Assembly (NCBI RefSeq): GCF_008477545.1
Contig: NZ_VORA01000002.1
Location: 744,001-808,000 of the forward strand
DNA length: 64,000 bases
Origin: Roseibium aestuarii
GTDB lineage: Bacteria > Pseudomonadota > Alphaproteobacteria > Rhizobiales > Stappiaceae
Direction of reading: 5' to 3'
Shown one piece after another: positions 1 to 64,000 of the stretch. The position numbers and the translations under genes were made by a program. Position 1 is the first letter of the stretch. The number at the start of each line of letters is the position of its first letter. The notes under the pieces were generated by a model. The model saw only the letters and a program-made list of their open reading frames with translations. It searched no databases and was not told the origin of the DNA.

Positions 1-2
1 CC

Positions 3-977
3 CCCATCGCCAATCCCCGCTGGATGATCCCCGACTGGTCCTTCGGCATCAAGGAAGAGGACATTGCCGCCCACGTCGAAGAAGCCATTGCAGAAGGCGC
101 AGACGTGGTCGTGCTCCTCTCCCACAACGGCTTCGACGTGGACCGCAAGCTGGCCTCCCGCGTCGACGGGATCGATGTGATCCTCACCGGCCACACCCAT
201 GACGCCCTGCCCGAGCCGGTGATCGTCAACAACACGCTGGTGATCGCGTCGGGCTCCAACGGCAAGTTCCTCAGCCGCATCGACCTCGACGTCCAGGACG
301 GCAAGGTCACCAGCTATGCCCATCGCCTGATCCCGATCTTCTCCGACGTGATCACGCCGGATGCGGAGATGAGCGCCCTCATCGACGAGGTGCGCGCGCC
401 CTATGAGGCCGATCTCCAGCGGGTGCTCGGCCGCACCGAAAGTCTCCTCTACCGGCGTGGCAACTTCAACGGCACCTTCGATGACCTGATCTGCCAGGCG
501 CTCCTGTCCGAACGCGATGCGGAGATCGCCCTCTCCCCCGGCTTCCGCTGGGGCACCACGCTGCTGCCAGGCCAGGACATCACCTTCGAGGACGTGCACA
601 ACGCCTGCGCCATGACCTATCCGGCCGCCTATCGCACGGCCATGACCGGTCAGATGCTCAAGGACATTCTGGAGGATGTGGGCGACAACCTGTTCAACCC
701 GGATCCCTATTACCAGCAGGGGGGCGACATGGTTCGTGTCGGCGGCATGGGCTACACCATCGACCCGTCGAAATCGATCGGCGAGCGCATCTCCGCCATG
801 ACCCTGCTGTCCACCGGCGAGGCGATCGATCCGGCCCGCGAATACATCGTCGCCGGCTGGGCCTCGGTGAACGAGGGCACGGAAGGCCCGCCCATCGCCG
901 AGGTCGTCGAGGCCCATCTGTCGAAAAATCCCGTCGTCGTCCTGCCGGACAACCAGTCCGTCAAGCTGGCCGGCTGA
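3..977 (+). CDS. soxB: SoxB thiosulfohydrolase, C-terminal part (5' truncated by window edge)
   Basis: SoxB is the periplasmic dimanganese hydrolase that removes the terminal sulfone as sulfate from thiosulfate bound to the SoxYZ carrier. The reading frame is open from base 3, so the first residues seen (PIANPRWMIPDWSFG) are internal; about 325 residues are present against roughly 560 in the family. Visible are the metallophosphoesterase motif GHTHD and the 5'-nucleotidase-like C-terminal domain, with the SoxB-typical stretch YQQGGDMVRVGGMGY. The signal peptide and first metal-binding motifs lie outside the window. It is followed after 35 bases by soxC in the same direction, the usual order in full Sox clusters. 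Confidence 0.95.
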   Translation, partial: PIANPRWMIPDWSFGIKEEDIAAHVEEAIAEGADVVVLLSHNGFDVDRKLASRVDGIDVILTGHTHDALPEPVIVNNTLVIASGSNGKFLSRIDLDVQDGKVTSYAHRLIPIFSDVITPDAEMSALIDEVRAPYEADLQRVLGRTESLLYRRGNFNGTFDDLICQALLSERDAEIALSPGFRWGTTLLPGQDITFEDVHNACAMTYPAAYRTAMTGQMLKDILEDVGDNLFNPDPYYQQGGDMVRVGGMGYTIDPSKSIGERISAMTLLSTGEAIDPAREYIVAGWASVNEGTEGPPIAEVVEAHLSKNPVVVLPDNQSVKLAG

Positions 978-1012
978 CCCCTTTTCCCTTCGCGCATCCT
1001 GAGGACATCTTC

Positions 1013-2290
1013 ATGAGCGAAACAAAGACACCCCTCTCGCCGGCGGCCCTCTCCCGCCGGTCCCTGCTCAAGGCGGGCCTGAGTGCAGGCACCCTGGCGG
1101 GAACCGCCGTTGCCGCACGCGCGGCTGGCGATCCGCTGATCACCGAGGTGCAGGACTGGAACCGCTATCTGGGCGACGGCGTGCAGGCCCGTCCCTATGG
1201 CACCCCCTCGCCATACGAAGCCCATGTGGTGCGCCGGGACGTGGAATGGCTGACCGCCGCCACCGAGAGCTCGGTCAATTTCACGCCCCTGCATGAACTT
1301 GACGGCATCATCACCCCCAACGGCCTGTGTTTCGAGCGTCACCATGCCGGCATCGCCGACGTGGATCCGGCCGCGCACCGGCTTATGATCAATGGCCTGG
1401 TCGACACACCGCTGGTCTTCACCATGGAGGACCTCAAGCGCTTCCCCCGCGAGAACCGGCTCTACTTCCTGGAATGCGCGGCCAACTCCGGCATGGAATG
1501 GCGCGGATCCCAGCTCAACGGCTGCCAGTACACCCACGGCATGGTCCATTGCGTGATGTACACGGGCGTGTCGCTGAAGCTCCTCCTCGAGGAGGCCGGC
1601 GTGAAGACTTCGGCCAAGTGGGTGATGCCCGAGGGCGCGGATGCCTCCGCCATGACCCGCTCGATCCCGCTGGAAAAGGCGCTCGACGACTGCCTTGTCG
1701 CCTTCAAGATGAACGGCGAGGCCCTGCGGCCCGAACAGGGCTATCCCCTGCGCCTCGTCGTGCCGGGCTGGGAAGGCAACATGTGGGTGAAATGGCTGCG
1801 CCGCATCGAGGTGGGCGACGAACCCTGGCACCAGCGCGAGGAAACCTCGAAATACACGGACCTTCTGGCCAACGGCAAGGCGCGCCGCTTCACCTGGGTG
1901 ATGGACCCCAAGTCCGTCATCACCAGCCCCAGCCCCCAGGCCCCGATCACCCACGGCAAGGGTCCGCTGGTCATCTCCGGTCTGGCCTGGTCCGGCAACG
2001 GGCGCATCTCGCGGGTGGATGTCTCCATCGACGGCGGCCGCAACTGGACCACCGCACGCCTCGACGGACCCTCCCTCTCCAAGGCCCTGCATCGCTTCTA
2101 TCTCGACATCGCCTGGGACGGTTCCCCCCTCCTTCTCCAGTCCCGGGCGATGGACGAGCACGGGTTCTACCAGCCCACCAAGAACGAGCTGCGCGCCGCC
2201 CGGGGCGAGAACTCGATCTATCACAACAACGGCATCCAGACCTGGCATGTCAAAGCAGATGGAACCGTGGAAAATGTCGAAGTTTCGTGA
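1013..2290 (+). CDS. soxC: SoxC, molybdopterin subunit of sulfane dehydrogenase SoxCD
   Basis: SoxC carries the molybdenum cofactor of SoxCD, which oxidises the protein-bound sulfane sulfur during thiosulfate oxidation in the periplasm. The 425-residue product starts with a Tat signal (SRRSLLKAG, residues 14-22), as expected for a cofactor-loaded enzyme. The sulfite-oxidase fold follows: LYFLECAANSG, where C155 is the likely Mo-coordinating cysteine, then the Mo-co dimerisation domain (about 290-400). The ATG has GAGGA upstream. Its 3' end overlaps the soxD start by 17 bases, suggesting coupled translation of the two subunits. Confidence 0.95.
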   Translation: MSETKTPLSPAALSRRSLLKAGLSAGTLAGTAVAARAAGDPLITEVQDWNRYLGDGVQARPYGTPSPYEAHVVRRDVEWLTAATESSVNFTPLHELDGIITPNGLCFERHHAGIADVDPAAHRLMINGLVDTPLVFTMEDLKRFPRENRLYFLECAANSGMEWRGSQLNGCQYTHGMVHCVMYTGVSLKLLLEEAGVKTSAKWVMPEGADASAMTRSIPLEKALDDCLVAFKMNGEALRPEQGYPLRLVVPGWEGNMWVKWLRRIEVGDEPWHQREETSKYTDLLANGKARRFTWVMDPKSVITSPSPQAPITHGKGPLVISGLAWSGNGRISRVDVSIDGGRNWTTARLDGPSLSKALHRFYLDIAWDGSPLLLQSRAMDEHGFYQPTKNELRAARGENSIYHNNGIQTWHVKADGTVENVEVS

Positions 2291-3425
2291 TGCGCGGGTC
2301 GGCAGTTGGCGCGCGCTAGCGCGTCCCCTGCTCACCCTGTCCCTGCCGCTGATCCTCGCCACCGGCACCGCGCTGGCGGGCGATCCGGCTGCGGGCGAGA
2401 AGGTCTTCAAGAAATGCGCCGCCTGCCACGCGGTCGGCGAAGGCGCGAAGAACAAGGTCGGGCCCGAGCTCAACGAGCTGATCGGGCGCACCGCCGGCAC
2501 CTTGCCGGACTTCAAGTATTCCAAGGCCATGATCAAGGCCGGCGGGGACGGTCTTGTCTGGACCCCGGAGACCCTTGCAACCTATCTCGCCAAGCCGAAG
2601 GACATGGTGCCCGGCACCAAGATGGCCTTCGCCGGGCTGAAGTCCGATGCGGATCTGGACAACGTGATCGCCTATCTCGCCGGCTTCTCGGCTCAGGCGG
2701 CCCCTGCGCCTGCGCCTGCGCCTGCGGCGGCGCCAGAACCGGAGCAAACCCGCAGCGATGCGGCTCCGGACACGACCTCGGCGGCCCCCACCCCGACAGC
2801 CTCTGGCCATGACGGCAAGGTCTTCGGTCTCGGCCGCAAGGCCGAGGCGGAGGAAATCGCCGCCTGGGACATCGACATCCGCCCGGATGGCACCGGTCTG
2901 CCGGTTGGCCGCGGCACGGTCTCCGATGGCGAGGTGCTCTTCTCGGAAAACTGCGCCGTCTGTCATGGCGACTTCGGTGAGGGCGTCGGCCGCTGGCCGG
3001 TTCTCGCCGGGGGTCAGGACACCCTGACCGACGAACGGCCGGAAAAAACCATCGGCTCCTACTGGCCCTATCTTTCGACGGTCTACGACTACGTGCGCCG
3101 CGCCATGCCCTTCGGCAACGCCCGCTCCCTGTCGGATGATGATGTCTATGCCCTGACGGCCTATCTTCTCTATCTGAACGACGTGGTCACCGACGAGGAG
3201 TTCGAGCTCTCCAACGAGAACTTCACGGAGATCCGTCTGCCCAACGAGGAGAATTTCATCGCCGATGACCGGGATGCGGAAGGCCACGACATGGCGACCT
3301 CCGCCCCTTGCATGGAAAGCTGCAAGCCCGGCCCGGTGGAGATCACCATGCACGCCCGCATCCTCGACGTGACCCCCGGGTCCGTGGATGATGACGAGGC
3401 AGGGGGCGCCGGCGGCGTCGACTGA
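2274..3425 (+). CDS. soxD: SoxD, diheme cytochrome c subunit of sulfane dehydrogenase
   Basis: SoxD accepts electrons from the Mo site of SoxC. From the ATG at 2274 the product is 383 residues with a Sec signal peptide (LLTLSLPLILATGTALA). Two class-I cytochrome domains are visible with heme motifs CAACH (C48-H52) and CAVCH (C227-H231), joined by an Ala/Pro-rich linker (PAPAPAPAAAPEPEQ). The frame stays open upstream to 2019, but that part lies inside soxC and gives no signal peptide; an in-frame ATG at 2259 is the only other reasonable start. The C-terminus has an extra CMESCKPG segment after the second heme domain. Confidence 0.93.
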   Translation: MSKFRDARVGSWRALARPLLTLSLPLILATGTALAGDPAAGEKVFKKCAACHAVGEGAKNKVGPELNELIGRTAGTLPDFKYSKAMIKAGGDGLVWTPETLATYLAKPKDMVPGTKMAFAGLKSDADLDNVIAYLAGFSAQAAPAPAPAPAAAPEPEQTRSDAAPDTTSAAPTPTASGHDGKVFGLGRKAEAEEIAAWDIDIRPDGTGLPVGRGTVSDGEVLFSENCAVCHGDFGEGVGRWPVLAGGQDTLTDERPEKTIGSYWPYLSTVYDYVRRAMPFGNARSLSDDDVYALTAYLLYLNDVVTDEEFELSNENFTEIRLPNEENFIADDRDAEGHDMATSAPCMESCKPGPVEITMHARILDVTPGSVDDDEAGGAGGVD

Positions 3426-3550
3426 CCGGGAGGATGCAGGCCACGGGAGGAGACGGAGGCGCGGGACGGCGCAGCCTCCGCATCCTTCTCCGGGGCCTGA
3501 CGCCCCATCGCCGAGGGAGCCACGCCCCCCCTTGGCCCAGCCTGTCTGTA

Positions 3551-3569
3551 CGGCCGGATATTCCGGCCG
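3551..3569 (+). promoter_or_regulatory. Inverted repeat in the soxD-dsrE-like leader
   Basis: CGGCCGGA-TAT-TCCGGCCG, perfect 8-base arms, sits just ahead of the strong Shine-Dalgarno run (GGGAGGAGGAAGAG) of the DsrE-like gene, in the 165-base gap after soxD. It has no T-run, so a terminator is unlikely; an mRNA stability or processing hairpin, or an operator, are both possible. The rest of the gap shows nothing recognisable. Confidence 0.4.
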
Positions 3570-3590
3570 GCTTCCCGGGAGGAGGAAGAG

Positions 3591-4070
3591 ATGTGGTGTG
3601 ATCGCAGAACCCTGATGAAGCACGGATTTGCGGCCCTGACCCTGTTCGGTGCAGCCGCCGCAACGCCCCTGGCCAGCCCGACCCCCGCCAGCGCTGCAGA
3701 CGGCATCCATCGTCTCGCCCTTCAGATCAGCGACAATGATCCGGACAAGATGACCAGCGTGCTCAACATCGCCGCCAACGTCTCCCGCCACTATTCGGAT
3801 CTGGGCGAAGAGGTGGAGATCCGCGTTGTCGCCTTCAGCGCCGGTCTTCACATGCTGCGCGCCGACACCACCCCGGTCGCCGACCGGATGAAGTCCTTCG
3901 CCCAGAGCATGCCCAACGTGACCTTCGCCGCCTGCGGCAACACCATCGACGCCATGAGCAAGACGGAAGGCAGGGACGTACCCCTGCTGGACGACGTGGA
4001 GATCGTCCCCGCCGGAGTGGTGACCCTGATGGAACTGGACGAAGCCGGCTTCACCATCGTCCGGCCGTAA
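3591..4070 (+). CDS. Tat-exported DsrE/DsrF-like sulfur-relay family protein
   Basis: 159 residues. The start CDRRTLMKHGFAALTLFG carries a twin-arginine pattern (DRRTLMK) and a hydrophobic stretch ending near AASA, so export by Tat is likely. The mature part looks like the DsrE fold (LALQISDNDPDKMTSVLNIAANV...), with one conserved-type cysteine in FAACGNTI, the position of the persulfide-carrying Cys in DsrE proteins. The ATG at 3591 is preferred over 3615 because it has an excellent ribosome-binding site and retains the RR pair. The setting after soxBCD suggests handling of periplasmic sulfane sulfur; its true substrate is unknown. Confidence 0.75.
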   Translation: MWCDRRTLMKHGFAALTLFGAAAATPLASPTPASAADGIHRLALQISDNDPDKMTSVLNIAANVSRHYSDLGEEVEIRVVAFSAGLHMLRADTTPVADRMKSFAQSMPNVTFAACGNTIDAMSKTEGRDVPLLDDVEIVPAGVVTLMELDEAGFTIVRP

Positions 4071-4157
4071 GACCAAAGGCTCCTCGACCGCGTTTCCCAC
4101 CCCCGTCATGCCCTCCCCTCGCCTCTTCGCGCGGCCATGCCGGGTCGAGGCGTCACC

Positions 4158-4412
4158 GCATGGATTGCCGGGTCACGCCCGGTAGTGACGAAGGAAAGGG
4201 TGCGTGACAGGGAACATCGGCGGGCGACACCTGCCGCAGGTCTCTGAGCTCTCACACCTGGGACCTTCAACGCCTCGGTGGTCATCCTCGGCCTCGTGCC
4301 GAGGATCCAGCCTTTGGCCTCTGTGTCTTTCGCACCCCTCGCCCACCGCCGTCATGCCATGGTTCGACGACGGAGAGGGTGAGTGGCTGCGCCCGGGACC
4401 GGATAATGCGTC
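4158..4412. repeat. Non-coding gap with alphaproteobacterial intergenic palindromes
   Basis: The 434-base gap between two convergent genes (4071-4504) holds no credible gene. It contains several imperfect palindromes: one with the core CCGGGTCACGCCCGG near 4168-4182, one with arms ATCCTCGG and CCGAGGAT (4284-4306), and one with CGGGAC and GTCCCGG (about 4393-4415). Such GC-rich elements (ATCCTCGG...CCGAGGAT, GCCGGGTCA...CCCGG) are scattered between genes in many Hyphomicrobiales; related copies occur near 48.7 kb and 57.4 kb. Confidence 0.55.
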
Positions 4413-4447
4413 CCGGCATTCCTCAGGAGGGCCCAGCCATAAAACCG

Positions 4448-4481
4448 AAAGGGCAGGACCGGTCTCCCGGCCCTGCCCTTT
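4448..4481 (-). terminator. Rho-independent terminator of the tetraheme cytochrome gene
   Basis: Perfect 10-base arms AAAGGGCAGG and CCTGCCCTTT with a GC-rich 14-base centre, 24 bases after the stop of the minus-strand cytochrome gene. On the minus strand it is followed by TTTCGGTTTT. Confidence 0.75.
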
Positions 4482-4504
4482 GCATCATCACTTTGGCCCC
4501 TCAC

Positions 4505-7500
4505 CTAGTTGCGGGCCTGGACGTTGAAGGTCACCATGTGCACCGCCGAGGTCTGGCGCGGCGGGGCAAGGGTCTGGCCCTTGGCCTGCGGCAGGGACTG
4601 GGCGGCGAGCTCGGTGCGGTTTTTCTCGAAGAGCTTCACCGCAAGACCGCGCGAGGGCGGCTGGCGGGTGGCGCGCACCAGCTTGCGCGCCTCGGCCGCG
4701 CTGAGCCGATGATTGCCCAAGCCCCCTTCCCGGCAGTTCAGCACCAGGGTCTCGTCATGGGCCGGCGTGTCGAAGACCAGCGCCCCGACCGCAGGATCCG
4801 GGATGATCCGCGGCTGACCGGGATGCAGGACAGGATCGCCGATCATGGCGTCGGGAATGATCTCCACATTGCCATCGGCCTCCACATAAAAGATCTGCAA
4901 CTCGCAGGCGTTGTTCGCGGTCACCCGGAAGCTCAGGTTCTCGTCGACGAAGACATCCGTATTGGCCACATCCACCCGCAGTTTCAGGGCAACGGCATTC
5001 TCGTCCTCCCGGTAGCCGTCGTCCCGATAGCTGGCATCCTTGTAGCTTGCCGGCAGCAGCCCGGTGGTCTCCACCCGGCCCGGATGGGTGAGCGGATCCA
5101 GATTGAGCACCGGCTTGATCAGGCGGGCGAACTGCTCCTCCACCTCGAAGCGGGGCACGCGCACCCCCGCCCGGGTCTGGTTGATCCAGTCGATGGCAAA
5201 GCTGCGCGCCGTGGGATCCTGCACCCGCTGGATCGCCGTTTCGAAGTCCTCGAGCGACATCTCGAACTCCGCCGCCAGCATCTCCGCATCCAGATCGGCC
5301 TCATAGAAGTCGGCGAACCAGGTGACGACCTCTTCCTTGCCCGGACCGCTGCGGCTCTTCACCGTACCGTCCGGAGCAACTTCAGTGGCCTCGATCTTCG
5401 CCAGCGCATCGATGAAGACCTTCCGGTCCTGATCGTAGAGCCTGTCGAGCTCGGTCTGCTCCACATACATGCGCAGCAGCGTGTCGCGCTGGTCGAGGGA
5501 GAAGAGCGCCGAGGTCTCCAGATGAGCCCGCAGCTGATCCCGCTTGGAGATGATCCCGTCCGAATGACAGCTCATGCAGGACCGGCCGTTGATGATGTCG
5601 ATCCCCTTGCCGATCGGCCGCTGGCGGAAGGACACGATGGCCGTCGGCCCCCGGTCGATCCGGTCGCCTGCGGCGGTGGAGAGATAGTAGCCCTGAAGGC
5701 CGTTCGGCAGCGTGAAGAGCATCTCGCCGCCGTCATGCTCGAAAGGCTCCAGCCCGTCGGCAAGCGGCGCGATCTCCGCCGGACCATGAGGATGCAATTT
5801 CAGGCTCTGCGCCTCGCGGCTGCCGGCGAAATCGTAGGATTTCCAGTAATATCCGCCGCCGGGCAGATCATGACGCTCCAGCAGCCGGTTATGGTCGGAG
5901 ACCCCGGACGACCCTTCCAGGAACGCGCCGCGGGCAACGGCAAGCCGCTCGATGTTGGCATTGACGTCCACGCCCATCGCCCGTTCCAGATCCCCGATGT
6001 TCTCGGGCAGGTCGAGCAGCATGTGATACATTTCCGGACGGCTGGCATTGGCCATGAACCAGTCCGCCCGCATGATCGGCAACTGGGCGCCGGTCTGGTC
6101 CGACAGGGCCAGCAGCGCCGGATCATTCTCCGGCGCATAGCCGTAAGGGTAGGTTTCCGCCAGCTTGCTCCAGCGCTCCACATCCCACTTGAAATCGCGG
6201 ATATCGACCCGGAACAGCAGATTGTTGGCGCCTTCGACCGGGTCCGGCATGACCAGACGCGGGCCCTGGGACACAGAGTTCAGCAGCTTGCGGAACCCGG
6301 CCCGATAGAGATCGAGCCGCCGCCCGAAGGCGTCCATGTCCTCGCAAGGATGCACGCCATTGTAGAGGTTGAGGAAGGTGTAATAGCGGATGAAGGGCCG
6401 GTCCCGTTCGTCCACCCCCGAAAGATCGCGCAGCGCCAGCTCCGCCTGATCCTTCCAGTGACGAATCGGGCGCAAACGGGCGGCCGGAGCCGGTTCCGCA
6501 CTGATCTCGGCCGTGTCCAGGCTCTCGATCCAGGCGCCCAACGCCTCGAGCTCTTCGTCCGAAGGGCTCTGGCCATAGGGCATGCGGCCGCTGGACACGC
6601 TGGTGTAGAGCAGGGACTGCATCCGGTTGCCCGGCGTCACGAAGGCCGGATTGCGGGCAATCGAGGCAAGGTCTCCCGCCGGGAAACTGCCCTGGGCGCT
6701 CTCGCCGAGCCCGTGACAGTTGCGGCAATAGCGCCCGACGAAATCATCCGCCTTGCTGGCAAGGTCCCCGGCGGGCAGGGCAGCGCCCCCACTGTCGGCG
6801 CGGCAGGTGGCGGTGGCGCTGAGTTCCACCTTCTTCACCTCCTGCTCGCGGCCCGTCAGATAGGCGAGCATGGCAAGCCGGTCCTCATCGGTCAGCACCG
6901 CCAGTCCCTTGACCATGTTGCGCTTGAGCGGAGAGGTGACCGGACTGCCCGAAAGCTTCAGCCCCTTGTCGAGGAAATCCTTCGAGAAGACATCCGGGTG
7001 AGACAGGCCTGTCATCCGGGCGGTGGAAATGTCGGGAGCGAGCTCTCCGTTGATCCCCTTCTCCCCAGTCAGTGCCTCATCGGCGCTCAGGCCCCAGGTC
7101 AGGCTGCGCGGGGTGTGGCACTCGCCGCAGGCCCCGACGGTCTCGACGAGATAGCGTCCGCGCGACATCTGCGAGCCATCGCCCGGCTGGAAGGCCGGCG
7201 TCGTCAGGTTGCCCCGCTTCCAGAGCGAGATGGTGCTGTTGAGATTATACGGGAAGGAGACCTCGTGCCTCTCGGAAGCGGCATCGGACTGAGGCAGCGT
7301 CTCGATATAGGCCTTGATGTCGAGCACGTCCTCCGGCTTCATCCCCGCATAGGCCGCGTAAGGGAAGACCGGGTAATAGTTGCGCCCGTCCGGCGCGAGG
7401 CCATTGATCACCGCATTCAGATACTGGGAATTGCTCCAGCCGCCGGTGCCATTGGCGTGGGCGGTAATGTTAGGCACGAAGAAGGTCCCGATATAGGTGT

Positions 7501-7765
7501 CAAGCTGGCGGCCGCCCGAAAGCAGGCTTGTGTCCTCGCCCGCCGCGTGACAGCCGACGCATCCGGCCGCATTCGCCAGATATTCGCCGTTCTTCACATC
7601 GGCCTGATAGGAGGAGAAGGCGCCGTCTCCGAAAAGGTCGGCGGCCCGGGTCCCGCCCGTGCCATATCCCAGCGACAGAATGATCGCGGAGAGGAGGGGG
7701 ACGATCTTCGCCCCGGGCTTGCGGGAAGAAGCGTCCGTCCCGCGTCGCGTGCCACTCATGCTCAT
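4505..7765 (-). CDS. Large exported tetraheme c-type cytochrome with DUF4384-like C-terminus
   Basis: 1,086 residues. After a Lys/Arg-rich start and hydrophobic signal (IVPLLSAIILSLGYG) come four heme motifs: CVGCH (69-73), CGECH (213-217), CRNCH (347-351) and CMSCH (730-734). The first three lie in cytochrome domains like those of membrane alcohol dehydrogenase cytochrome subunits; the fourth follows a long heme-free region (about 430-725) that I cannot assign. Residues about 926-1016 (NTDVFVDENLSFRV...FYVEADGNVEIIPD) resemble DUF4384, a domain often linked to caspase-like proteins or kinases. The start at 7765 has AAGGAG seven bases upstream; the frame continues to 7822 but without a ribosome site. 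It is probably co-transcribed with the flavocytochrome upstream, and lies close to a CHAT protease operon. The electron donor and acceptor are unknown. Confidence 0.85.
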   Translation of the reverse strand: MSMSGTRRGTDASSRKPGAKIVPLLSAIILSLGYGTGGTRAADLFGDGAFSSYQADVKNGEYLANAAGCVGCHAAGEDTSLLSGGRQLDTYIGTFFVPNITAHANGTGGWSNSQYLNAVINGLAPDGRNYYPVFPYAAYAGMKPEDVLDIKAYIETLPQSDAASERHEVSFPYNLNSTISLWKRGNLTTPAFQPGDGSQMSRGRYLVETVGACGECHTPRSLTWGLSADEALTGEKGINGELAPDISTARMTGLSHPDVFSKDFLDKGLKLSGSPVTSPLKRNMVKGLAVLTDEDRLAMLAYLTGREQEVKKVELSATATCRADSGGAALPAGDLASKADDFVGRYCRNCHGLGESAQGSFPAGDLASIARNPAFVTPGNRMQSLLYTSVSSGRMPYGQSPSDEELEALGAWIESLDTAEISAEPAPAARLRPIRHWKDQAELALRDLSGVDERDRPFIRYYTFLNLYNGVHPCEDMDAFGRRLDLYRAGFRKLLNSVSQGPRLVMPDPVEGANNLLFRVDIRDFKWDVERWSKLAETYPYGYAPENDPALLALSDQTGAQLPIMRADWFMANASRPEMYHMLLDLPENIGDLERAMGVDVNANIERLAVARGAFLEGSSGVSDHNRLLERHDLPGGGYYWKSYDFAGSREAQSLKLHPHGPAEIAPLADGLEPFEHDGGEMLFTLPNGLQGYYLSTAAGDRIDRGPTAIVSFRQRPIGKGIDIINGRSCMSCHSDGIISKRDQLRAHLETSALFSLDQRDTLLRMYVEQTELDRLYDQDRKVFIDALAKIEATEVAPDGTVKSRSGPGKEEVVTWFADFYEADLDAEMLAAEFEMSLEDFETAIQRVQDPTARSFAIDWINQTRAGVRVPRFEVEEQFARLIKPVLNLDPLTHPGRVETTGLLPASYKDASYRDDGYREDENAVALKLRVDVANTDVFVDENLSFRVTANNACELQIFYVEADGNVEIIPDAMIGDPVLHPGQPRIIPDPAVGALVFDTPAHDETLVLNCREGGLGNHRLSAAEARKLVRATRQPPSRGLAVKLFEKNRTELAAQSLPQAKGQTLAPPRQTSAVHMVTFNVQARN

Positions 7766-7772
7766 TGTTCCT

Positions 7773-7778
7773 CTCCTT
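7773..7778 (-). promoter_or_regulatory. Ribosome binding site that fixes the cytochrome start
   Basis: AAGGAG on the minus strand, seven bases before the ATG at 7765. It lies between the stop of the upstream flavocytochrome gene (7800) and this ATG, so the two genes do not overlap if this start is used. Confidence 0.7.
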
Positions 7779-7799
7779 GATCCTGACCCGTCCGCCGGA

Positions 7800-9098
7800 T
7801 TACCGGAACTCGAAACGTTCAAACCTGACGCGGGCAGGCTTGTGGCCCAGCCGCTTAAGATCGCCTGTCACCGCCTCGCGCAGGGCGGCCGGGCCGCAGA
7901 ACCACAGTTCCGCACCGCCCGGGTCCACCGTGGACCGCGCCAGAAGTCCTTCTGCCGTGAACCGCCCATCCGTCTTCGAGACATGCAGCGTGAAATCGAA
8001 ATTCGGCAGCTCCTGCGCCAGAGCCGCAAGCTCGGTGTCGCCGACAGCTTCCTCCGTGTTGCGCACGCAGTGGAACAGATGCACGCAGCGCTGCGGATTA
8101 CTGCGCAGCTCCTGCGCCAGCGCAAGGAACGGCGTGATGCCGATACCGCCCGCGATCCAGACCTGGCGCTCCGCCCCCCGTCCGGCTTCGAACCTGCCAT
8201 AGCCGCCCTCGACCCGCAGGGTGTCGCCCACCTTCAGCTCGTCGCGCAGCCGGCGGGTGAAGTCGCCCAAGGGCTTGATGGCAAAGCCGATTTCGTTGCC
8301 TTCTCCATGCCTTGCGATGGTGAAGGGATGCGGCTCGCGAAGCCCTGCCCGCTCCGCCCCGATGAAGGCGAACTGACCCGGCCGCGCCGACAGGCCCGAA
8401 GACACGGGAACGGCGCGCACCAGCGTCGCCCCGGCAAGGGGCAGGATCTCGCTCACCCGGTAGCGCTTGCGCATCAGGAAAGGCCGGATCTGGGTCACCG
8501 CGAAGCTGCAAACGCCCAGCGCGGCCATGACATTGAGATATCCGGCGAGCAGGGCCGTTCCGTCAAAGGGCCGCTTGATGAAATTGAGATGGAACGCGAT
8601 GAAGACGAAGAACACGCCAATGAAGCGATGGCTCTGGCGCCAGAGCTGCCAGGGGATCTCGATCCGCGTCCAGGGAATGCGCTTGAAAAGACTGACGCCG
8701 ACCAGCGTGACCAGTCCGTAGAAACCGATCTCTCCCGCCTCCCCGGCCAGCTCGTTCAGCCCCGTGGTCAGCACCTTGCCGCGGAAATTCGGCGAAACGA
8801 AATAGTGGAAGAGCATGAGGCCGAAGGCGAGATACCCGAGCTGCCGATGCACGTGATACATGCGATCCAGGCCGCCGAAGGCGCTTTCCAGAAACCGAGG
8901 GCGCGTTGCCAGGAACTGATTGAGCGCCATGGCCGTGAAGGCCGTGACCGCTGCCGCGATCGATGCCCAGGTGGTCAGCCCCGTGTGACTGGCGGCAGGC
9001 ACCGAGAGCAGAAACGCGACTGCACAGGCGGCAAACATCAGGAAACTGCCCAAACTACCCCCAATCCGCGCAGCAGGAGTCCTGCCGGCGTCTCTCAC
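7800..9098 (-). CDS. Ferric reductase-like transmembrane flavocytochrome (FRD + FAD/NAD(P) domains)
   Basis: The N-terminal half has about six membrane segments with histidines spaced as in ferric reductase/NADPH oxidase heme domains (YHVHRQLGY, LMLFHYF, WRQSHRFIG, IAFHLNFI). The C-terminal half is a ferredoxin reductase module: FAD motif REPHPFTIA, nucleotide motif GGIGITPFLALAQEL, and a terminal FCGPAALREAV. It should move electrons from cytoplasmic NAD(P)H across the inner membrane, possibly to the exported tetraheme cytochrome encoded 34 bases downstream. I prefer the GTG at 9098 (GGGGGG upstream); the frame extends to a GTG at 9161, but that stretch contains palindromes and is Arg-rich without export logic. 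Length from 9098 is 432 residues. Confidence 0.8.
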   Translation of the reverse strand: MRDAGRTPAARIGGSLGSFLMFAACAVAFLLSVPAASHTGLTTWASIAAAVTAFTAMALNQFLATRPRFLESAFGGLDRMYHVHRQLGYLAFGLMLFHYFVSPNFRGKVLTTGLNELAGEAGEIGFYGLVTLVGVSLFKRIPWTRIEIPWQLWRQSHRFIGVFFVFIAFHLNFIKRPFDGTALLAGYLNVMAALGVCSFAVTQIRPFLMRKRYRVSEILPLAGATLVRAVPVSSGLSARPGQFAFIGAERAGLREPHPFTIARHGEGNEIGFAIKPLGDFTRRLRDELKVGDTLRVEGGYGRFEAGRGAERQVWIAGGIGITPFLALAQELRSNPQRCVHLFHCVRNTEEAVGDTELAALAQELPNFDFTLHVSKTDGRFTAEGLLARSTVDPGGAELWFCGPAALREAVTGDLKRLGHKPARVRFERFEFR

Positions 9099-9128
9099 CG
9101 CCCCCCGTCTCTCTCGTCTGCACCGATG

Positions 9129-9176
9129 GTGTTTCCGGAAACACGAGGAAGCAATCGTCACAATATCTTAATATTG
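9129..9176. promoter_or_regulatory. Two palindromes in the divergent control region
   Basis: A perfect 16-base palindrome GTGTTTCCGGAAACAC (9129-9144) and a second inverted repeat CAATAT-N4-ATATTG (9161-9176) lie between the flavocytochrome gene (minus) and the ompA-CHAT operon (plus). Dyads of this size fit dimeric repressor sites; I cannot name the regulator, and none is encoded next to them. Confidence 0.5.
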
Positions 9177-9286
9177 CAGGTGAATCTCTTCACCCACTGC
9201 TGGCAAATCGCTCAGCGTCATGCTCAGATGTCTGAGACCCTTTTTCAAGCCTGATGCTTTTCGTCGCGGCAATAATCGTCTTAAAG

Positions 9287-9302
9287 TACCCTCGTGAGGG
9301 TA
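9287..9302. promoter_or_regulatory. Palindrome in the ompA leader
   Basis: TACCCTC-GT-GAGGGTA, perfect 7-base arms, about 43 bases before the ompA-like start codon. It could be an operator near the transcription start or a leader hairpin. Confidence 0.4.
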
Positions 9303-9344
9303 ACCACCGTTTCTGAACAGAACTTTACTCAAGGACCGTGTTTC

Positions 9345-9989
9345 ATGACTAGCAACCGACCGGGGTCGCAGACTGTGCGCTTCGTCACAGTCGCGGCGTT
9401 TGCAGCCAGTCTCCTTGTTGCCCCGGCAGCCCTTGGCCAGTCAGCCACCCAGCCTCTGTCGAGCGATGCCATCATCCAGCAGCTCAAGCCGAAGCTGAAC
9501 AAGCCGCTGACCCGCGGTCTGAAGCCTTCGCCCCCCGCGCCCACCCTTCCCGAGGCCGAGCGCGCCTATCTCGGCAAGCTGCCGACCCGCGGCCTGAAGG
9601 TGGAAATGAAGCAGCAAGTGGCGAAGATCATCGACACCTATGACCTGCCGCACATCAACATCGAAATCCAGTTCGCCTACAATTCCGCCGAGATCACGCC
9701 CGCATCGCTTCCAGACCTCAACGCTCTCGGCCAGGCCCTGCTCGACCGGAACCTGGGTCAGTCCCGCATGCTCCTCAATGGCCACACGGATGCTGCCGGC
9801 AGCCGCGACTACAACATGGATCTGTCCGAACGCCGGGCCGATGCGGTGCGCGGCTATCTGGTCTCCACCTTCGGCATCTCCCCCGACCGTCTGATCGCGG
9901 TCGGCTTCGGCGAAGAGCGCCTGAAGAACCCCGTCCAGCCGGAAGCAGCGGAAAACCGACGGGTCGAGATCGTCAATCTCGACGGTTGA
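9345..9989 (+). CDS. OmpA-family peptidoglycan-binding envelope protein
   Basis: 214 residues with a Sec signal (FVTVAAFAASLLVAPAALG, cleavage near ALGQ). The C-terminal half is a standard OmpA-like domain: IQFAYNSAEITP, LLNGHTDAAGSRDYNMDLSERRADAV and NRRVEI, including the Asp and Arg that bind diaminopimelate. The N-terminal region has two related motifs, KPLTRGLKP and LPTRGLKV, of unknown role, and no beta-barrel, so the protein is probably periplasmic. The ATG at 9345 has AAGGA nine bases upstream; an upstream GTG at 9294 lies inside a palindrome and gives no signal peptide. First gene of an operon with the CHAT protein. Confidence 0.88.
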   Translation: MTSNRPGSQTVRFVTVAAFAASLLVAPAALGQSATQPLSSDAIIQQLKPKLNKPLTRGLKPSPPAPTLPEAERAYLGKLPTRGLKVEMKQQVAKIIDTYDLPHINIEIQFAYNSAEITPASLPDLNALGQALLDRNLGQSRMLLNGHTDAAGSRDYNMDLSERRADAVRGYLVSTFGISPDRLIAVGFGEERLKNPVQPEAAENRRVEIVNLDG

Positions 9990-10003
9990 TCCCCGGCACA
10001 TGC

Positions 10004-10013
10004 GGAAGGGAAG
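10004..10013 (+). promoter_or_regulatory. Ribosome binding site choosing the CHAT gene start
   Basis: GGAAGGGAAG lies seven bases before the ATG at 10021 and downstream of the earlier ATG at 10000, so the later codon is favoured and the signal peptide begins directly at MLLRCLALL. Confidence 0.6.
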
Positions 10014-10020
10014 TCTCCAG

Positions 10021-13000
10021 ATGCTCCTCAGATGCCTTGCCCTTCTCGCAGGCCTGATCCTCGCTCTTTCTCCCGCCGAAGCTCTGCAGATCTATCGCAA
10101 CAGCACGCCCTACCAGATCACCGCGACCCTGCCGGCCGGCGCCTATTTCCGCGAGGAGGGTGTCGACCGTAAGTTCGATCTCGGCCAGGTCAGCGGCAAT
10201 CTGCGGCTCATTCAGGACGAATATGCCAGCTGCCGGGCCCTGACGGACGAACGCCAGCAGAACTGGGTCAAATACGGCTTCGACCTGGCCTCCGCGCCCT
10301 TCGACAGCCCCGCCGTCTGTTCGATCACCCTCAACAATCGCGCCAGCGGCGAAACCGTCACGTCCTTCTATATCCGCATCGATTCTTGCGCCTGTTTCGC
10401 GGCCCTTCACTTCCGTTTCCCCGACACGGCCCGTGCCGATTTCATGGCCTTCGCCCCCACGGTCGTCACCAGCCTGCTGCTCAACAGCGCCGATACCGCC
10501 GGCATCGCCGAGAGCCTTCTCGCAGGTCTGGGCGCCCCACCTCGGACGGCGACGAGCACCAGCCCATCCCCCTCTGCGTCAACGCCCGCCGCCGCAGGTC
10601 CGGCACCGCAACCCGGCCCGGCGGGAAGCGCGATCAGCCGGGTCAGCGCCACCCTTGCACCGCTCGCTTGCGCGCCGAAGCCCGCGACCCGCGCCGAAGA
10701 GGCGCAGACCGCCCTCGTCCTGCTCTCCGCCTGGACCGGCACCCGGATCGACGATCTGGCCGAGCGCGTCGGAGTGCGCGACCGGGACCGCTGGACCTGG
10801 GGCGACTTTCCCGGCAACGACCCTGTAGCCCTGGGCCAGATCGAAAGGATCCTCTCGGGCCACGACGCCGCGCTGTCGCGCATGACCGCCGATGTGGCGA
10901 CCTACGGCAACGCGCTCTGCGGGGTCCTGTCCCAGGCGCTCAACGAAGACTTCGGCAGCACCCTGTCGCTGCAACGCGACTTCAACTCGGTCTTCCATGG
11001 CTATCTGAAGGCTGCCCAGCAGCTCACCCAGATCCACGGCTGTACCAGCGGCGAGATCGACGGCGCCTTCGGCGGCGGCAGCCGCGCCACCTGGAACCGC
11101 ATGCTGGAAGCCCTTGGAAAGGTGCCGGAAAGCGGCGCCTTCACCCCCACCCTGAGCGATGTGATGGCCGCCGGCATGGTGGCCGTAACCGCCCCCGCCT
11201 GCTCGGGAACCCCGGCAAGCGCCAACGCCCGACCGATCCCGGTAGCGCCCTTCCTCTTCGCCTCGGGCTATCGTCAGGCCGGCTGGCTCGCCAAGCAGAC
11301 GCCGGAGCTTTCGGCCCTGATGGATGCCCTGGCCGAGGATGGCACCTGGGCGCCCTTCCAGCAGGACCTTGTCCGCTCGCTGATCCACGAACCCTATGGC
11401 GCGGAGCCAGGTGCGGCTGCCCGCATGCTCGCCAAGATCTACCGGCAGGGCATCGGCGTCGCCCGAAGCCCAGGCGCCGCAGACTTCTGGACCGCTCAGG
11501 CCGTCGCGACACCCACCCTCTATCAGCGCTATCTCGACGCTGCGGACCGGGGAACCGACCTCGCCGGCGTCGTCCGCGACCTCGTCGCCACCCTGCCCGG
11601 CGAGAATGGATATGAAGAACCGGCCCTGTCGGGCCCCATGGTCACCAGCCAGACCCTCGAGCTGACCATCGACGGCCGGGTCACCCTTGCCCGCCTCGCC
11701 CATCTGGTGATGAAGCATCCTCAGGCTCTGGAGCAGGTCGCTGCCCTTCCCCGGCCGAAACTCCAGTATTCCCTCGCCGAACGCCTGCTCGACGGCGCCA
11801 GCGTGCTGGGCAAGGGCACCGGCGAGGCGCTGACCCTGTTGCGCGCCTCGGCTGCGGCCGGCACACCCTACGCCGCCTCCCATCTCGCCTTCATGCTGGA
11901 CCACGGCAATGGCACCACCACCTCGCAGGCAGAGATCGACGGCCTGCTCAAGATGGCCGCGAAGACGGGCGAACCTTTCGCCAACTATCAGCTGGCGCGC
12001 CTGGCCGAGCGACAGGCTCCCGAAGCTCCGGCCGAGGCCCTGCGCTTCTACGAGGCGATGATCACCCGCAATCTCGGTGAATACCGGACCCTCGCCGGGT
12101 CTGAGCTCATCGCTAACCGGATGATGGCCGGAAATCTGGCGCTTGCCTCGCCCAAGGGGAAGGCCCTGATCGAGGCCCGGGCAAAGACCGATCAGGATTT
12201 TGCCCGTACCCTCGCCGAGCTCTATCTCTGCGCTTCGTGCGGTGGCTCCGTGGATCTGGCGGAGGGGGCAAGATGGCTGCGGCTGCTGCGCGATGCGGAT
12301 GTGCGGCAAGCGGGCGTCACCTTGTCCCGCCTGCTCACCCTCGCCCCCGAGCTGGCCCGCTCCCCCGACGAGCCCCGCAAGAGCCTGGAACAGGGCATTC
12401 GCCGGGAAGCCGGCCCCGGCTCACCCTTCGCCTATGACAACGACATCTCCGCCGCGGTCGCCCTCCAAGCCCTGGACGCCACCGGGGCGGGGCAAGAGCG
12501 CGCGCAAGATCTGAGCCGGCTCCTCGACCAGCTCTGTGACAGCCCGACGGCCGACGCCGATGATTGCGAAACCGCCGCGAAATTCCTCGCCTCCGGGGCC
12601 TTCGGAACCGATCTGGTCGCCGTGGGTGTCGATCGGCTGGAAAGCAGGACCTCTCTTGCCCTTGTCGATGTTCTGGCAGCCTATGGCGACTTCACCGGAG
12701 CCCTGCAGCTCGGTCTGGCCGCGGAAAAAGACCAGCTTCTCGGAAATTCCGGGGTCATCTCCCCGCTGGCAGAGGCCCGCTCCCCCCTGACCCTTGATCC
12801 CAACACCCTGCGCACCCCGACGCTGCGCCGGATCATCGCCCAGCGCGACCCGGGCGACCTGTCGTCCCTGCCGCCGGGCTTCGTCGAATATCTCGCGCTC
12901 CTGGCGCGCAATGGCGATGCGCAGGCACAGGCCTATCAGCAGATCCTGAGCCTGCCACGGGCGCAGCCTCTGCCGCTCGCCTCCGACCTGGCCCGCGCCC

Positions 13001-14970
13001 GCGACACCTTCGAAAGCGTGAAGGCACGCGGCGGTCTCAGCATGGCGCTGGTCACTTCCGCCCGGGTCTATGCCTCGGGACTGAAGGACGCGGGAGAGCG
13101 AGATCAGGCGCTGGACCTGGAACTGACGGCACTTGCCGCCGAACGCCAGCTCGACCGGGTCGCAGGCATCGGCACCGGTGCCCTTCAGGGCCAGCTCACC
13201 ACGGTCTGCCATCTCTCCAAGGCCAGCGAACGGATCTTCGCCCTTGGCTCCGACGACATCGCCCTCGTGCTTGCCAAGGACGTGATCAACGAATTGCAGG
13301 GGGTGCGGCGCGATCTCTCCGCCATTCCCGAGAGGCTGCAAGGCTGCTTCCGCGACCTGGTCTCCGACAATTACCGCTGGCTTGCCGATCTTCTCGTCCG
13401 GCAGGACCGGCTGGAGGAGGCGGAGTTCGTCCTCTCCCTCCTCAAGGACTTCGAGGCCTTCCAGTTTTCCGGCCGGGACACCGCCTTTGCCGGCGACGCC
13501 TTCCGCGAGATCCCCTATTCCCCGTCGGAACAGGCCCTGAAAACGGCGCTCGACGACCTGCGCCTGCCCACCGTGAGCGACGTGCGCGAACGCCTCGAGC
13601 TTCTGGCACGCCAGGCCATCCAGGGGCTGAACGCTCAGGACCAGACGCGCCTCGCCGAGATCGACCGCCGTCTTACGGACGCTCAGGTCACCTATGAACA
13701 GGGGTTGAAGCGCATCCGGGAGGCCGCCGCCACCCTCTCCGACACGCCTGCGACAGTGAACACTGCCGCGGCCCAGACCACGCTGGCGGCTCAGGCCTCC
13801 GTGCAGCAGACGATCCTCGCGCCGCTCAAGGACAAGGCCGTCGCGATCCACTATCTGGTGATGCCGGACCGGCTCAACATTCTGGTCACGACTAGGGACA
13901 GCCGCGAGAGCTTCACGCTCAGCGACTGGGACGGAGAGCCCTTCACCGAGGCCCGGCTGAACGCCTTCCTTGAGGACTACCATCTCGCGGTCAGCGATCC
14001 GGGCGTCGACGTGCGGCCCATGGCGCAGCGCCTCCACGCGCTTCTGCTCGGGCCCGTGGAGCCGCTTCTCGTCCGGGAGACCCCCGAGCTTCTCCTCGTC
14101 TCCCTCGACCGCCGCCTGCGCTACATGCCCTTCCAGACCCTGCATGACGGCAGCAGGTTCCTTGTCGAGCGTTTCGCGCTCTCCCTCCTGACCAGCAGCG
14201 AGACCGAGATCAGCGGCCGTCAGGTGACCGACATCCCCTTCGCCGCGCTTGGCATGACCCAGGAAACCGAGCTCTTCTCCGCCCTGCCCGGCGTCGAGGT
14301 GGAGCTTGACGGCATCGTGAAGGGGGACAATGGCTTCGGCCTCTTCGACGGCGAGGTCTTCATGGACAAGGCCTTTGACCAGACCGCCCTCGTGCGGGCC
14401 CTGCGCATCGGCGAGGGCAATCCGCAAGGTCTGGGCGTGGTGCACATCTCGTCTCACTTCTATCTGGGCGAGAGCGAGGCGGACTCCTTCCTGCTGCTGG
14501 GCACCGGCGACCACCTGAGCCTGAGCACGATCAAGGATGACCCGGCCGACTTCGACTTCCGCCATGTGGAGCTCTTGACCCTGTCTGCCTGCGAGACCGG
14601 CCGCGCCAATGCGTCGAGCGACGGGCGCGAGATCGAAAGCCTTGCCAAGATCACCAGCGACCGGGGCGCCGGCTCCACGATCGCCAGCCTCTGGCCTGTG
14701 GCGGACGCCTCCACGGCCCTGCTGATGCAGCGTTTCTACGAGCTGAAGGAACTGGGCGGAATGAGCAAGGCGGAGGCGCTCGCCGTCGCCCAGCGCGAGT
14801 TCATTGCCGGCAAGGTCGGGAGCCAAACCCATCTGGCGACCCGCAGCGTCGTCTTCGAGACCGCCCGCCGATTTGCAGAGCCCATGGACCAGCGCGGTGA
14901 CGGGCTCGACCCCGGCTTCTCCCATCCCTTCTACTGGGCGCCCTTCGTCCTGACCGGAAACTGGCGATGA
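10021..14970 (+). CDS. Secreted CHAT-domain protease homologue with Sel1-like and peptidoglycan-binding-like segments
   Basis: 1,649 residues. An N-terminal signal peptide (MLLRCLALLAGLILALSPAEA) predicts export, unusual for CHAT proteins. In order: an unassigned beta-rich region; Ala/Pro/Ser linker (about 170-205); a peptidoglycan-binding-like segment (about 328-370, CTSGEIDGAFGGGSRATWNRML); Sel1-like repeats (about 458-495 and 603-660); a long helical TPR-like region; a coiled segment (about 1,195-1,265); and the CHAT domain (about 1,272-1,649). The catalytic dyad appears intact: H1479 in HISSHF and C1524 in LSACETG. I use the ATG at 10021, preceded by GGAAGGGAAG at seven bases, rather than 10000. 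It overlaps the next gene by four bases. Caspase-like cleavage or a scaffold role are both possible; the substrate is unknown. Confidence 0.85.
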   Translation: MLLRCLALLAGLILALSPAEALQIYRNSTPYQITATLPAGAYFREEGVDRKFDLGQVSGNLRLIQDEYASCRALTDERQQNWVKYGFDLASAPFDSPAVCSITLNNRASGETVTSFYIRIDSCACFAALHFRFPDTARADFMAFAPTVVTSLLLNSADTAGIAESLLAGLGAPPRTATSTSPSPSASTPAAAGPAPQPGPAGSAISRVSATLAPLACAPKPATRAEEAQTALVLLSAWTGTRIDDLAERVGVRDRDRWTWGDFPGNDPVALGQIERILSGHDAALSRMTADVATYGNALCGVLSQALNEDFGSTLSLQRDFNSVFHGYLKAAQQLTQIHGCTSGEIDGAFGGGSRATWNRMLEALGKVPESGAFTPTLSDVMAAGMVAVTAPACSGTPASANARPIPVAPFLFASGYRQAGWLAKQTPELSALMDALAEDGTWAPFQQDLVRSLIHEPYGAEPGAAARMLAKIYRQGIGVARSPGAADFWTAQAVATPTLYQRYLDAADRGTDLAGVVRDLVATLPGENGYEEPALSGPMVTSQTLELTIDGRVTLARLAHLVMKHPQALEQVAALPRPKLQYSLAERLLDGASVLGKGTGEALTLLRASAAAGTPYAASHLAFMLDHGNGTTTSQAEIDGLLKMAAKTGEPFANYQLARLAERQAPEAPAEALRFYEAMITRNLGEYRTLAGSELIANRMMAGNLALASPKGKALIEARAKTDQDFARTLAELYLCASCGGSVDLAEGARWLRLLRDADVRQAGVTLSRLLTLAPELARSPDEPRKSLEQGIRREAGPGSPFAYDNDISAAVALQALDATGAGQERAQDLSRLLDQLCDSPTADADDCETAAKFLASGAFGTDLVAVGVDRLESRTSLALVDVLAAYGDFTGALQLGLAAEKDQLLGNSGVISPLAEARSPLTLDPNTLRTPTLRRIIAQRDPGDLSSLPPGFVEYLALLARNGDAQAQAYQQILSLPRAQPLPLASDLARARDTFESVKARGGLSMALVTSARVYASGLKDAGERDQALDLELTALAAERQLDRVAGIGTGALQGQLTTVCHLSKASERIFALGSDDIALVLAKDVINELQGVRRDLSAIPERLQGCFRDLVSDNYRWLADLLVRQDRLEEAEFVLSLLKDFEAFQFSGRDTAFAGDAFREIPYSPSEQALKTALDDLRLPTVSDVRERLELLARQAIQGLNAQDQTRLAEIDRRLTDAQVTYEQGLKRIREAAATLSDTPATVNTAAAQTTLAAQASVQQTILAPLKDKAVAIHYLVMPDRLNILVTTRDSRESFTLSDWDGEPFTEARLNAFLEDYHLAVSDPGVDVRPMAQRLHALLLGPVEPLLVRETPELLLVSLDRRLRYMPFQTLHDGSRFLVERFALSLLTSSETEISGRQVTDIPFAALGMTQETELFSALPGVEVELDGIVKGDNGFGLFDGEVFMDKAFDQTALVRALRIGEGNPQGLGVVHISSHFYLGESEADSFLLLGTGDHLSLSTIKDDPADFDFRHVELLTLSACETGRANASSDGREIESLAKITSDRGAGSTIASLWPVADASTALLMQRFYELKELGGMSKAEALAVAQREFIAGKVGSQTHLATRSVVFETARRFAEPMDQRGDGLDPGFSHPFYWAPFVLTGNWR

Positions 14971-15716
14971 TGCAGATCTTCCCCCGCCACCCCTCACGCC
15001 CCCTCTTGCTCGCCGCGCTGGCCTTCAGCCTCGCGACCGGATCCGGCGCAGCACAGGACATAATGTCCGGCGCGAACCAGTGCTACGGCACCTCCCAGGA
15101 CCGGAAGGCCGGCGAGGTCCGCAATGTTCGTGCGCTCTACCGCCGCTCCGACAGCGACCAAACGGGACAGGATGTCTTCGTCGGCTTCAACTTCTCGCTC
15201 TGGGACGTGCCCAACGAAACCCATGGCATCACCGCCAACTGCGCCCGCGAGGGCGAGCAGATCGTCTGTGCCATTGAGTGCGACGGCGGTCGCCTGCGCC
15301 TGAAACAGGGCAAGAACGGCCAGCTTCTGGCAGAGGCCAGCGGCCTGCGGGTGGATGCGCTTCAGGCCACGGAAAGTCTGTTGCCCCAGGTGATGGGGGC
15401 CGACGGCGGCGTTCTCAACGACATCTTCGTGCTGGACCCGCTGCCCGCCGAAAACGGCACGTGCGACGCCGAACCCCAGCGCACCTTCGTCGAATTGCGG
15501 GAAGGCGATCTGTCGCCCCGTGTCCGCATTCTGGAAGCAAAGCTGGGCCAGCTTGGCCACCTGCTCGAATTTCCGGACACCGTCTTCGACGAGACCACAA
15601 CACTTTCCGTGATCTCCTTCCAGGAACAGTATAATCTGCCGGTTACCGGTGTGGTCGATCAGCGGACCGCCGAGGCGATCGAGAGCATCGCGGCGACAAG
15701 CGCCGGCGGCTGTTGA
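14967..15716 (+). CDS. Secreted protein with C-terminal peptidoglycan-binding-like domain
   Basis: 249 residues starting within the stop of the CHAT gene (ATGA overlap), so translation is probably coupled. A Sec signal (PLLLAALAFSLATGSGAAQ) is followed by a cysteine-containing domain (CYGTSQD ... ITANCAREGEQIVCAIECDGG) that I do not recognise, and a C-terminal segment (about 185-243: RVRILEAKLGQLG ... VISFQEQYNLPVTGVVDQRTAEAI) with the pattern of peptidoglycan-binding domain 1. Together with the OmpA-like protein and the CHAT protein it forms an envelope-located three-gene unit. Confidence 0.75.
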   Translation: MMQIFPRHPSRPLLLAALAFSLATGSGAAQDIMSGANQCYGTSQDRKAGEVRNVRALYRRSDSDQTGQDVFVGFNFSLWDVPNETHGITANCAREGEQIVCAIECDGGRLRLKQGKNGQLLAEASGLRVDALQATESLLPQVMGADGGVLNDIFVLDPLPAENGTCDAEPQRTFVELREGDLSPRVRILEAKLGQLGHLLEFPDTVFDETTTLSVISFQEQYNLPVTGVVDQRTAEAIESIAATSAGGC

Positions 15717-15728
15717 AGGTCTTGAGCC

Positions 15729-16934
15729 ATGGGGTTGCAGGGTCACGAAAACGGTCTTGGAGAACGGGATCACCAGGGGCTGAACCGGGGGCTGGAACGG
15801 GGGCTGGAACGGGGCCTGAGCCGGCGCCAGATCCTGCGCTTCGGCGCGGCCGGGGCCGCACTGACCATGCTCTCCCCCCTGAGCGCTGCCGCAATGACCG
15901 GCGGCCTGAGCCTTGAGGAACAAGACCTCTTCACCGGGCATCTGAGCAACTTCATTGCCACCAACAACGTGCGCGGCCTGTCGATCGCCATGGCCCGCCA
16001 CGGCGAACTGGTCTTCGAACATGCGGTCGGTTCGGCCGACGAATTCGGCACGCCCCTGACCCCGCGCCATCGGATGCGGGTCGCCAGCCTGTCCAAGCCC
16101 ATCACCGGCACCACCGTCATGGCCCTTGTCGCCGACGGCCGGGTGAACCTGGAGGACAGGGTCTTCGGTCCTGACGGCCTCCTGCCGCAGTTTACCGAGT
16201 TCGCTGATCCCCGCGCCCTCGACATCACGGTCTCTCACCTTCTGCACCACACCGCCGGCGGCTGGAGCACGCGCGGACAGGATCCGACCTGGATGCTTCC
16301 CGAACTTTCCATGCATGACATGATGGTGGAGGTGTTCCGCACCGTGCCTCTCGATCAGGCACCGGGCACCGGCTATGCCTATTCCAACATGGGCTACCTC
16401 CTCTTGGGCCGCGTGATCGAGGCCGTGACCGGCAGGCCCTATGAGGATCATGTGCGCGAGCGCATCCTTCTGCCAGCAGGGGCCGACGGGCTGCACGTGG
16501 GCGGAGGCCCGGGCCTGCGCGGACCGGACGAGGTGACCTACGCGACGGGGGCCGCCCGCGATCCGGCCACCATCGACATTCGCCGCAGGGACGCAGGCGG
16601 CGGATGGGTCGGGCGACCCCGCGATCTGGTCGCTTTCCTGCTGCACATGGACGGTCGCCCGAGCCCCAGCGACCTGCTGCCGCCCGACTGGCGTGACAGG
16701 GTGCTGCAGCCGACGCCCGCCAGCGGCTCCTATGGCTGCGGCTGGAACACGGACGCCCGCGGCGCGTCGGGCCATTCCGGCTTCCTGCCCGGCACGGGCT
16801 CGGTGATGCTGAACACGCCCTACGACATCAGCTGGGCCGTGCTCGTCAATTCGAATGGCGGCCCGGGCGGCACGATCAACGAACGGCTGCGCGCCCTTCC
16901 CTGGACCATGGTGCAGGACGCCGGCTGGATTTGA
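15729..16934 (+). CDS. Tat-exported serine hydrolase, beta-lactamase/class C-like family
   Basis: 401 residues. The catalytic motifs of the penicillin-binding/class C fold are present: S120-L-S-K123, Y218-S-N220 and H349-S-G351. The signal is twin-arginine type (SRRQILRFGAAGAALTML). Ahead of it the N-terminus contains four tandem tetrapeptides, GLNR-GLER-GLER-GLSR (17-32), from a 12-base DNA repeat, which lengthens the charged region of the signal. The family includes D,D-peptidases, esterases and amidases; substrate cannot be told. It starts 12 bases after the previous gene, so it may belong to the same envelope operon. Confidence 0.85.
   Translation: MGLQGHENGLGERDHQGLNRGLERGLERGLSRRQILRFGAAGAALTMLSPLSAAAMTGGLSLEEQDLFTGHLSNFIATNNVRGLSIAMARHGELVFEHAVGSADEFGTPLTPRHRMRVASLSKPITGTTVMALVADGRVNLEDRVFGPDGLLPQFTEFADPRALDITVSHLLHHTAGGWSTRGQDPTWMLPELSMHDMMVEVFRTVPLDQAPGTGYAYSNMGYLLLGRVIEAVTGRPYEDHVRERILLPAGADGLHVGGGPGLRGPDEVTYATGAARDPATIDIRRRDAGGGWVGRPRDLVAFLLHMDGRPSPSDLLPPDWRDRVLQPTPASGSYGCGWNTDARGASGHSGFLPGTGSVMLNTPYDISWAVLVNSNGGPGGTINERLRALPWTMVQDAGWI
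15777..15824 (+). repeat. 12-base tandem repeat inside a signal peptide
   Basis: Four imperfect copies of a GGGCTGGAACGG-type unit encode GLNR, GLER, GLER and GLSR ahead of the Tat motif of the serine hydrolase. Copy-number change would keep frame and only alter signal length. Confidence 0.7.
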
Positions 16935-16984
16935 CGATCCCTTCCTTTGTTGCCATTCATTTCCTTTCCGACACACGGCTTTTC

Positions 16985-18232
16985 ATGACCCAGCCTCCCG
17001 TTTTCCAGCACTCCGCCCTTGCGCCCGCACGCATCTCCTTCATGCAGGAACAGGCCCGTGACCTGCTCAGTTTTTTCAAGGCCAGCCTCGCCTCGGACGC
17101 GCATGGCGCAAGCGGCGTGCCTGCGCTGTGGTGCCTGGACAGTCAGGGGCAGCCGATCCCGGGGCAGCCGCAGGATCTGATGACCACCACCCGGCTTGTC
17201 CATTCCTATGCGCTTGGACATCTGGCCGGGCATCCGGGCTGCGAGCCGATCATCGAGGTGGGCATGGCAGCGCTTCTCGGACCCCATCGCGACCGGGCGC
17301 ACGGCGGCTTCATGGCCTTCGCAGCGGACGGCGGTCCGGCCCCGACAGACAAGCTCGCCTATGGGCACGCCTTCGTGCTGCTGGCGGCCGCGAGTGCCGC
17401 TGCGGTAAACCACCCGGACGCGAGCACGCTCCTCAAGCAGGTCGAGACGATCATTCTGGAGCATTTCTGGGATGACGAGGCCGGCCTGATGCGCGACGAA
17501 TTCCGCCGCGACTGGCAGCCCTTCTCCACCTATCGCGGCATGAACGCCAACATGCACGCGACCGAAGCGTTCCTCGCGGCCTACGAGATCACCGGCCGCG
17601 AAGCCTGGCTGGAGCGGGCGGGCCGGATCCTTGCCTTCTTCGTTGGAGAGATGGCGCCGCGCCATGGCTGGCGCATCCCGGAACATTATCATGCGGACTG
17701 GAGCGTCGACGAGGCCTATGCCGGCAACCCGATGTTCCGCCCGGCGGGCACCACACCGGGTCACTCCTTTGAATTTGCCCGTCTGGCCCTGCAATACTGG
17801 GACCTGTGCGGCCGACCTCGGTCCGGCTTGCCGGAAGCCGCCCGTGCCCTGACGGAGCGGGCCATGGCCGACGCCTGGCAGCCGGGCGGCGGTCTGGCCT
17901 ATACGCTCGATTTCGATGGAAAGGTGAGGATTCCCGACCGCTACTGGTGGCCGGTGACCGAGGCGATCGGCGTCTATGCGAGCCTGATGAAGCTCGAGCA
18001 GTTCGAGGAGGACGCCCGCAGCTTCGAGCGCCTCTGGCAGGCTGCCAGCACCCTCTTCATCGACGGGAAGGAAGGCGGCTGGCACCCGGAAGTGGATGAG
18101 GCGGGTCGCCCCGCCTCGAACCAGTTCACCGGCAAGCCGGACATCTACCATGCCCTCCAGGCCTGCCTCTATGCGCTGACGCCTGGCCTGTCGCGGCCGC
18201 ATGAGGGCGTGCGGGGACTGCTTCTGGCGTAA
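16985..18232 (+). CDS. AGE-family sugar epimerase/isomerase (mannose or sulfoquinovose isomerase-like)
   Basis: 415 residues of the N-acylglucosamine 2-epimerase (alpha/alpha barrel) family, cytoplasmic. Family-typical stretches are RGMNANMHATEAFLAAYE, IPEHYHADW, TPGHSFEFARL, DRYWWPVTEAIG and the terminal KPDIYHALQACL; the histidines in these are the usual catalytic ones. Such enzymes convert mannose/fructose/glucose, cellobiose, N-acylglucosamine or, for YihS-type members, sulfoquinovose/sulfofructose. The family member cannot be decided by eye. The ATG at 16985 is chosen; a TTG at 16931 overlapping the previous stop is the alternative. It converges on the YqaE gene with only 10 bases between stops. 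Confidence 0.8.
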   Translation: MTQPPVFQHSALAPARISFMQEQARDLLSFFKASLASDAHGASGVPALWCLDSQGQPIPGQPQDLMTTTRLVHSYALGHLAGHPGCEPIIEVGMAALLGPHRDRAHGGFMAFAADGGPAPTDKLAYGHAFVLLAAASAAAVNHPDASTLLKQVETIILEHFWDDEAGLMRDEFRRDWQPFSTYRGMNANMHATEAFLAAYEITGREAWLERAGRILAFFVGEMAPRHGWRIPEHYHADWSVDEAYAGNPMFRPAGTTPGHSFEFARLALQYWDLCGRPRSGLPEAARALTERAMADAWQPGGGLAYTLDFDGKVRIPDRYWWPVTEAIGVYASLMKLEQFEEDARSFERLWQAASTLFIDGKEGGWHPEVDEAGRPASNQFTGKPDIYHALQACLYALTPGLSRPHEGVRGLLLA

Positions 18233-18242
18233 GGCGACGCGC

Positions 18243-18401
18243 TCAGCGGCGCGCGATCACCCAGACAGCGTGGACGATGCCGGGGATATAGCCCAGCAGG
18301 GTCAGCAGGATGTTCAGCCAGAACTGCGCACCGAGGCCCACTTGCAGCAGCACGCCGAGGGGCGGAAGAAGAATGGCGAGAATGATGCGGATGAGGTCCA
18401 T
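18243..18401 (-). CDS. YqaE/Pmp3 family small membrane protein
   Basis: 52 residues with two membrane helices: MDLIRIILAILLPPLGVLLQVG and FWLNILLTLLGYIPGIVHAVWV. The LPPLGV and LGYIPGIVHA motifs are diagnostic for the Pmp3/UPF0057 family, whose members are linked to salt and membrane-potential stress in yeast and plants. The start has AGGAG eight bases upstream (AGGAGATCGAC). The frame continues upstream to 18503 but without family similarity. Confidence 0.9.
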   Translation of the reverse strand: MDLIRIILAILLPPLGVLLQVGLGAQFWLNILLTLLGYIPGIVHAVWVIARR

Positions 18402-18533
18402 GTCGATCTCCTGTGTCTGAGGGCAAGCGGACTTGCCCCCTCCGTTCGGCTTCGGGCGCAGCCTTGCGCCCGTCTCTGCAAACCCAACGGCACACGAGAG
18501 CATTTGTTCCAGATCGCCGACGATCCGCGCGCT

Positions 18534-20117
18534 CTACCCGATCACGATACCCGGATGTCCCTCCGCGATCGAAAGGCGTTGGAACACCGCACAGTCACTC
18601 CTCTGATCCTTGCGATCGTCGACGGCCATCAAGTCCACCCGCGCCGCGTCTGCGGCCAGAACGAGCACCGCATAGCCATGGTGGCGACCGGAAGCGAAGC
18701 GGAGATGCGGGTTTTCGGCGAGGGCGGTGGCGATGGTCGCCTCGGACGGTCCGTCTGACGTGATCGAACCGACGACGACCTCGCTGGCAAGGGTCCGGCC
18801 CGGCTCGCCATCGAAGCTTTCGGGCACATCCGCCGCATAGAAGGCATGCAGGTCGCCGCCCACGATTACCGGATTGCGCAGGCCCGCCGCGCGCACACTG
18901 TCCAGAAGCCGCTGCCGCGCGGCCCGGTAACCGTCCCAGCCGTCGAGATTGTAGCGGGCCGCCTCGCCCGGAGCGAGATCACGCTCGGACAGGAGGGTCG
19001 GCTGGGCAATCACCGTCCAGCGGCCGTGCGCCTGCTGCAACGTCTCGTCGAGCCAGGCCTCCTGCGCCGCCCCGAGCATGGTCCGCGCCGGACCGGCTGC
19101 CTCGACCGCATCCGCAGGCTGGACAGAGCGGTACTGCCGCGAATCGAGGAGCACGAGGTCGAGCTGACCGCCGAACCGGTGATGACCATGAATGGCCAGG
19201 GTCGAGAAATCGAGGTCTGCCAGCTGCTGCGCCGACAGGGGCGGCACGGGCATGTGTTCATACCAGGCCTGATAGGCCGCACGGCGACGCTCCAGAAACC
19301 GCGCCGGATCCCGGTCGTTGGGCGCCCGGTCCGCAGAGTAATTGTCCATCACCTCATGGTCATCCCAGATGACCAGCCAGGGAAAGGCCGCATGCGCCGC
19401 CTGAAGGTCCGGATCCGACTTGTAGAGCGCATACCGGTCCCGGTATTCCCCGAGCGTCGAGGGCACGCCGGTGCCGTGCCGGCGCACATGCCCCTTGCCC
19501 CAGCTCTTCTCGTAGATGTAGTCGCCGAGATGCAGGACCGCATCGAGCGGCTGCCCCGCCATGTGGCGGAAGGCGGCGTAATAGCCATGCTCATATTGCT
19601 GGCAGCTCGCCAGCGCCAGCCGCAGCTCCACGTCCATGTCGGCGGAAGGGGCCGTGCGCGTCCGCCCCACCGGGCTCGCCTCGCCGGCACAGCGGAAGCC
19701 GTAATGATAGGTTGTCGCCGGGGCAAGATCCGTCACTTCCACATGCACCGAGTGTCCCAGCGCCGCGTCGGCCTGCGCCAGACCGCGAGCGACCACGTCG
19801 CTCAGCTGCGCATCCCGGGCCACCACCCATTCCACGTCGAGGCGCTCGGGCAGGGCGGGAAGCGCAACAGGCGCGAAGGAAAACGGGTCCGCCTTGGGGG
19901 CCGGGAAGATCAGCCGAGTCCACAGAACGACGCTCGTCGCCGTCGGGCTACCCGAGGCAACCCCGAGGGAGAACGCCGGCGCAGGGCCCTCGCCCGCGTT
20001 GCCCGCCTCGGGAAAGATCCAGGGGAGACTGGCCGCCGCGCCTGCCGCAGACGTGCGCGTGAGGAAGCGGCGGCGATCAAGACTGGCAAAGGTCGAAGAC
20101 GAGGAAGTCGGGCACAT
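18534..20117 (-). CDS. phoD: Alkaline phosphatase D (PhoD family), Tat-exported
   Basis: 527 residues; extracytoplasmic phosphodiesterase/monoesterase for organic phosphate scavenging. The Tat signal is LDRRRFLTRTSAAG. The N-terminal PhoD domain (LGVASGSPTATSVVLWTRL) and metal-site motifs HLGDYIYE, WDDHEVMDNYS and GGDLHAF are all present, so the enzyme looks intact. The ATG at 20117 is preferred because it places the Tat motif about 13 residues in. Direct repeats resembling a degenerate Pho box lie about 70-115 bases upstream. The 132 bases after its stop to the YqaE start show nothing else. Confidence 0.92.
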   Translation of the reverse strand: MCPTSSSSTFASLDRRRFLTRTSAAGAAASLPWIFPEAGNAGEGPAPAFSLGVASGSPTATSVVLWTRLIFPAPKADPFSFAPVALPALPERLDVEWVVARDAQLSDVVARGLAQADAALGHSVHVEVTDLAPATTYHYGFRCAGEASPVGRTRTAPSADMDVELRLALASCQQYEHGYYAAFRHMAGQPLDAVLHLGDYIYEKSWGKGHVRRHGTGVPSTLGEYRDRYALYKSDPDLQAAHAAFPWLVIWDDHEVMDNYSADRAPNDRDPARFLERRRAAYQAWYEHMPVPPLSAQQLADLDFSTLAIHGHHRFGGQLDLVLLDSRQYRSVQPADAVEAAGPARTMLGAAQEAWLDETLQQAHGRWTVIAQPTLLSERDLAPGEAARYNLDGWDGYRAARQRLLDSVRAAGLRNPVIVGGDLHAFYAADVPESFDGEPGRTLASEVVVGSITSDGPSEATIATALAENPHLRFASGRHHGYAVLVLAADAARVDLMAVDDRKDQRSDCAVFQRLSIAEGHPGIVIG

Positions 20118-20139
20118 GCGGAAAAACACCTGAAACAAC

Positions 20140-20171
20140 AAAGGATCCACCCCTCCCGGAGCGGACCCTTT
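20140..20171 (-). terminator. Possible terminator after the CBS-domain gene
   Basis: Arms AAAGGATCC and GGACCCTTT (one mismatch) with a GC-rich loop; on the minus strand TTTGTTGTTT follows. It sits between the CBS gene stop (20256) and the phoD start. Confidence 0.4.
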
Positions 20172-20185
20172 CCTTGCAGCCTTCC

Positions 20186-20231
20186 ATGTCACATTCAAGA
20201 CAATCGGCAAGACAGCCGGCAAGACAGCCGG
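20186..20231 (-). promoter_or_regulatory. Pho-box-like direct repeats upstream of phoD
   Basis: On the minus strand CTGTCTTGCCGG is repeated twice (with a third diverged copy ATTGTCTTG), followed by TTGTCTT-N4-GTGACAT. The consensus Pho box is CTGTCAT-N4-CTGTCAT. The last pair has correct 7-4-7 spacing and 10 of 14 matches; the tandem copies have a period of 12 rather than 11. The position ahead of phoD makes PhoB control plausible. Confidence 0.4.
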
Positions 20232-20255
20232 ACACATCCGGTTCGGCCGAGCGGT

Positions 20256-20780
20256 TCAGCCGACGATCATCTGCTTCATCTGGAGGGCTTCCCATTCCAG
20301 CTGCACGAGCCGGTGGTTGACCACATCGCCGATGCTGATCATGCCGCACAGCTTGCCGCCGTCCAGCACGGGCAGGTGCCGGAAGCGGCCGTCATTCATC
20401 ATCTTGAGCACCGTATCGAGCGGATCGGCCGGGGTGCAGGTGACCACCTTGCGGGTCATCAGCCCTTCCACCAGCTGCGGCAGGGTCTGGCCCGGCGTTT
20501 CGGCCAACTTGCGCACGATGTCGCGCTCGGACAGGATGCCCTGCATGGTGCCCGCATCGTCCAGCACCAGCAGCGCGCCAATGCCCTTTTCCTTGAGCAC
20601 CTGTACGGCGGTCGCCACCGTATCGCCGGGTTTCACGCTGACCAGCGCCCCGCCCTTCTTGGCAAGGATCTGTCCGACGGTGGCAGCTTCGGACGACAGG
20701 TTGCTGTCCACCGACTGGCTCACCGTCCGGTCGTGGCTCTTGTCGCCCCGCATGGGCTGTTGATAGGAGCTTGGGGTCAT
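20256..20780 (-). CDS. Tandem CBS-domain protein
   Basis: 174 residues: an unstructured start, then two CBS motifs (about 32-90: TVGQILAKKGGALVSVKPGD ... GIGALLVLDD ... GILSERDIVR; about 100-160: LMTRKVVTCTPADPLDTVL ... HLPVLDGGKLCGMISIGDVV). CBS pairs bind adenine nucleotides and sense energy state; stand-alone proteins of this type are common in alphaproteobacteria and their partners mostly unknown. The start has AAAGGAG eight bases upstream; upstream frame to 20975 is non-coding in character. Confidence 0.88.
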   Translation of the reverse strand: MTPSSYQQPMRGDKSHDRTVSQSVDSNLSSEAATVGQILAKKGGALVSVKPGDTVATAVQVLKEKGIGALLVLDDAGTMQGILSERDIVRKLAETPGQTLPQLVEGLMTRKVVTCTPADPLDTVLKMMNDGRFRHLPVLDGGKLCGMISIGDVVNHRLVQLEWEALQMKQMIVG

Positions 20781-20960
20781 CTCGGATCTCCTTTGTCGCG
20801 AATGGCGCTTGTCTCTTGCAACATCTGGCGCAAGCAGCGGCGCACGGCAGTCTCCTGAGCAACAACGGCCCACGAGATCGGTTCCTGAGAGAGGGCTTCG
20901 CTGACGCTCTCGTCGACGAAGCGTCCTGCCCGCGCCACGGGGCACGCGCCACGGGGAAGA

Positions 20961-20988
20961 CGGATGGCGCAGCATGCCGCGCCATCCG
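20961..20988 (-). terminator. Hairpin after the MFS transporter gene
   Basis: Perfect 10-base arms CGGATGGCGC and GCGCCATCCG with an 8-base loop, 15 bases past the MFS stop. The T-run on the minus strand is weak (TCTTCC), so termination may be partial. The remaining bases to the CBS start (20781-20960) show no gene. Confidence 0.5.
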
Positions 20989-21002
20989 CGATCATTCGGT
21001 CT

Positions 21003-22298
21003 TCAGCGCGCCGGGCGCACCCGGTACTTCAGCACCGCAAGGGCCCCGAGGGTGACCAGCGCCCCCGACAGGAGATAAAGCCCTGCCGAGGCCAGCCCGT
21101 AGGTCTGGGAGAGCCAGAGCGCCACCAGCGGCGCGAAGGCTGCCCCGAAGATCCAGGACAGGTTGGTGGACAGGGCCGCCGCCGTGTAGCGGTACTTCTT
21201 CTCGAAGCGGTTCGGCAGGATGGAGCTCGCCTGGCCATAGGACAGGCCGAGCAGCAGGAAGCCGAAGAGCGTGAAGACGATGCCGCCGTCGAACAGGGTG
21301 GTGATCAGGAAGCTGTAGCCGCCGATCAGCACCGAAGTCGCGGCCAGCAGCCGCCTCCGGCCGATCATGTCCGCCAGAACCCCCGACATCACCACCGCGA
21401 CAATGAAGAGCGCACCGCCCATGATCTCGACGAAGAGGAAGTCGGAAATGGGCGCCTGATTGGTCAGGACCATGTGGGCAAGCGGGAAGACGGAGACCAT
21501 GTGCATGAGCGCGTAGCTGGCCAGCGGCAGCAGCGTTCCCAGCAGAACGCCCCGCCAGTGAGCGCGCAGCATCTCGAAGAACGGGCTGGAATAGAGCTGC
21601 TGCTCCTTCTGCAGTTCCACGTGTTCCTTGGAGTGGATGAGCTGCAGCCGCGCAAAGAGCGAGACCACATTCACCGCCAGAACGGCGAAGAACGGCCAGC
21701 GCCAGCCCCACTGGTAGAACTCCTGCTCGGTCAGGAATCCGGTGAGCACATAGAAGATGGCCGCAGCCACGCAAAGGCCGATGGGGGCGCCAAGCTGCGG
21801 GATCATGGCATACCAGCCGCGGCGGTTCTCCGGCGCGTTGGTCTGCAACAGCAGCGTGAGCCCGTCCCAGCCGCCGCCAAGGCCGATCCCTTGCGCCACG
21901 CGCAGGGCGATCAGCAGAACTGGTGCAAGCATCCCCGCGCTCTCGTAGCTCGGCAGAAGGCCGATGGCCATGGTGGAGATGCACAGGATCCCGATGGCGG
22001 CAGCCACCTTGCCCGACCGGCCGAAGCGGGGCTCCAGCAGCTTGAAGACCTGGCTCGCGAAGGGGCGCACCAGAAACGCAAGCGGGAATACCATGAACGA
22101 CAGCAGCATGGCTGTTGCCGGGTCGGCATAGGAGAAGAACACCTTGGGGAAGACGAGAACGGATGCGAAAGCATAAACGAAGAAACCGAAATGATCGGTC
22201 ACACGCGCCATGATGACTGTCACGAAAAGCTCATCGAGCACCCTCTGGCCACTGTGGCCTGTGCTCTCAACGACCCGATCGCTCGGAATGTCAGTCAT
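21003..22298 (-). CDS. MFS transporter, metabolite:H+ symporter-like
   Basis: 431 residues with about 12 membrane segments. MHS/MFS-type features are RVTDHFGFFVYAFAS in TM1, FLVRPFASQVF in the first loop, RVAQGIGLGGGWDG in TM4 and DMIGRRRLL in loop 8-9. Members of this group import organic acids or osmolytes by proton symport; the substrate cannot be predicted. It is transcribed away from the cyo operon and has no enzyme gene alongside. Confidence 0.85.
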   Translation of the reverse strand: MTDIPSDRVVESTGHSGQRVLDELFVTVIMARVTDHFGFFVYAFASVLVFPKVFFSYADPATAMLLSFMVFPLAFLVRPFASQVFKLLEPRFGRSGKVAAAIGILCISTMAIGLLPSYESAGMLAPVLLIALRVAQGIGLGGGWDGLTLLLQTNAPENRRGWYAMIPQLGAPIGLCVAAAIFYVLTGFLTEQEFYQWGWRWPFFAVLAVNVVSLFARLQLIHSKEHVELQKEQQLYSSPFFEMLRAHWRGVLLGTLLPLASYALMHMVSVFPLAHMVLTNQAPISDFLFVEIMGGALFIVAVVMSGVLADMIGRRRLLAATSVLIGGYSFLITTLFDGGIVFTLFGFLLLGLSYGQASSILPNRFEKKYRYTAAALSTNLSWIFGAAFAPLVALWLSQTYGLASAGLYLLSGALVTLGALAVLKYRVRPAR

Positions 22299-22376
22299 TT
22301 ACGACCTCCCTGATACTGCGTTTCTACGCAGGATAAATGTCTGATCCGACACGATTGTTCCGAAGGTTTCCTGAGT

Positions 22377-22428
22377 GCCGGGCCTCCCCGCCCGGCAATC
22401 TCCTCGGAACGCAGCGTCAGATCTGACG
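22377..22428. promoter_or_regulatory. Palindromes between the MFS gene and cyoA
   Basis: The 339-base divergent gap (22299-22637) holds a hairpin GCCGGGC-N6-GCCCGGC (22377-22396) and a perfect 14-base palindrome CGTCAGATCTGACG (22415-22428). Both lie well upstream of the likely cyo promoter and may serve either gene. No gene is seen in the gap. Confidence 0.4.
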
Positions 22429-22501
22429 ATTGCCGCACAGAACGCTGCGCTCTACAAGTGACAAAAAAGGCAAGGCCTCCATGCTGCGACGCAATACCGC
22501 C

Positions 22502-22530
22502 TTGCATGCCTGACCCGCTTCTTATAAATA
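22502..22530 (+). promoter_or_regulatory. Candidate sigma-70 promoter of the cyo operon
   Basis: TTGCAT, 17 bases, TAAATA, inside an AT-richer stretch about 110 bases before cyoA. Confidence 0.35.
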
Positions 22531-22578
22531 CCGGAGCCTGGCATCTAAATGACACGAAAAAACCTCATAGAAGTCAAT

Positions 22579-22600
22579 GCTTTACGTAATGTCGTAAAGC
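22579..22600. promoter_or_regulatory. Inverted repeat ahead of cyoA
   Basis: GCTTTACG-TAATGT-CGTAAAGC, perfect 8-base arms, 38 bases before the cyoA ATG and downstream of the candidate promoter. No T-run follows. It would suit a repressor operator in the transcribed leader. Confidence 0.45.
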
Positions 22601-22637
22601 TCCTCCCCCTCTTGTGCCCTGCTTTAGATCTGACCTC

Positions 22638-23741
22638 ATGAAGTATGTGAAACACGCGCTCCTCCTCGCAATTGCGTCACTACTTTGCGGCTGCAATCTT
22701 GTCGTCATGTCTCCCTCCGGCGACATTGCACAGCAACAAAGTGACCTGATCATCTATTCGACGATTCTCATGTTGATCGTCGTCCTGCCCGTGATGGCTC
22801 TCACGGTCTTCTTCGCGATCAAGTATCGCGCTTCCAACAAGGATGCGGCTTACGAGCCGGATTGGCACCACTCCACCAGCCTGGAGATGGTCATCTGGGC
22901 CGTGCCCATGGCGATCATCCTCTGCCTGGCGGGTCTGACCTGGGTCGCGACCCACCGTCTGGACCCCTATCAGCCGCTGACGCGCATTTCGGAAGACCAG
23001 CCGGTCGATGAAACCGTCGAGCCGCTGGTCATCCAGGTCGTGGCCATGGACTGGAAGTGGCTCTTCGTCTACCCGCAGTACGGCATCGCTGCCGTCAATG
23101 AAGCCGCGGCTCCCGTCGATCGCCCGATCAAGTTCGAAATCACCTCCACCACGGTGATGAACTCCTTCTACGTCCCCGCCCTGGCCGGCCAGATCTATGC
23201 GATGCCCGGCATGCAGACCGAACTCAACGCGGTCATCAACAAGGCAGGCGACTACAAGGGCTTCAGCGCGAACTATTCCGGCGCCGGCTTCTCCCACATG
23301 GACTTCCGCTTCCACGGCGTTGACACGGGCGGCTTCGACGCCTGGGTCGAAAAGGTCCGGGCTGAAGGCAAGAGCGAGCTGGGCCGCACCCAGTTCCTGT
23401 CGCTCGACCAGAAGAGCATCGACCATCCTGTCACCTACTACACGGCGGTCGATCAGGAGCTGTGGGGCGCAATCCTCAATCAGTGCGTCGACAGCAGCAA
23501 GCTGTGTCAGAACGACATGATGATGGTGGACGCCCTTGGCGGTGGCGGCATCGAAGGTCTCACCATGCGTGACATCTTCGCCGGCATCTGCTCGTCCGAC
23601 GATCCGGCTGGCCTGCTGACCGGCATCCAGCGCGCCAATGCGGAAACTGCTCCGCAGAGCGAACGCAAGATGACCCTGGTCCAGCTCGACGGCGAGGGCC
23701 TCGGCCTTCTCGACGCGCTGAAGACCCGGCAGACCAACTGA
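22638..23741 (+). CDS. cyoA: Cytochrome bo-type ubiquinol oxidase subunit II
   Basis: 367 residues. Lipoprotein signal ending in the lipobox LLCGC, two membrane helices and a periplasmic cupredoxin domain. The Cu-A ligand set of cytochrome c oxidases is missing (MNSFYVPALAGQIYAMPGMQTEL in place of Cys/His ligands), which marks a quinol oxidase. The C-terminal extension with DIFAGICSSDDPAGLL and spaced cysteines is longer than in E. coli CyoA. The ATG at 22638 begins the signal peptide directly; the Shine-Dalgarno site is weak. Confidence 0.95.
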   Translation: MKYVKHALLLAIASLLCGCNLVVMSPSGDIAQQQSDLIIYSTILMLIVVLPVMALTVFFAIKYRASNKDAAYEPDWHHSTSLEMVIWAVPMAIILCLAGLTWVATHRLDPYQPLTRISEDQPVDETVEPLVIQVVAMDWKWLFVYPQYGIAAVNEAAAPVDRPIKFEITSTTVMNSFYVPALAGQIYAMPGMQTELNAVINKAGDYKGFSANYSGAGFSHMDFRFHGVDTGGFDAWVEKVRAEGKSELGRTQFLSLDQKSIDHPVTYYTAVDQELWGAILNQCVDSSKLCQNDMMMVDALGGGGIEGLTMRDIFAGICSSDDPAGLLTGIQRANAETAPQSERKMTLVQLDGEGLGLLDALKTRQTN

Positions 23742-23769
23742 CGAAACCCTGACTGAAATCCCTGTGTCG

Positions 23770-23804
23770 AGGGACGGAGCGCCGCTGACCGGCGATCCGT
23801 CCCT
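23770..23804 (+). promoter_or_regulatory. Intercistronic hairpin between cyoA and cyoB
   Basis: AGGGACGGA and TCCGTCCCT arms with a further CGCCG/CGGCG stem inside, in the 89-base gap. No T-run, so an mRNA-stabilising or processing structure is more likely than a terminator. Confidence 0.5.
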
Positions 23805-23830
23805 GTTCGACGAAGCATTTTGAGGACAAA

Positions 23831-25861
23831 ATGGCAGGAGAAGCTCTCGCCCACGTGGATTATTCCCGTTGGGATCCCATCTTCGGCAAGCTCGGCTGGG
23901 ACATCTTCCCGTTCTACGAGCCGGTGGTGCTTGCCACCTTCATCGGTGTGGTCATCGGCGGCATGGCGCTGCTGGGTGCCCTCACCTACTTCCGCCTCTG
24001 GGGTTATCTCTGGAAGGAATGGTTCACCAGCATCGATCACAAGAAGATCGGCATCATGTACATGGTGCTGGCCCTCGTCATGCTGGTGCGTGGCTTTGCC
24101 GATGCACTGCTCATGCGCGTGCAGCAGGCCTGGGCCGCGTCCGGCGGCACCGGCTACCTGGACAGCCACCACTACGATCAGATCTTCACCGCGCACGGCA
24201 TGATCATGATCTTCTTCGTGGCCATGCCCTTCGTCACCGGCTTCATGAACTACGTGATGCCGCTGCAGATCGGCGCCCGCGACGTGGCCTTCCCGTTCCT
24301 GAACAACTTCAGCTTCTGGCTGACGACGTCGGGCGCGATCCTGGTCATGATCTCCCTCTTCGTCGGTGAATTCTCCACCGCCGGCTGGCTGGCCTATCCG
24401 CCGCTGTCGGGGCTTGAATTCAGTCCGAGCGTCGGGGTGGACTATTATATCTGGGCCTTGCAGATCGCCGGTATCGGGACGACCCTTTCAGGGATCAACC
24501 TGATCGTGACCATCGTCAAGATGCGCGCACCGGGCATGGACTACATGAAGATGCCTGTCTTCTGCTGGACCACCCTCTGCACCAACATCCTGATCGTCGC
24601 GACCTTCCCGATCCTGACGGCGACCCTCGCCCTCCTGACCGCGGACCGTTACCTCGGCACGCATTTCTTCACGAGCGACATGGGCGGAAGCCCGATGATG
24701 TACGTGAACCTGATCTGGATCTGGGGTCACCCGGAAGTGTACATCCTGACCCTGCCGGTCTTCGGGATCTTCTCCGAAGTGGTTCCGACCTTCACCGGCA
24801 AGCGGCTCTTCGGCTACACTTCCATGGTCTATGCCACCGCCGTGATCATGATCCTGTCCTACCTGGTGTGGCTGCACCACTTCTTCACCATGGGTGCGGG
24901 CGCGGACGTGAACTCCTTCTTCGGCATCACCACCATGGTGATCTCGATCCCCACGGGCGCCAAGCTCTTCAACTGGCTGTTCACCCTCTACAAGGGCCGC
25001 ATCCGCTTCGAAGTGCCCATGCTGTGGACCATCGGCTTCATGCTCACCTTCGTCATCGGTGGCATGACCGGCGTTCTGCTAGCCGTTCCGCCGGCGGACT
25101 ACGTGCTGCACAACTCCCTGTTCCTGATCGCCCACTTCCATAACGTCATCATCGGCGGCGTGGTCTTCGGCGTCTTCGCAGGGATCTCCTACTGGTTCCC
25201 CAAGGCTTTCGGCTTCAAGCTGGATCCGTTCTGGGGCAAGGTCTCGTTCTGGTGCTGGCTGGTCGGCTTCTATCTCGCCTTCATGCCGCTCTACGTGCTG
25301 GGCCTGATGGGCGTCACCCGCCGTCTCAGCCAGTTCGAGGACACCATCTATGCCGGCTACTTCATCACGGCCCTTCTCGGTGCCCTGCTGATCGCCTGCG
25401 GCATCGGTGCGTTCCTGCTGCAGCTCTTCGTCTCCATCCGGAACCGCGAGAAGCTCAAGGACACCACCGGCGACCCCTGGGGCACGGGCCGGACCCTGGA
25501 ATGGGCCACCTCCTCGCCCCCGCCCTACTACAACTTCGCCTTCACGCCGAAGGTGCATCAGATTGATGCCTGGTGGCACATGAAGAAGGCGGGTTATGTC
25601 CGTCCGACCGAAGGTTTCGAGCCGATCCACATGCCGAAATACACCGGCACCGGGGTCATCCTCACGATCTTCATCACGGGCATGGGCTTCGCCCTCGTCT
25701 GGCACATCTGGTGGCTCGCGCTGGTGACCTTCATCCTGGCGCTCGCCTATGGCATCGACCACACCTTCAACTACAAGCGCGACTATTACGTCCAGCCGGA
25801 TGAAGTGGCCGCGATCGAAGGGGAACGGACCAAGCTCCTGTCCTCCGGAGGCAATGCATGA
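23831..25861 (+). CDS. cyoB: Cytochrome bo-type ubiquinol oxidase subunit I
   Basis: 676 residues, about 15 membrane segments; the heme-copper core that reduces O2 and pumps protons. Ligand motifs seen: [12 protein letters not shown] (low-spin heme), [15 protein letters not shown] (Cu-B His and cross-linked Tyr), HHFFTMG (Cu-B His pair) and [12 protein letters not shown] (heme ligands). Length matches the CyoB/QoxB type with extra terminal helices. It overlaps cyoC by four bases. Confidence 0.97.
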
Positions 25862-26493
25862 TGACCACGCAAACGTCCCCCGAAGCGATCGACTTCTACG
25901 TTCGCGAAACCCATCACGACGGTGAAGAGCATCATCACGAGCCGGGAACCCTGCTGGGCTTCTGGATCTACCTGATGAGCGACTGCCTGATCTTCGGCAC
26001 GCTCTTTGCCACCTACGCCGTGCTCGGCCGCAATTTTGCGGCCGGCCCCTCCCCGGCCGATCTGTTCGAGATCGACATGATCCTCGTGTCGACCTTCATG
26101 CTGCTGTTCTCGTCCATCACCTACGGCTTCTCCGTCCTGCGGATGCACAAGGGTGACCTGCGCGGCACGCAGCTGTGGCTGATCGTCACCGGTCTGTTCG
26201 GCCTGGCGTTCCTTGGTCTGGAAATCAAGGAATTCACCCATCTGTGGCATGTCGGTGCCACGCCGATGGCCAGCGCCTTCCTGTCGTCCTTCTACACCCT
26301 TGTGGGCACCCACGGCCTGCACGTGACCGCCGGCTGCATCTGGCTGTTCGTGCTGCTGGCCCAGCTTCAGATCCATGGCATCACCCGCGAGAACAAGCGC
26401 CGGGTGATGTGCCTGAGCATGTTCTGGCACTTCCTGGACCTGATCTGGATCGGGGTGTTCTCCTTCGTCTATCTTGCGGGGGTCACCGTATGA
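25858..26493 (+). CDS. cyoC: Cytochrome bo-type ubiquinol oxidase subunit III
   Basis: 211 residues, five membrane helices. The N-terminus is His-rich ([13 protein letters not shown]), then [22 protein letters not shown] and [15 protein letters not shown], both typical of subunit III. It starts in the cyoB stop (ATGA) and overlaps cyoD by four bases, so translation is likely coupled. Confidence 0.96.
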
Positions 26494-26873
26494 GCACGTC
26501 TTCCAACACCACCCACGGGCACGATCATCACGACGAGAGCCACGGCTCGTTCAAGTCCTACATGATCGGCTTCGTGCTCTCCGTCGTCCTGACCGTGATC
26601 CCCTTCTGGCTGGTCATGGGCGATGTTCTGGACAGCAAGGCAATGGTCCTGGCCATCGTCTTCGGCCTCGGCGCCATCCAGATGCTGGTGCACATCTACT
26701 ACTTCCTCCACGTGACCTCTAAGGCCGAGGAGGGCTGGCTTGCCATGTCCACCATCTTCACAATCCTGCTGGTCGTGATCGTGATGGCGGGCTCCATCTG
26801 GGTGATGTTCCACCTGAAGGAAAACATGATGCCGTCGCACGACCAGATCGAGGCCGTGCGCCAGCTTCCCTGA
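26490..26873 (+). CDS. cyoD: Cytochrome bo-type ubiquinol oxidase subunit IV
   Basis: 127 residues, three membrane helices, with a His-rich start (THGHDHHDESHGS) followed by FKSYMIGFVLSVVLTVIPFWLV and the conserved MLVHIYYFLH. It helps Cu-B assembly in the bo3 oxidase. The start lies in the cyoC stop (GTATGA). Confidence 0.95.
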   Translation: MSTSSNTTHGHDHHDESHGSFKSYMIGFVLSVVLTVIPFWLVMGDVLDSKAMVLAIVFGLGAIQMLVHIYYFLHVTSKAEEGWLAMSTIFTILLVVIVMAGSIWVMFHLKENMMPSHDQIEAVRQLP

Positions 26874-26898
26874 TCGGGATATGCCGGGGAGAATGACC

Positions 26899-27648
26899 AT
26901 GACCGACTGGCGCCAGCGTCGTCGCGCAAACCTCGTTCTCCTCGGCATCGCGTGTGTCGCTGTCATTTGCCTGGTGCTGCTGGGCAATTGGCAGCTTCGC
27001 CGCCTCGCCTGGAAGACCACCCTGATCGCCCAGGTCGAAACCCGCGCCCACGGCGCTCCTGTCCCCGCCCCTGCCCGCGCCGACTGGCCTTCCGTTTCCG
27101 CCGACACGCACGCCTATCTGCGTGTCGCCGCAAGCGGCCGCTATCTCCCCGGACACGACACGCCCGTCAAGGCCGTGACCGATCTGGGCCCCGGCTACTG
27201 GATCCTCTCCCCGCTTGAAACCAATGCGGGGGAGATCGTCTGGATCAATCGGGGCTTCGTGCCGACCGAACTGCGTGATCCGGACGCCCACGCCCCCGTT
27301 CCCGCCGGCCCGGTGACCGTCACCGGCCTCCTGCGCATCGGCGAGCCGGAAGGCACGCTGCTGCAGGCGAACGAGCCGGAAAAGGGCCGCTGGTACTCCC
27401 GCGACGTGGACGCTCTTTCGGCAAGCGCCGGCCTGCCGTCGCCGGCCCCCTATTTCATCGATGCGGAGCAGGGCGCGGATCCAGCCGCCTACCCGCGCGG
27501 CGGGCTCACGATCATCAGCTTCCGCAACAACCACCTTCAATATGCCCTGACCTGGTACGCCATGGCGCTCGGGCTTGCGGCCGCCATCGTCTTCATGGTC
27601 CGTCTGGCGCGCCGCCCTGCCCGGTCCTCCGAGCTGGACGACGACTGA
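26899..27648 (+). CDS. SURF1-family oxidase assembly factor
   Basis: 249 residues with an N-terminal and a C-terminal membrane helix (NLVLLGIACVAVICLVLLGNWQ and ALTWYAMALGLAAAIVFMV) around a periplasmic domain, the SURF1 architecture. Family motifs are GNWQLRRLAWK, VWINRGFVP and LTIISFRNNHLQYALTWYAMA. SURF1 proteins help insert heme into heme-copper oxidases; in Paracoccus a quinol-oxidase-specific copy is encoded with the oxidase genes, and this position after cyoD suggests the same. Three in-frame ATGs exist (26881, 26893, 26899); the GGGGAGA before the last favours it. Confidence 0.9.
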   Translation: MTDWRQRRRANLVLLGIACVAVICLVLLGNWQLRRLAWKTTLIAQVETRAHGAPVPAPARADWPSVSADTHAYLRVAASGRYLPGHDTPVKAVTDLGPGYWILSPLETNAGEIVWINRGFVPTELRDPDAHAPVPAGPVTVTGLLRIGEPEGTLLQANEPEKGRWYSRDVDALSASAGLPSPAPYFIDAEQGADPAAYPRGGLTIISFRNNHLQYALTWYAMALGLAAAIVFMVRLARRPARSSELDDD

Positions 27649-27705
27649 TCCTCCGGCCGGTCGACCGCCATGGCCTACCCCCTCCCAATCCCTTGCCGCG
27701 GATAC

Positions 27706-27736
27706 GAAAAAGCCGGCGGAACTGCCTCCACCGGCT
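27706..27736 (-). terminator. Terminator of the apbE-nqrM unit
   Basis: Arms AGCCGG and CCGGCT with TTTTT directly after the stem on the minus strand, 54 bases past the nqrM stop. It separates convergent surf1 and nqrM. Confidence 0.65.
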
Positions 27737-27789
27737 GAATGCATCTTGTCTTGACCATCGGCCTTAAAGGCCTGTGTCAGAGCCTGCGA

Positions 27790-28038
27790 TCAGGCGCCCG
27801 CCTGACCCGCCTGCTCCATCTGAGCGCGCATCTTGCGCGCCCGGGGGCACTGCAGCTTGTCGATCAGCGGGCTGTTGGGATCGATGTCCTTGGAGCAGAC
27901 CACGCACTTGTCGGCACCCGCAATGGCATTCAGGCCACCGCAACTGCCCTTGATGGTCTTGCCCATGAAGATCACGCCGAGAGCCATGCCGGTCACCACC
28001 AGCATCAGGATCACGAAGGCAAAAAGAAACGTTTCCAT
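27790..28038 (-). CDS. nqrM: NqrM, Na+-NQR maturation factor
   Basis: 82 residues: one membrane helix (FLFAFVILMLVVTGMALGVIF), then the conserved cysteine set KGSCGGLNAIAGADKCVVCSK and a fourth in LQCPRARKM. NqrM is needed to deliver iron to the membrane Fe site of Na+-NQR. It lies 50 bases after apbE on the same strand and near the nqr operon, as expected for a dedicated assembly gene. Confidence 0.92.
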   Translation of the reverse strand: METFLFAFVILMLVVTGMALGVIFMGKTIKGSCGGLNAIAGADKCVVCSKDIDPNSPLIDKLQCPRARKMRAQMEQAGQAGA

Positions 28039-28088
28039 GTCGGACGCAGGTCCTTCCTTGCTGAACGTCGGATCAGGGAGCCGGAGCC

Positions 28089-29117
28089 TTACTCCGCACC
28101 CTTCAGGGCTTCAAAGGCGGTGCTGGAAATGATGTCATATCCTTCGCCGCCATCCGCCTTGCGCGAGATGAAATAGACAGCCAGACCCTTGTCTTCGGCA
28201 ACCTTGAGGCCCTCGTCGGCGCCCAGGGCCAGCATGGCCGTGGCCCAGCCGTCCGCCAGCATGGCATTGTCCGCGATCACGGTGACGGAGGTCGTCCAGT
28301 GGGTGATCGGCCAGCCAGTGGTCGGATCGATGATGTGGGAGAAGCGCTTGCCCTCATGCTCGACGAAATTGCGGTAATCGCCGGAGGTGGCCATGCCATT
28401 GTCCTTGACCGAGACGATCAGCTCGATGGACTTCTCGCCCGGCTCCGGCTTTTCGATGCCGATCTTCCAGGTTTCGCCCTTCTCGTTGACGCCGGCGGTC
28501 ACCAGATCGCCGCCGATCTCGACCATGTAGTTCTCGACGCCCAGCCCCTTGAGCTTGGCCGCGACCGCGTCGATGCCGAAGCCCTTGGCGATGGCCGACA
28601 GGTTGATGCCCAGTTCCGGCTCCGCCTTGGTCACGGTGGAGGCCGCTTCATCAAGGGTCAGCAAGCGCGACTGGCCCACATGGGTCAGGGCCTGCTCGAT
28701 GTCGGCCTGGGCCGGGACCGGATCCTCGGGCTTGCGCGGACCGAAGCCCCACAGGTTGATCAGCGGGCCGAGCGTGACGTCGAACTTGCCCTCGCTGCCC
28801 GCGTGGATCTCGTTGGCAGCCTTCATGACCGTGATGAAGTCGCCGGAAACCTTGAAGGGCTCCGTGCTGGTGCTGGCCGAAAAGAGGGAGACTTCCGAGG
28901 CCTTGTCCCAGTTGGACATCTTGCCGTTCACGTCCTTGAGAACCGTCTCCACATCGGCGGAGAGGCCTTCCTCGGTCAGCCCGTCGGGAACCTTCACGGC
29001 CGTAATGTGATAGGTGGTGCCCATGGTCTTGCCGGAGAGGCGCACCGTCTTGGCCGGTTCCTCGCCAGAACACGCCGCGAAGGTCAGGAGAAGGGCGAGA
29101 GCGCAATATCGGATCAT
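28089..29117 (-). CDS. apbE: ApbE, FAD:protein FMN transferase
   Basis: 342 residues. A lipoprotein signal (CALALLLTFAACSGE) anchors it in the periplasm. ApbE motifs: GKTMGTTYHIT, SNWDKASEVSLF, INLSAIAKGFGID, YMVEIGGDL and HIIDPTTGWPI. It covalently attaches FMN to threonines in NqrB and NqrC, both of which are encoded divergently from it. The ATG at 29117 starts the signal; an upstream TTG at 29153 is less likely. Confidence 0.94.
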   Translation of the reverse strand: MIRYCALALLLTFAACSGEEPAKTVRLSGKTMGTTYHITAVKVPDGLTEEGLSADVETVLKDVNGKMSNWDKASEVSLFSASTSTEPFKVSGDFITVMKAANEIHAGSEGKFDVTLGPLINLWGFGPRKPEDPVPAQADIEQALTHVGQSRLLTLDEAASTVTKAEPELGINLSAIAKGFGIDAVAAKLKGLGVENYMVEIGGDLVTAGVNEKGETWKIGIEKPEPGEKSIELIVSVKDNGMATSGDYRNFVEHEGKRFSHIIDPTTGWPITHWTTSVTVIADNAMLADGWATAMLALGADEGLKVAEDKGLAVYFISRKADGGEGYDIISSTAFEALKGAE

Positions 29118-29422
29118 GGCACGGAATCTCTTCGGATACGGCAATTGAGACAATGGGGTCTGGCCGGATCGTCCACGATGCGCTTTTCCGTTTACTTAAC
29201 GCGGGACCATGATAGGTATCCGAACGGACGCGATGGCGATCTTTGATGGCTGGATATCTACATTTTCTGGGAAACGCTAGTTGTTTTTTAAGGCGGAAAT
29301 GCGCTTTATGCCCCTGAATGGGCATTGGCTGCGACCGGCGTGACCCGCAAGGCCAACTGATCCCTCCACCATCGCGTGACACTCCCTAACCGCGCTCTCC
29401 AGAGGACCGCCTTGGCCTAGAG
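29118..29422. promoter_or_regulatory. Divergent control region of apbE-nqrM and nqrABCDEF
   Basis: 305 bases without a gene. The middle is AT-rich (around 29255-29290). One inverted repeat, ATGCCC-N6-GGGCAT (29308-29325), lies about 100 bases before nqrA. I cannot assign promoters with confidence. Confidence 0.45.
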
Positions 29423-30766
29423 ATGAATGTAATCAAGCTCAAGAAGGGTCTGGACCTGCCTATCACCGGCGCTCCGGACCAGAAAATCCATGACGGGGGA
29501 CCGATCGAGACGGTCGGCCTGCTCGGGGTGGACTATGTCGGACTGAAGCCGAAAATGCTCATTGGCGAGCAGGAGACGGTTCAGCGCGGCACGCCCCTCT
29601 TCTGCCCCAAGGACGATCCGGATGCCGTGATCGTGTCGCCGGTCACCGGTCGCGTGCGCGCCATCAACCGCGGCGCACGCCGGGTTCTGGAAAGCGTCGT
29701 GATCGAGGTGACCGACGCCTCGGACACTGGTGTCGCCTTTGGCCCGATCGCGGCCGATGCCTCTGCCGAAGACATCGTGGCGAAGCTCTGCGCGGCCGGC
29801 CTGTGGACTTCCTTCCGCACCCGTCCCTATTCCAAGGTGCCGCACAGCACGACCCGGCCGAAGGCGATCTACGTCACCGCCCTCGACACCGAGCCGCTCG
29901 CAGCCGACACGGATGTGGTGATCTCCGAGCGGCTTGCCGACTTCGAGACCGGCCTCGCCCTCGTCGCCAAGCTGACCTCGGGCCCCACCTATCTCTGCCA
30001 GTCCGAGAAACTCAAGGTCGACCCGCTGAAGATCGGCGGCGTCACCCAGGTGGCCTTCTCCGGCCCCCATCCGGCAGGTCTCGCAGGCACCCACCTGCAT
30101 TTCCTGACCCCGCCGAGCGCGGCCGAACCGGTCTGGACGATCTCCTATCAGGATGTGCTGACAATTGGCACCCTCGCCCGCACGGGTCATCTCGACCCGA
30201 GCCGGGTGATCGCGCTCGCCGGTCCGCGCGCGGCCAAGCCGCGTCTGGTCCGCACCGTGCTCGGTGCGTCTACCCAGGACCTGACCAAGGGCGAAGTCGC
30301 CGGCACCGCGCTGCTGCGTCTCGTGTCCGGTTCGGTGCTGAGCGGACGGGCGGCAGACGGCAGCTTCGGCTATCTCGGCCGCTACCATCGCCAGATCACG
30401 CTGATGTCGGAAGACCATGAGCAGATCCCGATGGGCTGGATCCGGCCGATGCCGGGCAAATATGCCTTCCAGCCGGTCCTCGGATCGGCCCTGTCGAAGA
30501 AGCTCTATGACCTGACCACCAATCTCAATGGTGGCCGTCGCGCCATGGTGCCGCTGGGCACCTTCGAGGAACTGATGCCGCAGGACTACCTGCCGACCCA
30601 GCTCCTGCGCGCGCTTCTGGTCAAGGACACGGACACCGCCCAGGCCCTCGGCGCCCTCGAACTCGACGAGGAAGACCTCGGTCTCGTCGGCTTCGCCTGC
30701 CCGGCCAAGTATGAATATGGCATCGCCCTGCGCGAGAGCCTCGAGAAAATCGAGAAGGAGGGCTGA
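29423..30766 (+). CDS. nqrA: Na+-translocating NADH:quinone reductase subunit A
   Basis: 447 residues, soluble peripheral subunit of Na+-NQR that borders the quinone site. N-terminus KLKKGLDLPITGAP and the stretches VGLLGVDYVGLKPKMLIGE, FSGPHPAGLAGTHLHFL and GGRRAMVPLGTFEELMPQDYLPTQLLRAL are characteristic. First gene of a six-gene operon with very short spacings. Confidence 0.96.
   Translation: MNVIKLKKGLDLPITGAPDQKIHDGGPIETVGLLGVDYVGLKPKMLIGEQETVQRGTPLFCPKDDPDAVIVSPVTGRVRAINRGARRVLESVVIEVTDASDTGVAFGPIAADASAEDIVAKLCAAGLWTSFRTRPYSKVPHSTTRPKAIYVTALDTEPLAADTDVVISERLADFETGLALVAKLTSGPTYLCQSEKLKVDPLKIGGVTQVAFSGPHPAGLAGTHLHFLTPPSAAEPVWTISYQDVLTIGTLARTGHLDPSRVIALAGPRAAKPRLVRTVLGASTQDLTKGEVAGTALLRLVSGSVLSGRAADGSFGYLGRYHRQITLMSEDHEQIPMGWIRPMPGKYAFQPVLGSALSKKLYDLTTNLNGGRRAMVPLGTFEELMPQDYLPTQLLRALLVKDTDTAQALGALELDEEDLGLVGFACPAKYEYGIALRESLEKIEKEG
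30755..30762 (+). promoter_or_regulatory. Ribosome binding site that supports a TTG start for nqrB
   Basis: AAGGAGGG overlaps the end of nqrA and sits eight bases before the TTG at 30771; no ATG or GTG is available near it in this frame. Confidence 0.65.
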
Positions 30767-30770
30767 TCCG

Positions 30771-31979
30771 TTGGGTCTGCGCAATTTCTTTGACCGTATT
30801 GAACCGCACTTCGAAAAGGGCGGCAAATACGAGCGGTTCTTCCCTCTCTACGAGATGGTGGAATCCTTCCTTTACACCCCGAAGACCGTGACGACGGCTG
30901 CGCCCCACGTGCGCAGCTACATCGACATGAAGCGGATCATGACCTACGTGGTCATCGCCACCATCCCGGCGATCCTCTTCGGCTGGTACAACACCGGCTG
31001 GCAGGCCAACTCCGCCATCGCCCTTCTGGGCGAGAGCGCCCAGACCGGTTGGCGCGTTGGTCTGATCCAGGCGCTCGGCATCGGGCTCAACCCGGACAGC
31101 ATCTTCGCCTGCGCCTTCCACGGCCTGCTCTACTTCCTGCCGATCTACCTCACGACCCTTGTGGTGGGCGGCATCTGCGAAGTGATCTTTGCCACGGTGC
31201 GCGGCCATGAAGTGAACGAGGGCTTCCTCGTCACGTCCATGCTCTACACCCTGATCATGCCCCCCAGCATTCCGCTGTGGCAGGTGGGTCTGGGCATCGC
31301 CTTCGGCGTTGTCATCGGCAAGGAAGTCTTCGGCGGCACGGGCAAGAACTTCCTGAACCCGGCCCTCACCGGCCGTGCGTTCCTCTACTTCGCCTACCCG
31401 GCCTACATGTCCGGCGACAGCATCTGGACGCCCGTTGACGGCTTCTCCGGCGCCACCGCGCTCTCCGTCTCCGCCACCGACGGCTATCAGGCCCTCCAGG
31501 CGGCCGGAATCACCTGGTCAGACGCCTTCTTCGGCTTCATCCAGGGCTGCCTCGGGGAAACCTCGACGCTGGCCTGCCTCATCGGCCTGGCCTTCCTGCT
31601 GGCCACCAAGATCGCCAACTGGCGTCTGGTCATTGGCTGCCTGGCCGGCATGATCGGCTTCTCGATGCTGCTCAACGCGGTCGGCTCCGACAGCAACCCG
31701 ATGTTCGCCATGCCCTGGTACTGGCATCTGGTGGTCGGCGGCTACGCCTTCGGTCTGGCCTTCATGGTCACCGAGCCGGTCTCTGCCTCCCACACCAACG
31801 TGGGCCGCTACATCTACGGCGCGCTCATCGGCGTGATGGTCGTCATGATCCGCGTGATCAACCCGGCCTTCCCGGAAGGCATGATGCTGGCGATCCTCTT
31901 CGGCAACGTCTTTGCCCCTCTCATCGACTATTTCGTCATTCAGGCGAACATCAAACGGAGGATGCGTCGCCATGGTTGA
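30771..31979 (+). CDS. nqrB: Na+-translocating NADH:quinone reductase subunit B (TTG start)
   Basis: 402 residues, about ten membrane helices; main Na+ channel subunit with covalent FMN and riboflavin. The FMN attachment motif SGAT is present (T229 in DGFSGATALS). The conserved N-terminus LRNFFDRIEPHFEKGGKYERF follows straight after a TTG codon with a strong ribosome site; the frame is open further upstream inside nqrA but without family similarity. The gene overlaps the start of nqrC. Confidence 0.95.
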   Translation: MGLRNFFDRIEPHFEKGGKYERFFPLYEMVESFLYTPKTVTTAAPHVRSYIDMKRIMTYVVIATIPAILFGWYNTGWQANSAIALLGESAQTGWRVGLIQALGIGLNPDSIFACAFHGLLYFLPIYLTTLVVGGICEVIFATVRGHEVNEGFLVTSMLYTLIMPPSIPLWQVGLGIAFGVVIGKEVFGGTGKNFLNPALTGRAFLYFAYPAYMSGDSIWTPVDGFSGATALSVSATDGYQALQAAGITWSDAFFGFIQGCLGETSTLACLIGLAFLLATKIANWRLVIGCLAGMIGFSMLLNAVGSDSNPMFAMPWYWHLVVGGYAFGLAFMVTEPVSASHTNVGRYIYGALIGVMVVMIRVINPAFPEGMMLAILFGNVFAPLIDYFVIQANIKRRMRRHG

Positions 31980-32793
31980 CGGCTCCGCAAACACCGCAAG
32001 CCCCAAGGGCCCGCTGCGCAGGTTCCTCGACCTGCCGACGGACAGCACCGCGAAGACCCTCTTCGTGGCGGTCACCCTGTGCCTCTTCGCCAGCATGATC
32101 GTGTCCATCGCAGCCGTCGCCCTGCGCCCGGTGCAGGAAGAAAACAAGCTGCGCGACAAGCGCATCAACATCCTCCAGGTCGCGGGCGTCTATGACCCGG
32201 CGGTCAGCGTGGCAACCGCCTTCGAGGCGTTCGAACCGCATGTGGTCGACCTGCGGACCGGTGAGTTCACCGACCAGTTCGACGCGGCGACCTTCGACGA
32301 CCGGGCTGCCGCCGACGACCCGGCCCTGAGCCGCGCTCTGGAAGACGACCCGGCCAGCATCTCGCGCCAATCCTTCTACAAGACGGTCTATCTGCTGCGC
32401 GATGCCAATGGCGCCATCGACAAGGTGGTTCTGCCGGTCCACGGCTACGGCCTGTGGTCCACGCTGTGGGGCTTCATTGCCCTTGAAGAGAACGGCAATG
32501 ACATCTTCGGCCTGCAGTTCTACGAGCAGGGCGAAACCCCGGGTCTGGGCGCAGAGGTGGACAATCCGCGCTGGAAGGCCCTGTGGAACGGCAAGAAGCT
32601 GCGCGATGACAACGGCGATCTCCAGATCACCGTCGCCAAGACCCAGCCCGCAGCCGGCCCTGAATACTATGTCGACGCCCTCGCCGGTGCGACGCTCACC
32701 TCCCGTGGGGTGGACAACCTGGTCCGCTTCTGGATGGGCAGCGACGGCTACGAGGCCTTCCTGAACAAGATCAAGGCAGGAGAGATCAAATGA
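31972..32793 (+). CDS. nqrC: Na+-translocating NADH:quinone reductase subunit C
   Basis: 273 residues, one N-terminal membrane helix and a periplasmic flavin domain. The covalent FMN site is T241 in [12 protein letters not shown], the NqrC form of the S/A-G-A-T motif. [13 protein letters not shown] and [16 protein letters not shown] are typical. GGAGGA lies 11 bases before the ATG. Four-base overlap with nqrD. Confidence 0.95.
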
Positions 32794-33442
32794 GTCAGAC
32801 CCGTCGCGAGCTCCTTGTCGATCCGCTGGTAGACAACAACCCGATCACCCTTCAGGTGCTCGGCATCTGCTCCTCGCTGGCCGTGACCTCCTCCCTGAAG
32901 GTCGCGCTGGTGATGGCAATCGCCGTGACACTGGTGACGGCGTTCTCGTCCATGTTCATCTCCATGCTGCGCAACCACATCCCCTCGTCGATCCGCATCA
33001 TCGTCCAGATGGTGATCATCGCATCGCTGGTGATCGTGGTGGATCAGCTGCTGAAGGCCTATGCGTTCGAGATCTCCAAGACCCTGTCGGTCTTCGTCGG
33101 CCTGATCATCACCAACTGCATCGTGATGGGCCGCGCCGAAGCCTTTGCCATGAAGAACCCGCCGATCGACAGTTTCATCGACGGCATCGGCAACGGCCTG
33201 GGCTACGGCTTCATCCTCATGCTGGTCGGCATCATCCGCGAACTGTTCGGCTCCGGGTCCCTCTTCGGCGTGACCCTGCTCCAGACCGTCAACAACGGCG
33301 GCTGGTACGTGCCCAACGGCCTGCTTCTGCTGCCGCCCTCCGCCTTCTTCGTGATCGGTCTGCTGATCTGGGCCTTCCGCACCTGGAAGCCGGAACAGGC
33401 GGAAGAGCGCGAATACAAGATCCAAACCGTTGAGGCCCACTG

Positions 33443-33443
<1 letters not shown>
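32790..33443 (+). CDS. nqrD: Na+-translocating NADH:quinone reductase subunit D
   Basis: 217 residues, six membrane helices. [25 protein letters not shown] at the start and [20 protein letters not shown] contain the conserved cysteines that, with NqrE, hold the membrane Fe site. Overlaps nqrC and nqrE ends by a few bases. Confidence 0.96.
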
Positions 33444-34051
<608 letters not shown>

Positions 34052-34067
34052 GGGGAGCACGGGACAA

Positions 34068-35291
34068 ATGGAAACATTCAGCCTGGGCGTTGCCCTCTTC
34101 ACCCTCATCGTGCTCGGCCTGGTGGCAATCATCCTGGCCGCGCGCTCCAAGCTGGTCTCCACCGGCAACGTCAACATCACCATCAACGGCGAGAAGACCA
34201 TCTCGGTGCCGGCCGGCGGCAAGCTGCTGCAGACGCTGGCAGCCGAGAAGCTCTTCGTTCCGTCGGCCTGCGGCGGCGGCGGCACCTGTGCCCAGTGCCG
34301 GGTGAAGGTTCATTCCGGCGGCGGCTCCATCCTGCCGACGGAAGAAAGCCACATCACCAAGCGCGAAGCCGCCTGCGGCGACCGCCTGTCGTGCCAGGTG
34401 GCCGTGAAGCAGGACATGGAGATCGAGGTTCCCGAGGAAGTCTTCGGCGTCAAGAAGTGGGAATGCACCGTGCGTTCCAACGACAACGTCGCGACCTTCA
34501 TCAAGGCCCTCGTGCTCGACCTGCCGGAAGGCGAGAACGTCGACTTCCGCGCCGGTGGCTACATCCAGATCGAAGCGCCCAAGCACTCGCTCTCCTACAA
34601 GGATTTCGACATCCAGGAAGAGTATCGCGAGGACTGGGACAAGTTCGACCTGTGGCGTTTCAACTCCACCGTCGACGTGCCGATCGAACGCGCCTACTCC
34701 ATGGCCAACTACCCGGAAGAAAAGGGCATGATCATGCTCAACGTCCGCGTGGCCACCCCGCCCCCGGGGTCCAGCGACGTTCCTCCGGGCAAGATGTCGT
34801 CCTACATCTTCAACCTGAAGCCTGGCGACAAGGTCACCATTTCCGGTCCGTTCGGCGAGTTCTTCGCCCGTGAGACCAAGAAGGAAATGATCTTCATCGG
34901 CGGTGGCGCAGGCATGGCGCCCATGCGCTCGCACATCTTCGACCAGCTCAAGCGCCTGCAGAACCGCGATCGCAAGATCAGCTTCTGGTACGGTGCCCGC
35001 TCCCGTCGCGAGATGTTCTTCGTCGAGGACTTCGACCAGCTGGCCGCCGAATTCGACAACTTCGAATGGCACGTCGCCCTGTCCGACCCGCAGCCGGGTG
35101 ACGACTGGGACGGCTACACCGGGTTCATTCACAACGTGCTCTACAACGAGTACCTGAAGGACCACGCCGCGCCGGAAGACTGCGAGTTCTACATGTGCGG
35201 TCCCCCGATCATGAACCAGTCGGTCATCAAGATGCTGCTGGATCTGGGCGTCGACCGCGAGGACATCATGCTCGACGACTTCGGCGGCTGA
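34068..35291 (+). CDS. nqrF: Na+-translocating NADH:quinone reductase subunit F
   Basis: 407 residues; the NADH-oxidising entry subunit. One N-terminal membrane helix, a 2Fe-2S domain with ligands C68, C74, C77 and C109, an FAD motif RAYSMANYP and a nucleotide site [15 protein letters not shown]. It ends with the usual DIMLDDFGG. Last gene of the operon, followed by a terminator. Confidence 0.97.
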
Positions 35292-35320
35292 GGCCTTCGA
35301 AGACAATGTTGCAAGAACAG

Positions 35321-35346
35321 GAAAGCCGGCGGAAACGCCGGCTTTC
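35321..35346. terminator. Terminator after nqrF, probably bidirectional
   Basis: GAAAGCCGGC-N6-GCCGGCTTTC, perfect 10-base arms, 29 bases after the nqrF stop. It lies between convergent nqrF and a small minus-strand gene and could serve both. Confidence 0.75.
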
Positions 35347-35374
35347 TTCATGTCTGGACTGTCCGTTCAAGCCT

Positions 35375-35623
35375 TCAGGTCTTCAAGGGGATGAAGGCAA
35401 GCATCAGCAGGCCGACACCGGCAGGCACCCCATAGAGCCAGGCCCGGCGCCGCCAGCCCTCTTCCTGCTTTTTCCAGGCATCACGGAACTTGTGCCCACA
35501 GGCAACGACGACCAGGACCAGCAGCGCGCCGGTGAGCGGGGTGAGATGAATTGCGTCAGGCACCGGGATCTTTCCGAAAGCTGAGGGGAGAGTGGCAAGG
35601 GCAAGGGCAAGGGCAAGGGCCAT
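35375..35623 (-). CDS. Hypothetical small membrane protein with hexanucleotide repeat start
   Basis: 82 residues, two hydrophobic segments (HLTPLTGALLVLVVVACGH and AWLYGVPAGVGLLMLAFIPL) around a charged loop KFRDAWKKQEEGWRRR. The start MALALALALATL comes from a (CTTGCC)4 run on the minus strand. No family recognised. The charged loop between helices supports a real inner-membrane protein; the repeat region may vary between strains. Confidence 0.5.
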   Translation of the reverse strand: MALALALALATLPSAFGKIPVPDAIHLTPLTGALLVLVVVACGHKFRDAWKKQEEGWRRRAWLYGVPAGVGLLMLAFIPLKT

Positions 35624-35676
35624 GACCTTGTACCGACCCTATCGCGAAATCGGCAGGCTGGGAACGCAAGCCCTCG

Positions 35677-36738
35677 TCACGGGCCGGGGAAAGTCGTCCG
35701 CCACCGGCGCAGGAAGGCCTGACGGGTCCGGGCATCCAGACTGACGAGCAGGGTCGGCGACAGCTCAATGGTGCGCTGTGCGGAGACCGGAAGCCCCTCG
35801 CCCCCATCCGCTTCCCCGTCCAGCAGCGGCGAAATCAGCAGGGCCTTGCGCAGGGCAATCTCGCCGCGCGTGGAGAGCAGAAACTCCAGGAACCGCGTCG
35901 CGTCCCCGTAATGCCGCGCCTCCTTCTGGATCATCAGCGCGCGGGACAGCACGAGCGTGTAATCCGTCGGCAGCACGATGCCGATGCGCGGATCCTCGGC
36001 CTGATAGCCATGAGCATAGGATCCCAGCACGTTATAGGCGATGAGATAGGTGCCCTCCGCCACTCCGGCGATGATGTCGTAGGAGCAGCAGGTCGAGACG
36101 GCGCCCGTCCGACTGAAGGCTTCCTGAAGCGCCCCGAAAGTGGTCGCCTCGTGGGAATCGGCGAAGGCAAAGAGATAGCCGAGCCCCGAGGCCTCCACAT
36201 CATAAGTTGCCACATGGCCGACGTAGCTCTCCGGCTTCTGGCGCAGCAGATCGAGCAGGTCGAAGCGCGAACGTGGGATGTCCTCCACCGGCAGGGCCTG
36301 CTTGTTGTAGACAATCACGGCCGGCTCCCGGGTGATGCCCCACAGCTCGTCGCGCCAGCGCAGGTCATCGGGAAGCCTCTCGGTCAGCACGCTGCGATAG
36401 GGCTGGCCGCAGGCGTCATTCACCAGCTTGACCATCTGATGCACGCCGGAGCTGATCACCACATCCGCCCCCGGCTGACCAGAGCGGCACTCCGCCATGG
36501 TTGTCCGGTAAAGCGTGTTGGAGCCCCACTGCTCGTAGCGCAGGCTCAGGCCCGGAACTTCGGCAACGAAGGCCTCCAGCACCGGATCGAACACGGCAAT
36601 ATCCGTGGTGGACCGCACGATCAGCGTCCGCCCCGTTCCCTCGGCCCCATAGGTTCGCACCGCTTCCTGCGCCGCAGCGGACTGAACCCCGCAAAGAAGG
36701 GACAGGACCAGCGGCACCCCGGCGATCCAGGATCTCAT
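35677..36738 (-). CDS. Periplasmic substrate-binding protein of a two-component operon (PgtC-like role)
   Basis: 353 residues with a Sec signal (GVPLVLSLLCGVQSAAAQ). The fold is that of iron/phosphoglycerate-type binding proteins: LIVRSTTDIAVFDPVLEAF, YEQWGSNTLYRTTMAEC, GADVVISSG, EPAVIVYNKQAL and the C-terminal FLLSTRGEIALRKALLIS. No permease or ATPase gene accompanies it. It starts in the stop of the sensor kinase gene (ATGA), which suggests it senses a ligand for the kinase, like PgtC with PgtB/PgtA in Salmonella, rather than feeding an ABC importer. Confidence 0.8.
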   Translation of the reverse strand: MRSWIAGVPLVLSLLCGVQSAAAQEAVRTYGAEGTGRTLIVRSTTDIAVFDPVLEAFVAEVPGLSLRYEQWGSNTLYRTTMAECRSGQPGADVVISSGVHQMVKLVNDACGQPYRSVLTERLPDDLRWRDELWGITREPAVIVYNKQALPVEDIPRSRFDLLDLLRQKPESYVGHVATYDVEASGLGYLFAFADSHEATTFGALQEAFSRTGAVSTCCSYDIIAGVAEGTYLIAYNVLGSYAHGYQAEDPRIGIVLPTDYTLVLSRALMIQKEARHYGDATRFLEFLLSTRGEIALRKALLISPLLDGEADGGEGLPVSAQRTIELSPTLLVSLDARTRQAFLRRWRTTFPGP

Positions 36739-38138
36739 GAGCGTGCCTCCCCGGCCGGATCGAAGACCAGGACGGCCCGGAAGCCATCGCCCGCGTCCTT
36801 CTCCATCACCAGCCGCCCGCCAAAGGCATCGGCAACCGAATGGGCGATCGCCAGTCCGAGCCCCGAGCTTCCCTCGCGCATCCGCCCCTCCGGCGTGTTG
36901 AAGCGGGTGCCTGCGCCGCGCAGGATTTCGGGCGCAGGGCCGTTGCCGCAATCGCGCACCCACAGCACCGCCTTGCCATCTTCCATGCCAGCGCCCACGG
37001 TGACCGGCGCCCGGCCATGGGTGAGCGCATTGTTCAGAAGGTTCTTCAGTGCCTCATGCACGCTGGGCGGATCCGCCAGCACCGGAACCGGGTCGGGCGG
37101 CAGGTCGAGGCGCACCTCGGACTGGGGCGCCAGCACGCTGTGGTCATCCTCTTCGCAGACATCCAGCGCCACGTCCCTCAGATCCAGCCACTGACGCCGG
37201 GCGCTCTCGCCCCGGTGAACCACGAGCGCCCGGGCCAGAAGCTGGTCGAGCAGACGGCCGAGCCGGACGGAGCGCGTGTGGATCCGCTCCACGATCCGCG
37301 CGCGGCGTCCCTCGTCCTCCTCGCCGGCCAGAAGATCGGCCTGAGCACGGAGGGCGGCAACGGGTGTGCGCAACTGATGCGCTGCATCGGAAATCAGGTG
37401 CCGCATCGAGCCCATCTGCCGGTCGAGCCGATGCATGAAGCGGTTGGCCGCTTCCACCATCACGGCAATGTCCTTAGGCAGGCGCGTGTTCATGGGCGTC
37501 AGGTCATGGGGATCGCGCCGCGACAGTTCGGCTGCGATCCGTTCCAGCGGCTTGAGGGCCGAGCGCACCACCACCGCGGCCAGAAGCATCATGGCCGCAC
37601 CGGTCGCGGCCACCACGTAAAGCGCCTTGCGGGTGATATCGAGGGCGAGGTCATTGCGGGCGCGCAGCGTGTGGCCGACGATCACATTCACCGTGCCGTT
37701 GAGGGTTCGCTCTGCAAAGCGGCGGCTCACCACCGCGAAGCGGGCGGGCTCGCCGAAGAAATCCGCATCGAAATAGTCCGGCGTGCCGCGCCGGCCCCGT
37801 GCCTCGGGCAGGGAAATCTCGCCATATCCCGTCAGCGTCTCGCCGCGCACGCCGATCACCCGGTAGCCGATCCGGTCCTCCGGCGCCAGTGCCAGCAACT
37901 GGAAGGCCGACACCGGAAGCGTCACGGCCAGCCGTCCATCCTGCACGGAGACCGCCGAGGCGATGTTGTTGGCAGCTCCCAGCAGCAGACGGTCATAGGC
38001 CTCTTCCGCAGCCTCCCGGCCATAGGTGAAGGCGGCGACAGAAACGATACCGATGCCGATGAGCAAGATGGAGAGAACCCCCAGCGCGACGCGGGCGGTG
38101 AGGGACAGGGTGCCCAGAACGGCGCGCCGCTCAGCCAT
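36735..38138 (-). CDS. TctE-like sensor histidine kinase
   Basis: 467 residues. Two membrane helices (about 17-38 and 174-192) flank a periplasmic TctE N-terminal sensor domain. HAMP-like region about 195-240, then the H-box with H254 (SDAAHQLRTPVAALRAQADLL), N-box ALKNLLNNALTHG and G-box GSSGLGLAIAHSVADAFGG. It overlaps the response regulator upstream by eight bases and the binding protein downstream by four, a compact three-gene unit divergent from tctC. Confidence 0.92.
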   Translation of the reverse strand: MAERRAVLGTLSLTARVALGVLSILLIGIGIVSVAAFTYGREAAEEAYDRLLLGAANNIASAVSVQDGRLAVTLPVSAFQLLALAPEDRIGYRVIGVRGETLTGYGEISLPEARGRRGTPDYFDADFFGEPARFAVVSRRFAERTLNGTVNVIVGHTLRARNDLALDITRKALYVVAATGAAMMLLAAVVVRSALKPLERIAAELSRRDPHDLTPMNTRLPKDIAVMVEAANRFMHRLDRQMGSMRHLISDAAHQLRTPVAALRAQADLLAGEEDEGRRARIVERIHTRSVRLGRLLDQLLARALVVHRGESARRQWLDLRDVALDVCEEDDHSVLAPQSEVRLDLPPDPVPVLADPPSVHEALKNLLNNALTHGRAPVTVGAGMEDGKAVLWVRDCGNGPAPEILRGAGTRFNTPEGRMREGSSGLGLAIAHSVADAFGGRLVMEKDAGDGFRAVLVFDPAGEARS

Positions 38139-38802
38139 CGATGTCCAGCCTGTAGCCGAGGCCGCGCTGGGTGGCGATACGCACGCCGGTCTCACCCAGC
38201 TTCTTGCGCAGGCGGGCGATATAGAGCTCGACCGCATTCATGCCCACGTCCGTTTCCTCGAAGCTGAAAATGCTCTCGAAGAGCCGCTCCTTGCTGACCA
38301 CCTTGCCCCGGTTGCGCACCAGAACCTCAAGCAGGCTGATCTCGCGCCGGGTCAGCGGCAGCGGCTCGTCATCGAGCCGAAGCGTCCGCGCGCCGGGATT
38401 GAAGCGCAGACGCCCGAGCGCCACTTCCTCGGACTTCTCGCCCGCCTCGCGCCGATAAAGCGCCCGCACCCGGGCCTCGAGCTCGCGATGGTCGAACGGC
38501 TTGACCAGATAGTCATCCGCGCCCCAGTTGAGCGACGAGACCCGGTCATCGACGGAGAACTCGGCCGTCAGCATGAGGATCGGTGTCCGCTCGCCCCGTG
38601 CGCGCATCTCCCGGAGCAGGTCTGTTCCCAGCCCATCGGGAAGGTTGATGTCGAGGACGATCACGTCATAGCGCTGCACGGCAACGCATTCGCGCGCCTG
38701 CTCCAGGGTCCGCGCCAGATCGCACGCAGCCCCTGCCCGCTCCAGCCGGATCATGATGGCTTCCGCCATATCATAGGTGTCTTCGACGAGCAAAAGACGC
38801 AA
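38131..38802 (-). CDS. tctD: TctD-like response regulator, OmpR family
   Basis: 223 residues: receiver domain with phospho-acceptor D51 (VIVLDINLPDG) and KPF lysine, then an OmpR/PhoB winged helix (LTRREISLLEVLVRN ... GMNAVELYIARLRKKL). In Salmonella and other bacteria TctD/TctE induce the tricarboxylate transporter tctCBA, which here is divergent. Direct repeats in the shared control region fit its binding site. Confidence 0.93.
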   Translation of the reverse strand: MRLLLVEDTYDMAEAIMIRLERAGAACDLARTLEQARECVAVQRYDVIVLDINLPDGLGTDLLREMRARGERTPILMLTAEFSVDDRVSSLNWGADDYLVKPFDHRELEARVRALYRREAGEKSEEVALGRLRFNPGARTLRLDDEPLPLTRREISLLEVLVRNRGKVVSKERLFESIFSFEETDVGMNAVELYIARLRKKLGETGVRIATQRGLGYRLDIDG

Positions 38803-38833
38803 TTCGGCTCTCCTCCGCCCTTTCTAGTGCCAA

Positions 38834-38885
38834 GACAGCGCCCCCCATGCAAGCACCTTGCGCAGGGGTGACAGCTTGATGACAG
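38834..38885 (+). promoter_or_regulatory. TGACAG direct repeats, candidate TctD sites
   Basis: TGACAG occurs at 38869 and 38880 (11-base period, one helical turn), with GACAG again at 38834, in the 192-base divergent gap before tctC. OmpR-family regulators usually bind tandem hexamers at 10-11 base spacing. Confidence 0.45.
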
Positions 38886-38994
38886 TTTCTCTCGCTACTC
38901 TCTGCCCCATCCCCACCGGGAGGACGCCGTGATCGCGGCCTGGTGGAATAAGGAAGCGGGCCACTCGGACCCGCAGCATGTGGAGGAACACATC

Positions 38995-39984
38995 ATGACA
39001 TTCAAAACGAGCCGCGCCCTGCTGGCGGCCGCCTTCCTTGGCGCGTCTTCGCTCTTTGCCCAGGCAGCCGACTTCATGCCGGAAAGCCCCGAGTGCATTG
39101 CACCGGCCAACCCGGGCGGCGGCTGGGACTTCACCTGCCGTCAGGTCGGCAAGACCCTTCAGGACCTCGGCCTCATCGACAAGACCATGCAGGTCGTCAA
39201 CCTCGCCGGTGGCGGCGGTGGCGTGGCCTATGCCGAAGTGGTGAACAAGCGCAATGACAGCAACGACCTGATCGTTGCCGCTTCGTCCGCCACCTCCACC
39301 CGTCTGGCCCAGGGCGCCTATCCGGGCAACACCATGGAACAGGTCCGCTGGGTTGCGTCCGTCGGCGCCGATTATGGCGTGATCGCCGTGGCTGCCAACA
39401 GCCCGATCAACACCCTTCCGGAACTGCTGGAACAGATGAAGACCGATCCGGCCTCCATCGCCGTTGCCGGTGGCTCCGCCGTGGGTGGCTGGGACCACCT
39501 GAAGGTCCTGATCGCAGCCAACGCCTATGGCATCGATGACGTTCGCAAGGTGAAGTACATCGCCTTCGATGGCGGCGGCGAAGCCGTGACCCAGCTGCTG
39601 GCCGGTTCCGTCCAGGCCTTCACCGGTGACATCTCCGAAGCCAAGGGCTTCGTGGACAGCGGCGACATCAAGGTTCTGGCCGTGCTCTCCCCCGACCGTC
39701 TGCCGGGCGAATTCTCCAAGTTCGGAACCGCCAAGGAACAGGGCGTTGATGCCATCGGCGCCAACTGGCGCGGGTTCTACGCTCCGGGCGGCATGTCCGA
39801 CGAAGCCTACAACGCCTGGGTTGCCAAGATCGGCGAACTCTACGCCAGCGACGCCTGGAAACAGACCATGGAAGCCAACGGCCTCGCTCCGCTGGACCTG
39901 ACCGGTGAGGACTTCCAGAAGTTCGTGGGCGAATCCGTTGCCCAGATCCAGCAGATCTCCCGCGAGATCGGCATCATCAAGTAA
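38995..39984 (+). CDS. tctC: Tripartite tricarboxylate transporter binding protein TctC
   Basis: 329 residues with a Sec signal (LLAAAFLGASSLFAQA). TctC/BugD features: CIAPANPGGGWDFTCRQVGKTLQ, MQVVNLAGGGGGVAYAEV, VAGGSAVGGWDHLKVL and GFYAPGGMSDEAYNAW. It captures a carboxylate (citrate type) in the periplasm for TctAB. GGAGGA precedes the ATG at 38995; the upstream in-frame ATG at 38929 gives no signal. Confidence 0.94.
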   Translation: MTFKTSRALLAAAFLGASSLFAQAADFMPESPECIAPANPGGGWDFTCRQVGKTLQDLGLIDKTMQVVNLAGGGGGVAYAEVVNKRNDSNDLIVAASSATSTRLAQGAYPGNTMEQVRWVASVGADYGVIAVAANSPINTLPELLEQMKTDPASIAVAGGSAVGGWDHLKVLIAANAYGIDDVRKVKYIAFDGGGEAVTQLLAGSVQAFTGDISEAKGFVDSGDIKVLAVLSPDRLPGEFSKFGTAKEQGVDAIGANWRGFYAPGGMSDEAYNAWVAKIGELYASDAWKQTMEANGLAPLDLTGEDFQKFVGESVAQIQQISREIGIIK

Positions 39985-40003
39985 GCCCTTCGGGCCGATG
40001 ACC

Positions 40004-40045
40004 GGGGCCGGACGTTGCAGCCAATGTGACTTCCGGCCCCTTTTT
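40004..40045 (+). terminator. Attenuating terminator between tctC and tctB
   Basis: GGGGCCGG and CCGGCCCC arms with a 21-base loop, then TTTTT. Placed after the binding-protein gene, it would let tctC be expressed above the membrane subunits. Confidence 0.6.
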
Positions 40046-40113
40046 CAAACAAGAACAAGCAACAAGAAGGGAAGGCTCCCCTGCAGGCGGAGCCTCCGGA
40101 GGGAGAGCGTCCA

Positions 40114-40545
40114 ATGAGTGACCGCATATTCGGGGCGATCGGTCTGCTGCTGGCCGCAGGCTATGCCTGGGCCGCGCTGATCATCGAAGAAAGTTTCCTG
40201 TCCGACGCCGTGGGCCCCAAGGCCTTTCCGCTCATCATCGCCGTTGTGCTGGCGCTGGCGTCGCTCGCCATCTTCCTCAAACCGGACGCCGATCCGCACT
40301 GGCCGTCCCTCGGACGCCTGCTGGAGATCTTCGCGGCCGGTGGCGTGATGGTTGTCTATGCCCTGGCCCTGCCCGAGCTCGGCTTCGTGATCGCAACCGC
40401 GCTCGCCGCCGGTTACCTGACCTGGCGCCTCGGCTCCGGCGCCCTCGGCTCCGTGGCCACCGGCATCTGCACCTCGCTCGGCATCTATGTCGTCTTCCAT
40501 CTCGTCCTCGGCCTGTCCCTGGCCAAGGGCCCCCTCGGTTTCTGA
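40114..40545 (+). CDS. tctB: Tripartite tricarboxylate transporter small membrane subunit TctB
   Basis: 143 residues, four membrane segments, with the TctB start DRIFGAIGLLLAAGYAWAAL and VGPKAFPLIIAVVLALASL. GGAGGGAGA precedes the ATG. It lies 12 bases before tctA. Confidence 0.9.
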   Translation: MSDRIFGAIGLLLAAGYAWAALIIEESFLSDAVGPKAFPLIIAVVLALASLAIFLKPDADPHWPSLGRLLEIFAAGGVMVVYALALPELGFVIATALAAGYLTWRLGSGALGSVATGICTSLGIYVVFHLVLGLSLAKGPLGF

Positions 40546-40557
40546 CGGAGCGCCTCG

Positions 40558-42096
40558 ATGGACACCCTCTCTTCTCTCGCCGATGGCTTCGTCATCGCGC
40601 TGACCTGGCAGAACCTTCTGCTGGCCCTGCTCGGCTGTTTCCTCGGCACCATCATGGGCGCCCTGCCCGGCCTTGGTCCGTCCAACGGCGTGGCGATCCT
40701 CATTCCGCTGGCCTTCACCCTGGGTCTCGGCGCAACGCCCTCGCTGATCCTGCTGACCTCGGTCTATTACGGCGCCATGTATGGCGGCCGCATCTCGTCG
40801 ATCCTGCTCAACATCCCCGGTGACGAACCGGCGATGATGACCTGTCTGGACGGCTATCCCATGGCCCAGAAGGGTCAGGCCGGCGAAGCCCTCTCGCTCT
40901 CAGGGATTGCCTCCTTCGTCGGCGCATTCCTGGCCACCTGGGGCCTGATCCTGCTGGCCCCGCAGCTGGTGAAGATCGCCCTGCTCTTCGGCCCGGCGGA
41001 ATATTTCGCCCTCTTCACCCTGGCCTTCGCCACGCTCGGCGGCGTTGCCTCCACCAATCAGGCCAAGACCGCCTTCGCCGCAGCTCTCGGCATCGGCCTC
41101 GCCATGGTGGGCGTCGATACCCAGACCGGCGTGCCCCGCTTCACCTTCGGCGAAGTCCATCTTTATGACGGCATCGACTTCCTCGTCGCCATCGTCGGTC
41201 TCTTCGCGCTCTCGGAAGTCTTCATCTTCCTCGAGCACCGCCACGGCAATTCCGACGCGGCCGGCAAGAAGGTGGAGATCGGCCGCCTGATGCCCAGCTG
41301 GGCCATGCTGAAATACTGCACCCCCACCATGCTGCGCACCAGTCTCCTCGGCTTCCTCGCAGGCGTGCTGCCCGGTGCCGGTGCTTCCCTCGGCTCGTTC
41401 ATCTCCTATTCCATGGAAAAGCGGCTCGTCGACAAGGAAGGCACCTTCGGCACCGGCGATCCGCGCGGCGTGGCCGCTCCGGAAGCCGGCAACAATGCCG
41501 CCGCCGGTGGGGCACTGGTCCCCATGCTCGCGCTCGGCGTGCCCGGCTCCGGCACCACCGCCGTTCTGCTGGCCGTGCTGCTGGCTCTCAACATCACCCC
41601 CGGCCCGCTGCTCTTCACCCAGCAGCCGGACGTGGTCTGGGGTCTGATCGCCGCGCTCTTCATCGCCAACTTCATGCTGCTGGCCCTGAACATCCCGATG
41701 ATCGGCATGTTCACCCGCATCCTGCTGATCCCGCCGCGCATCCTCATGCCCATCGTGGCCATGGTGAGCTTCGTCGGCATCTACGGCATCTCGGGCTCGT
41801 CCTTCGACCTTCTGGTCATGGTCGGCTTCGGCATCATGGGCTGGGTCCTGCGCAAGCTGGACGTGCCGCTCGTGCCCGTCATCCTCGGCACCCTTCTCGG
41901 CAATGCCATGGAAAGCAATCTCCGCCGCGCCATCAGCATCGACAATGGCGACTGGTGGACCCTGATCGACAGCCCGCTGTCGGCGTCTCTCTGGGCCGTT
42001 GCCGTCATCGGCTTCGTTCTGCCCATCGTCCTCGGAAAGGTCCTCAAGGGCCGCATCAAGATGGCCAAGGACGAGGAGGGATCGGTCACCGACTGA
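40558..42096 (+). CDS. tctA: Tripartite tricarboxylate transporter large membrane subunit TctA
   Basis: 512 residues, about 12 membrane segments in two halves. Signature motifs MGALPGLGPSNGVAILIPL and GFLAGVLPGAGASLG are the duplicated loops of TctA; YYGAMYGGRISSILLNIPGDE and VPGSGTTAVLLAVLL are also typical. It forms the Na+- or H+-coupled channel with TctB. Confidence 0.96.
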   Translation: MDTLSSLADGFVIALTWQNLLLALLGCFLGTIMGALPGLGPSNGVAILIPLAFTLGLGATPSLILLTSVYYGAMYGGRISSILLNIPGDEPAMMTCLDGYPMAQKGQAGEALSLSGIASFVGAFLATWGLILLAPQLVKIALLFGPAEYFALFTLAFATLGGVASTNQAKTAFAAALGIGLAMVGVDTQTGVPRFTFGEVHLYDGIDFLVAIVGLFALSEVFIFLEHRHGNSDAAGKKVEIGRLMPSWAMLKYCTPTMLRTSLLGFLAGVLPGAGASLGSFISYSMEKRLVDKEGTFGTGDPRGVAAPEAGNNAAAGGALVPMLALGVPGSGTTAVLLAVLLALNITPGPLLFTQQPDVVWGLIAALFIANFMLLALNIPMIGMFTRILLIPPRILMPIVAMVSFVGIYGISGSSFDLLVMVGFGIMGWVLRKLDVPLVPVILGTLLGNAMESNLRRAISIDNGDWWTLIDSPLSASLWAVAVIGFVLPIVLGKVLKGRIKMAKDEEGSVTD

Positions 42097-42119
42097 CCTC
42101 CCCGTCCCCCGAAAACTTC

Positions 42120-42158
42120 AAAGGCTCGCCGATCCCCCCCTCGACGAGCCTTTTTTTT
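42120..42158 (+). terminator. Rho-independent terminator of tctCBA
   Basis: AAAGGCTCG-N16-CGAGCCTTT followed by a run of eight T, 24 bases after tctA. Confidence 0.9.
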
Positions 42159-42184
42159 GCGACTGCGACGCGGCGAAGTGGTCG

Positions 42185-42847
42185 TCAGGCCCGGACGAAC
42201 CCCAGCACCGCTTCCCGCGCATCCTGACGGGCCAGCTCCTGCCCCGCCTCTCCGAAAAGCTGCTTGCCGAACAGCAGCGAGAAGGTCGCCTGGTTGGAGA
42301 CGTTGAAGAAGCTGATTGCGGAAATGATCCAGTGGATGCGCAAGGGAGACAGACCCTTGCGGAAGACCCCATCGCGCACGCCGCGCTCATAGATCTCGGC
42401 AATGTTGCGGATCGCCGCCTGGTTCAGGCTGCCGATGGTTTCCGACTGCTCGAGATACTTGCCGTCATGGATGTTCTCGATCATGACGAGCCGGATGAAA
42501 TCCGGGTTGCGGCGATGGTGGTCGAAGGTGAACTCCGCCAGCCGTCCCAGCGCCTCGACGGGTGCCAGATGGGACAGCGCCAGCGCCTCCTCGCCCTTTC
42601 GCACTTCCGCATAGGCCGCCTCGAGCGCCTTCTGGTAGAGCTCTTCCTTGCTGCCGAAATAGTAATAGATCATGCGCTTGGACGTGCGCGTCTTGGCCGC
42701 GATCTCGTCCATGCGGGCACCGGACAGGCCATTGCGGGAAAATTCCGCCAGCGCCACGGCCAGGATATCGGCCTTCACCGCCTCCGGATTCTGCTTCCAT
42801 CCGCTTTTGGTTTCCGTCTGGCCGGCTTCGGCTTTCTGCCTTGTCAT
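42185..42847 (-). CDS. TetR/AcrR-family regulator, probably of the quinate/shikimate operon
   Basis: 220 residues. The DNA-binding domain (about 25-75) has the TetR helix-turn-helix: ILAVALAEFSRNGLSGARMDEIAAKTRTSKRMIYYYF-type pattern with MIYYYFGSKEELYQKAL. The ligand domain resembles the TetR C-terminal family of aromatic/shikimate-pathway regulators. It is divergent from the quinate/shikimate dehydrogenase gene, and two 17-base direct repeats lie between them. Confidence 0.88.
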   Translation of the reverse strand: MTRQKAEAGQTETKSGWKQNPEAVKADILAVALAEFSRNGLSGARMDEIAAKTRTSKRMIYYYFGSKEELYQKALEAAYAEVRKGEEALALSHLAPVEALGRLAEFTFDHHRRNPDFIRLVMIENIHDGKYLEQSETIGSLNQAAIRNIAEIYERGVRDGVFRKGLSPLRIHWIISAISFFNVSNQATFSLLFGKQLFGEAGQELARQDAREAVLGFVRA

Positions 42848-42888
42848 CTGGTCTTCCCGCGTCGCTTGAGCACGCCCTGCTTAGCAGT

Positions 42889-42936
42889 TTTAACCGCCGG
42901 GTACAAAGCCGTTGACTCATTTAACCGGATGGTACA
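42889..42936. promoter_or_regulatory. Pair of 17-base direct repeats, TetR operator candidate
   Basis: TTTAACCGCCGGGTACA (42889-42905) and TTTAACCGGATGGTACA (42920-42936), 14 of 17 identical and exactly 31 bases apart (about three helical turns). Each has a partial dyad around ACC-N4-GGT. Their position between the divergent TetR gene and the operon suggests autoregulated repression relieved by a pathway ligand. Confidence 0.6.
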
Positions 42937-42978
42937 TTTTAATCGGCAATGATATAAATCAATTGGGAGGAACCGGTC

Positions 42979-43875
42979 ATGGGCGCCACATCCGGCACGC
43001 TGCTGGCTGGTCTCATCGGCAAGGGGATCGCACGGTCCCGCACGCCGGAGATGCACATGGCGGAAGCCGCGGCCCAAGGCCTGCGGGGGGTCTATCGGCT
43101 GATCGACACGGATGCCCTTGCGGAGCGTCTGCCGGGCGCCGTGCCCGCGCTGCCCGATCTCGTGCGCGCCGCCGAGCTCGCAGGCTTTGACGGCCTGAAC
43201 ATCACCTTCCCCTTCAAGATCGAGATCCTGCCGCTCCTCGACGTGCTGTCGGACAATGCCCGCGCCGTCGGATCGGTGAACACCGTCGTCTTCCGGGATG
43301 GCAAGCGCTACGGCCACAACACGGACCTCTGGGGCTATGCGGAAGGATTCCGCCGGGGCATGGAGGGCGCGGTGCGCGAAAGGGTTCTGCTGATCGGCGC
43401 CGGTGGCGCAGGTGTTGCGGTCGCCCATGCGCTCGCCGACTGCGGTGTCCGGCACCTGAAGATCTTCGACATGGACGCGTCCCGGGCCGCCGCCCTTGCC
43501 GAACAGGTCCAGGCCAACCGCCCGGGTCTCGTCGCAGAGGCCATCACAACCCTCGACGCGGTCACGGCCGCCGATCTCGACGGGCTCGTCAATGCCACGC
43601 CGGTCGGCATGGCCAAGTCGCCCGGCATGCCCTGCCCCGCAGAGGTTCTGCGCCCGTCGATGTGGGTCTCCGACATCGTCTATTTCCCGCTGGAAACCGA
43701 ACTTCTGACACGCGCGCGCGCCCTCGGCTGCCGCACCCTGCCCGGCTCCGGGATGGCCCTTTATCAGGCAGTCCGGGCCTTCGAGCTCTTTACCGGTCGC
43801 CCTGCCGATCCGGTACGGATGAAGGCAAGTTTCGATGCCTTCGATACTGTTTCGCAGGAGACTGCGAACGACTGA
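42979..43875 (+). CDS. Quinate/shikimate dehydrogenase, NAD-type, AroE superfamily
   Basis: 298 residues. AroE fold with the catalytic pair K80 (NITFPFKIE) and D116 (GHNTDLWGY), Rossmann motif LIGAGGAGVAVAHAL, and GSGMALYQAVRAFELFTG near the C-terminus. The second Rossmann strand ends in IFDMDASRA: an acidic residue where biosynthetic AroE has the NADPH-binding NRT, as in the NAD-dependent catabolic enzyme of Corynebacterium glutamicum. It opens an operon with a TRAP transporter and dehydroshikimate dehydratase, so oxidation of quinate or shikimate fits better than biosynthesis. GGGAGG precedes the ATG. Confidence 0.82.
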   Translation: MGATSGTLLAGLIGKGIARSRTPEMHMAEAAAQGLRGVYRLIDTDALAERLPGAVPALPDLVRAAELAGFDGLNITFPFKIEILPLLDVLSDNARAVGSVNTVVFRDGKRYGHNTDLWGYAEGFRRGMEGAVRERVLLIGAGGAGVAVAHALADCGVRHLKIFDMDASRAAALAEQVQANRPGLVAEAITTLDAVTAADLDGLVNATPVGMAKSPGMPCPAEVLRPSMWVSDIVYFPLETELLTRARALGCRTLPGSGMALYQAVRAFELFTGRPADPVRMKASFDAFDTVSQETAND

Positions 43876-43897
43876 ACGTCACTTGGGAGGAACTTCA

Positions 43898-44905
43898 ATG
43901 AAATCGATCTTTGCACGGCTTGCCGCCGGCACGCTTCTGTCTCTCGGCCTCGCGGCCACCGCTCACGCCCAGACCATCCGCGTCGCTCACGTGGATCCGG
44001 ACGACTGGACCGCTTCGAAGAAGGGCGCTGCTGCCCATATCTTCAAGAACATCGTCGAAGGTGAAACCGACCTGACGGTCGAGCTCTTCCCCGCCGGCGC
44101 CCTCGGCAACGAAGATGAGCTCGTCGCTCAGGCCATGGACAACGTGACCCAGGTGGTCCTCGTCTCCGGCGCCATGTCCAAGGTCTGCAGCGCGGCCTCC
44201 GTGCTCGACATTCCCTACACCTTCTCCTCCGCGACCGTGGCGTGGAAGGTTCTGGACGGCGAATTCGGCAAGGCGCTTGGCGACCACTGCCTTGAGCAGA
44301 CCGGCCTGCGCACCCTGGCCTATGGCGAGACCGGCTTCCGCAACTTCACCAACAACACCCGCAAAATCCGCAAGCCGGAAGACATGGCGGGCCTGAAGTT
44401 CCGCGTCCAGCCGATCCCGCTCTATCTGGAAATGGTCAGCGGCCTAGGCGGTGAGCCCACCCCGATCGCCTGGACCGAGCTGCCCAACGCCCTGTCCACC
44501 GGCGTGGTCGACGGCCAGGAAAACCCGGTCGGCGTGATCTACAACAACGGCCTGCACAAGCTGCAGAAGTTCATGACCCTCGACGGTCACGTCTATGCGG
44601 CCGACTTCATCCTCATCTCCGACGAGTTCTTCACCGGTCTGAGCGATGCGGAAAAGTCCGTGGTCCAGCGCGCCGCCATCGTGGCCGGCAACATGGGCCG
44701 CTCGATCCAGCAGTGGTCGACCGCTGAGGGCGTGAACAAGGTTCAGGCCGAAGGAATGCAGGTCTACTCCCCGACGGCAGACGAAATTGCCGCCTTCGCC
44801 GCCAAGGCCCAGCCGGCGGTGGTAGAGTATCTGCGCAAGGAACTGGGCGACGATGCCGAATGGATCGATCGCCTGCAGGCCGCCGTCGCCTCGGCCTCCG
44901 AATAA
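43898..44905 (+). CDS. TRAP transporter substrate-binding protein DctP (quinate/shikimate candidate)
   Basis: 335 residues with a Sec signal (LAAGTLLSLGLAATAHAQ). DctP fold: LFPAGALGNEDELVAQAMDN, GETGFRNFTNNTRKIRKPEDMAGLKFRV with the conserved Arg that binds the substrate carboxylate, and ALSTGVVDGQENPV. The ligand is probably quinate, shikimate or dehydroshikimate, judged only from the neighbours. GGGAGGAA precedes the ATG. Confidence 0.9.
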   Translation: MKSIFARLAAGTLLSLGLAATAHAQTIRVAHVDPDDWTASKKGAAAHIFKNIVEGETDLTVELFPAGALGNEDELVAQAMDNVTQVVLVSGAMSKVCSAASVLDIPYTFSSATVAWKVLDGEFGKALGDHCLEQTGLRTLAYGETGFRNFTNNTRKIRKPEDMAGLKFRVQPIPLYLEMVSGLGGEPTPIAWTELPNALSTGVVDGQENPVGVIYNNGLHKLQKFMTLDGHVYAADFILISDEFFTGLSDAEKSVVQRAAIVAGNMGRSIQQWSTAEGVNKVQAEGMQVYSPTADEIAAFAAKAQPAVVEYLRKELGDDAEWIDRLQAAVASASE

Positions 44906-44916
44906 GGCATCTCTGA

Positions 44917-44941
44917 CCTGCCCGGGCCCCGCGCCCGGGCA
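44917..44941 (+). promoter_or_regulatory. Hairpin between dctP and dctQ
   Basis: CTGCCCGGG-N7-CCCGGGCAG, 9-base arms, in the 57-base gap. No T-run. Hairpins here commonly protect the abundant binding-protein message. Confidence 0.5.
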
Positions 44942-44962
44942 GCGTGATCGGGACATACGCAC

Positions 44963-45493
44963 ATGAACATGGTCGGTCTTCTCGCACGCCGGATCTTTGG
45001 TCTGGGCGCCGGACTGTCGATGGCCCTTGTCTTCGCCATCATCTTCATCAATTCCCTGCGCCGCTACACCGTGGGCTCATCCGTCGCCTGGGGCGAGGAA
45101 CTGCCCATCTATCTCACGATCTACGGCGTGATGTTCGGCTGTGCGCTCGCCTATCTCCAGGACCGGCACATCCGCTTCACCATCCTCACCGATCTTCTGC
45201 GACCAGGGATCCGCGACCGTCTCTTTGCAGGCGTCGACCTGCTGACGATTGCCGCCGGCATCGGCCTGATGCTTTCCGGCCACGACTTTGCCAGCCGCCG
45301 CGGCCACATTGCCGCCTCCGGCCTGCGCTCCCTCGGCCAGAGCCTCGCGGAGACGACCGGCATCGAGGCCCTCGAAGGCCTCGCCCGCATCGGCACCTGG
45401 CAATTCGCCATGACGCTCGGCGGCGCCATGCTGGCGCTGGCCGCCCTGATCCGCTTCAGCGAACGCCTGACCGGCGACAAGACGGTGGCCTGA
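44963..45493 (+). CDS. TRAP transporter small permease DctQ
   Basis: 176 residues, four membrane segments. VAWGEELPIYLTIYGVMFGCALAY is the DctQ signature (WxEE...). Pairs with the DctM subunit encoded three bases downstream. Confidence 0.9.
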   Translation: MNMVGLLARRIFGLGAGLSMALVFAIIFINSLRRYTVGSSVAWGEELPIYLTIYGVMFGCALAYLQDRHIRFTILTDLLRPGIRDRLFAGVDLLTIAAGIGLMLSGHDFASRRGHIAASGLRSLGQSLAETTGIEALEGLARIGTWQFAMTLGGAMLALAALIRFSERLTGDKTVA

Positions 45494-45496
45494 CCC

Positions 45497-46771
45497 ATGA
45501 TCTACGCGCTCTTCCTGCTGCTCCTCGTTATCGGCACGCCCATCGCCGTGACCATCTTCGCCACGATCCTGGTCTTCATGGGCTTTGGCGAAGCGCCCTA
45601 TTCCCTGCGCATCGTCGCAACCGAGATGTTCAAGGGGATGAACTCCTTCCCCCTGCTGGCCATCCCGCTCTTCGTGCTGGCCGGGGAAGTGATGAACGAA
45701 AGCGGCATCACCGGCCGCATCATTGCCTTTGCCAACGTGCTGGTCGGCCGCCTGCGGGCGGGCCTTGCCCTCGTCAACATCTGGGCCTCGGTGATCTTCG
45801 CCGGCCTCTCCGGCTCTGCGGTTGCCGACACCTCCGCCATCGGCCGCGTGTTCATTCCCGAAATGGAAAAGCACGGCTACTCGCGCCCCTTCGCGGCCGC
45901 CCTGACCGCGGCCTCTTCGGTCATCGGGCCGATCATCCCGCCCTCGATCCCGGTCATCATCTATGCGCTGATCGTCTCCGGCGTGTCCGTGCCCGCGCTC
46001 TTCCTCGCCGGTGTCATGCCGGGCATCCTGCTGGCGATCTTCCTGTCGGTTTATGTGATGCTGACCGTGAAGGTGGATCGCGGCAATCAGGCCGCCGACC
46101 TCGAGACCGTCTCCCGCCGCTCCGCCGTGCTCGGCGGCATCCTGCCCCTTCTCATGCCCGTCTTCGTGGTCGGGTCGATCCTTCTCGGCATCGTCACCCC
46201 GACGGAGGCCGCCAGCTTCGCCGTCGCCTATGCCCTCTTCCTCGGCATCGTGGTCTACCGCAACATCCGCCTGTCCCGCCTGCCCGCACTCTTTGCAGGC
46301 GCCATGCGCGACAGCGCGATCATCCTCATCATCATCGGTGCCGTCTCGGCCGCAAACTGGCTGCTGACCTATAACCGGGTTCCGAACCTCCTCACGGACT
46401 GGGTGCTGGGCAACGTGGACAGCCAGACCGCCTTCCTGCTGGCCACCATGGCGCTCTTCCTCTTCGTCGGCCTGTTCCTCGAAGGCATTGCCGCCATGCT
46501 GGTGCTGGTGCCGATCCTGCATCCGATCGCCGTGGGCCTTGGCATCGATCCGGTGCATTTCGGCATCCTCGTCATCTTCAACCTGATGATCGGCCTCATC
46601 ACGCCTCCGCTCGGCCTGTGCCTCTTCGTCGCCGAAGGCATCGCCCAGGTCGGCATGGCGCGGCTGACCAGGGCCATCCTGCCCTTCTTCTTCGTCGAGG
46701 TGCTGGTGCTCGCGGTCCTGACCTTCGTGCCTGAGACCGTTCTCTGGCTGCCCCGCGTCCTTGGCTACTGA
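45497..46771 (+). CDS. TRAP transporter large permease DctM
   Basis: 424 residues, about 12 membrane segments. FPLLAIPLFVLAGEVMNESGITGRI, SGSAVADTSAIGRVFIPEM, IIPPSIPVIIYAL and TPTEAASFAVAYAL are the family motifs. Na+-driven uptake, which fits a cell that also makes Na+-NQR. Confidence 0.95.
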   Translation: MIYALFLLLLVIGTPIAVTIFATILVFMGFGEAPYSLRIVATEMFKGMNSFPLLAIPLFVLAGEVMNESGITGRIIAFANVLVGRLRAGLALVNIWASVIFAGLSGSAVADTSAIGRVFIPEMEKHGYSRPFAAALTAASSVIGPIIPPSIPVIIYALIVSGVSVPALFLAGVMPGILLAIFLSVYVMLTVKVDRGNQAADLETVSRRSAVLGGILPLLMPVFVVGSILLGIVTPTEAASFAVAYALFLGIVVYRNIRLSRLPALFAGAMRDSAIILIIIGAVSAANWLLTYNRVPNLLTDWVLGNVDSQTAFLLATMALFLFVGLFLEGIAAMLVLVPILHPIAVGLGIDPVHFGILVIFNLMIGLITPPLGLCLFVAEGIAQVGMARLTRAILPFFFVEVLVLAVLTFVPETVLWLPRVLGY

Positions 46772-46790
46772 TCGCCGGAAAGAACCTGTC

Positions 46791-48686
46791 ATGAAGACCG
46801 CCATCGCCACCGTCACCATCGCCGGTGATCTCAAGGAAAAGCTCGAGGCCATTTCGGCCGCGGGCTTTGACGGGGTGGAAATCTTCGAGAATGACTTTCT
46901 CGCCTTCGATGCCAGCCCCCGCGACGTGGGCCGCATGGTCCGCGACAACGGACTGGAGATCTCGCTCTTCCAGCCCTTCCGCGACTTCGAGGGCATGCCC
47001 GAGCCGCAGCGGACCCGCGCCTTCGAGCGGGCCCAGCGCAAGTTCGACCTGATGAACGAGCTGGGCACCGATCTGGTGCTCATCTGCTCCAACGTGTCGC
47101 CGCTGGCTCTCGGCGGCATCGACCGGGCGGCCGACGATCTGGCGGCGCTTGGCGACGTGGCCAGGGCTCACGGCGTGCGGATCGGTTACGAGGCCCTCGC
47201 CTGGGGCCGCTTCATCAACGACCACCGGGACGCCTGGGAAATCGTCCGCAGGGCCGACCACCCCCAGGTCGGGCTGATCCTCGACACGTTCCACTCCCTC
47301 TCGCGCAAGGTGCCGAACGAGAGCATCCGCTCGATTCCCGGCGACAAGATCTTCTTTGTCCAGCTGGCCGACGCCCCGCTCATCGACATGGACCTGCTCT
47401 ACTGGAGCCGCCACTTCCGCAACATGCCCGGAGAAGGCGATCTGGATGTGACCGGCTTCATGCGCGCCATTGCGGCCACCGGCTATGACGGCGTCCTTTC
47501 GCTGGAAATCTTCAACGATCAGTTCCGCGGCGGCTCGCCCCGCACCATCGCCGAGGACGGGCACCGGTCGCTGGTCAACCTGATGGATCAGGTACGCCGC
47601 ACCGAACCGGACATCCGCATTGCCGTGCCCGACATGCCGCCTCCGGTCGAGGTGGAAGGCATCGCCTTCGTCGAGTTCGCCGCCAATGCCCGCGAGGCGC
47701 AGGAGCTTGGCGGGCTTCTCTCCACCCTCGGCTTCCGGCGCACCCGCCGGCACGTGAGCAAGTCGGTGGATCTCTGGCAGCAGGGCGACATACGCATCGT
47801 GATCAACACCGATCCGAAGGGCTTCGCCCACGCCTCCTACCTGACCCATGGCACGAATGTCTGCGACATCGGCCTGAAGGTCAGCGATGCCCGCGCCACC
47901 GTCGAACGGGCGCGCGCCCTGGGCGCGGCTCCCTTCACCCAGCCCGTCGGACCCGGCGAGCTGGAAATCCCGGCCATCCGTGCGCTCGGCGGCGGTGTGC
48001 TGCATTTTCTGGAAGAAGGCGGACCACTCGCCCAAGTCTGGGACAGCGAGTTCGAGCCGGTGGACAGCGAGGGTGCGGTCGCCAACGCGGGGCTGACCCG
48101 CATCGACCATCTGGCCGAGACCATGCCCTACGAGGACATGCTGAGCTGGCTGCTCTTCAACACCTCGCTCTTTGCCACAAGCAAGACCCCGATGGTGGAT
48201 GTGGTCGACCCGGCAGGCCTTGTCCGCAGCCGGGCCATCGAAAACGCCTCGGGCAGCTTCCGGGTGACCCTCAACGGGGCCGAGAACGCCCGCACCTTCG
48301 CCGGCCGTTTCCTGGAGGAGAGCTTCGGCTCGACGGTGCAGCATCTGGCCTTCGAGACCGGCGACATGTTTGCGACCGTCGCCGCGCTGACCCGCAACGG
48401 CTTCCGCCCGCTGGTGATCTCCCCCAACTACTATGACGACCTCGACGCCCGTTTCGGTCTGGACGAGGTCTTCCTAGAGCGGTTGAAGACCTTCGGCATC
48501 CTCTATGACCGGGACGAGCGTGGCGGCGAGTATTTCCAGCTCTACAGCCCCACCTATGGCGAAGGCTTCTTCTTCGAGATCGTCGAACGGCGCAACGGCT
48601 ATGGCGGCTACGGCGCGGCCAACGCCCAGTTCCGCATCGCGGCTCAGAAACGCCACCTGCGCCACCACGCCGTGCCCAAAAGCTGA
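46791..48686 (+). CDS. quiC: 3-dehydroshikimate dehydratase, QuiC type (TIM barrel fused to HPPD-like domain)
   Basis: 631 residues. The N-terminal half is an AP-endonuclease-2/xylose-isomerase-like barrel (MKTAIATVTIAGDLKEKLE ... GFDGVEIFENDF ... IGYEALAWGRFINDH ... LILDTFHSL ... YDGVLSLEIFND), with the Glu, Asp and His metal ligands. The C-terminal half (about 285-620) is a vicinal-oxygen-chelate domain like 4-hydroxyphenylpyruvate dioxygenase (IDHLAETMP, QHLAFETGDMFATV, GEGFFFEIVERR). This fusion is the QuiC1 architecture of Pseudomonas, which dehydrates 3-dehydroshikimate to protocatechuate. Length agrees. No protocatechuate ring-cleavage genes are in the window. Confidence 0.88.
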   Translation: MKTAIATVTIAGDLKEKLEAISAAGFDGVEIFENDFLAFDASPRDVGRMVRDNGLEISLFQPFRDFEGMPEPQRTRAFERAQRKFDLMNELGTDLVLICSNVSPLALGGIDRAADDLAALGDVARAHGVRIGYEALAWGRFINDHRDAWEIVRRADHPQVGLILDTFHSLSRKVPNESIRSIPGDKIFFVQLADAPLIDMDLLYWSRHFRNMPGEGDLDVTGFMRAIAATGYDGVLSLEIFNDQFRGGSPRTIAEDGHRSLVNLMDQVRRTEPDIRIAVPDMPPPVEVEGIAFVEFAANAREAQELGGLLSTLGFRRTRRHVSKSVDLWQQGDIRIVINTDPKGFAHASYLTHGTNVCDIGLKVSDARATVERARALGAAPFTQPVGPGELEIPAIRALGGGVLHFLEEGGPLAQVWDSEFEPVDSEGAVANAGLTRIDHLAETMPYEDMLSWLLFNTSLFATSKTPMVDVVDPAGLVRSRAIENASGSFRVTLNGAENARTFAGRFLEESFGSTVQHLAFETGDMFATVAALTRNGFRPLVISPNYYDDLDARFGLDEVFLERLKTFGILYDRDERGGEYFQLYSPTYGEGFFFEIVERRNGYGGYGAANAQFRIAAQKRHLRHHAVPKS

Positions 48687-48730
48687 AGGCACAAGGCACA
48701 TAGCCTGCGCACCCAAGGTCACCTTCGTCA

Positions 48731-48855
48731 CCCCGGACGAAGGCAAGGCCTGAAGATCCGGGGCCGGTGAGCCCCTGTGCTCGATGGCTGAAAAACGGAA
48801 AGAGAGAGCTCTGTGGCGCTCCGATCCCGGGTCGCGTTATCGCTTGCCCAGGATC
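48731..48855. repeat. Intergenic palindromic elements between quiC and the FAD oxidase gene
   Basis: Two imperfect dyads: CCCCGGA ... TCCGGGG (48731-48763) and GATCCCGGG ... CCCAGGATC (48823-48855). The first closely resembles the element at 57367-57396 (CCCGGAcgaggc...gaTCCGGG). The convergent 183-base gap has no gene and no classical terminator; these dyads may act as such. Confidence 0.55.
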
Positions 48856-48869
48856 AAGCGGGTTCTGGA

Positions 48870-50270
48870 TCAGCCCTTGAGAACGACCCCCGGGTTCATG
48901 ATGCCGCGCGGATCCATGGCCGTCTTGATCCGCCCCATGAGCTCGCGCTCATTGGCCGGCCGCAGGGCATCGGCAAGCGCGATCTTCGAACGGCCAAGCC
49001 CGTGCTCGGCGGCGAAACTCCCCTGAAGACGGCTGGCGAGGCTGCCAAGTCCTTCCGCAAAGGCCTGCGCCTTGTCGGCAAAGTCGCTCGACCCGACGGC
49101 CGGCGAGAGATTGTAATGCACGTTGCCGTCTCCCAAATGGCCAAAGGGATTGATGCGCACCCCCGGCAGGATCAACTGGCACACACCCTCGCCCTCGGTC
49201 AGGAAGGCCGCGAGCTTGCCCGGCGGCACCGAGATATCATGCTTGAGCTGGGCCCCTTCCAGGCGCTGCCCCTCCGGCTGCTCCTCGCGCAGGCGCCAGA
49301 ACGCGGCCCGCTGGGCTTCCGACATGGCAAGCGCCCCATCACTCACCTGACCGTTTTCCATGCCCACCGTCAGCGCCCCTTCCAGGATCTCGTCCAGGGG
49401 CACGAGGGCGGAGGAGGTGGTCAGCTCGACCAGCAGATAGAACGGGCTGCGGCTTTCCAGCGGAAACTCCATGCCTTCCACATGACGCAGGGCCAGATCC
49501 AGCCCCAGGTCGCAGAAGAACTCCAGACCGCTGATGAACTCGCCCGCTTCCGAGCGCAGGTAGGTGCCATAGGAGACAAGCGTCTCGATATCGGGAAGGG
49601 CAAGAAGAGCCGTCGCCTTCTGCTTGGGCGCCGGATAGAGCTTCAGCACCGCACGCGTCACGATGCCGAGCGTGCCTTCGGCGCCGCAGAACAGGCGGCG
49701 GAGCTGATAGCCCGCATTGTCCTTCTGCACGGCGCGCAGACCGTCCCAGACCGTGCCGTCGGCCAGCACGACTTCCATGCCCATCACAAGATCCTGCATC
49801 ATTCCATAGCGCAGGGCATGGCTGCCGCCGGCGTTGGTGCCGATGAGACCGCCGATCTGGGCCGAGCCTTCCGCGCCCAGATGCAGCGGGAAGATCAGGT
49901 CCTGGGCTTCCACATGGGAATGAAGGCTGGCCAGAATGGTGCCCGCCTCCACCTCGATGGTGCCGGCCGCCCGGTCCACGTCGCCGATCCGGTTCATCCG
50001 CGCCAGCGACAGGATCACTCCGCCCGCAGTTCCGCTGACCGCGCCGCCGCACAGGCTAGTGTTGCCGCCCTGGGGCGTCACCGGCACACCGGCCGCATGA
50101 CAGGCCGCCACGACCTGCGACACTTCCGTCGTGGTCGCCGGACGGGCCACACCCAGCGGCACCTCGCCATAACGGTTCAGCCAGTCCCGGCTGAACGGCG
50201 CGGCATCGTCTCCGGACAACCAGCCCTTCGGCCCGAGAATGCTCTGAAGATCGGCGGCGAGACTGCTCAT
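48870..50270 (-). CDS. FAD-linked D-2-hydroxyacid dehydrogenase (D-lactate/D-2-hydroxyglutarate type)
   Basis: 466 residues of the PCMH/FAD-oxidase-C family. FAD site: VTPQGGNTSLCGGAV, IGGLIGTNAGGSHALRYG and GAEGTLGIVTRAVLKLYP. C-terminal metal-type motif: INPFGHLGDGNVHYNL, with AEHGLGRSK. Such enzymes oxidise D-lactate, D-2-hydroxyglutarate or glycolate and reduce quinone or ETF. Convergent with quiC and divergent from the kyn operon, so its place in either pathway is uncertain. Confidence 0.85.
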   Translation of the reverse strand: MSSLAADLQSILGPKGWLSGDDAAPFSRDWLNRYGEVPLGVARPATTTEVSQVVAACHAAGVPVTPQGGNTSLCGGAVSGTAGGVILSLARMNRIGDVDRAAGTIEVEAGTILASLHSHVEAQDLIFPLHLGAEGSAQIGGLIGTNAGGSHALRYGMMQDLVMGMEVVLADGTVWDGLRAVQKDNAGYQLRRLFCGAEGTLGIVTRAVLKLYPAPKQKATALLALPDIETLVSYGTYLRSEAGEFISGLEFFCDLGLDLALRHVEGMEFPLESRSPFYLLVELTTSSALVPLDEILEGALTVGMENGQVSDGALAMSEAQRAAFWRLREEQPEGQRLEGAQLKHDISVPPGKLAAFLTEGEGVCQLILPGVRINPFGHLGDGNVHYNLSPAVGSSDFADKAQAFAEGLGSLASRLQGSFAAEHGLGRSKIALADALRPANERELMGRIKTAMDPRGIMNPGVVLKG

Positions 50271-50472
50271 GGGCGTTTCCTGTCGACTGCATCGGTCCGG
50301 TCCGATGGCCCCGTCCGGGCAACATCGCCAGATCCGTCATTTCGAAAACATGCGGGCGACAGACGGCGCCCGGCGTGGTTGGGTGCCGGTTATCATGTTT
50401 CTCGGGCCATGTACACGCACCCGCCGGGCCAGCGCCCCTTCCCGGTACAGCCTTTCATTTTACGTCAGGGCA

Positions 50473-50491
50473 GACGCAATCAAATTGCGTC
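50473..50491. promoter_or_regulatory. Inverted repeat ahead of kynU, Lrp/AsnC (KynR)-type candidate
   Basis: GACGCAAT-CAA-ATTGCGTC, perfect 8-base arms, about 100 bases before kynU in the 322-base divergent gap (50271-50592). AT-rich centre and GC flanks fit an Lrp/AsnC-type site, and kynurenine operons in several proteobacteria are controlled by the Lrp-like KynR. No such regulator is encoded in the window. The rest of the gap shows no gene. Confidence 0.45.
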
Positions 50492-50592
50492 CACATGACT
50501 CTGGAAAATGCGAAAATTGCAAAAGAGTCGCTTCCGCCCCTCTGCGCTTTTGCGATAAGAGGCGAGCCCAACAGAGACAACCGAGGCGACCG

Positions 50593-51807
50593 ATGTCCCA
50601 CCCGCTTGACCTGACCGATCCCCTGGCCGCCAAGAAGCAGGCCTTCAGCATCCCCGAAGGGACCATCTATCTGGATGGCAACTCCCTGGGCGTGCTGCCC
50701 CGTCATGTGCCGGAGCGGATCCAGGCGGTCGTGACCCGGGAATGGGGAGAAAGCCTCATCCGTGGCTGGAACGACCATGGCTGGATGGATCTGCCTGCCC
50801 GGGTCGGCAACCGCATCGCCCGTCTGGTGGGCGCGGAGCCCGACAGCGTGATTGCCGCCGACAGCACGTCTCTCAACGTATTCAAGGTTCTGGTGGCCGC
50901 GCTCGCCCTGCGCCCCGACCGCAAGGTCATTCTGTCCGACAGCGGCAATTTCCCGACCGATCTCTACATGGCTCAGGGCCTGCGTGACCTGCTGGACCGC
51001 GGCCATGAGCTGCGCGTCGTGGATCCCGCAGAGGTTGAGGCCGCCATTGGCGAGGATATCGCCGTGGTCATGCTGACCCACGTGGACTACCGCACCGGCC
51101 GCCGCTACGACATGAAGGCCATCGCCGAGAAGACCCACGCGGTCGGCGCCATCAGCTTCTGGGATCTGGCCCATTCCGCGGGCGCATTTCAGGTGCATCT
51201 GGCCGCCGATGGCGCGGATTTCGCGGTCGGCTGTGGCTACAAGTATCTGAACGGTGGTCCGGGCGCGCCCGCCTTCCTCTATGCCGCGCCCCGTCATCAC
51301 GGAACGCTCGCAGCCCCCCTCACCGGCTGGATGGGCCATGACGCGCCCTTCGCCTTCGATCTCGACTATCGCCCCGCACGAGGCGTCGACCGCATGCGCG
51401 TCGGCACGCCGCCGATCCTCGGCCTCAGCGCCCTGGACGCGGCCCTCGACGTCTTTGACGACGTGGACATGGAGCAGCTTCGCGCCAAGTCGGTCTCGCT
51501 CTGCGAACTGTTCCTGAGCGAGGTGGAAGCCCGCTGCCCGCAGCTGGAACTCGCCGGCCCGCGCAATCCGGACGAGCGCGGCAGCCAGATCTCCTTCCGC
51601 TTCGAGCAAGGCTATGCGCTGATGCAGGCCCTGATCGCGCGCGGTGTCATCGGCGACTTCCGCGCCCCCGACATCGTCCGCTTCGGCTTCACCCCGCTCT
51701 ATCTCTCGCACGCGGACGTGCTGCGCGCCGTCGCCATCCTGGAAGAGATCCTGCGCGACCGGCTCTGGGATCGCGAGGAGTACAAGCGCCGGCAGAAGGT
51801 GACCTGA
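50593..51807 (+). CDS. kynU: Kynureninase
   Basis: 404 residues, PLP fold-type I. Hydrolyses kynurenine to anthranilate and alanine. Motifs: IYLDGNSLGVLPRHVPERI, NFPTDLYMAQGL, ISFWDLAHSAGAF and the PLP lysine K217 in VGCGYKYLNGGPGAPAFLY; also RMRVGTPPILGLSALDAAL. The ATG at 50593 matches the family start; the frame is open to 50269 but that part contains the operator. kynB follows one base after the stop. Confidence 0.95.
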   Translation: MSHPLDLTDPLAAKKQAFSIPEGTIYLDGNSLGVLPRHVPERIQAVVTREWGESLIRGWNDHGWMDLPARVGNRIARLVGAEPDSVIAADSTSLNVFKVLVAALALRPDRKVILSDSGNFPTDLYMAQGLRDLLDRGHELRVVDPAEVEAAIGEDIAVVMLTHVDYRTGRRYDMKAIAEKTHAVGAISFWDLAHSAGAFQVHLAADGADFAVGCGYKYLNGGPGAPAFLYAAPRHHGTLAAPLTGWMGHDAPFAFDLDYRPARGVDRMRVGTPPILGLSALDAALDVFDDVDMEQLRAKSVSLCELFLSEVEARCPQLELAGPRNPDERGSQISFRFEQGYALMQALIARGVIGDFRAPDIVRFGFTPLYLSHADVLRAVAILEEILRDRLWDREEYKRRQKVT

Positions 51808-51808
51808 G

Positions 51809-52450
51809 ATGCGGATCATCGACATCACGCCGCCGGTCCGCGCCGACATGGCGGTCTTTCCGGGCGACGCGCCCTGCCAGGTGAAGACCACCTTCGCCAT
51901 CGGCCCGCAGTGCCCGGTCAACGTGACCGAAATCTCCTTCTCCACCCATTGCGGCGCCCACGCGGATGCCCCCTCCCACTATGCGGCAGAGGGCGCCACC
52001 ATCGACACGCTGGATCTCGCCGAATTCATCGGCCCCGCCCGGGTGATCGATGCAAGGGGCAAGGGCCCGCTGGTGCAGCCGGAGGAGATCGCAGGTCAGC
52101 TTGAAGCCTGTCCGTCCCGGGTGCTGCTGCGGATCGAGGAACGCCCCGATCCCATGATCTGGCCTAAGGGCTTCCGCACGCTGGCCCCGGAAACCATGGC
52201 GCTTCTCGCCGCCCGCGGCGTGCGGCTGGTGGGCGTGGATGTGCCTTCCGTCGACCCGGAAACCTCCAAGGAGCTGCCCTCCCACATGGTCGCCCGCGAC
52301 CATGACATGCGGATCCTGGAAAATCTCGTACTGGCCGATGTCGTGCCGGGTGACTATGAATTGATTGCCCTGCCGCTGAAACTGGCAGGTCTCGATGCAG
52401 CGCCGGTGCGTGCGATCCTCCGCGATCTCCCGCAGTCCGGCGCCAACTAG
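51809..52450 (+). CDS. kynB: Kynurenine formamidase (arylformamidase, cyclase family)
   Basis: 213 residues. The metal motif SFSTHCGAHADAPSHY gives H47, H51, D53 and H57, and VGVDVPSVDPETSKELPSH is the second conserved block. Converts N-formylkynurenine to kynurenine, the step before kynU. The usual third gene, tryptophan 2,3-dioxygenase (kynA), is absent from the window. Confidence 0.93.
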   Translation: MRIIDITPPVRADMAVFPGDAPCQVKTTFAIGPQCPVNVTEISFSTHCGAHADAPSHYAAEGATIDTLDLAEFIGPARVIDARGKGPLVQPEEIAGQLEACPSRVLLRIEERPDPMIWPKGFRTLAPETMALLAARGVRLVGVDVPSVDPETSKELPSHMVARDHDMRILENLVLADVVPGDYELIALPLKLAGLDAAPVRAILRDLPQSGAN

Positions 52451-52504
52451 AAAAGAACCACGAAGACCGAGCGGCCGGACACTGGCCGCCGGAAAGGAGC
52501 CTCT

Positions 52505-53275
52505 ATGCTGGAGCTCGACCAGCTTGTGATGGATTTCAGCGGCTTCAAGGCCGTCAACGGGTGCAGTCTCAAGGTGGAAAAGGGGACCATCACCGGTCTC
52601 ATCGGCCCCAACGGGGCCGGCAAGACCACCCTGTTCAACCTGATCGCCGGAGCCTTTCCCCCGTCCAGCGGCACGATCCGCTTCCTGGGCGAGGACGTGA
52701 CCGATCTGGAAAGCGATGCGCTGTTCCATCGCGGCCTTGTGCGCACCTTCCAGATCCCCCACGAATTCCATCAGCTCACCGTGCTGGAGAACCTGATGAT
52801 GGTTCCCCCGGCCCAGCCGGGCGAAAGCCTGTTCGCCAACTGGCTATCCTGGGGCAAGGTGCGCAAGGCTGAGGCCGAGGTCGAACGCAAGGCCTGGGAT
52901 ACCCTCGCCTTCCTCGAGCTGACCCATGTGGCGAACCAGCGCGCGGGCAACCTGTCCGGCGGGCAGAAGAAGCTGCTCGAACTGGGCCGCACCATGATGA
53001 CGGATGCCAAGCTCGTGCTCCTCGACGAGCCGGCCGCCGGCGTCAACCGCACGCTCCTGCGCAAGCTGGAGGAGAAGATCCAGATCCTGAACCGGGAACG
53101 CGGCTACACCTTCATCCTCATCGAGCATGACATGGAGATGATCGAGAAGCTGTGCGATCCGGTCATCTGCATGGCCGAAGGCGCGGTGCTGATCCAGGGC
53201 GACTTCCACACGGTGCGCTCCGACGCCCGCGTGCTCGAAGCCTATCTGGGCGAAACCCAGGGAGACCACGCATGA
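52505..53275 (+). CDS. livG: Liv-type ABC transporter ATPase 1 (LivG-like)
   Basis: 256 residues. Walker A GPNGAGKTT, the LivG-specific RTFQIPHEFHQLTVLENLMM, ABC signature NLSGGQKKLLELGR and Walker B KLVLLDEPAAGV. It belongs to a five-gene branched-chain-amino-acid-type importer that follows kynB after 54 bases, pointing to uptake of kynurenine or related aromatic amino acids rather than Leu/Ile/Val. GGAAAGGAG is upstream. Confidence 0.9.
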   Translation: MLELDQLVMDFSGFKAVNGCSLKVEKGTITGLIGPNGAGKTTLFNLIAGAFPPSSGTIRFLGEDVTDLESDALFHRGLVRTFQIPHEFHQLTVLENLMMVPPAQPGESLFANWLSWGKVRKAEAEVERKAWDTLAFLELTHVANQRAGNLSGGQKKLLELGRTMMTDAKLVLLDEPAAGVNRTLLRKLEEKIQILNRERGYTFILIEHDMEMIEKLCDPVICMAEGAVLIQGDFHTVRSDARVLEAYLGETQGDHA

Positions 53276-53979
53276 GCGCCCTTCTGACCATGAGCGCCGT
53301 CACCGGCGGCTATGGCGATGCCGACATCCTGCAGCAGGTCTCCATGCATGTGGACCCGCGCGAGATCGTGGTCATCGTCGGCCCCAACGGCGCGGGCAAG
53401 TCCACCGCCATGAAGGCCGTCTTCGGCCTGCTCACCGTGCGCGGCGGCTCCATCGTCTTCGATGGTGATGACATCACCCGCTGGTCGCCGGACCGGATCG
53501 TCCAGCGCGGCATCTCCTATGTGCCGCAGGTCGACAACATCTTCCGGGAAATGTCGATCCACGAGAACCTGGAGATGGGCGCCTTCCTGAAGAAGGGTGA
53601 CCTGAGCGCGGCCTATGACCGGGTCTACACCCTCTTCCCCGACCTGAAGGAACGGCGCAAGACCCTGGCAGGCACCCTGTCGGGCGGTCAGCGCCAGATG
53701 GTTGCCATGGGCCGGGCCCTGATGCTCGACCCGAAGCTGCTGCTCCTCGACGAGCCGACCGCAGGCCTCTCGCCCAAGTACATGGAGCAGATCTTCCAGA
53801 TCTGCCGCAATGTGCGCGACACGGGCGTGGCCATCCTGCTGGTCGAGCAGCACGCGAAGCAGGCGCTCGCCTTTGCCGATCGCGGCTATGTCCTGGCTTC
53901 CGGCCAGAACCGCCACGAGGGCACGGGCGCCGATCTCCTCGCCGACCGTGAGGTCGCCGAAATGTTCCTCGGCGGGTGA
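53272..53979 (+). CDS. livF: Liv-type ABC transporter ATPase 2 (LivF-like)
   Basis: 235 residues. Walker A GPNGAGKST, GISYVPQVDNIFREMSIHENL, signature TLSGGQRQMVAMGRALM, Walker B KLLLLDEPTAGLSP. Starts in the livG stop (ATGA). Confidence 0.9.
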   Translation: MSALLTMSAVTGGYGDADILQQVSMHVDPREIVVIVGPNGAGKSTAMKAVFGLLTVRGGSIVFDGDDITRWSPDRIVQRGISYVPQVDNIFREMSIHENLEMGAFLKKGDLSAAYDRVYTLFPDLKERRKTLAGTLSGGQRQMVAMGRALMLDPKLLLLDEPTAGLSPKYMEQIFQICRNVRDTGVAILLVEQHAKQALAFADRGYVLASGQNRHEGTGADLLADREVAEMFLGG

Positions 53980-53989
53980 GGACGACATC

Positions 53990-54859
53990 ATGGACATGCT
54001 TGAACTTCTGAACTTCTACATCATCCCGGGCCTGGTCCTGGGGTCCATCTATGCGCTCGGCGCCATCGGCATCACGCTGATCTACGCCATCCTGCGCTAT
54101 TCCCACCTGGCCCACGGCGATCTGGCAACGCTTGGCGCCTTCATTGCGCTGGCCCTGGTGCAGGCGGGTGCCCCGCTTCTTGTCGCCCTGCCCGCGACCA
54201 TGGCCCTGACCGCCCTGATCGCCATCGGCATCGACAAGGGCTTCTATGCCCATCTGCGCGACCGGCCGAAGATCATCACCGTCATGTCGTCGCTCGGCAT
54301 CGCCCTGATGATCCGCGCCGTGGTGCAGGTCGTCTGGGGCGTGGATGCGGAAACCTATTCGCGCGGCATCGTGCGGCCCGAGGTCTACTGGGGTCTGCGC
54401 ATCAAGGACCGGGAACTCTGGACCCTTGCCTTCCTGATCGCCGCCGTTGTCGTGCTGCAGCTCTTCCTCGCCCGCTCCAAGTGGGGCAAGGCCATGCGCG
54501 CCATGTCCGACAACCCCAACCTGGCGCTGCTGTCGGGCATCGACAACCGCAAGGTCATCATGCTGACCTGGATCATCGCCGGCGGCCTCTGCGCCGCTTC
54601 GGGGGTCTTCCTCGGCCTCAACACCGAGCTCAAGTCCATGATGGGCTGGGGCATGCTTCTGCCCATGTTCGCCGCCGCCGTTCTCGGCGGGGTCGGCCGG
54701 GTCGAGGGCGCGGTTCTCGGCGGGCTGATCGTCGGTCTGGCGGAAGAACTCTCGGTTCTGGTGCTGCCGGGCGAATACAAGGCCGCCATGGCCTTCGCCA
54801 TCCTGCTCTTCATGCTGCTGGTGCGCCCCACGGGGCTGCTCCGCGGCAAGGTCCTTTAA
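53990..54859 (+). CDS. livH: Liv-type ABC transporter permease 1 (LivH-like)
   Basis: 289 residues, about eight membrane helices. NFYIIPGLVLGSIYALGAIGITLIYAILRYSH and the EAA-like loop KAMRAMSDNPNLALLSGID are LivH features; GGVGRVEGAVLGGLIVGLAEE follows. Ten bases after livF. Confidence 0.9.
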   Translation: MDMLELLNFYIIPGLVLGSIYALGAIGITLIYAILRYSHLAHGDLATLGAFIALALVQAGAPLLVALPATMALTALIAIGIDKGFYAHLRDRPKIITVMSSLGIALMIRAVVQVVWGVDAETYSRGIVRPEVYWGLRIKDRELWTLAFLIAAVVVLQLFLARSKWGKAMRAMSDNPNLALLSGIDNRKVIMLTWIIAGGLCAASGVFLGLNTELKSMMGWGMLLPMFAAAVLGGVGRVEGAVLGGLIVGLAEELSVLVLPGEYKAAMAFAILLFMLLVRPTGLLRGKVL

Positions 54860-54872
54860 GGGGGAGACGACG

Positions 54873-55829
54873 ATGGAACTTGCAGGTCTCCTCAACTACG
54901 CCCTCTTCATGGGCATCTTCATCGGCATCTATGCGCTGCTCGCCCTGGGCCTGAACATCCAGTGGGGCTTTGCCGGTCTCTTCAACGCAGGCATCGCCGG
55001 CTTCTTCGCCGTCGGGGCCTACACCTCGGCCATCGTGACGACGGCCGCAGCAGAAGGGCGCATCGGCGGCTTCGACATGCCGCTGCTGCTCGGCTGGCTG
55101 GCGGCCATGGTCGCCGCCGGACTGATCGCCTGGCCGATCGGCAAGATCTGTCTGCGCTTCCGCTCGGACTATCTGGCCATCGCCACCATCGGCGTGGCGG
55201 AAATCATCCGCCTCGTGGTGAAGTCGGAGCCGGAGCTCACCAACGGCGCCCGGGGCATCACCGCCATTCCCCGCCCCTTCGGCGATCTCGACTATGCCCT
55301 GTCGCAGATGGCCTATCTCGCCATTGTCGCCGTCGTGCTGCTCGTCGCCTATCTGATGGTCGAGCGCCAGTTCAACGCGCCCTGGGGCCGCATGATGCGC
55401 GCCATCCGCGACAACGAGCTGGCCGCCCGCGCCATGGGCAAGGCCATCGAGCGTCGGCGGCTGGAGGCCTTCATCTTCGGTGCCGCCCTCATGGGGCTCG
55501 GCGGGGCGCTCTTTGCCCACTTCAACCGTTCGATCACCCCTGAGGCCATCGACCCGATGGTCGCCACCTTCCTCGTCTGGATCATGCTGATCCTCGGCGG
55601 CTCCGGCAACAATCGCGGCGCCATTCTCGGCACCGCCGTGGTGTGGATCATCTGGTCCATGTCGGAGATTGCAACCGACCAGCTTCCGTCCGAATATGCG
55701 GTGAAGGCGAAATACATCCGGCTCTTCCTGATCGGCCTGATGCTGCAGCTCGTGCTCAGGTTCCGTCCCGACGGTCTGCTGCCCGAGCCCCTGCGCGGCG
55801 CGGCCAGATCCGATCAGGACGCCCGATGA
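54873..55829 (+). CDS. livM: Liv-type ABC transporter permease 2 (LivM-like)
   Basis: 318 residues, about nine membrane helices. ALGLNIQWGFAGLFNAGIAGFFAVGAY, RFRSDYLAIATIGVAEIIRL and the loop MRAIRDNELAARAMGKAIE are typical. GGGGGAGA precedes the ATG. Confidence 0.9.
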   Translation: MELAGLLNYALFMGIFIGIYALLALGLNIQWGFAGLFNAGIAGFFAVGAYTSAIVTTAAAEGRIGGFDMPLLLGWLAAMVAAGLIAWPIGKICLRFRSDYLAIATIGVAEIIRLVVKSEPELTNGARGITAIPRPFGDLDYALSQMAYLAIVAVVLLVAYLMVERQFNAPWGRMMRAIRDNELAARAMGKAIERRRLEAFIFGAALMGLGGALFAHFNRSITPEAIDPMVATFLVWIMLILGGSGNNRGAILGTAVVWIIWSMSEIATDQLPSEYAVKAKYIRLFLIGLMLQLVLRFRPDGLLPEPLRGAARSDQDAR

Positions 55830-55834
55830 CAATG

Positions 55835-55858
55835 CGCCGCCGGCAAGAACCGGCGGCG
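55835..55858 (+). promoter_or_regulatory. Hairpin before the binding-protein gene
   Basis: CGCCGCCGG-N6-CCGGCGGCG, directly after the livM stop and about 32 bases before the binding-protein ATG. Likely an mRNA 5'-stabilising hairpin that favours binding-protein expression. Confidence 0.5.
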
Positions 55859-55890
55859 GCAAGTACCCACGTGTGGAGGTAAGTACAGTT

Positions 55891-57093
55891 ATGAAGACCA
55901 AAGCTCTCGCCCTTGTCGGTGGCCTGATGGCCGCAACCGCTCTGGCCGCAGCCCCGGCAAAGGCCGACGTCAAGATCGGTCTGCTCGGCGGCGTTTCCGG
56001 CCCGATCGCGGCCATGGCTCCGGCCATGATCGACGCGGCCCAGCTGGCCTTCGCCCAGGTCAATGAACAGGGGGGCATTCTGGCAGGCGAAAAGCTCGTC
56101 GGCGTGGTCGGCGACAGCGCCTGCAGCCCCCAGGGCGGCACCGACGCGGCCACCAAGGCCGTGAACATCGAAGGCGTGGTGGCCGTGGTCGGCCCCCATT
56201 GCTCCGGTGCTGTGCTCGCCGCTGCAGGCTCCGTGACCGTTCCGGCCGGCATCGCCATGGTGACCCCGTCCGGCACCTCGCCGGAAATCTCCGGCCTGGA
56301 CGACAAGGACACCGTCTTCCGTACCGTGCCCTCCGATGACTATCAGGGCCGTGCGCTCGCCCGCACCCTGAAGGAACAGGGTTACGCCAAGGTCGCCGTG
56401 GCCTATCTGAACAACGACTACGGCACCGGCCTCGCCAATGCCTTCAAGGCCGAGTTCGAAGCCCAGGGCGGCGAAGTCGCAGGCTTTGCAGCCCATGAAG
56501 CCGACAAGGCCTCCTACCGCTCCAACCTGGCCGACCTGTCCAGCGGCGGCGCCGACACCCTCGTCATCTTCGACTACGGCGACGGCACCGGCCTGACCAT
56601 CCTGCGCCAGGCTCTCGAAAACGGCTTCTTCGAGAAGTTCGTTGGCGGCGACGGCATGAAGTCCGACGCCCTGTTCAAGGAACTGGGCTCCGACAACCTG
56701 ACCACCTTCGTCGCTTCCTCCCCGGTTGGCGAGAAGTCTGACGCCCTCGACGTCTTCAACGAAGCCTTCAAGGCGGCTGGCGGCGATCCGGATGCGATCT
56801 TCGTCAACACCTCCTATGACGCCGCCTTCCTGCTGGCTCTGGCCGTGGAAAAGGCCGGTGGCGACAAGGCCGGCGTCGCAGCCGCCCTGCGCGAAGTCTC
56901 CAACGGCGAAGGCGAAGCCATCCTTCCGGGCGAATGGGCCAAGGCCAAGGCGCTGATCGCCGAAGGCAAGGCCATCGACTACAAGGGCGCTGCCGGCGAC
57001 CACAACTTCGACGCCAACGGCGACGTACCGGGCACCTACGCCCTGTTCAAGATCGAAGGCGATGCCTTCACCGTCGTGAGCGAAATGAAGTAA
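55891..57093 (+). CDS. livK: Liv-type ABC transporter periplasmic binding protein (LivK-like)
   Basis: 400 residues with a Sec signal (LALVGGLMAATALAAAPAKA). Type-1 periplasmic fold: VKIGLLGGVSGPIAAMAPAMIDAAQLAFAQVN, VVGPHCSGAVLAAAG, TPSGTSPEISGL, VAYLNNDYGTGLANAF and FVNTSYDAAFLLALAVEKAGG. It is the ligand-specific part of the importer; kynurenine, formylkynurenine or tryptophan are guesses from context. GGAGGT precedes the ATG by ten bases. Confidence 0.9.
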   Translation: MKTKALALVGGLMAATALAAAPAKADVKIGLLGGVSGPIAAMAPAMIDAAQLAFAQVNEQGGILAGEKLVGVVGDSACSPQGGTDAATKAVNIEGVVAVVGPHCSGAVLAAAGSVTVPAGIAMVTPSGTSPEISGLDDKDTVFRTVPSDDYQGRALARTLKEQGYAKVAVAYLNNDYGTGLANAFKAEFEAQGGEVAGFAAHEADKASYRSNLADLSSGGADTLVIFDYGDGTGLTILRQALENGFFEKFVGGDGMKSDALFKELGSDNLTTFVASSPVGEKSDALDVFNEAFKAAGGDPDAIFVNTSYDAAFLLALAVEKAGGDKAGVAAALREVSNGEGEAILPGEWAKAKALIAEGKAIDYKGAAGDHNFDANGDVPGTYALFKIEGDAFTVVSEMK

Positions 57094-57117
57094 GCCGATC
57101 CCCGCATCGACACTGCG

Positions 57118-57150
57118 AAACCGGCGGCCCCTCGGCCGCCGGTTTTGTTT
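57118..57150 (+). terminator. Rho-independent terminator of the kyn-liv operon
   Basis: AAACCGGCGGCC-CCTC-GGCCGCCGGTTT, perfect 12-base stem, then TGTTTT; 24 bases after the last stop. Confidence 0.9.
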
Positions 57151-57222
57151 TGGGGAAAGGCTCAGGCTTGAGCCCCCTCCTTCCGCAGAAAACCGCAGTG
57201 AACCCGCCCCCGCCCCTTCGGG

Positions 57223-57305
57223 CCAACCTCTCCCAAGCCTGGGAGAGGTATTAGCCCCTGCGGCAACGCCAGGCACCACCAACCTCTCCCAAGCCTGGGA
57301 GAGGT
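57223..57305. repeat. Two copies of a 27-base palindromic repeat
   Basis: A 27-base unit with core CCTCTCCCA-AGCC-TGGGAGAGG occurs at 57223-57249 and 57279-57305, identical in both. The 410-base gap between the kyn-liv terminator region and the next gene (57094-57503) holds no gene and is filled by such elements (REP-like). Confidence 0.75.
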
Positions 57306-57366
57306 CGGAGCAACGCTCCGGGTGAGGGTTGCCAGCCGGAACCAAAAGCCTCTCCTCTCCCGCCTT

Positions 57367-57452
57367 CCCGGACGAGGCGCAAGCCGAAGATCCGGGATCT
57401 AGTAGCCGAGGCCCTATCCCCAACGGACGGACGCATTGGTCCCGGCTCAAGG
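57367..57452. repeat. Further intergenic palindromes
   Basis: CCCGGA ... TCCGGG (57367-57396), related to the element at 48731-48763, and TCCCGGC-N5-GCCGGGA (about 57434-57452). Both are of the kind spread through alphaproteobacterial intergenic DNA. Confidence 0.5.
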
Positions 57453-57503
57453 CCGGGACAGCGGACACGGGAGGAGCTGAGACATCGGGGCAAACAGGCG
57501 CCC

Positions 57504-58628
57504 TCACTCCACCGCAGAACTCAGCCCCATATCGCTCAGAAGCACGCTCTCGCCGGTACGCGCTGCCTCCTGGGCCGCAAGCCCCATCAGGACGGCCATG
57601 CGCCCGTCTTCCAAAGAGACCTCCGGCGCGGCCCGCTGGCCCCGCACCACCTCCAGGAAGCGCTGGTGCTGATAGAAGGTCGAGCCATTGTGGTCGCCCG
57701 CCTCCAGCAGGGTGGGATCGACCGGGATCGGCAGCACGCTCGGTCCCTTGGGATCACGCGGGCTGACGATGACCTGCGGCACCGGCGGCTCGCCCAGATG
57801 CTCGGGCCAGAACCGCCCCGGCCCCGGCACGAGCGCCTCGATCTTGCCCCTGGCGCCCACGGCGGAGATTTCCTCCTGATAGCGGGCCCCTTCGGCGAAC
57901 ATGCAGAGTTCCAGCAGCGCCCGCGCGCCATTCTCGAAGTCGACGATCACATAGCCATGGTCGAGGATGTCCGGCGTCTCCCCGTCATAGCGCTCGTCCA
58001 GATGATTGACCGCCTGCCCGGCGGAGGCCGACACGCGCACCGGCTCGGACTTCAGGATCAGCCGCATCAGATCGAAGAAATGGCAGCACTTCTCCACGAA
58101 GGTGCCGCCCGTGTTGCGGTTGAACCGGTTCCAGTCGCCCACCTTCTGCAGGAAGGGGAAGCGGTGTTCGCGGATGGTCAGCATGCGGATGCCGCCCGTG
58201 GCCTCTTCGGCCCGTGCCAGAAGCTCGGCGACCGGCGGCATGTAGCGATATTCCATCGCCACCCAGATCGGCGCTGGATAGGTGCCGCGGAAGGCGTCGA
58301 GACGCGCCATGTCGGCCGGGTCGGTGAAGAGCGGCTTTTCCACCAGCAGCGGCAGCGGCCGGGCGCGGCGAATCTCCTCCATCTGCTCCACGTGGCGGAA
58401 ATTCGGGCTGGCGATCAGCAGGCAGTCCAGCGCCGGTTCCGCGAGCAGCTCCGCAATGGAGCCGACGAAGCGGGCGCCGGGCACCAGCGCTGCCGCCTTC
58501 TCCCGCATCTGCGCATCCGGCTCGAAGATGACGCTGACCCTCGTGTCGGGCAGAAGCGCGATATTGCGCAGATGTTCCTGCCCCATCATTCCGCATCCGA
58601 TGACCCCGTAATGTGTCACGCTCGGCAT
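57504..58628 (-). CDS. Gfo/Idh/MocA-family oxidoreductase, SqgA-like NAD-dependent glycosidase candidate
   Basis: 374 residues. Rossmann start THYGVIGCGMMGQEHLRNIALL, the family EKP motif (LLVEKPLF), substrate-side residues in TGGTFVEKCCHFFDLMRLIL and HRFPFLQKVGDWNRFNRNTGG. Known members oxidise sugars or inositols; some (GH109, GH188/SqgA) use NAD transiently to hydrolyse glycosides. The neighbours (LLM monooxygenase, aldo/keto reductase, flavin reductase) are the core of sulfoquinovose desulfonation, and SqgA-type sulfoquinovosidases occur in such clusters that lack a classical GH31 enzyme. Placed after the GntR gene on the minus strand. Function as SqgA is inference. Confidence 0.75.
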   Translation of the reverse strand: MPSVTHYGVIGCGMMGQEHLRNIALLPDTRVSVIFEPDAQMREKAAALVPGARFVGSIAELLAEPALDCLLIASPNFRHVEQMEEIRRARPLPLLVEKPLFTDPADMARLDAFRGTYPAPIWVAMEYRYMPPVAELLARAEEATGGIRMLTIREHRFPFLQKVGDWNRFNRNTGGTFVEKCCHFFDLMRLILKSEPVRVSASAGQAVNHLDERYDGETPDILDHGYVIVDFENGARALLELCMFAEGARYQEEISAVGARGKIEALVPGPGRFWPEHLGEPPVPQVIVSPRDPKGPSVLPIPVDPTLLEAGDHNGSTFYQHQRFLEVVRGQRAAPEVSLEDGRMAVLMGLAAQEAARTGESVLLSDMGLSSAVE

Positions 58629-58703
58629 GTCTCACTCCCGTCTGACGGCCGTTTTCCGTCGGCCTTCTTGCTGTGATGTGTTTCAAGGTTCGGGCGCAAC
58701 GCC

Positions 58704-59414
58704 CTATTTCATGCGCTGCACGTAGAGCGCCCTGGAGGCGTCGAACCACGTGCGCGAGAACTCCACCGGCAACTCGTCCTGCGCCCAGCTGAAGCGCTCC
58801 ACGTAGCCGGCAGGCGTCCCGGCGGACAGATGGAACCGCTCGCCGCCCCAGGAGGGAATCGCGGCGACGCCGACCCGATCTTCGGCCCGGGAGATCCAGA
58901 ACCCGAGATGCAGCTTGTAATAGCGGTAGAGACTGTCGGAGAGCTTCGCCGCCTGGATCTCTCCGGCCGATCCGTCCAGCCAGATTTCCTCCAGCGCGAT
59001 CAGCGTTTCGTTCAGGTAGCGCAGGCGCCGGATCCGGCTGGCCCGCTCGGAACGCCCGAACTCTGGCAGATCGTCAGGCTTGCGCATCAGGTCGAGCGAG
59101 ATCACTTCGGCGCGGGGAAGGCCGCCGCCGCCCACCAGCTCCAGCCGGAACATGGAATAGACGCTCGCCACATTCGGCTGGTGGCGGATGTAGTTGCCCG
59201 ACCCCTGCAGCCGCTCCAGCAGCTTCTGCCGTTCCAGCTCCGCCAGCGCCTTGCGCAAGGTGCCGACCGAGATCCCCAGGGAAGCCGCCATCTCCCGTTC
59301 AGGCGGCAGGCGTTCGCCGTCGACAAGCCGCCCGGCGGCGATGTCCCGGATGAGGTTTTCGCTGATCTGAAGATAGATCGGGAGCGCGGTGGCAGACTGG
59401 CTGGGCGGGGTCAT
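58704..59414 (-). CDS. GntR-family transcriptional regulator with UTRA domain (HutC type)
   Basis: 236 residues. Winged helix at about 12-75 (LQISENLIRDIAAGRLVDGERLPPEREMAASLGISVGTLRKALAELERQKLLERLQGSG-type block, with LPPEREMAASLG), then a UTRA ligand domain (about 95-230; LRYLNETLIALEEIWLDG, DRVGVAAIPSWGGERF). HutC-type regulators respond to small sugar-phosphates, sugars or amino acids. Divergent from the monooxygenase operon and upstream of the Gfo/Idh/MocA gene, it probably controls both. Confidence 0.88.
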   Translation of the reverse strand: MTPPSQSATALPIYLQISENLIRDIAAGRLVDGERLPPEREMAASLGISVGTLRKALAELERQKLLERLQGSGNYIRHQPNVASVYSMFRLELVGGGGLPRAEVISLDLMRKPDDLPEFGRSERASRIRRLRYLNETLIALEEIWLDGSAGEIQAAKLSDSLYRYYKLHLGFWISRAEDRVGVAAIPSWGGERFHLSAGTPAGYVERFSWAQDELPVEFSRTWFDASRALYVQRMK

Positions 59415-59422
59415 GGGCTTGC

Positions 59423-59467
59423 GTGACGGTCACATGAAAAAATTGATACACTATTGATCTACATCAA
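59423..59467. promoter_or_regulatory. Divergent control region with a perfect FNR-type box
   Basis: Between the GntR gene and the monooxygenase operon lie GTGAC-G-GTCAC (59423-59433), which could bind the GntR protein, and TTGAT-CTAC-ATCAA (59454-59467), an exact match to the FNR/FixK/Anr consensus TTGAT-N4-ATCAA. The latter is centred about 57 bases before the monooxygenase ATG and 46 bases before the GntR ATG. A further TTGAT half-site is at 59443. Confidence 0.5.
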
Positions 59468-59517
59468 GGCGGATGATACGCAAGAGGAAATCGCACCAAA
59501 ATGACACGGGAGGGGAA

Positions 59518-60672
59518 ATGACCGTCGTACCGGTGACATCCGCCGATCTGGACGCAGCCGAGGTATCCTGGTTCGCAGCACTCTGCTCCGACGACTACCA
59601 GTTTCTCGGCGTACCCGACGGGACGCTCCGCTCGTCCTGGGAGCATTGCTCGCAGATCGTGAAGACTGCCGAAGACCTCGGTTTCCGCAACATCCTGTGC
59701 CCGTCCTCCTATCAGGTCGGTCAGGACACCCTGTCCTTCGTCGCCGGTTGCGCGCCCCTGACGGATCGCATCAACATGCTGGCGGCCGTGCGCTGCGGCG
59801 AGATGCAGCCGATCATGCTGGCCCGCACCATCGCGACCCTCGACCACATGCTGAAGGGCCGCCTGACCGTCAACATCATCTCCTCCGACTTCCCCGGCGA
59901 GAAGGCCGACAGCGCCTTTCGCTACCAGCGCTCGCGCGAAGTGGTGGAGATCCTCAAGCAGGCCTGGACCCGCGACGAGATCAATCACGAGGGCGAGGTC
60001 TATTCCTTCGCCAACGTCTCGACCGATCCCGCCCGCCCCTATCAGACCGGCGGCCCCCTGCTCTATTTCGGCGGCTACTCGCCGGATGCCCTCGAGCTCT
60101 GCGGCCAGCATTGCGACGTCTATCTGATGTGGCCCGAGAAGATGGATGAGCTCGCCGGCCGGATGAAGGCGGTCAATGCCGTGGCCGAACGCTATGGCCG
60201 CACCCTCGACTACGGTCTGCGCGTGCACATGATCGTGCGCGACACCGAGGCCGAAGCCCGTGAATATGCCGACTACATCGTCTCGAAGCTGGACGACGAC
60301 TATGGCCGCGCTATCCGCGAACGCGCCCTCGACGCCGGATCGCTGGGCGTCAGCCATCAGGCAAAGAACCGGGAACTCGCCGACCAGTATGGCTATGTGG
60401 AGCCCAACCTGTGGACCGGCGTCGGCCGGGCCCGCTCCGGCTGCGGCGCCGCCCTCGTCGGCTCCACCGATCAGGTCCTGTCCAAGATCGAGCAATACCG
60501 GAAGATGGGCATGCGCGCCTTCATCTTCTCCGGCTATCCGCATCTGGACGAGGCGAACCACTTCGGCACGAAGGTACTGCCGCAGCTGAAGACCTGCAGC
60601 CTGCCGGAGGCTTACGGCCGCGTGCCCGCCACCACCCCCAACACGCCGCTTGGCGCAGGAGAACGTCGCTGA
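59518..60672 (+). CDS. LLM-class flavin-dependent monooxygenase, sulfonate (SsuD/SmoC)-like
   Basis: 384 residues, bacterial-luciferase TIM barrel that uses FMNH2 and O2. SsuD-like stretches: VKTAEDLGFRNILCPSSYQVGQDTLSFVAGCA, AAVRCGEMQPIMLARTIATLDHMLKGRLTVNIISSDFPGE (substrate/flavin region) and LVGSTDQVLSKIEQYRKMGMRAFIFSGYPHLDEA at the end. Such enzymes cleave C-S bonds of alkanesulfonates to aldehyde plus sulfite; SmoC does so on sulfoquinovose. The aldo/keto reductase and flavin reductase directly downstream complete the pattern. The ATG at 59518 follows GGGAGGGG; 59473 is less likely. Confidence 0.82.
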   Translation: MTVVPVTSADLDAAEVSWFAALCSDDYQFLGVPDGTLRSSWEHCSQIVKTAEDLGFRNILCPSSYQVGQDTLSFVAGCAPLTDRINMLAAVRCGEMQPIMLARTIATLDHMLKGRLTVNIISSDFPGEKADSAFRYQRSREVVEILKQAWTRDEINHEGEVYSFANVSTDPARPYQTGGPLLYFGGYSPDALELCGQHCDVYLMWPEKMDELAGRMKAVNAVAERYGRTLDYGLRVHMIVRDTEAEAREYADYIVSKLDDDYGRAIRERALDAGSLGVSHQAKNRELADQYGYVEPNLWTGVGRARSGCGAALVGSTDQVLSKIEQYRKMGMRAFIFSGYPHLDEANHFGTKVLPQLKTCSLPEAYGRVPATTPNTPLGAGERR

Positions 60673-61562
60673 TGCAGCGGATCGCGATCACCCCGGACTT
60701 CGACTTCAGCCGTCTCGTCTATGGCATGTGGCGGCTCGGCGACGATGCTGATACGTCGCCGGCCCATGTGGAAGCCAAGATCCAGGCCTGTCTGGATCAG
60801 GGTATCACCACCTTCGATCAGGCCGACATCTACGGCGGCTATCAGGCCGAAGCCATTCTCGGCGGCGCGCTGAAGGCCAATCCGGCCCTGCGCCAGCGCA
60901 TGGAGATCGTCACCAAATGCGGCATCGTCGCCCCAGCCGGCCGTCACGCGGCCGCTCAGGTGAAGCATTACGACACCTCCCGCGCCCATATCGAGGCCTC
61001 CGTCGACCAGTCCCTGACCGACATGGGCATCGACACGATCGACCTGCTGCTGATCCATCGCCCCGATCCCTTCATGGATCCGGCCGAGACCGGCGCAACC
61101 CTTGACGGCCTGGTGAAGAGCGGCAAGGTCCGCGCGGTCGGCGTCTCCAACTTCCGCCCCTGGGACTGGGAGCTCCTGCAGGCGGCAATGGAGACCCGGC
61201 TCGCCACGAACCAGATCGAGATCAGCCTCGGCGAGATCCGTCCCTTCACCAATGGGGACTTGGCGTTCCACCAGCGTCACGGTACGCCGCTCATGGCCTG
61301 GTCGCCGCTCGGCGGTGGCAGCCTGATGACCGGGTCCGGCCCGCTCGCTGCCCTGATGGACGAGATCGCCGCCGCACAGGGCGTGGACCGTGCAGCGGTC
61401 GCCATCGCCTTCCTGCTTGCCCACCCGGCCGGGCTTCTGCCGGTTCTGGGAACCAACAACCTGGAGCGTATCGGGCGGATTTCCGAGGCCCTGTCGGTCA
61501 CCCTCGACCGGCAGAGCTGGTTCCGCCTCTATGAAGCAGCCCTTGGATCGGAGGTGCCATGA
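60672..61562 (+). CDS. Aldo/keto reductase (YdhF/SmoB-like)
   Basis: 296 residues. AKR tetrad visible: Asp and Tyr in FDQADIYGGYQAE, Lys in VTKCGI, His in LLLIHRPDPF; NADPH site in GVSNFRPW and PVLGTNNLERI. In the sulfo-SMO pathway an AKR reduces 6-oxo-glucose, the product of SQ desulfonation, to glucose. Its ATG shares a base with the monooxygenase stop and it overlaps the flavin reductase by four bases, so the three are translated together. Confidence 0.85.
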   Translation: MQRIAITPDFDFSRLVYGMWRLGDDADTSPAHVEAKIQACLDQGITTFDQADIYGGYQAEAILGGALKANPALRQRMEIVTKCGIVAPAGRHAAAQVKHYDTSRAHIEASVDQSLTDMGIDTIDLLLIHRPDPFMDPAETGATLDGLVKSGKVRAVGVSNFRPWDWELLQAAMETRLATNQIEISLGEIRPFTNGDLAFHQRHGTPLMAWSPLGGGSLMTGSGPLAALMDEIAAAQGVDRAAVAIAFLLAHPAGLLPVLGTNNLERIGRISEALSVTLDRQSWFRLYEAALGSEVP

Positions 61563-62086
61563 TGTCGATGATGTCCCCGGATCATCCGGTGACCTTCCAG
61601 CCGGATGGTCAGAACACCCGCTTGCTGCGGGACGCCTTTGGGCGCTTCGCCACCGGCGTGACCGTGGTCACGGCGCCTTCGGCGGATGGCCCTGTCGGGA
61701 TCACCGCCAACAGCTTCTCGTCGGTCTCTCTCGATCCGCCACTGGTTCTGTGGGCGCCCGACAAGACCTCGCGCCGCTTCCAGTATTTCGAGGCGGCCGA
61801 GCATTACGCCATCCACGTGCTCAGCAACGAGCAGGCGGCCCTGTGCCAGGGCTTTGCCCGCAACGCCCACGCCTTCGAGGCGCTGGATTTCGGGCTGAAC
61901 GAGCACGGCGTGCCGCTGATCGAAAACTGTCTGGCGCGGTTCGAGTGCGCTAGATTCGCAGCCTATGAAGGCGGCGATCATCTGATCGTCCTGGGTCGGG
62001 TGGTAAAAGCCGAGATGCGGGACGGCGATGCCCTCACCTTCTTCGCAGGAAAGCTGGGACAGGTGCCTCTGCGGGCCGACAACTGA
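61559..62086 (+). CDS. Flavin reductase-like protein (FMN partner of the monooxygenase)
   Basis: 175 residues of the flavin reductase-like (HpaC/split-barrel) family: LRDAFGRFATGVTVVTAPSADGPVGITANSFSSVSLDPPLVLWAPDK-type start (GITANSFSSVSLDPP is diagnostic) and FHG-like ending replaced by FFAGKLGQV. It should supply reduced FMN to the LLM enzyme, the SmoA role. Confidence 0.88.
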   Translation: MMSMMSPDHPVTFQPDGQNTRLLRDAFGRFATGVTVVTAPSADGPVGITANSFSSVSLDPPLVLWAPDKTSRRFQYFEAAEHYAIHVLSNEQAALCQGFARNAHAFEALDFGLNEHGVPLIENCLARFECARFAAYEGGDHLIVLGRVVKAEMRDGDALTFFAGKLGQVPLRADN

Positions 62087-62090
62087 AGCT

Positions 62091-62120
62091 CCCTTGCGCC
62101 GGTGGACGCACCGGCAAGGG
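62091..62120 (+). promoter_or_regulatory. Hairpin between the enzyme genes and the TRAP genes
   Basis: CCCTTGC ... GCAAGGG outer arms and CCGGTG/CACCGG inner arms, starting four bases after the flavin reductase stop. No T-run. It may set different levels for the enzymes and the transporter. Confidence 0.45.
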
Positions 62121-62174
62121 GGATGGAATGGGTCGCGCCGCGGGAGGAGCCGAAGCGCGACAGGGAGGACCGGA

Positions 62175-62768
62175 ATGACATTGCTCTTGGCACTCGCCAG
62201 GGTTCTCGGCGCGCTCAATGCCGCCGCACTGACGCTCGGCCGTTGGCTGGGCGCCGCCTGCATCGGCGCGATGGTGGTGATCATCCTCGTGCAGGTGCTG
62301 TTCCGCTATGGTCTGGGCAATGCCCTGCCCTGGACGGAGGAGGCCGCCCGCTTCCTCATGCTCTGGATGACCGGCCTGATGGCACCCACCGCCTTCCGGC
62401 GCGGCGGCTTCGTCAGCGTCGACATGGTGGTGAGCATGCTGCCCCGCGCTGCCGCCGGGCTCGTCTCGCTCCTGCTGCTCTGCCTCGTGGCCCTCGTTCT
62501 CTGGAAGGGCGTGCTGATCGGCTGGTCCGAGGTGACCGGCTTCGGCGGCCGCTTCACCATGGCCGCCATCAAGGTTCCCGTCAGTCTTGACCTCAGCAAG
62601 TGGATGTCCATTCCCCGCAGCTGGATGCTGGCCTCGCTCGCCATCGGCGTCACTGCCATGTTCTCCGTCTGCCTGGAGCTGATCCTGCGCGCCCTCGTCG
62701 TGCTGACCGGCGGGCGCGACCGCCTGCCGCCCATCGCGCTGACCCATACCACCCTGGGAGCGGAATGA
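62175..62768 (+). CDS. TRAP transporter small permease DctQ
   Basis: 197 residues, four membrane segments. LFRYGLGNALPWTEEAARFLMLWMTGLMAPTAFRRGGFVSVDM is the DctQ pattern. GGGAGGA lies upstream of the ATG. No DctP gene precedes it, so the binding protein is probably downstream beyond the window. Overlaps DctM by four bases. Confidence 0.9.
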   Translation: MTLLLALARVLGALNAAALTLGRWLGAACIGAMVVIILVQVLFRYGLGNALPWTEEAARFLMLWMTGLMAPTAFRRGGFVSVDMVVSMLPRAAAGLVSLLLLCLVALVLWKGVLIGWSEVTGFGGRFTMAAIKVPVSLDLSKWMSIPRSWMLASLAIGVTAMFSVCLELILRALVVLTGGRDRLPPIALTHTTLGAE

Positions 62769-64000
62769 TGCTGAGCCTGTTCCTGCCGCTCTTCCTCGTC
62801 TTTCTCATGCTCGGCCTGCCGATCGTCTTCGGTCTGGTCGCCGCCCCTGCCCTTCTCCTGTGGTGGAACGGTCAGGAGCGCGACATCGTCCTGCTCTACC
62901 GCAACATCTACAACGGGATGGACAGCTTCCCGCTGATGGCGATCCCCTTCTTCATGCTGGCGGGCGAACTGATGAACCGGGCGGGCATCACCCTGCGCCT
63001 GGTGGAATTCGCCCAGGCGGTGATCGGCCATCTGCGCGGCGGCCTCGCCCACGTGAACATCCTCTCTTCCATGCTATTTGCCGGTCTGTCAGGATCCGCG
63101 GTGGCCGACGTATCCGCTCTCGGCTCCATGCTGATCCCGGCCATGGAAAAGCAGGGCTACAGCACCCGCTTTGCTGCAGCTGTCACGGCTGCCTCCTCCA
63201 TCATCGGCCCGATCATTCCGCCTTCCGGGATCATGATCATCTACGCCTATGTCATGGGCGAGAGCGTCGCCGCCCTCTTCCTCGCCGGCATCGTGCCCGG
63301 GGTCATGATCGGCGGCAGCCTGATGCTCATCGTCCGGCTTCTGGCCGACAAGGAGAACCTGCCCCAGGCCACCCGCCGCGCCACATGGGGCGAACGTGGC
63401 AAGGCGAGCCTCAATGCCTTCTGGCCGCTGATGACCCCGGTCATCATCATGGGCGGCATCCTGGGCGGGGTCTTCACCCCCACGGAAGCCTCTGCGGTCG
63501 CGGCCGGCTATGCGCTGCTCATCGGCCTCTTCGTCCTGCGCAGCCTCAAGCTGAAGGACATCCCGGACGTCTTCATGCGCTCCGGCCTGACCTCCGCCGT
63601 GGTGCTGCTGCTGGTGGGCGCCGCCATGGCTTTCAAGACGGTGGCCAGCCTGTCGCACACGCCGGAGCTGCTGGCGGAAATCATCCTGGGCCTGTCCGAC
63701 AACCCGCTGGTCCTGCTGTTCCTGATCAACATCCTGCTGTTCATCGTGGGCATGTTCCTGGACGCCGGCCCGGCCATCATCATTCTCGGCCCGATCCTCG
63801 GTCCGATCTTCCTGTCCATGGGCATCGACCCGGTGCATTTCGCCATCGTCATGGCGGTGAACCTGACCGTCGGTCTGCTCACCCCGCCCATGGGGCTCGT
63901 GCTCTTCGTCACCTCGTCTGTCTCCCGCCTGCGGGTGGAGACGGTGGCCCGCGCGACTTTCCCGTTCCTGTTGGCCGAGATCGCGGTGATCTTCCTGATC
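62765..64000 (+). CDS. TRAP transporter large permease DctM (3' end outside window)
   Basis: At least 412 residues, open to the window end. DctM motifs: FPLMAIPFFMLAGELMNRAGITLRLVEFA, SGSAVADVSALGSMLIPAMEKQGY, IIPPSGIMIIYAYVM and TPTEASAVAAGYALL. Start MMLSLFLPLF at the DctQ stop. Likely imports the substrate of the monooxygenase pathway. Confidence 0.93.
   Translation, partial: MMLSLFLPLFLVFLMLGLPIVFGLVAAPALLLWWNGQERDIVLLYRNIYNGMDSFPLMAIPFFMLAGELMNRAGITLRLVEFAQAVIGHLRGGLAHVNILSSMLFAGLSGSAVADVSALGSMLIPAMEKQGYSTRFAAAVTAASSIIGPIIPPSGIMIIYAYVMGESVAALFLAGIVPGVMIGGSLMLIVRLLADKENLPQATRRATWGERGKASLNAFWPLMTPVIIMGGILGGVFTPTEASAVAAGYALLIGLFVLRSLKLKDIPDVFMRSGLTSAVVLLLVGAAMAFKTVASLSHTPELLAEIILGLSDNPLVLLFLINILLFIVGMFLDAGPAIIILGPILGPIFLSMGIDPVHFAIVMAVNLTVGLLTPPMGLVLFVTSSVSRLRVETVARATFPFLLAEIAVIFLI

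What the first reader, a model, noticed from the sequence alone, without database searches (positions are those of the whole stretch)
57504..64000. Possible sulfo-SMO (sulfoquinovose desulfonation) cluster with an SqgA-like glycosidase and a TRAP importer
Seen: GntR regulator and Gfo/Idh/MocA gene divergent from LLM monooxygenase, aldo/keto reductase and flavin reductase (overlapping), then TRAP permeases. Known: sulfo-SMO uses an LLM sulfonate monooxygenase (SmoC), flavin reductase (SmoA) and AKR (SmoB); the described Agrobacterium system has an ABC importer and GH31 SQase, while NAD-dependent SqgA (GH188) enzymes of Gfo/Idh/MocA type occur in clusters without GH31. Inference: this cluster is a variant using SqgA and a TRAP transporter, a combination I do not know to be described.
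Basis: partly seen in the sequence, partly recalled or inferred. Interest (0 to 1): 0.72.

Follow-up and report, generated by a model that had tools for sequence, protein, structure and literature searches.

The report
Marine sulfoquinovose-degrading operon with TRAP importer
This is an operon of a marine-type alphaproteobacterium related to Roseibium that very probably takes up plant and algal sulfolipid sugar, frees it, strips off its sulfonate and leaves glucose; the enzymes are a known kind and the same layout is common in relatives, so it is mostly ordinary, with the importer as the one untested part.

Summary
Eight genes in the order sqgA-gntR <> smoC-smoB-smoA-dctQ-dctM-dctP run from 57504 to about 65141; the window ends inside dctM and dctP lies just past it. 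SmoC is 82% identical to the best solved chain, SmoB 67.5%. SqgA keeps the nine GH188 active-site and sulfonate residues checked. In two relatives a GH31 sulfoquinovosidase stands where sqgA stands here, beside a 79%-identical SmoC, which ties the cluster to sulfoquinovose without relying on database labels. Likely mechanism: TRAP uptake of sulfoquinovose or its glycerol glycoside, NAD-dependent cleavage by SqgA, desulfonation by SmoC with SmoA, reduction of 6-dehydroglucose to glucose by SmoB. A conserved palindrome between the divergent genes is the probable GntR site. The novelty claim mostly fails: SqgA in sulfo-SMO clusters is published as near-universal in Roseobacters (PMC10755693), and 64 of the 80 nearest loci kept carry SqgA plus TRAP. 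I found no paper on the TRAP part in the library searched, but two key papers were not held. New member of a known kind; the TRAP ligand is the open point.

The parts
57504..58628 (-). sqgA: NAD-dependent sulfoquinovosidase, GH188 type (Gfo/Idh/MocA fold), 374 aa
   Evidence: phmmer 570 bits to 8zn9 (69% identity), 354 to 8qc2; nine active-site and sulfonate residues kept
58704..59414 (-). gntR: GntR/UTRA transcription regulator, 236 aa; probable sulfosugar-responsive repressor
   Evidence: PF00392 and PF07702; same place in most relatives classified; function inferred
59443..59467 (.). conserved probable operator TTGAT-N6-TTGAT-N4-ATCAA between the divergent genes
   Evidence: one match in the whole genome; palindrome upstream of smoC in 60 of 80 near loci and 20 of 78 sampled loci, against 2 sites in 1.58 Mb and 7 in 1.31 Mb of the remaining DNA; 23 of 25 columns at least 80% kept in 81 aligned sequences, against 14 of 65 in the rest of the intergenic stretch
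59518..60672 (+). smoC: FMNH2-dependent sulfoquinovose monooxygenase, 384 aa
   Evidence: 82% identity to 7olf, 736 bits against 200 for SsuD; 79% to the SmoC beside a GH31 sulfoquinovosidase in L243
60672..61562 (+). smoB: aldo/keto reductase, probable 6-dehydroglucose reductase
   Evidence: 433 bits, 67.5% identity to 7bbz against 222 bits for E. coli YdhF
61559..62086 (+). smoA: flavin reductase supplying FMNH2, 175 aa
   Evidence: PF01613; 50% identity to the flavin reductase of the L243 cluster; its assignment as SmoA rests on position, no solved chain is close (best 162 bits; below the FerA cut-off)
62175..62768 (+). dctQ: TRAP small permease
   Evidence: PF04290; same gene after smoA in relatives
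62765..64000 (+). dctM: TRAP large permease; runs past the window to 64057
   Evidence: PF06808, 398 bits, on the contig; dctP follows at 64083-65141 with a terminator-like hairpin after it

Best explanation
A complete sulfo-SMO (sulfoquinovose monooxygenase) operon of the type common in marine relatives. Inferred route: the DctPQM TRAP importer brings sulfoquinovose (SQ) or its glycosides, chiefly sulfoquinovosyl glycerol, into the cytoplasm; SqgA cuts the glycoside by transient oxidation at C3 with bound NAD+; SmoC, fed FMNH2 by SmoA, splits the C-S bond and gives sulfite and 6-dehydroglucose; SmoB reduces that to glucose, which enters central metabolism. The GntR protein represses the two divergent transcripts from the site at 59443-59467 until a sulfosugar binds. 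Shown here: gene identities, residues, synteny, conserved site. Inferred: substrates, directions, regulation.
For: Sequence identity and score gaps; the nine GH188 residues in 150 of 150 SqgA rows of at least 300 bits, own included; SmoC, SmoB and a flavin reductase adjacent, which meets the SmoB+SmoC criterion used in PMC13372026 (passages); GH31 sulfoquinovosidase (1203 bits to 5ohy, 731 to 5aed, labelled sulfoquinovosidase) in the sqgA place of L243, and a GH31 protein 94% identical to it in the same place of L244; the only GH31 match of the own genome is glucosidase-like, 251 bits to a glucosidase II chain against 97 to YihQ, so SqgA is the only sulfoquinovosidase candidate found; DctP orthologues 62-94% identical in 42 loci (chosen of 103 to be diverse) while the best DctP paralogue found in the parts of the own genome read here scores 135 bits; the DctP model's first solved match is the isethionate (sulfonate) binder IseP; operator.
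Against: No activity, growth or binding was tested. The PDB labels of 7olf, 7oh2, 7bbz and 7bby do not say SmoC or SmoB; that they are is recalled, and a paper search for 7OLF, 7OH2, 7BBZ and 8ZN9 found none. SmoA has no close solved relative. IseP leads the fold list by a margin that means little (2.1e-19 against 3.8e-19 for a sialic acid binder), and by sequence 4p47 is ahead of IseP. The DctP model is of middling confidence (mean pLDDT 77, under 50 at 203-229). TRAP was not found in 16 of 80 near loci (some end early, one holds a masked stretch) nor in 37 of 78 sampled loci, so it is replaceable. The exact palindrome is missing from 20 of 80 and 58 of 78. No sigma-70 consensus at the operator.
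Confidence: 0.87

Rival explanations
1. The enzymes are as described, but the TRAP importer carries something else, for example another sulfonate such as DHPS or a sugar acid, and SQ enters by another route.
For: TRAP binders for isethionate and DHPS are solved and are relatives; the transporter slot holds ABC genes or no importer that my queries recognised in many loci.
Against: DctQ, DctM and DctP orthologues follow smoA in the same order in 57 of 72 near loci with full flanks and 33 of 73 sampled ones; L055, L060 and L084 have an ABC importer with a sugar-type binder in the same slot (binder of L055 PF01547).
Confidence: 0.2
2. The substrate is a different 6-sulfosugar or its glycoside, such as sulfofucose, handled by the same chemistry.
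For: Sulfofucose is a real bacterial substrate (PMC12421959, passages); the residues checked in SqgA fix the sulfonate more than the sugar's stereochemistry.
Against: GH31 sulfoquinovosidase occupies the sqgA slot in L243; the sulfofucose pathway in that paper is a different one, ending in sulfolactate sulfolyase.
Confidence: 0.06
3. An SsuD-type alkanesulfonate scavenging operon with an inositol dehydrogenase-like neighbour.
For: NCBIfam's best named models are alkanesulfonate monooxygenase and inositol 2-dehydrogenase.
Against: Both fall far below those models' cut-offs (247 of 518 bits, 91 of 355), and the closest chains are other families.
Confidence: 0.01

Closest known systems
Sulfo-SMO pathway of Agrobacterium (SmoA, SmoB, SmoC; also called sulfo-ASMO)
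   Same: SmoC, SmoB and SmoA homologues side by side; GntR gene and glycosidase gene divergent from smoC, as in the GH31-bearing loci L243 and L244.
   Different: GH188 instead of GH31 glycosidase; TRAP instead of the ABC transporter described for Agrobacterium (PMC9594981, passage).
Roseobacter-clade sulfo-SMO clusters with SqgA (GH188)
   Same: Same enzymes; PMC10755693 reports near-universal GH188 in Roseobacter sulfo-SMO clusters (Results section read). Same gene order in Ruegeria, Shimia, Phaeobacter italicus and others.
   Different: Host is near Roseibium. The main text of that paper does not contain 'transport' or 'trap' at a word start; its figures and supplement were not seen.
TRAP importers of other sulfonates (isethionate IseP; DHPS binder 24gc)
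   Same: DctP family and fold.
   Different: 24% identity to IseP in the fold alignment; a different, sugar-enzyme context.

Membership tests
sulfo-SMO pathway | SmoB and SmoC homologues within a few genes, with a flavin reductase (SmoA) | tested here: met
   Adjacent genes 59518-62086; criterion from PMC13372026 (passages). SmoA by family and position only
sulfo-SMO pathway | SmoC groups with known SmoC and apart from SsuD, SfnG, NtaA, RutA | tested here: met
   736 bits against 200, 92, 37, 30; identity of 7olf/7oh2 as SmoC is recalled, but L243 links the family to a GH31 sulfoquinovosidase
sulfo-SMO pathway | Sulfite and glucose made from SQ | not testable with these tools
   Needs enzyme assay or growth test
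GH188 (SqgA) | Active-site Lys107, Tyr136, Glu189, His193, His321 (ArSqgA numbers) | tested here: met
   K98, Y127, E179, H183, H313; 150 of 150 rows, mapping by hand; residues from PMC10755693. The residue called Glu163 there fits E154 only if the number is read as 164
GH188 (SqgA) | Sulfonate triad Arg166, Leu170 (backbone), Lys172 | tested here: met
   R156, L160, K162; 150 of 150 rows
GH188 (SqgA) | NAD-dependent cleavage of SQ glycosides | not testable with these tools
   Needs assay
DctP-type TRAP transporter | DctQ, DctM and DctP-family binder encoded together | tested here: met
   PF04290, PF06808, PF03480
DctP-type TRAP transporter | Ligand is SQ or its glycoside | not testable with these tools
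   Only gene neighbourhood and fold neighbours
GH31 sulfoquinovosidase | A YihQ-type GH31 protein in the genome | tested here: not met
   Single GH31 match, glucosidase-like: 251 bits against 97 for YihQ

The most novel reading that the evidence does not exclude
The smo-linked DctPQM is a dedicated TRAP importer for sulfoquinovose and sulfoquinovosyl glycerol, a main entry route for sulfolipid sugar in Roseobacter-type bacteria and Roseibium, and importers have been exchanged (TRAP against ABC) again and again around a stable enzyme core, while SqgA against GH31 changed once in this sample.
Probability: 0.6. Interest if true: 0.4.

Novelty: new member of a known kind. Interest (0 to 1): 0.22.

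Why it matters
[quoted passage not shown] Enzymes of this pathway are known; a TRAP carrier for a sulfosugar, if shown, would be a marker gene for uptake of sulfolipid sugar in sea-water surveys and would explain how a cytoplasmic NAD-dependent glycosidase gets its substrate.

Tried and rejected
Considered and rejected: inositol dehydrogenase for the Gfo/Idh/MocA gene and nitrilotriacetate or pyrimidine monooxygenase for the LLM gene. A GH31 sulfoquinovosidase elsewhere in the genome: the one GH31 gene, beside another TRAP gene at about 710-714 kb of contig 14, is glucosidase-like. A sigma-70 promoter at the operator: none by consensus. A paper that names 7OLF, 7OH2, 7BBZ or 8ZN9: none in the library. 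TRAP in the SQ literature: searches (46 papers, 40 listed, most of them unrelated by title); the passages of PMC11659671 and PMC10504371 use 'trap' in other senses, PMC12421959 proposes an ABC importer for sulfofucose, PMC10507020 and PMC6386719 were seen only in listings. A search with Roseobacter genus names gave 135 papers, 20 listed, none of the 20 with the word sulfoquinovose. So absence from print is not shown. The DctP structure model gave the fold and little about the ligand.

Set B (80 stretches, L177-L256) was picked by me from hits, leaning to long contigs, not at random; 51 are from one family (that of G214). No contig length is shared between A and B, so I saw no double counting, but species were not compared otherwise. 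L235 and L236 were picked and then dropped from the count because their SmoC-like gene is under 400 bits. A neighbour had to lie within 7.5 kb: L184, counted as without SqgA, has one further off. 'Other' for the transporter means that my queries found none over threshold; several of these have permease hits (L187, L226, L229, L233, L255). The tree used 107 of 146 rows with full flanks (most near TRAP rows thinned), a quick method, and 39 of 104 inner branches are weak; with the label 'other' kept in, the transporter needs 35 changes, and with loci without a glycosidase kept in, the glycosidase label needs 9.
Full report
What is there. The window lies on contig 14 of a 4.35 Mb genome. The finding's genes are all present and open: a Gfo/Idh/MocA gene and a GntR gene on the minus strand, and on the plus strand an LLM monooxygenase, an aldo/keto reductase, a flavin reductase, DctQ and DctM. 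The window ends inside dctM. The contig continues with DctP and then a terminator-like hairpin of 12 pairs with a T run at about 65171-65200, so the unit smoC-smoB-smoA-dctQ-dctM-dctP has a likely end. smoC/smoB, smoB/smoA and dctQ/dctM overlap by one to four bases.

What the proteins are. SqgA: 570 bits and 69% identity to 8zn9, 354 bits to 8qc2 and 8qc3, and 59 or less to the other solved chains listed. That 8QC2 is a GH188 structure is stated in PMC11465081 (part 1 of 2 of its text read). The residues that PMC10755693 gives for ArSqgA (Results section read) map by the alignment to K98, Y127, E154, R156, L160, K162, E179, H183 and H313, and all nine are kept in 150 of 150 SqgA rows of at least 300 bits, own row included. 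PMC11465081 reports 96-98% conservation of the sulfonate residues in the family; this protein has the common Leu form. SmoC: 736 bits and 82% identity to 7olf, against 200 bits for SsuD, 92 for the dimethylsulfone enzyme and 37 or less for nitrilotriacetate and pyrimidine types. SmoB: 433 bits and 67.5% to 7bbz, against 222 for YdhF. SmoA is a flavin reductase by family, with no close solved chain (162 bits at best) and below the cut-off of the best named model; its role rests on its place. That 7olf/7oh2 are SmoC and 7bbz/7bby SmoB is recalled; their labels do not say so, and a text search for 7OLF, 7OH2, 7BBZ and 8ZN9 found nothing.

An independent tie to sulfoquinovose. Because of that weak point I looked for a link that needs no label of SmoC. 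In two genomes of another family in the same order (L243, L244) the gene in the sqgA place, next to gntR and divergent from smoC, is GH31. The one from L243 scores 1203 bits to 5ohy and 731 to 5aed, which is labelled sulfoquinovosidase; the one from L244 is 94% identical to it. The L243 SmoC is 79%, SmoB 66%, GntR 60% and SmoA 50% identical to the window's. So a known type of sulfoquinovosidase stands in the place that sqgA holds here. The own genome has a single GH31 match, and it is glucosidase-like.

How common it is. Among the 80 nearest loci kept of 589, 78 have SqgA and 64 have SqgA plus TRAP; with full flanks, 57 of 72 show the exact eight-gene order. Among 78 counted loci of my wider, hand-picked sample, 68 have SqgA, 41 have TRAP (38 with SqgA), 12 ABC, 2 GH31, and 8 no glycosidase within 7.5 kb; 33 of 73 with full flanks have the exact order. 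SmoC itself is in 17 of 19 genomes of the own genus searched, 22 of 61 of genus and family together, and 87 of 198 genomes of the family that holds G214. On a quick SmoC tree of 107 rows, the 75 rows labelled TRAP or ABC need 10 changes, at least 7 forced by well-supported branches; 100 shuffles gave 11 to 15, mean 14. SqgA against GH31 needs one change, but only 2 rows are GH31, and with loci without a glycosidase counted the label needs 9. The importer slot is thus exchanged often around a steadier enzyme core.

Regulation. Between gntR and smoC lies TTGATACACTATTGATCTACATCAA (59443-59467). The palindrome TTGAT-N4-ATCAA occurs once in the window, where 0.04 is expected; the longer pattern occurs once in the genome, here. 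The palindrome is found upstream of smoC in 60 of 80 near loci and 20 of 78 sampled ones, against 2 sites in 1.58 Mb and 7 in 1.31 Mb of the remaining DNA. In 81 aligned upstream regions 23 of its 25 columns are at least 80% kept (17 at least 90%, lowest 49%), against 14 of 65 columns in the rest of the intergenic stretch. It is the natural candidate for the GntR site. No sigma-70 consensus was found there.

The importer. DctP, DctQ and DctM are the standard TRAP parts. The smo-linked DctP proteins form a close set (42 others, chosen of 103 for diversity, at 62-94% identity), far from the best DctP paralogue found in the parts of the genome that I read (135 bits). The AlphaFold model (mean pLDDT 77) has the isethionate binder IseP as first match, but a sialic acid binder follows at once, and by sequence 4p47 comes first. 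Since SqgA needs NAD+ it must work inside the cell, so the importer must carry the glycoside; this is inference.

What is known. PMC10755693 states that GH188 is near-universal in Roseobacter sulfo-SMO clusters and that these lack GH31. For TRAP, four searches gave no paper that I could see to tie it to SQ, but Sharma et al. 2022 and Liu et al. 2023 were not held, supplements were not open, and figures are not held, so I cannot say that it is undescribed. Verdict: a well-supported member of a known kind, with an untested importer that is worth one binding assay.

Noticed in passing
window 43823-46768: A second TRAP set (DctP-like frame 43823-44902, DctM-like frame 45494-46768); the DctP-like frame is the best paralogue of the smo-linked DctP found here (135 bits).
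   Followed up: no
L099:7518-11191 (G000 contig 14, about 710-714 kb, outside the window): A GH31 glucosidase II-like gene directly after another TRAP DctM gene: an alpha-glucosidase beside a TRAP importer.
   Followed up: partly
L235:7179-11161 and L236:5984-9123: A second SmoC-like branch (about 52% identity) in other alphaproteobacteria also sits with SqgA-like and SmoB-like genes; in L235 a ROK-family sugar kinase follows, which fits glucose as product.
   Followed up: partly
L080:12580-13479 and 7 further loci (L049, L089, L197, L237, L239, L242, L251): A gene family in smo clusters, usually after smoA; the L080 member has a weak acetyl xylan esterase match (PF05448, 27 bits). A guess: a deacylase for acylated sulfoquinovosyl glycerol.
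   Followed up: no
L055:17478-18467 and other loci: A PF03601 (YeiH-like) membrane protein near the cluster in 9 of 72 and 9 of 73 loci with full flanks; possible sulfite or sulfate exporter. None in the parts of the own genome read here.
   Followed up: partly
window 53984-57093: Two branched-chain amino acid type ABC permeases (PF02653) and a periplasmic binding protein (PF13458) on the other side of sqgA; probably a separate unit.
   Followed up: partly
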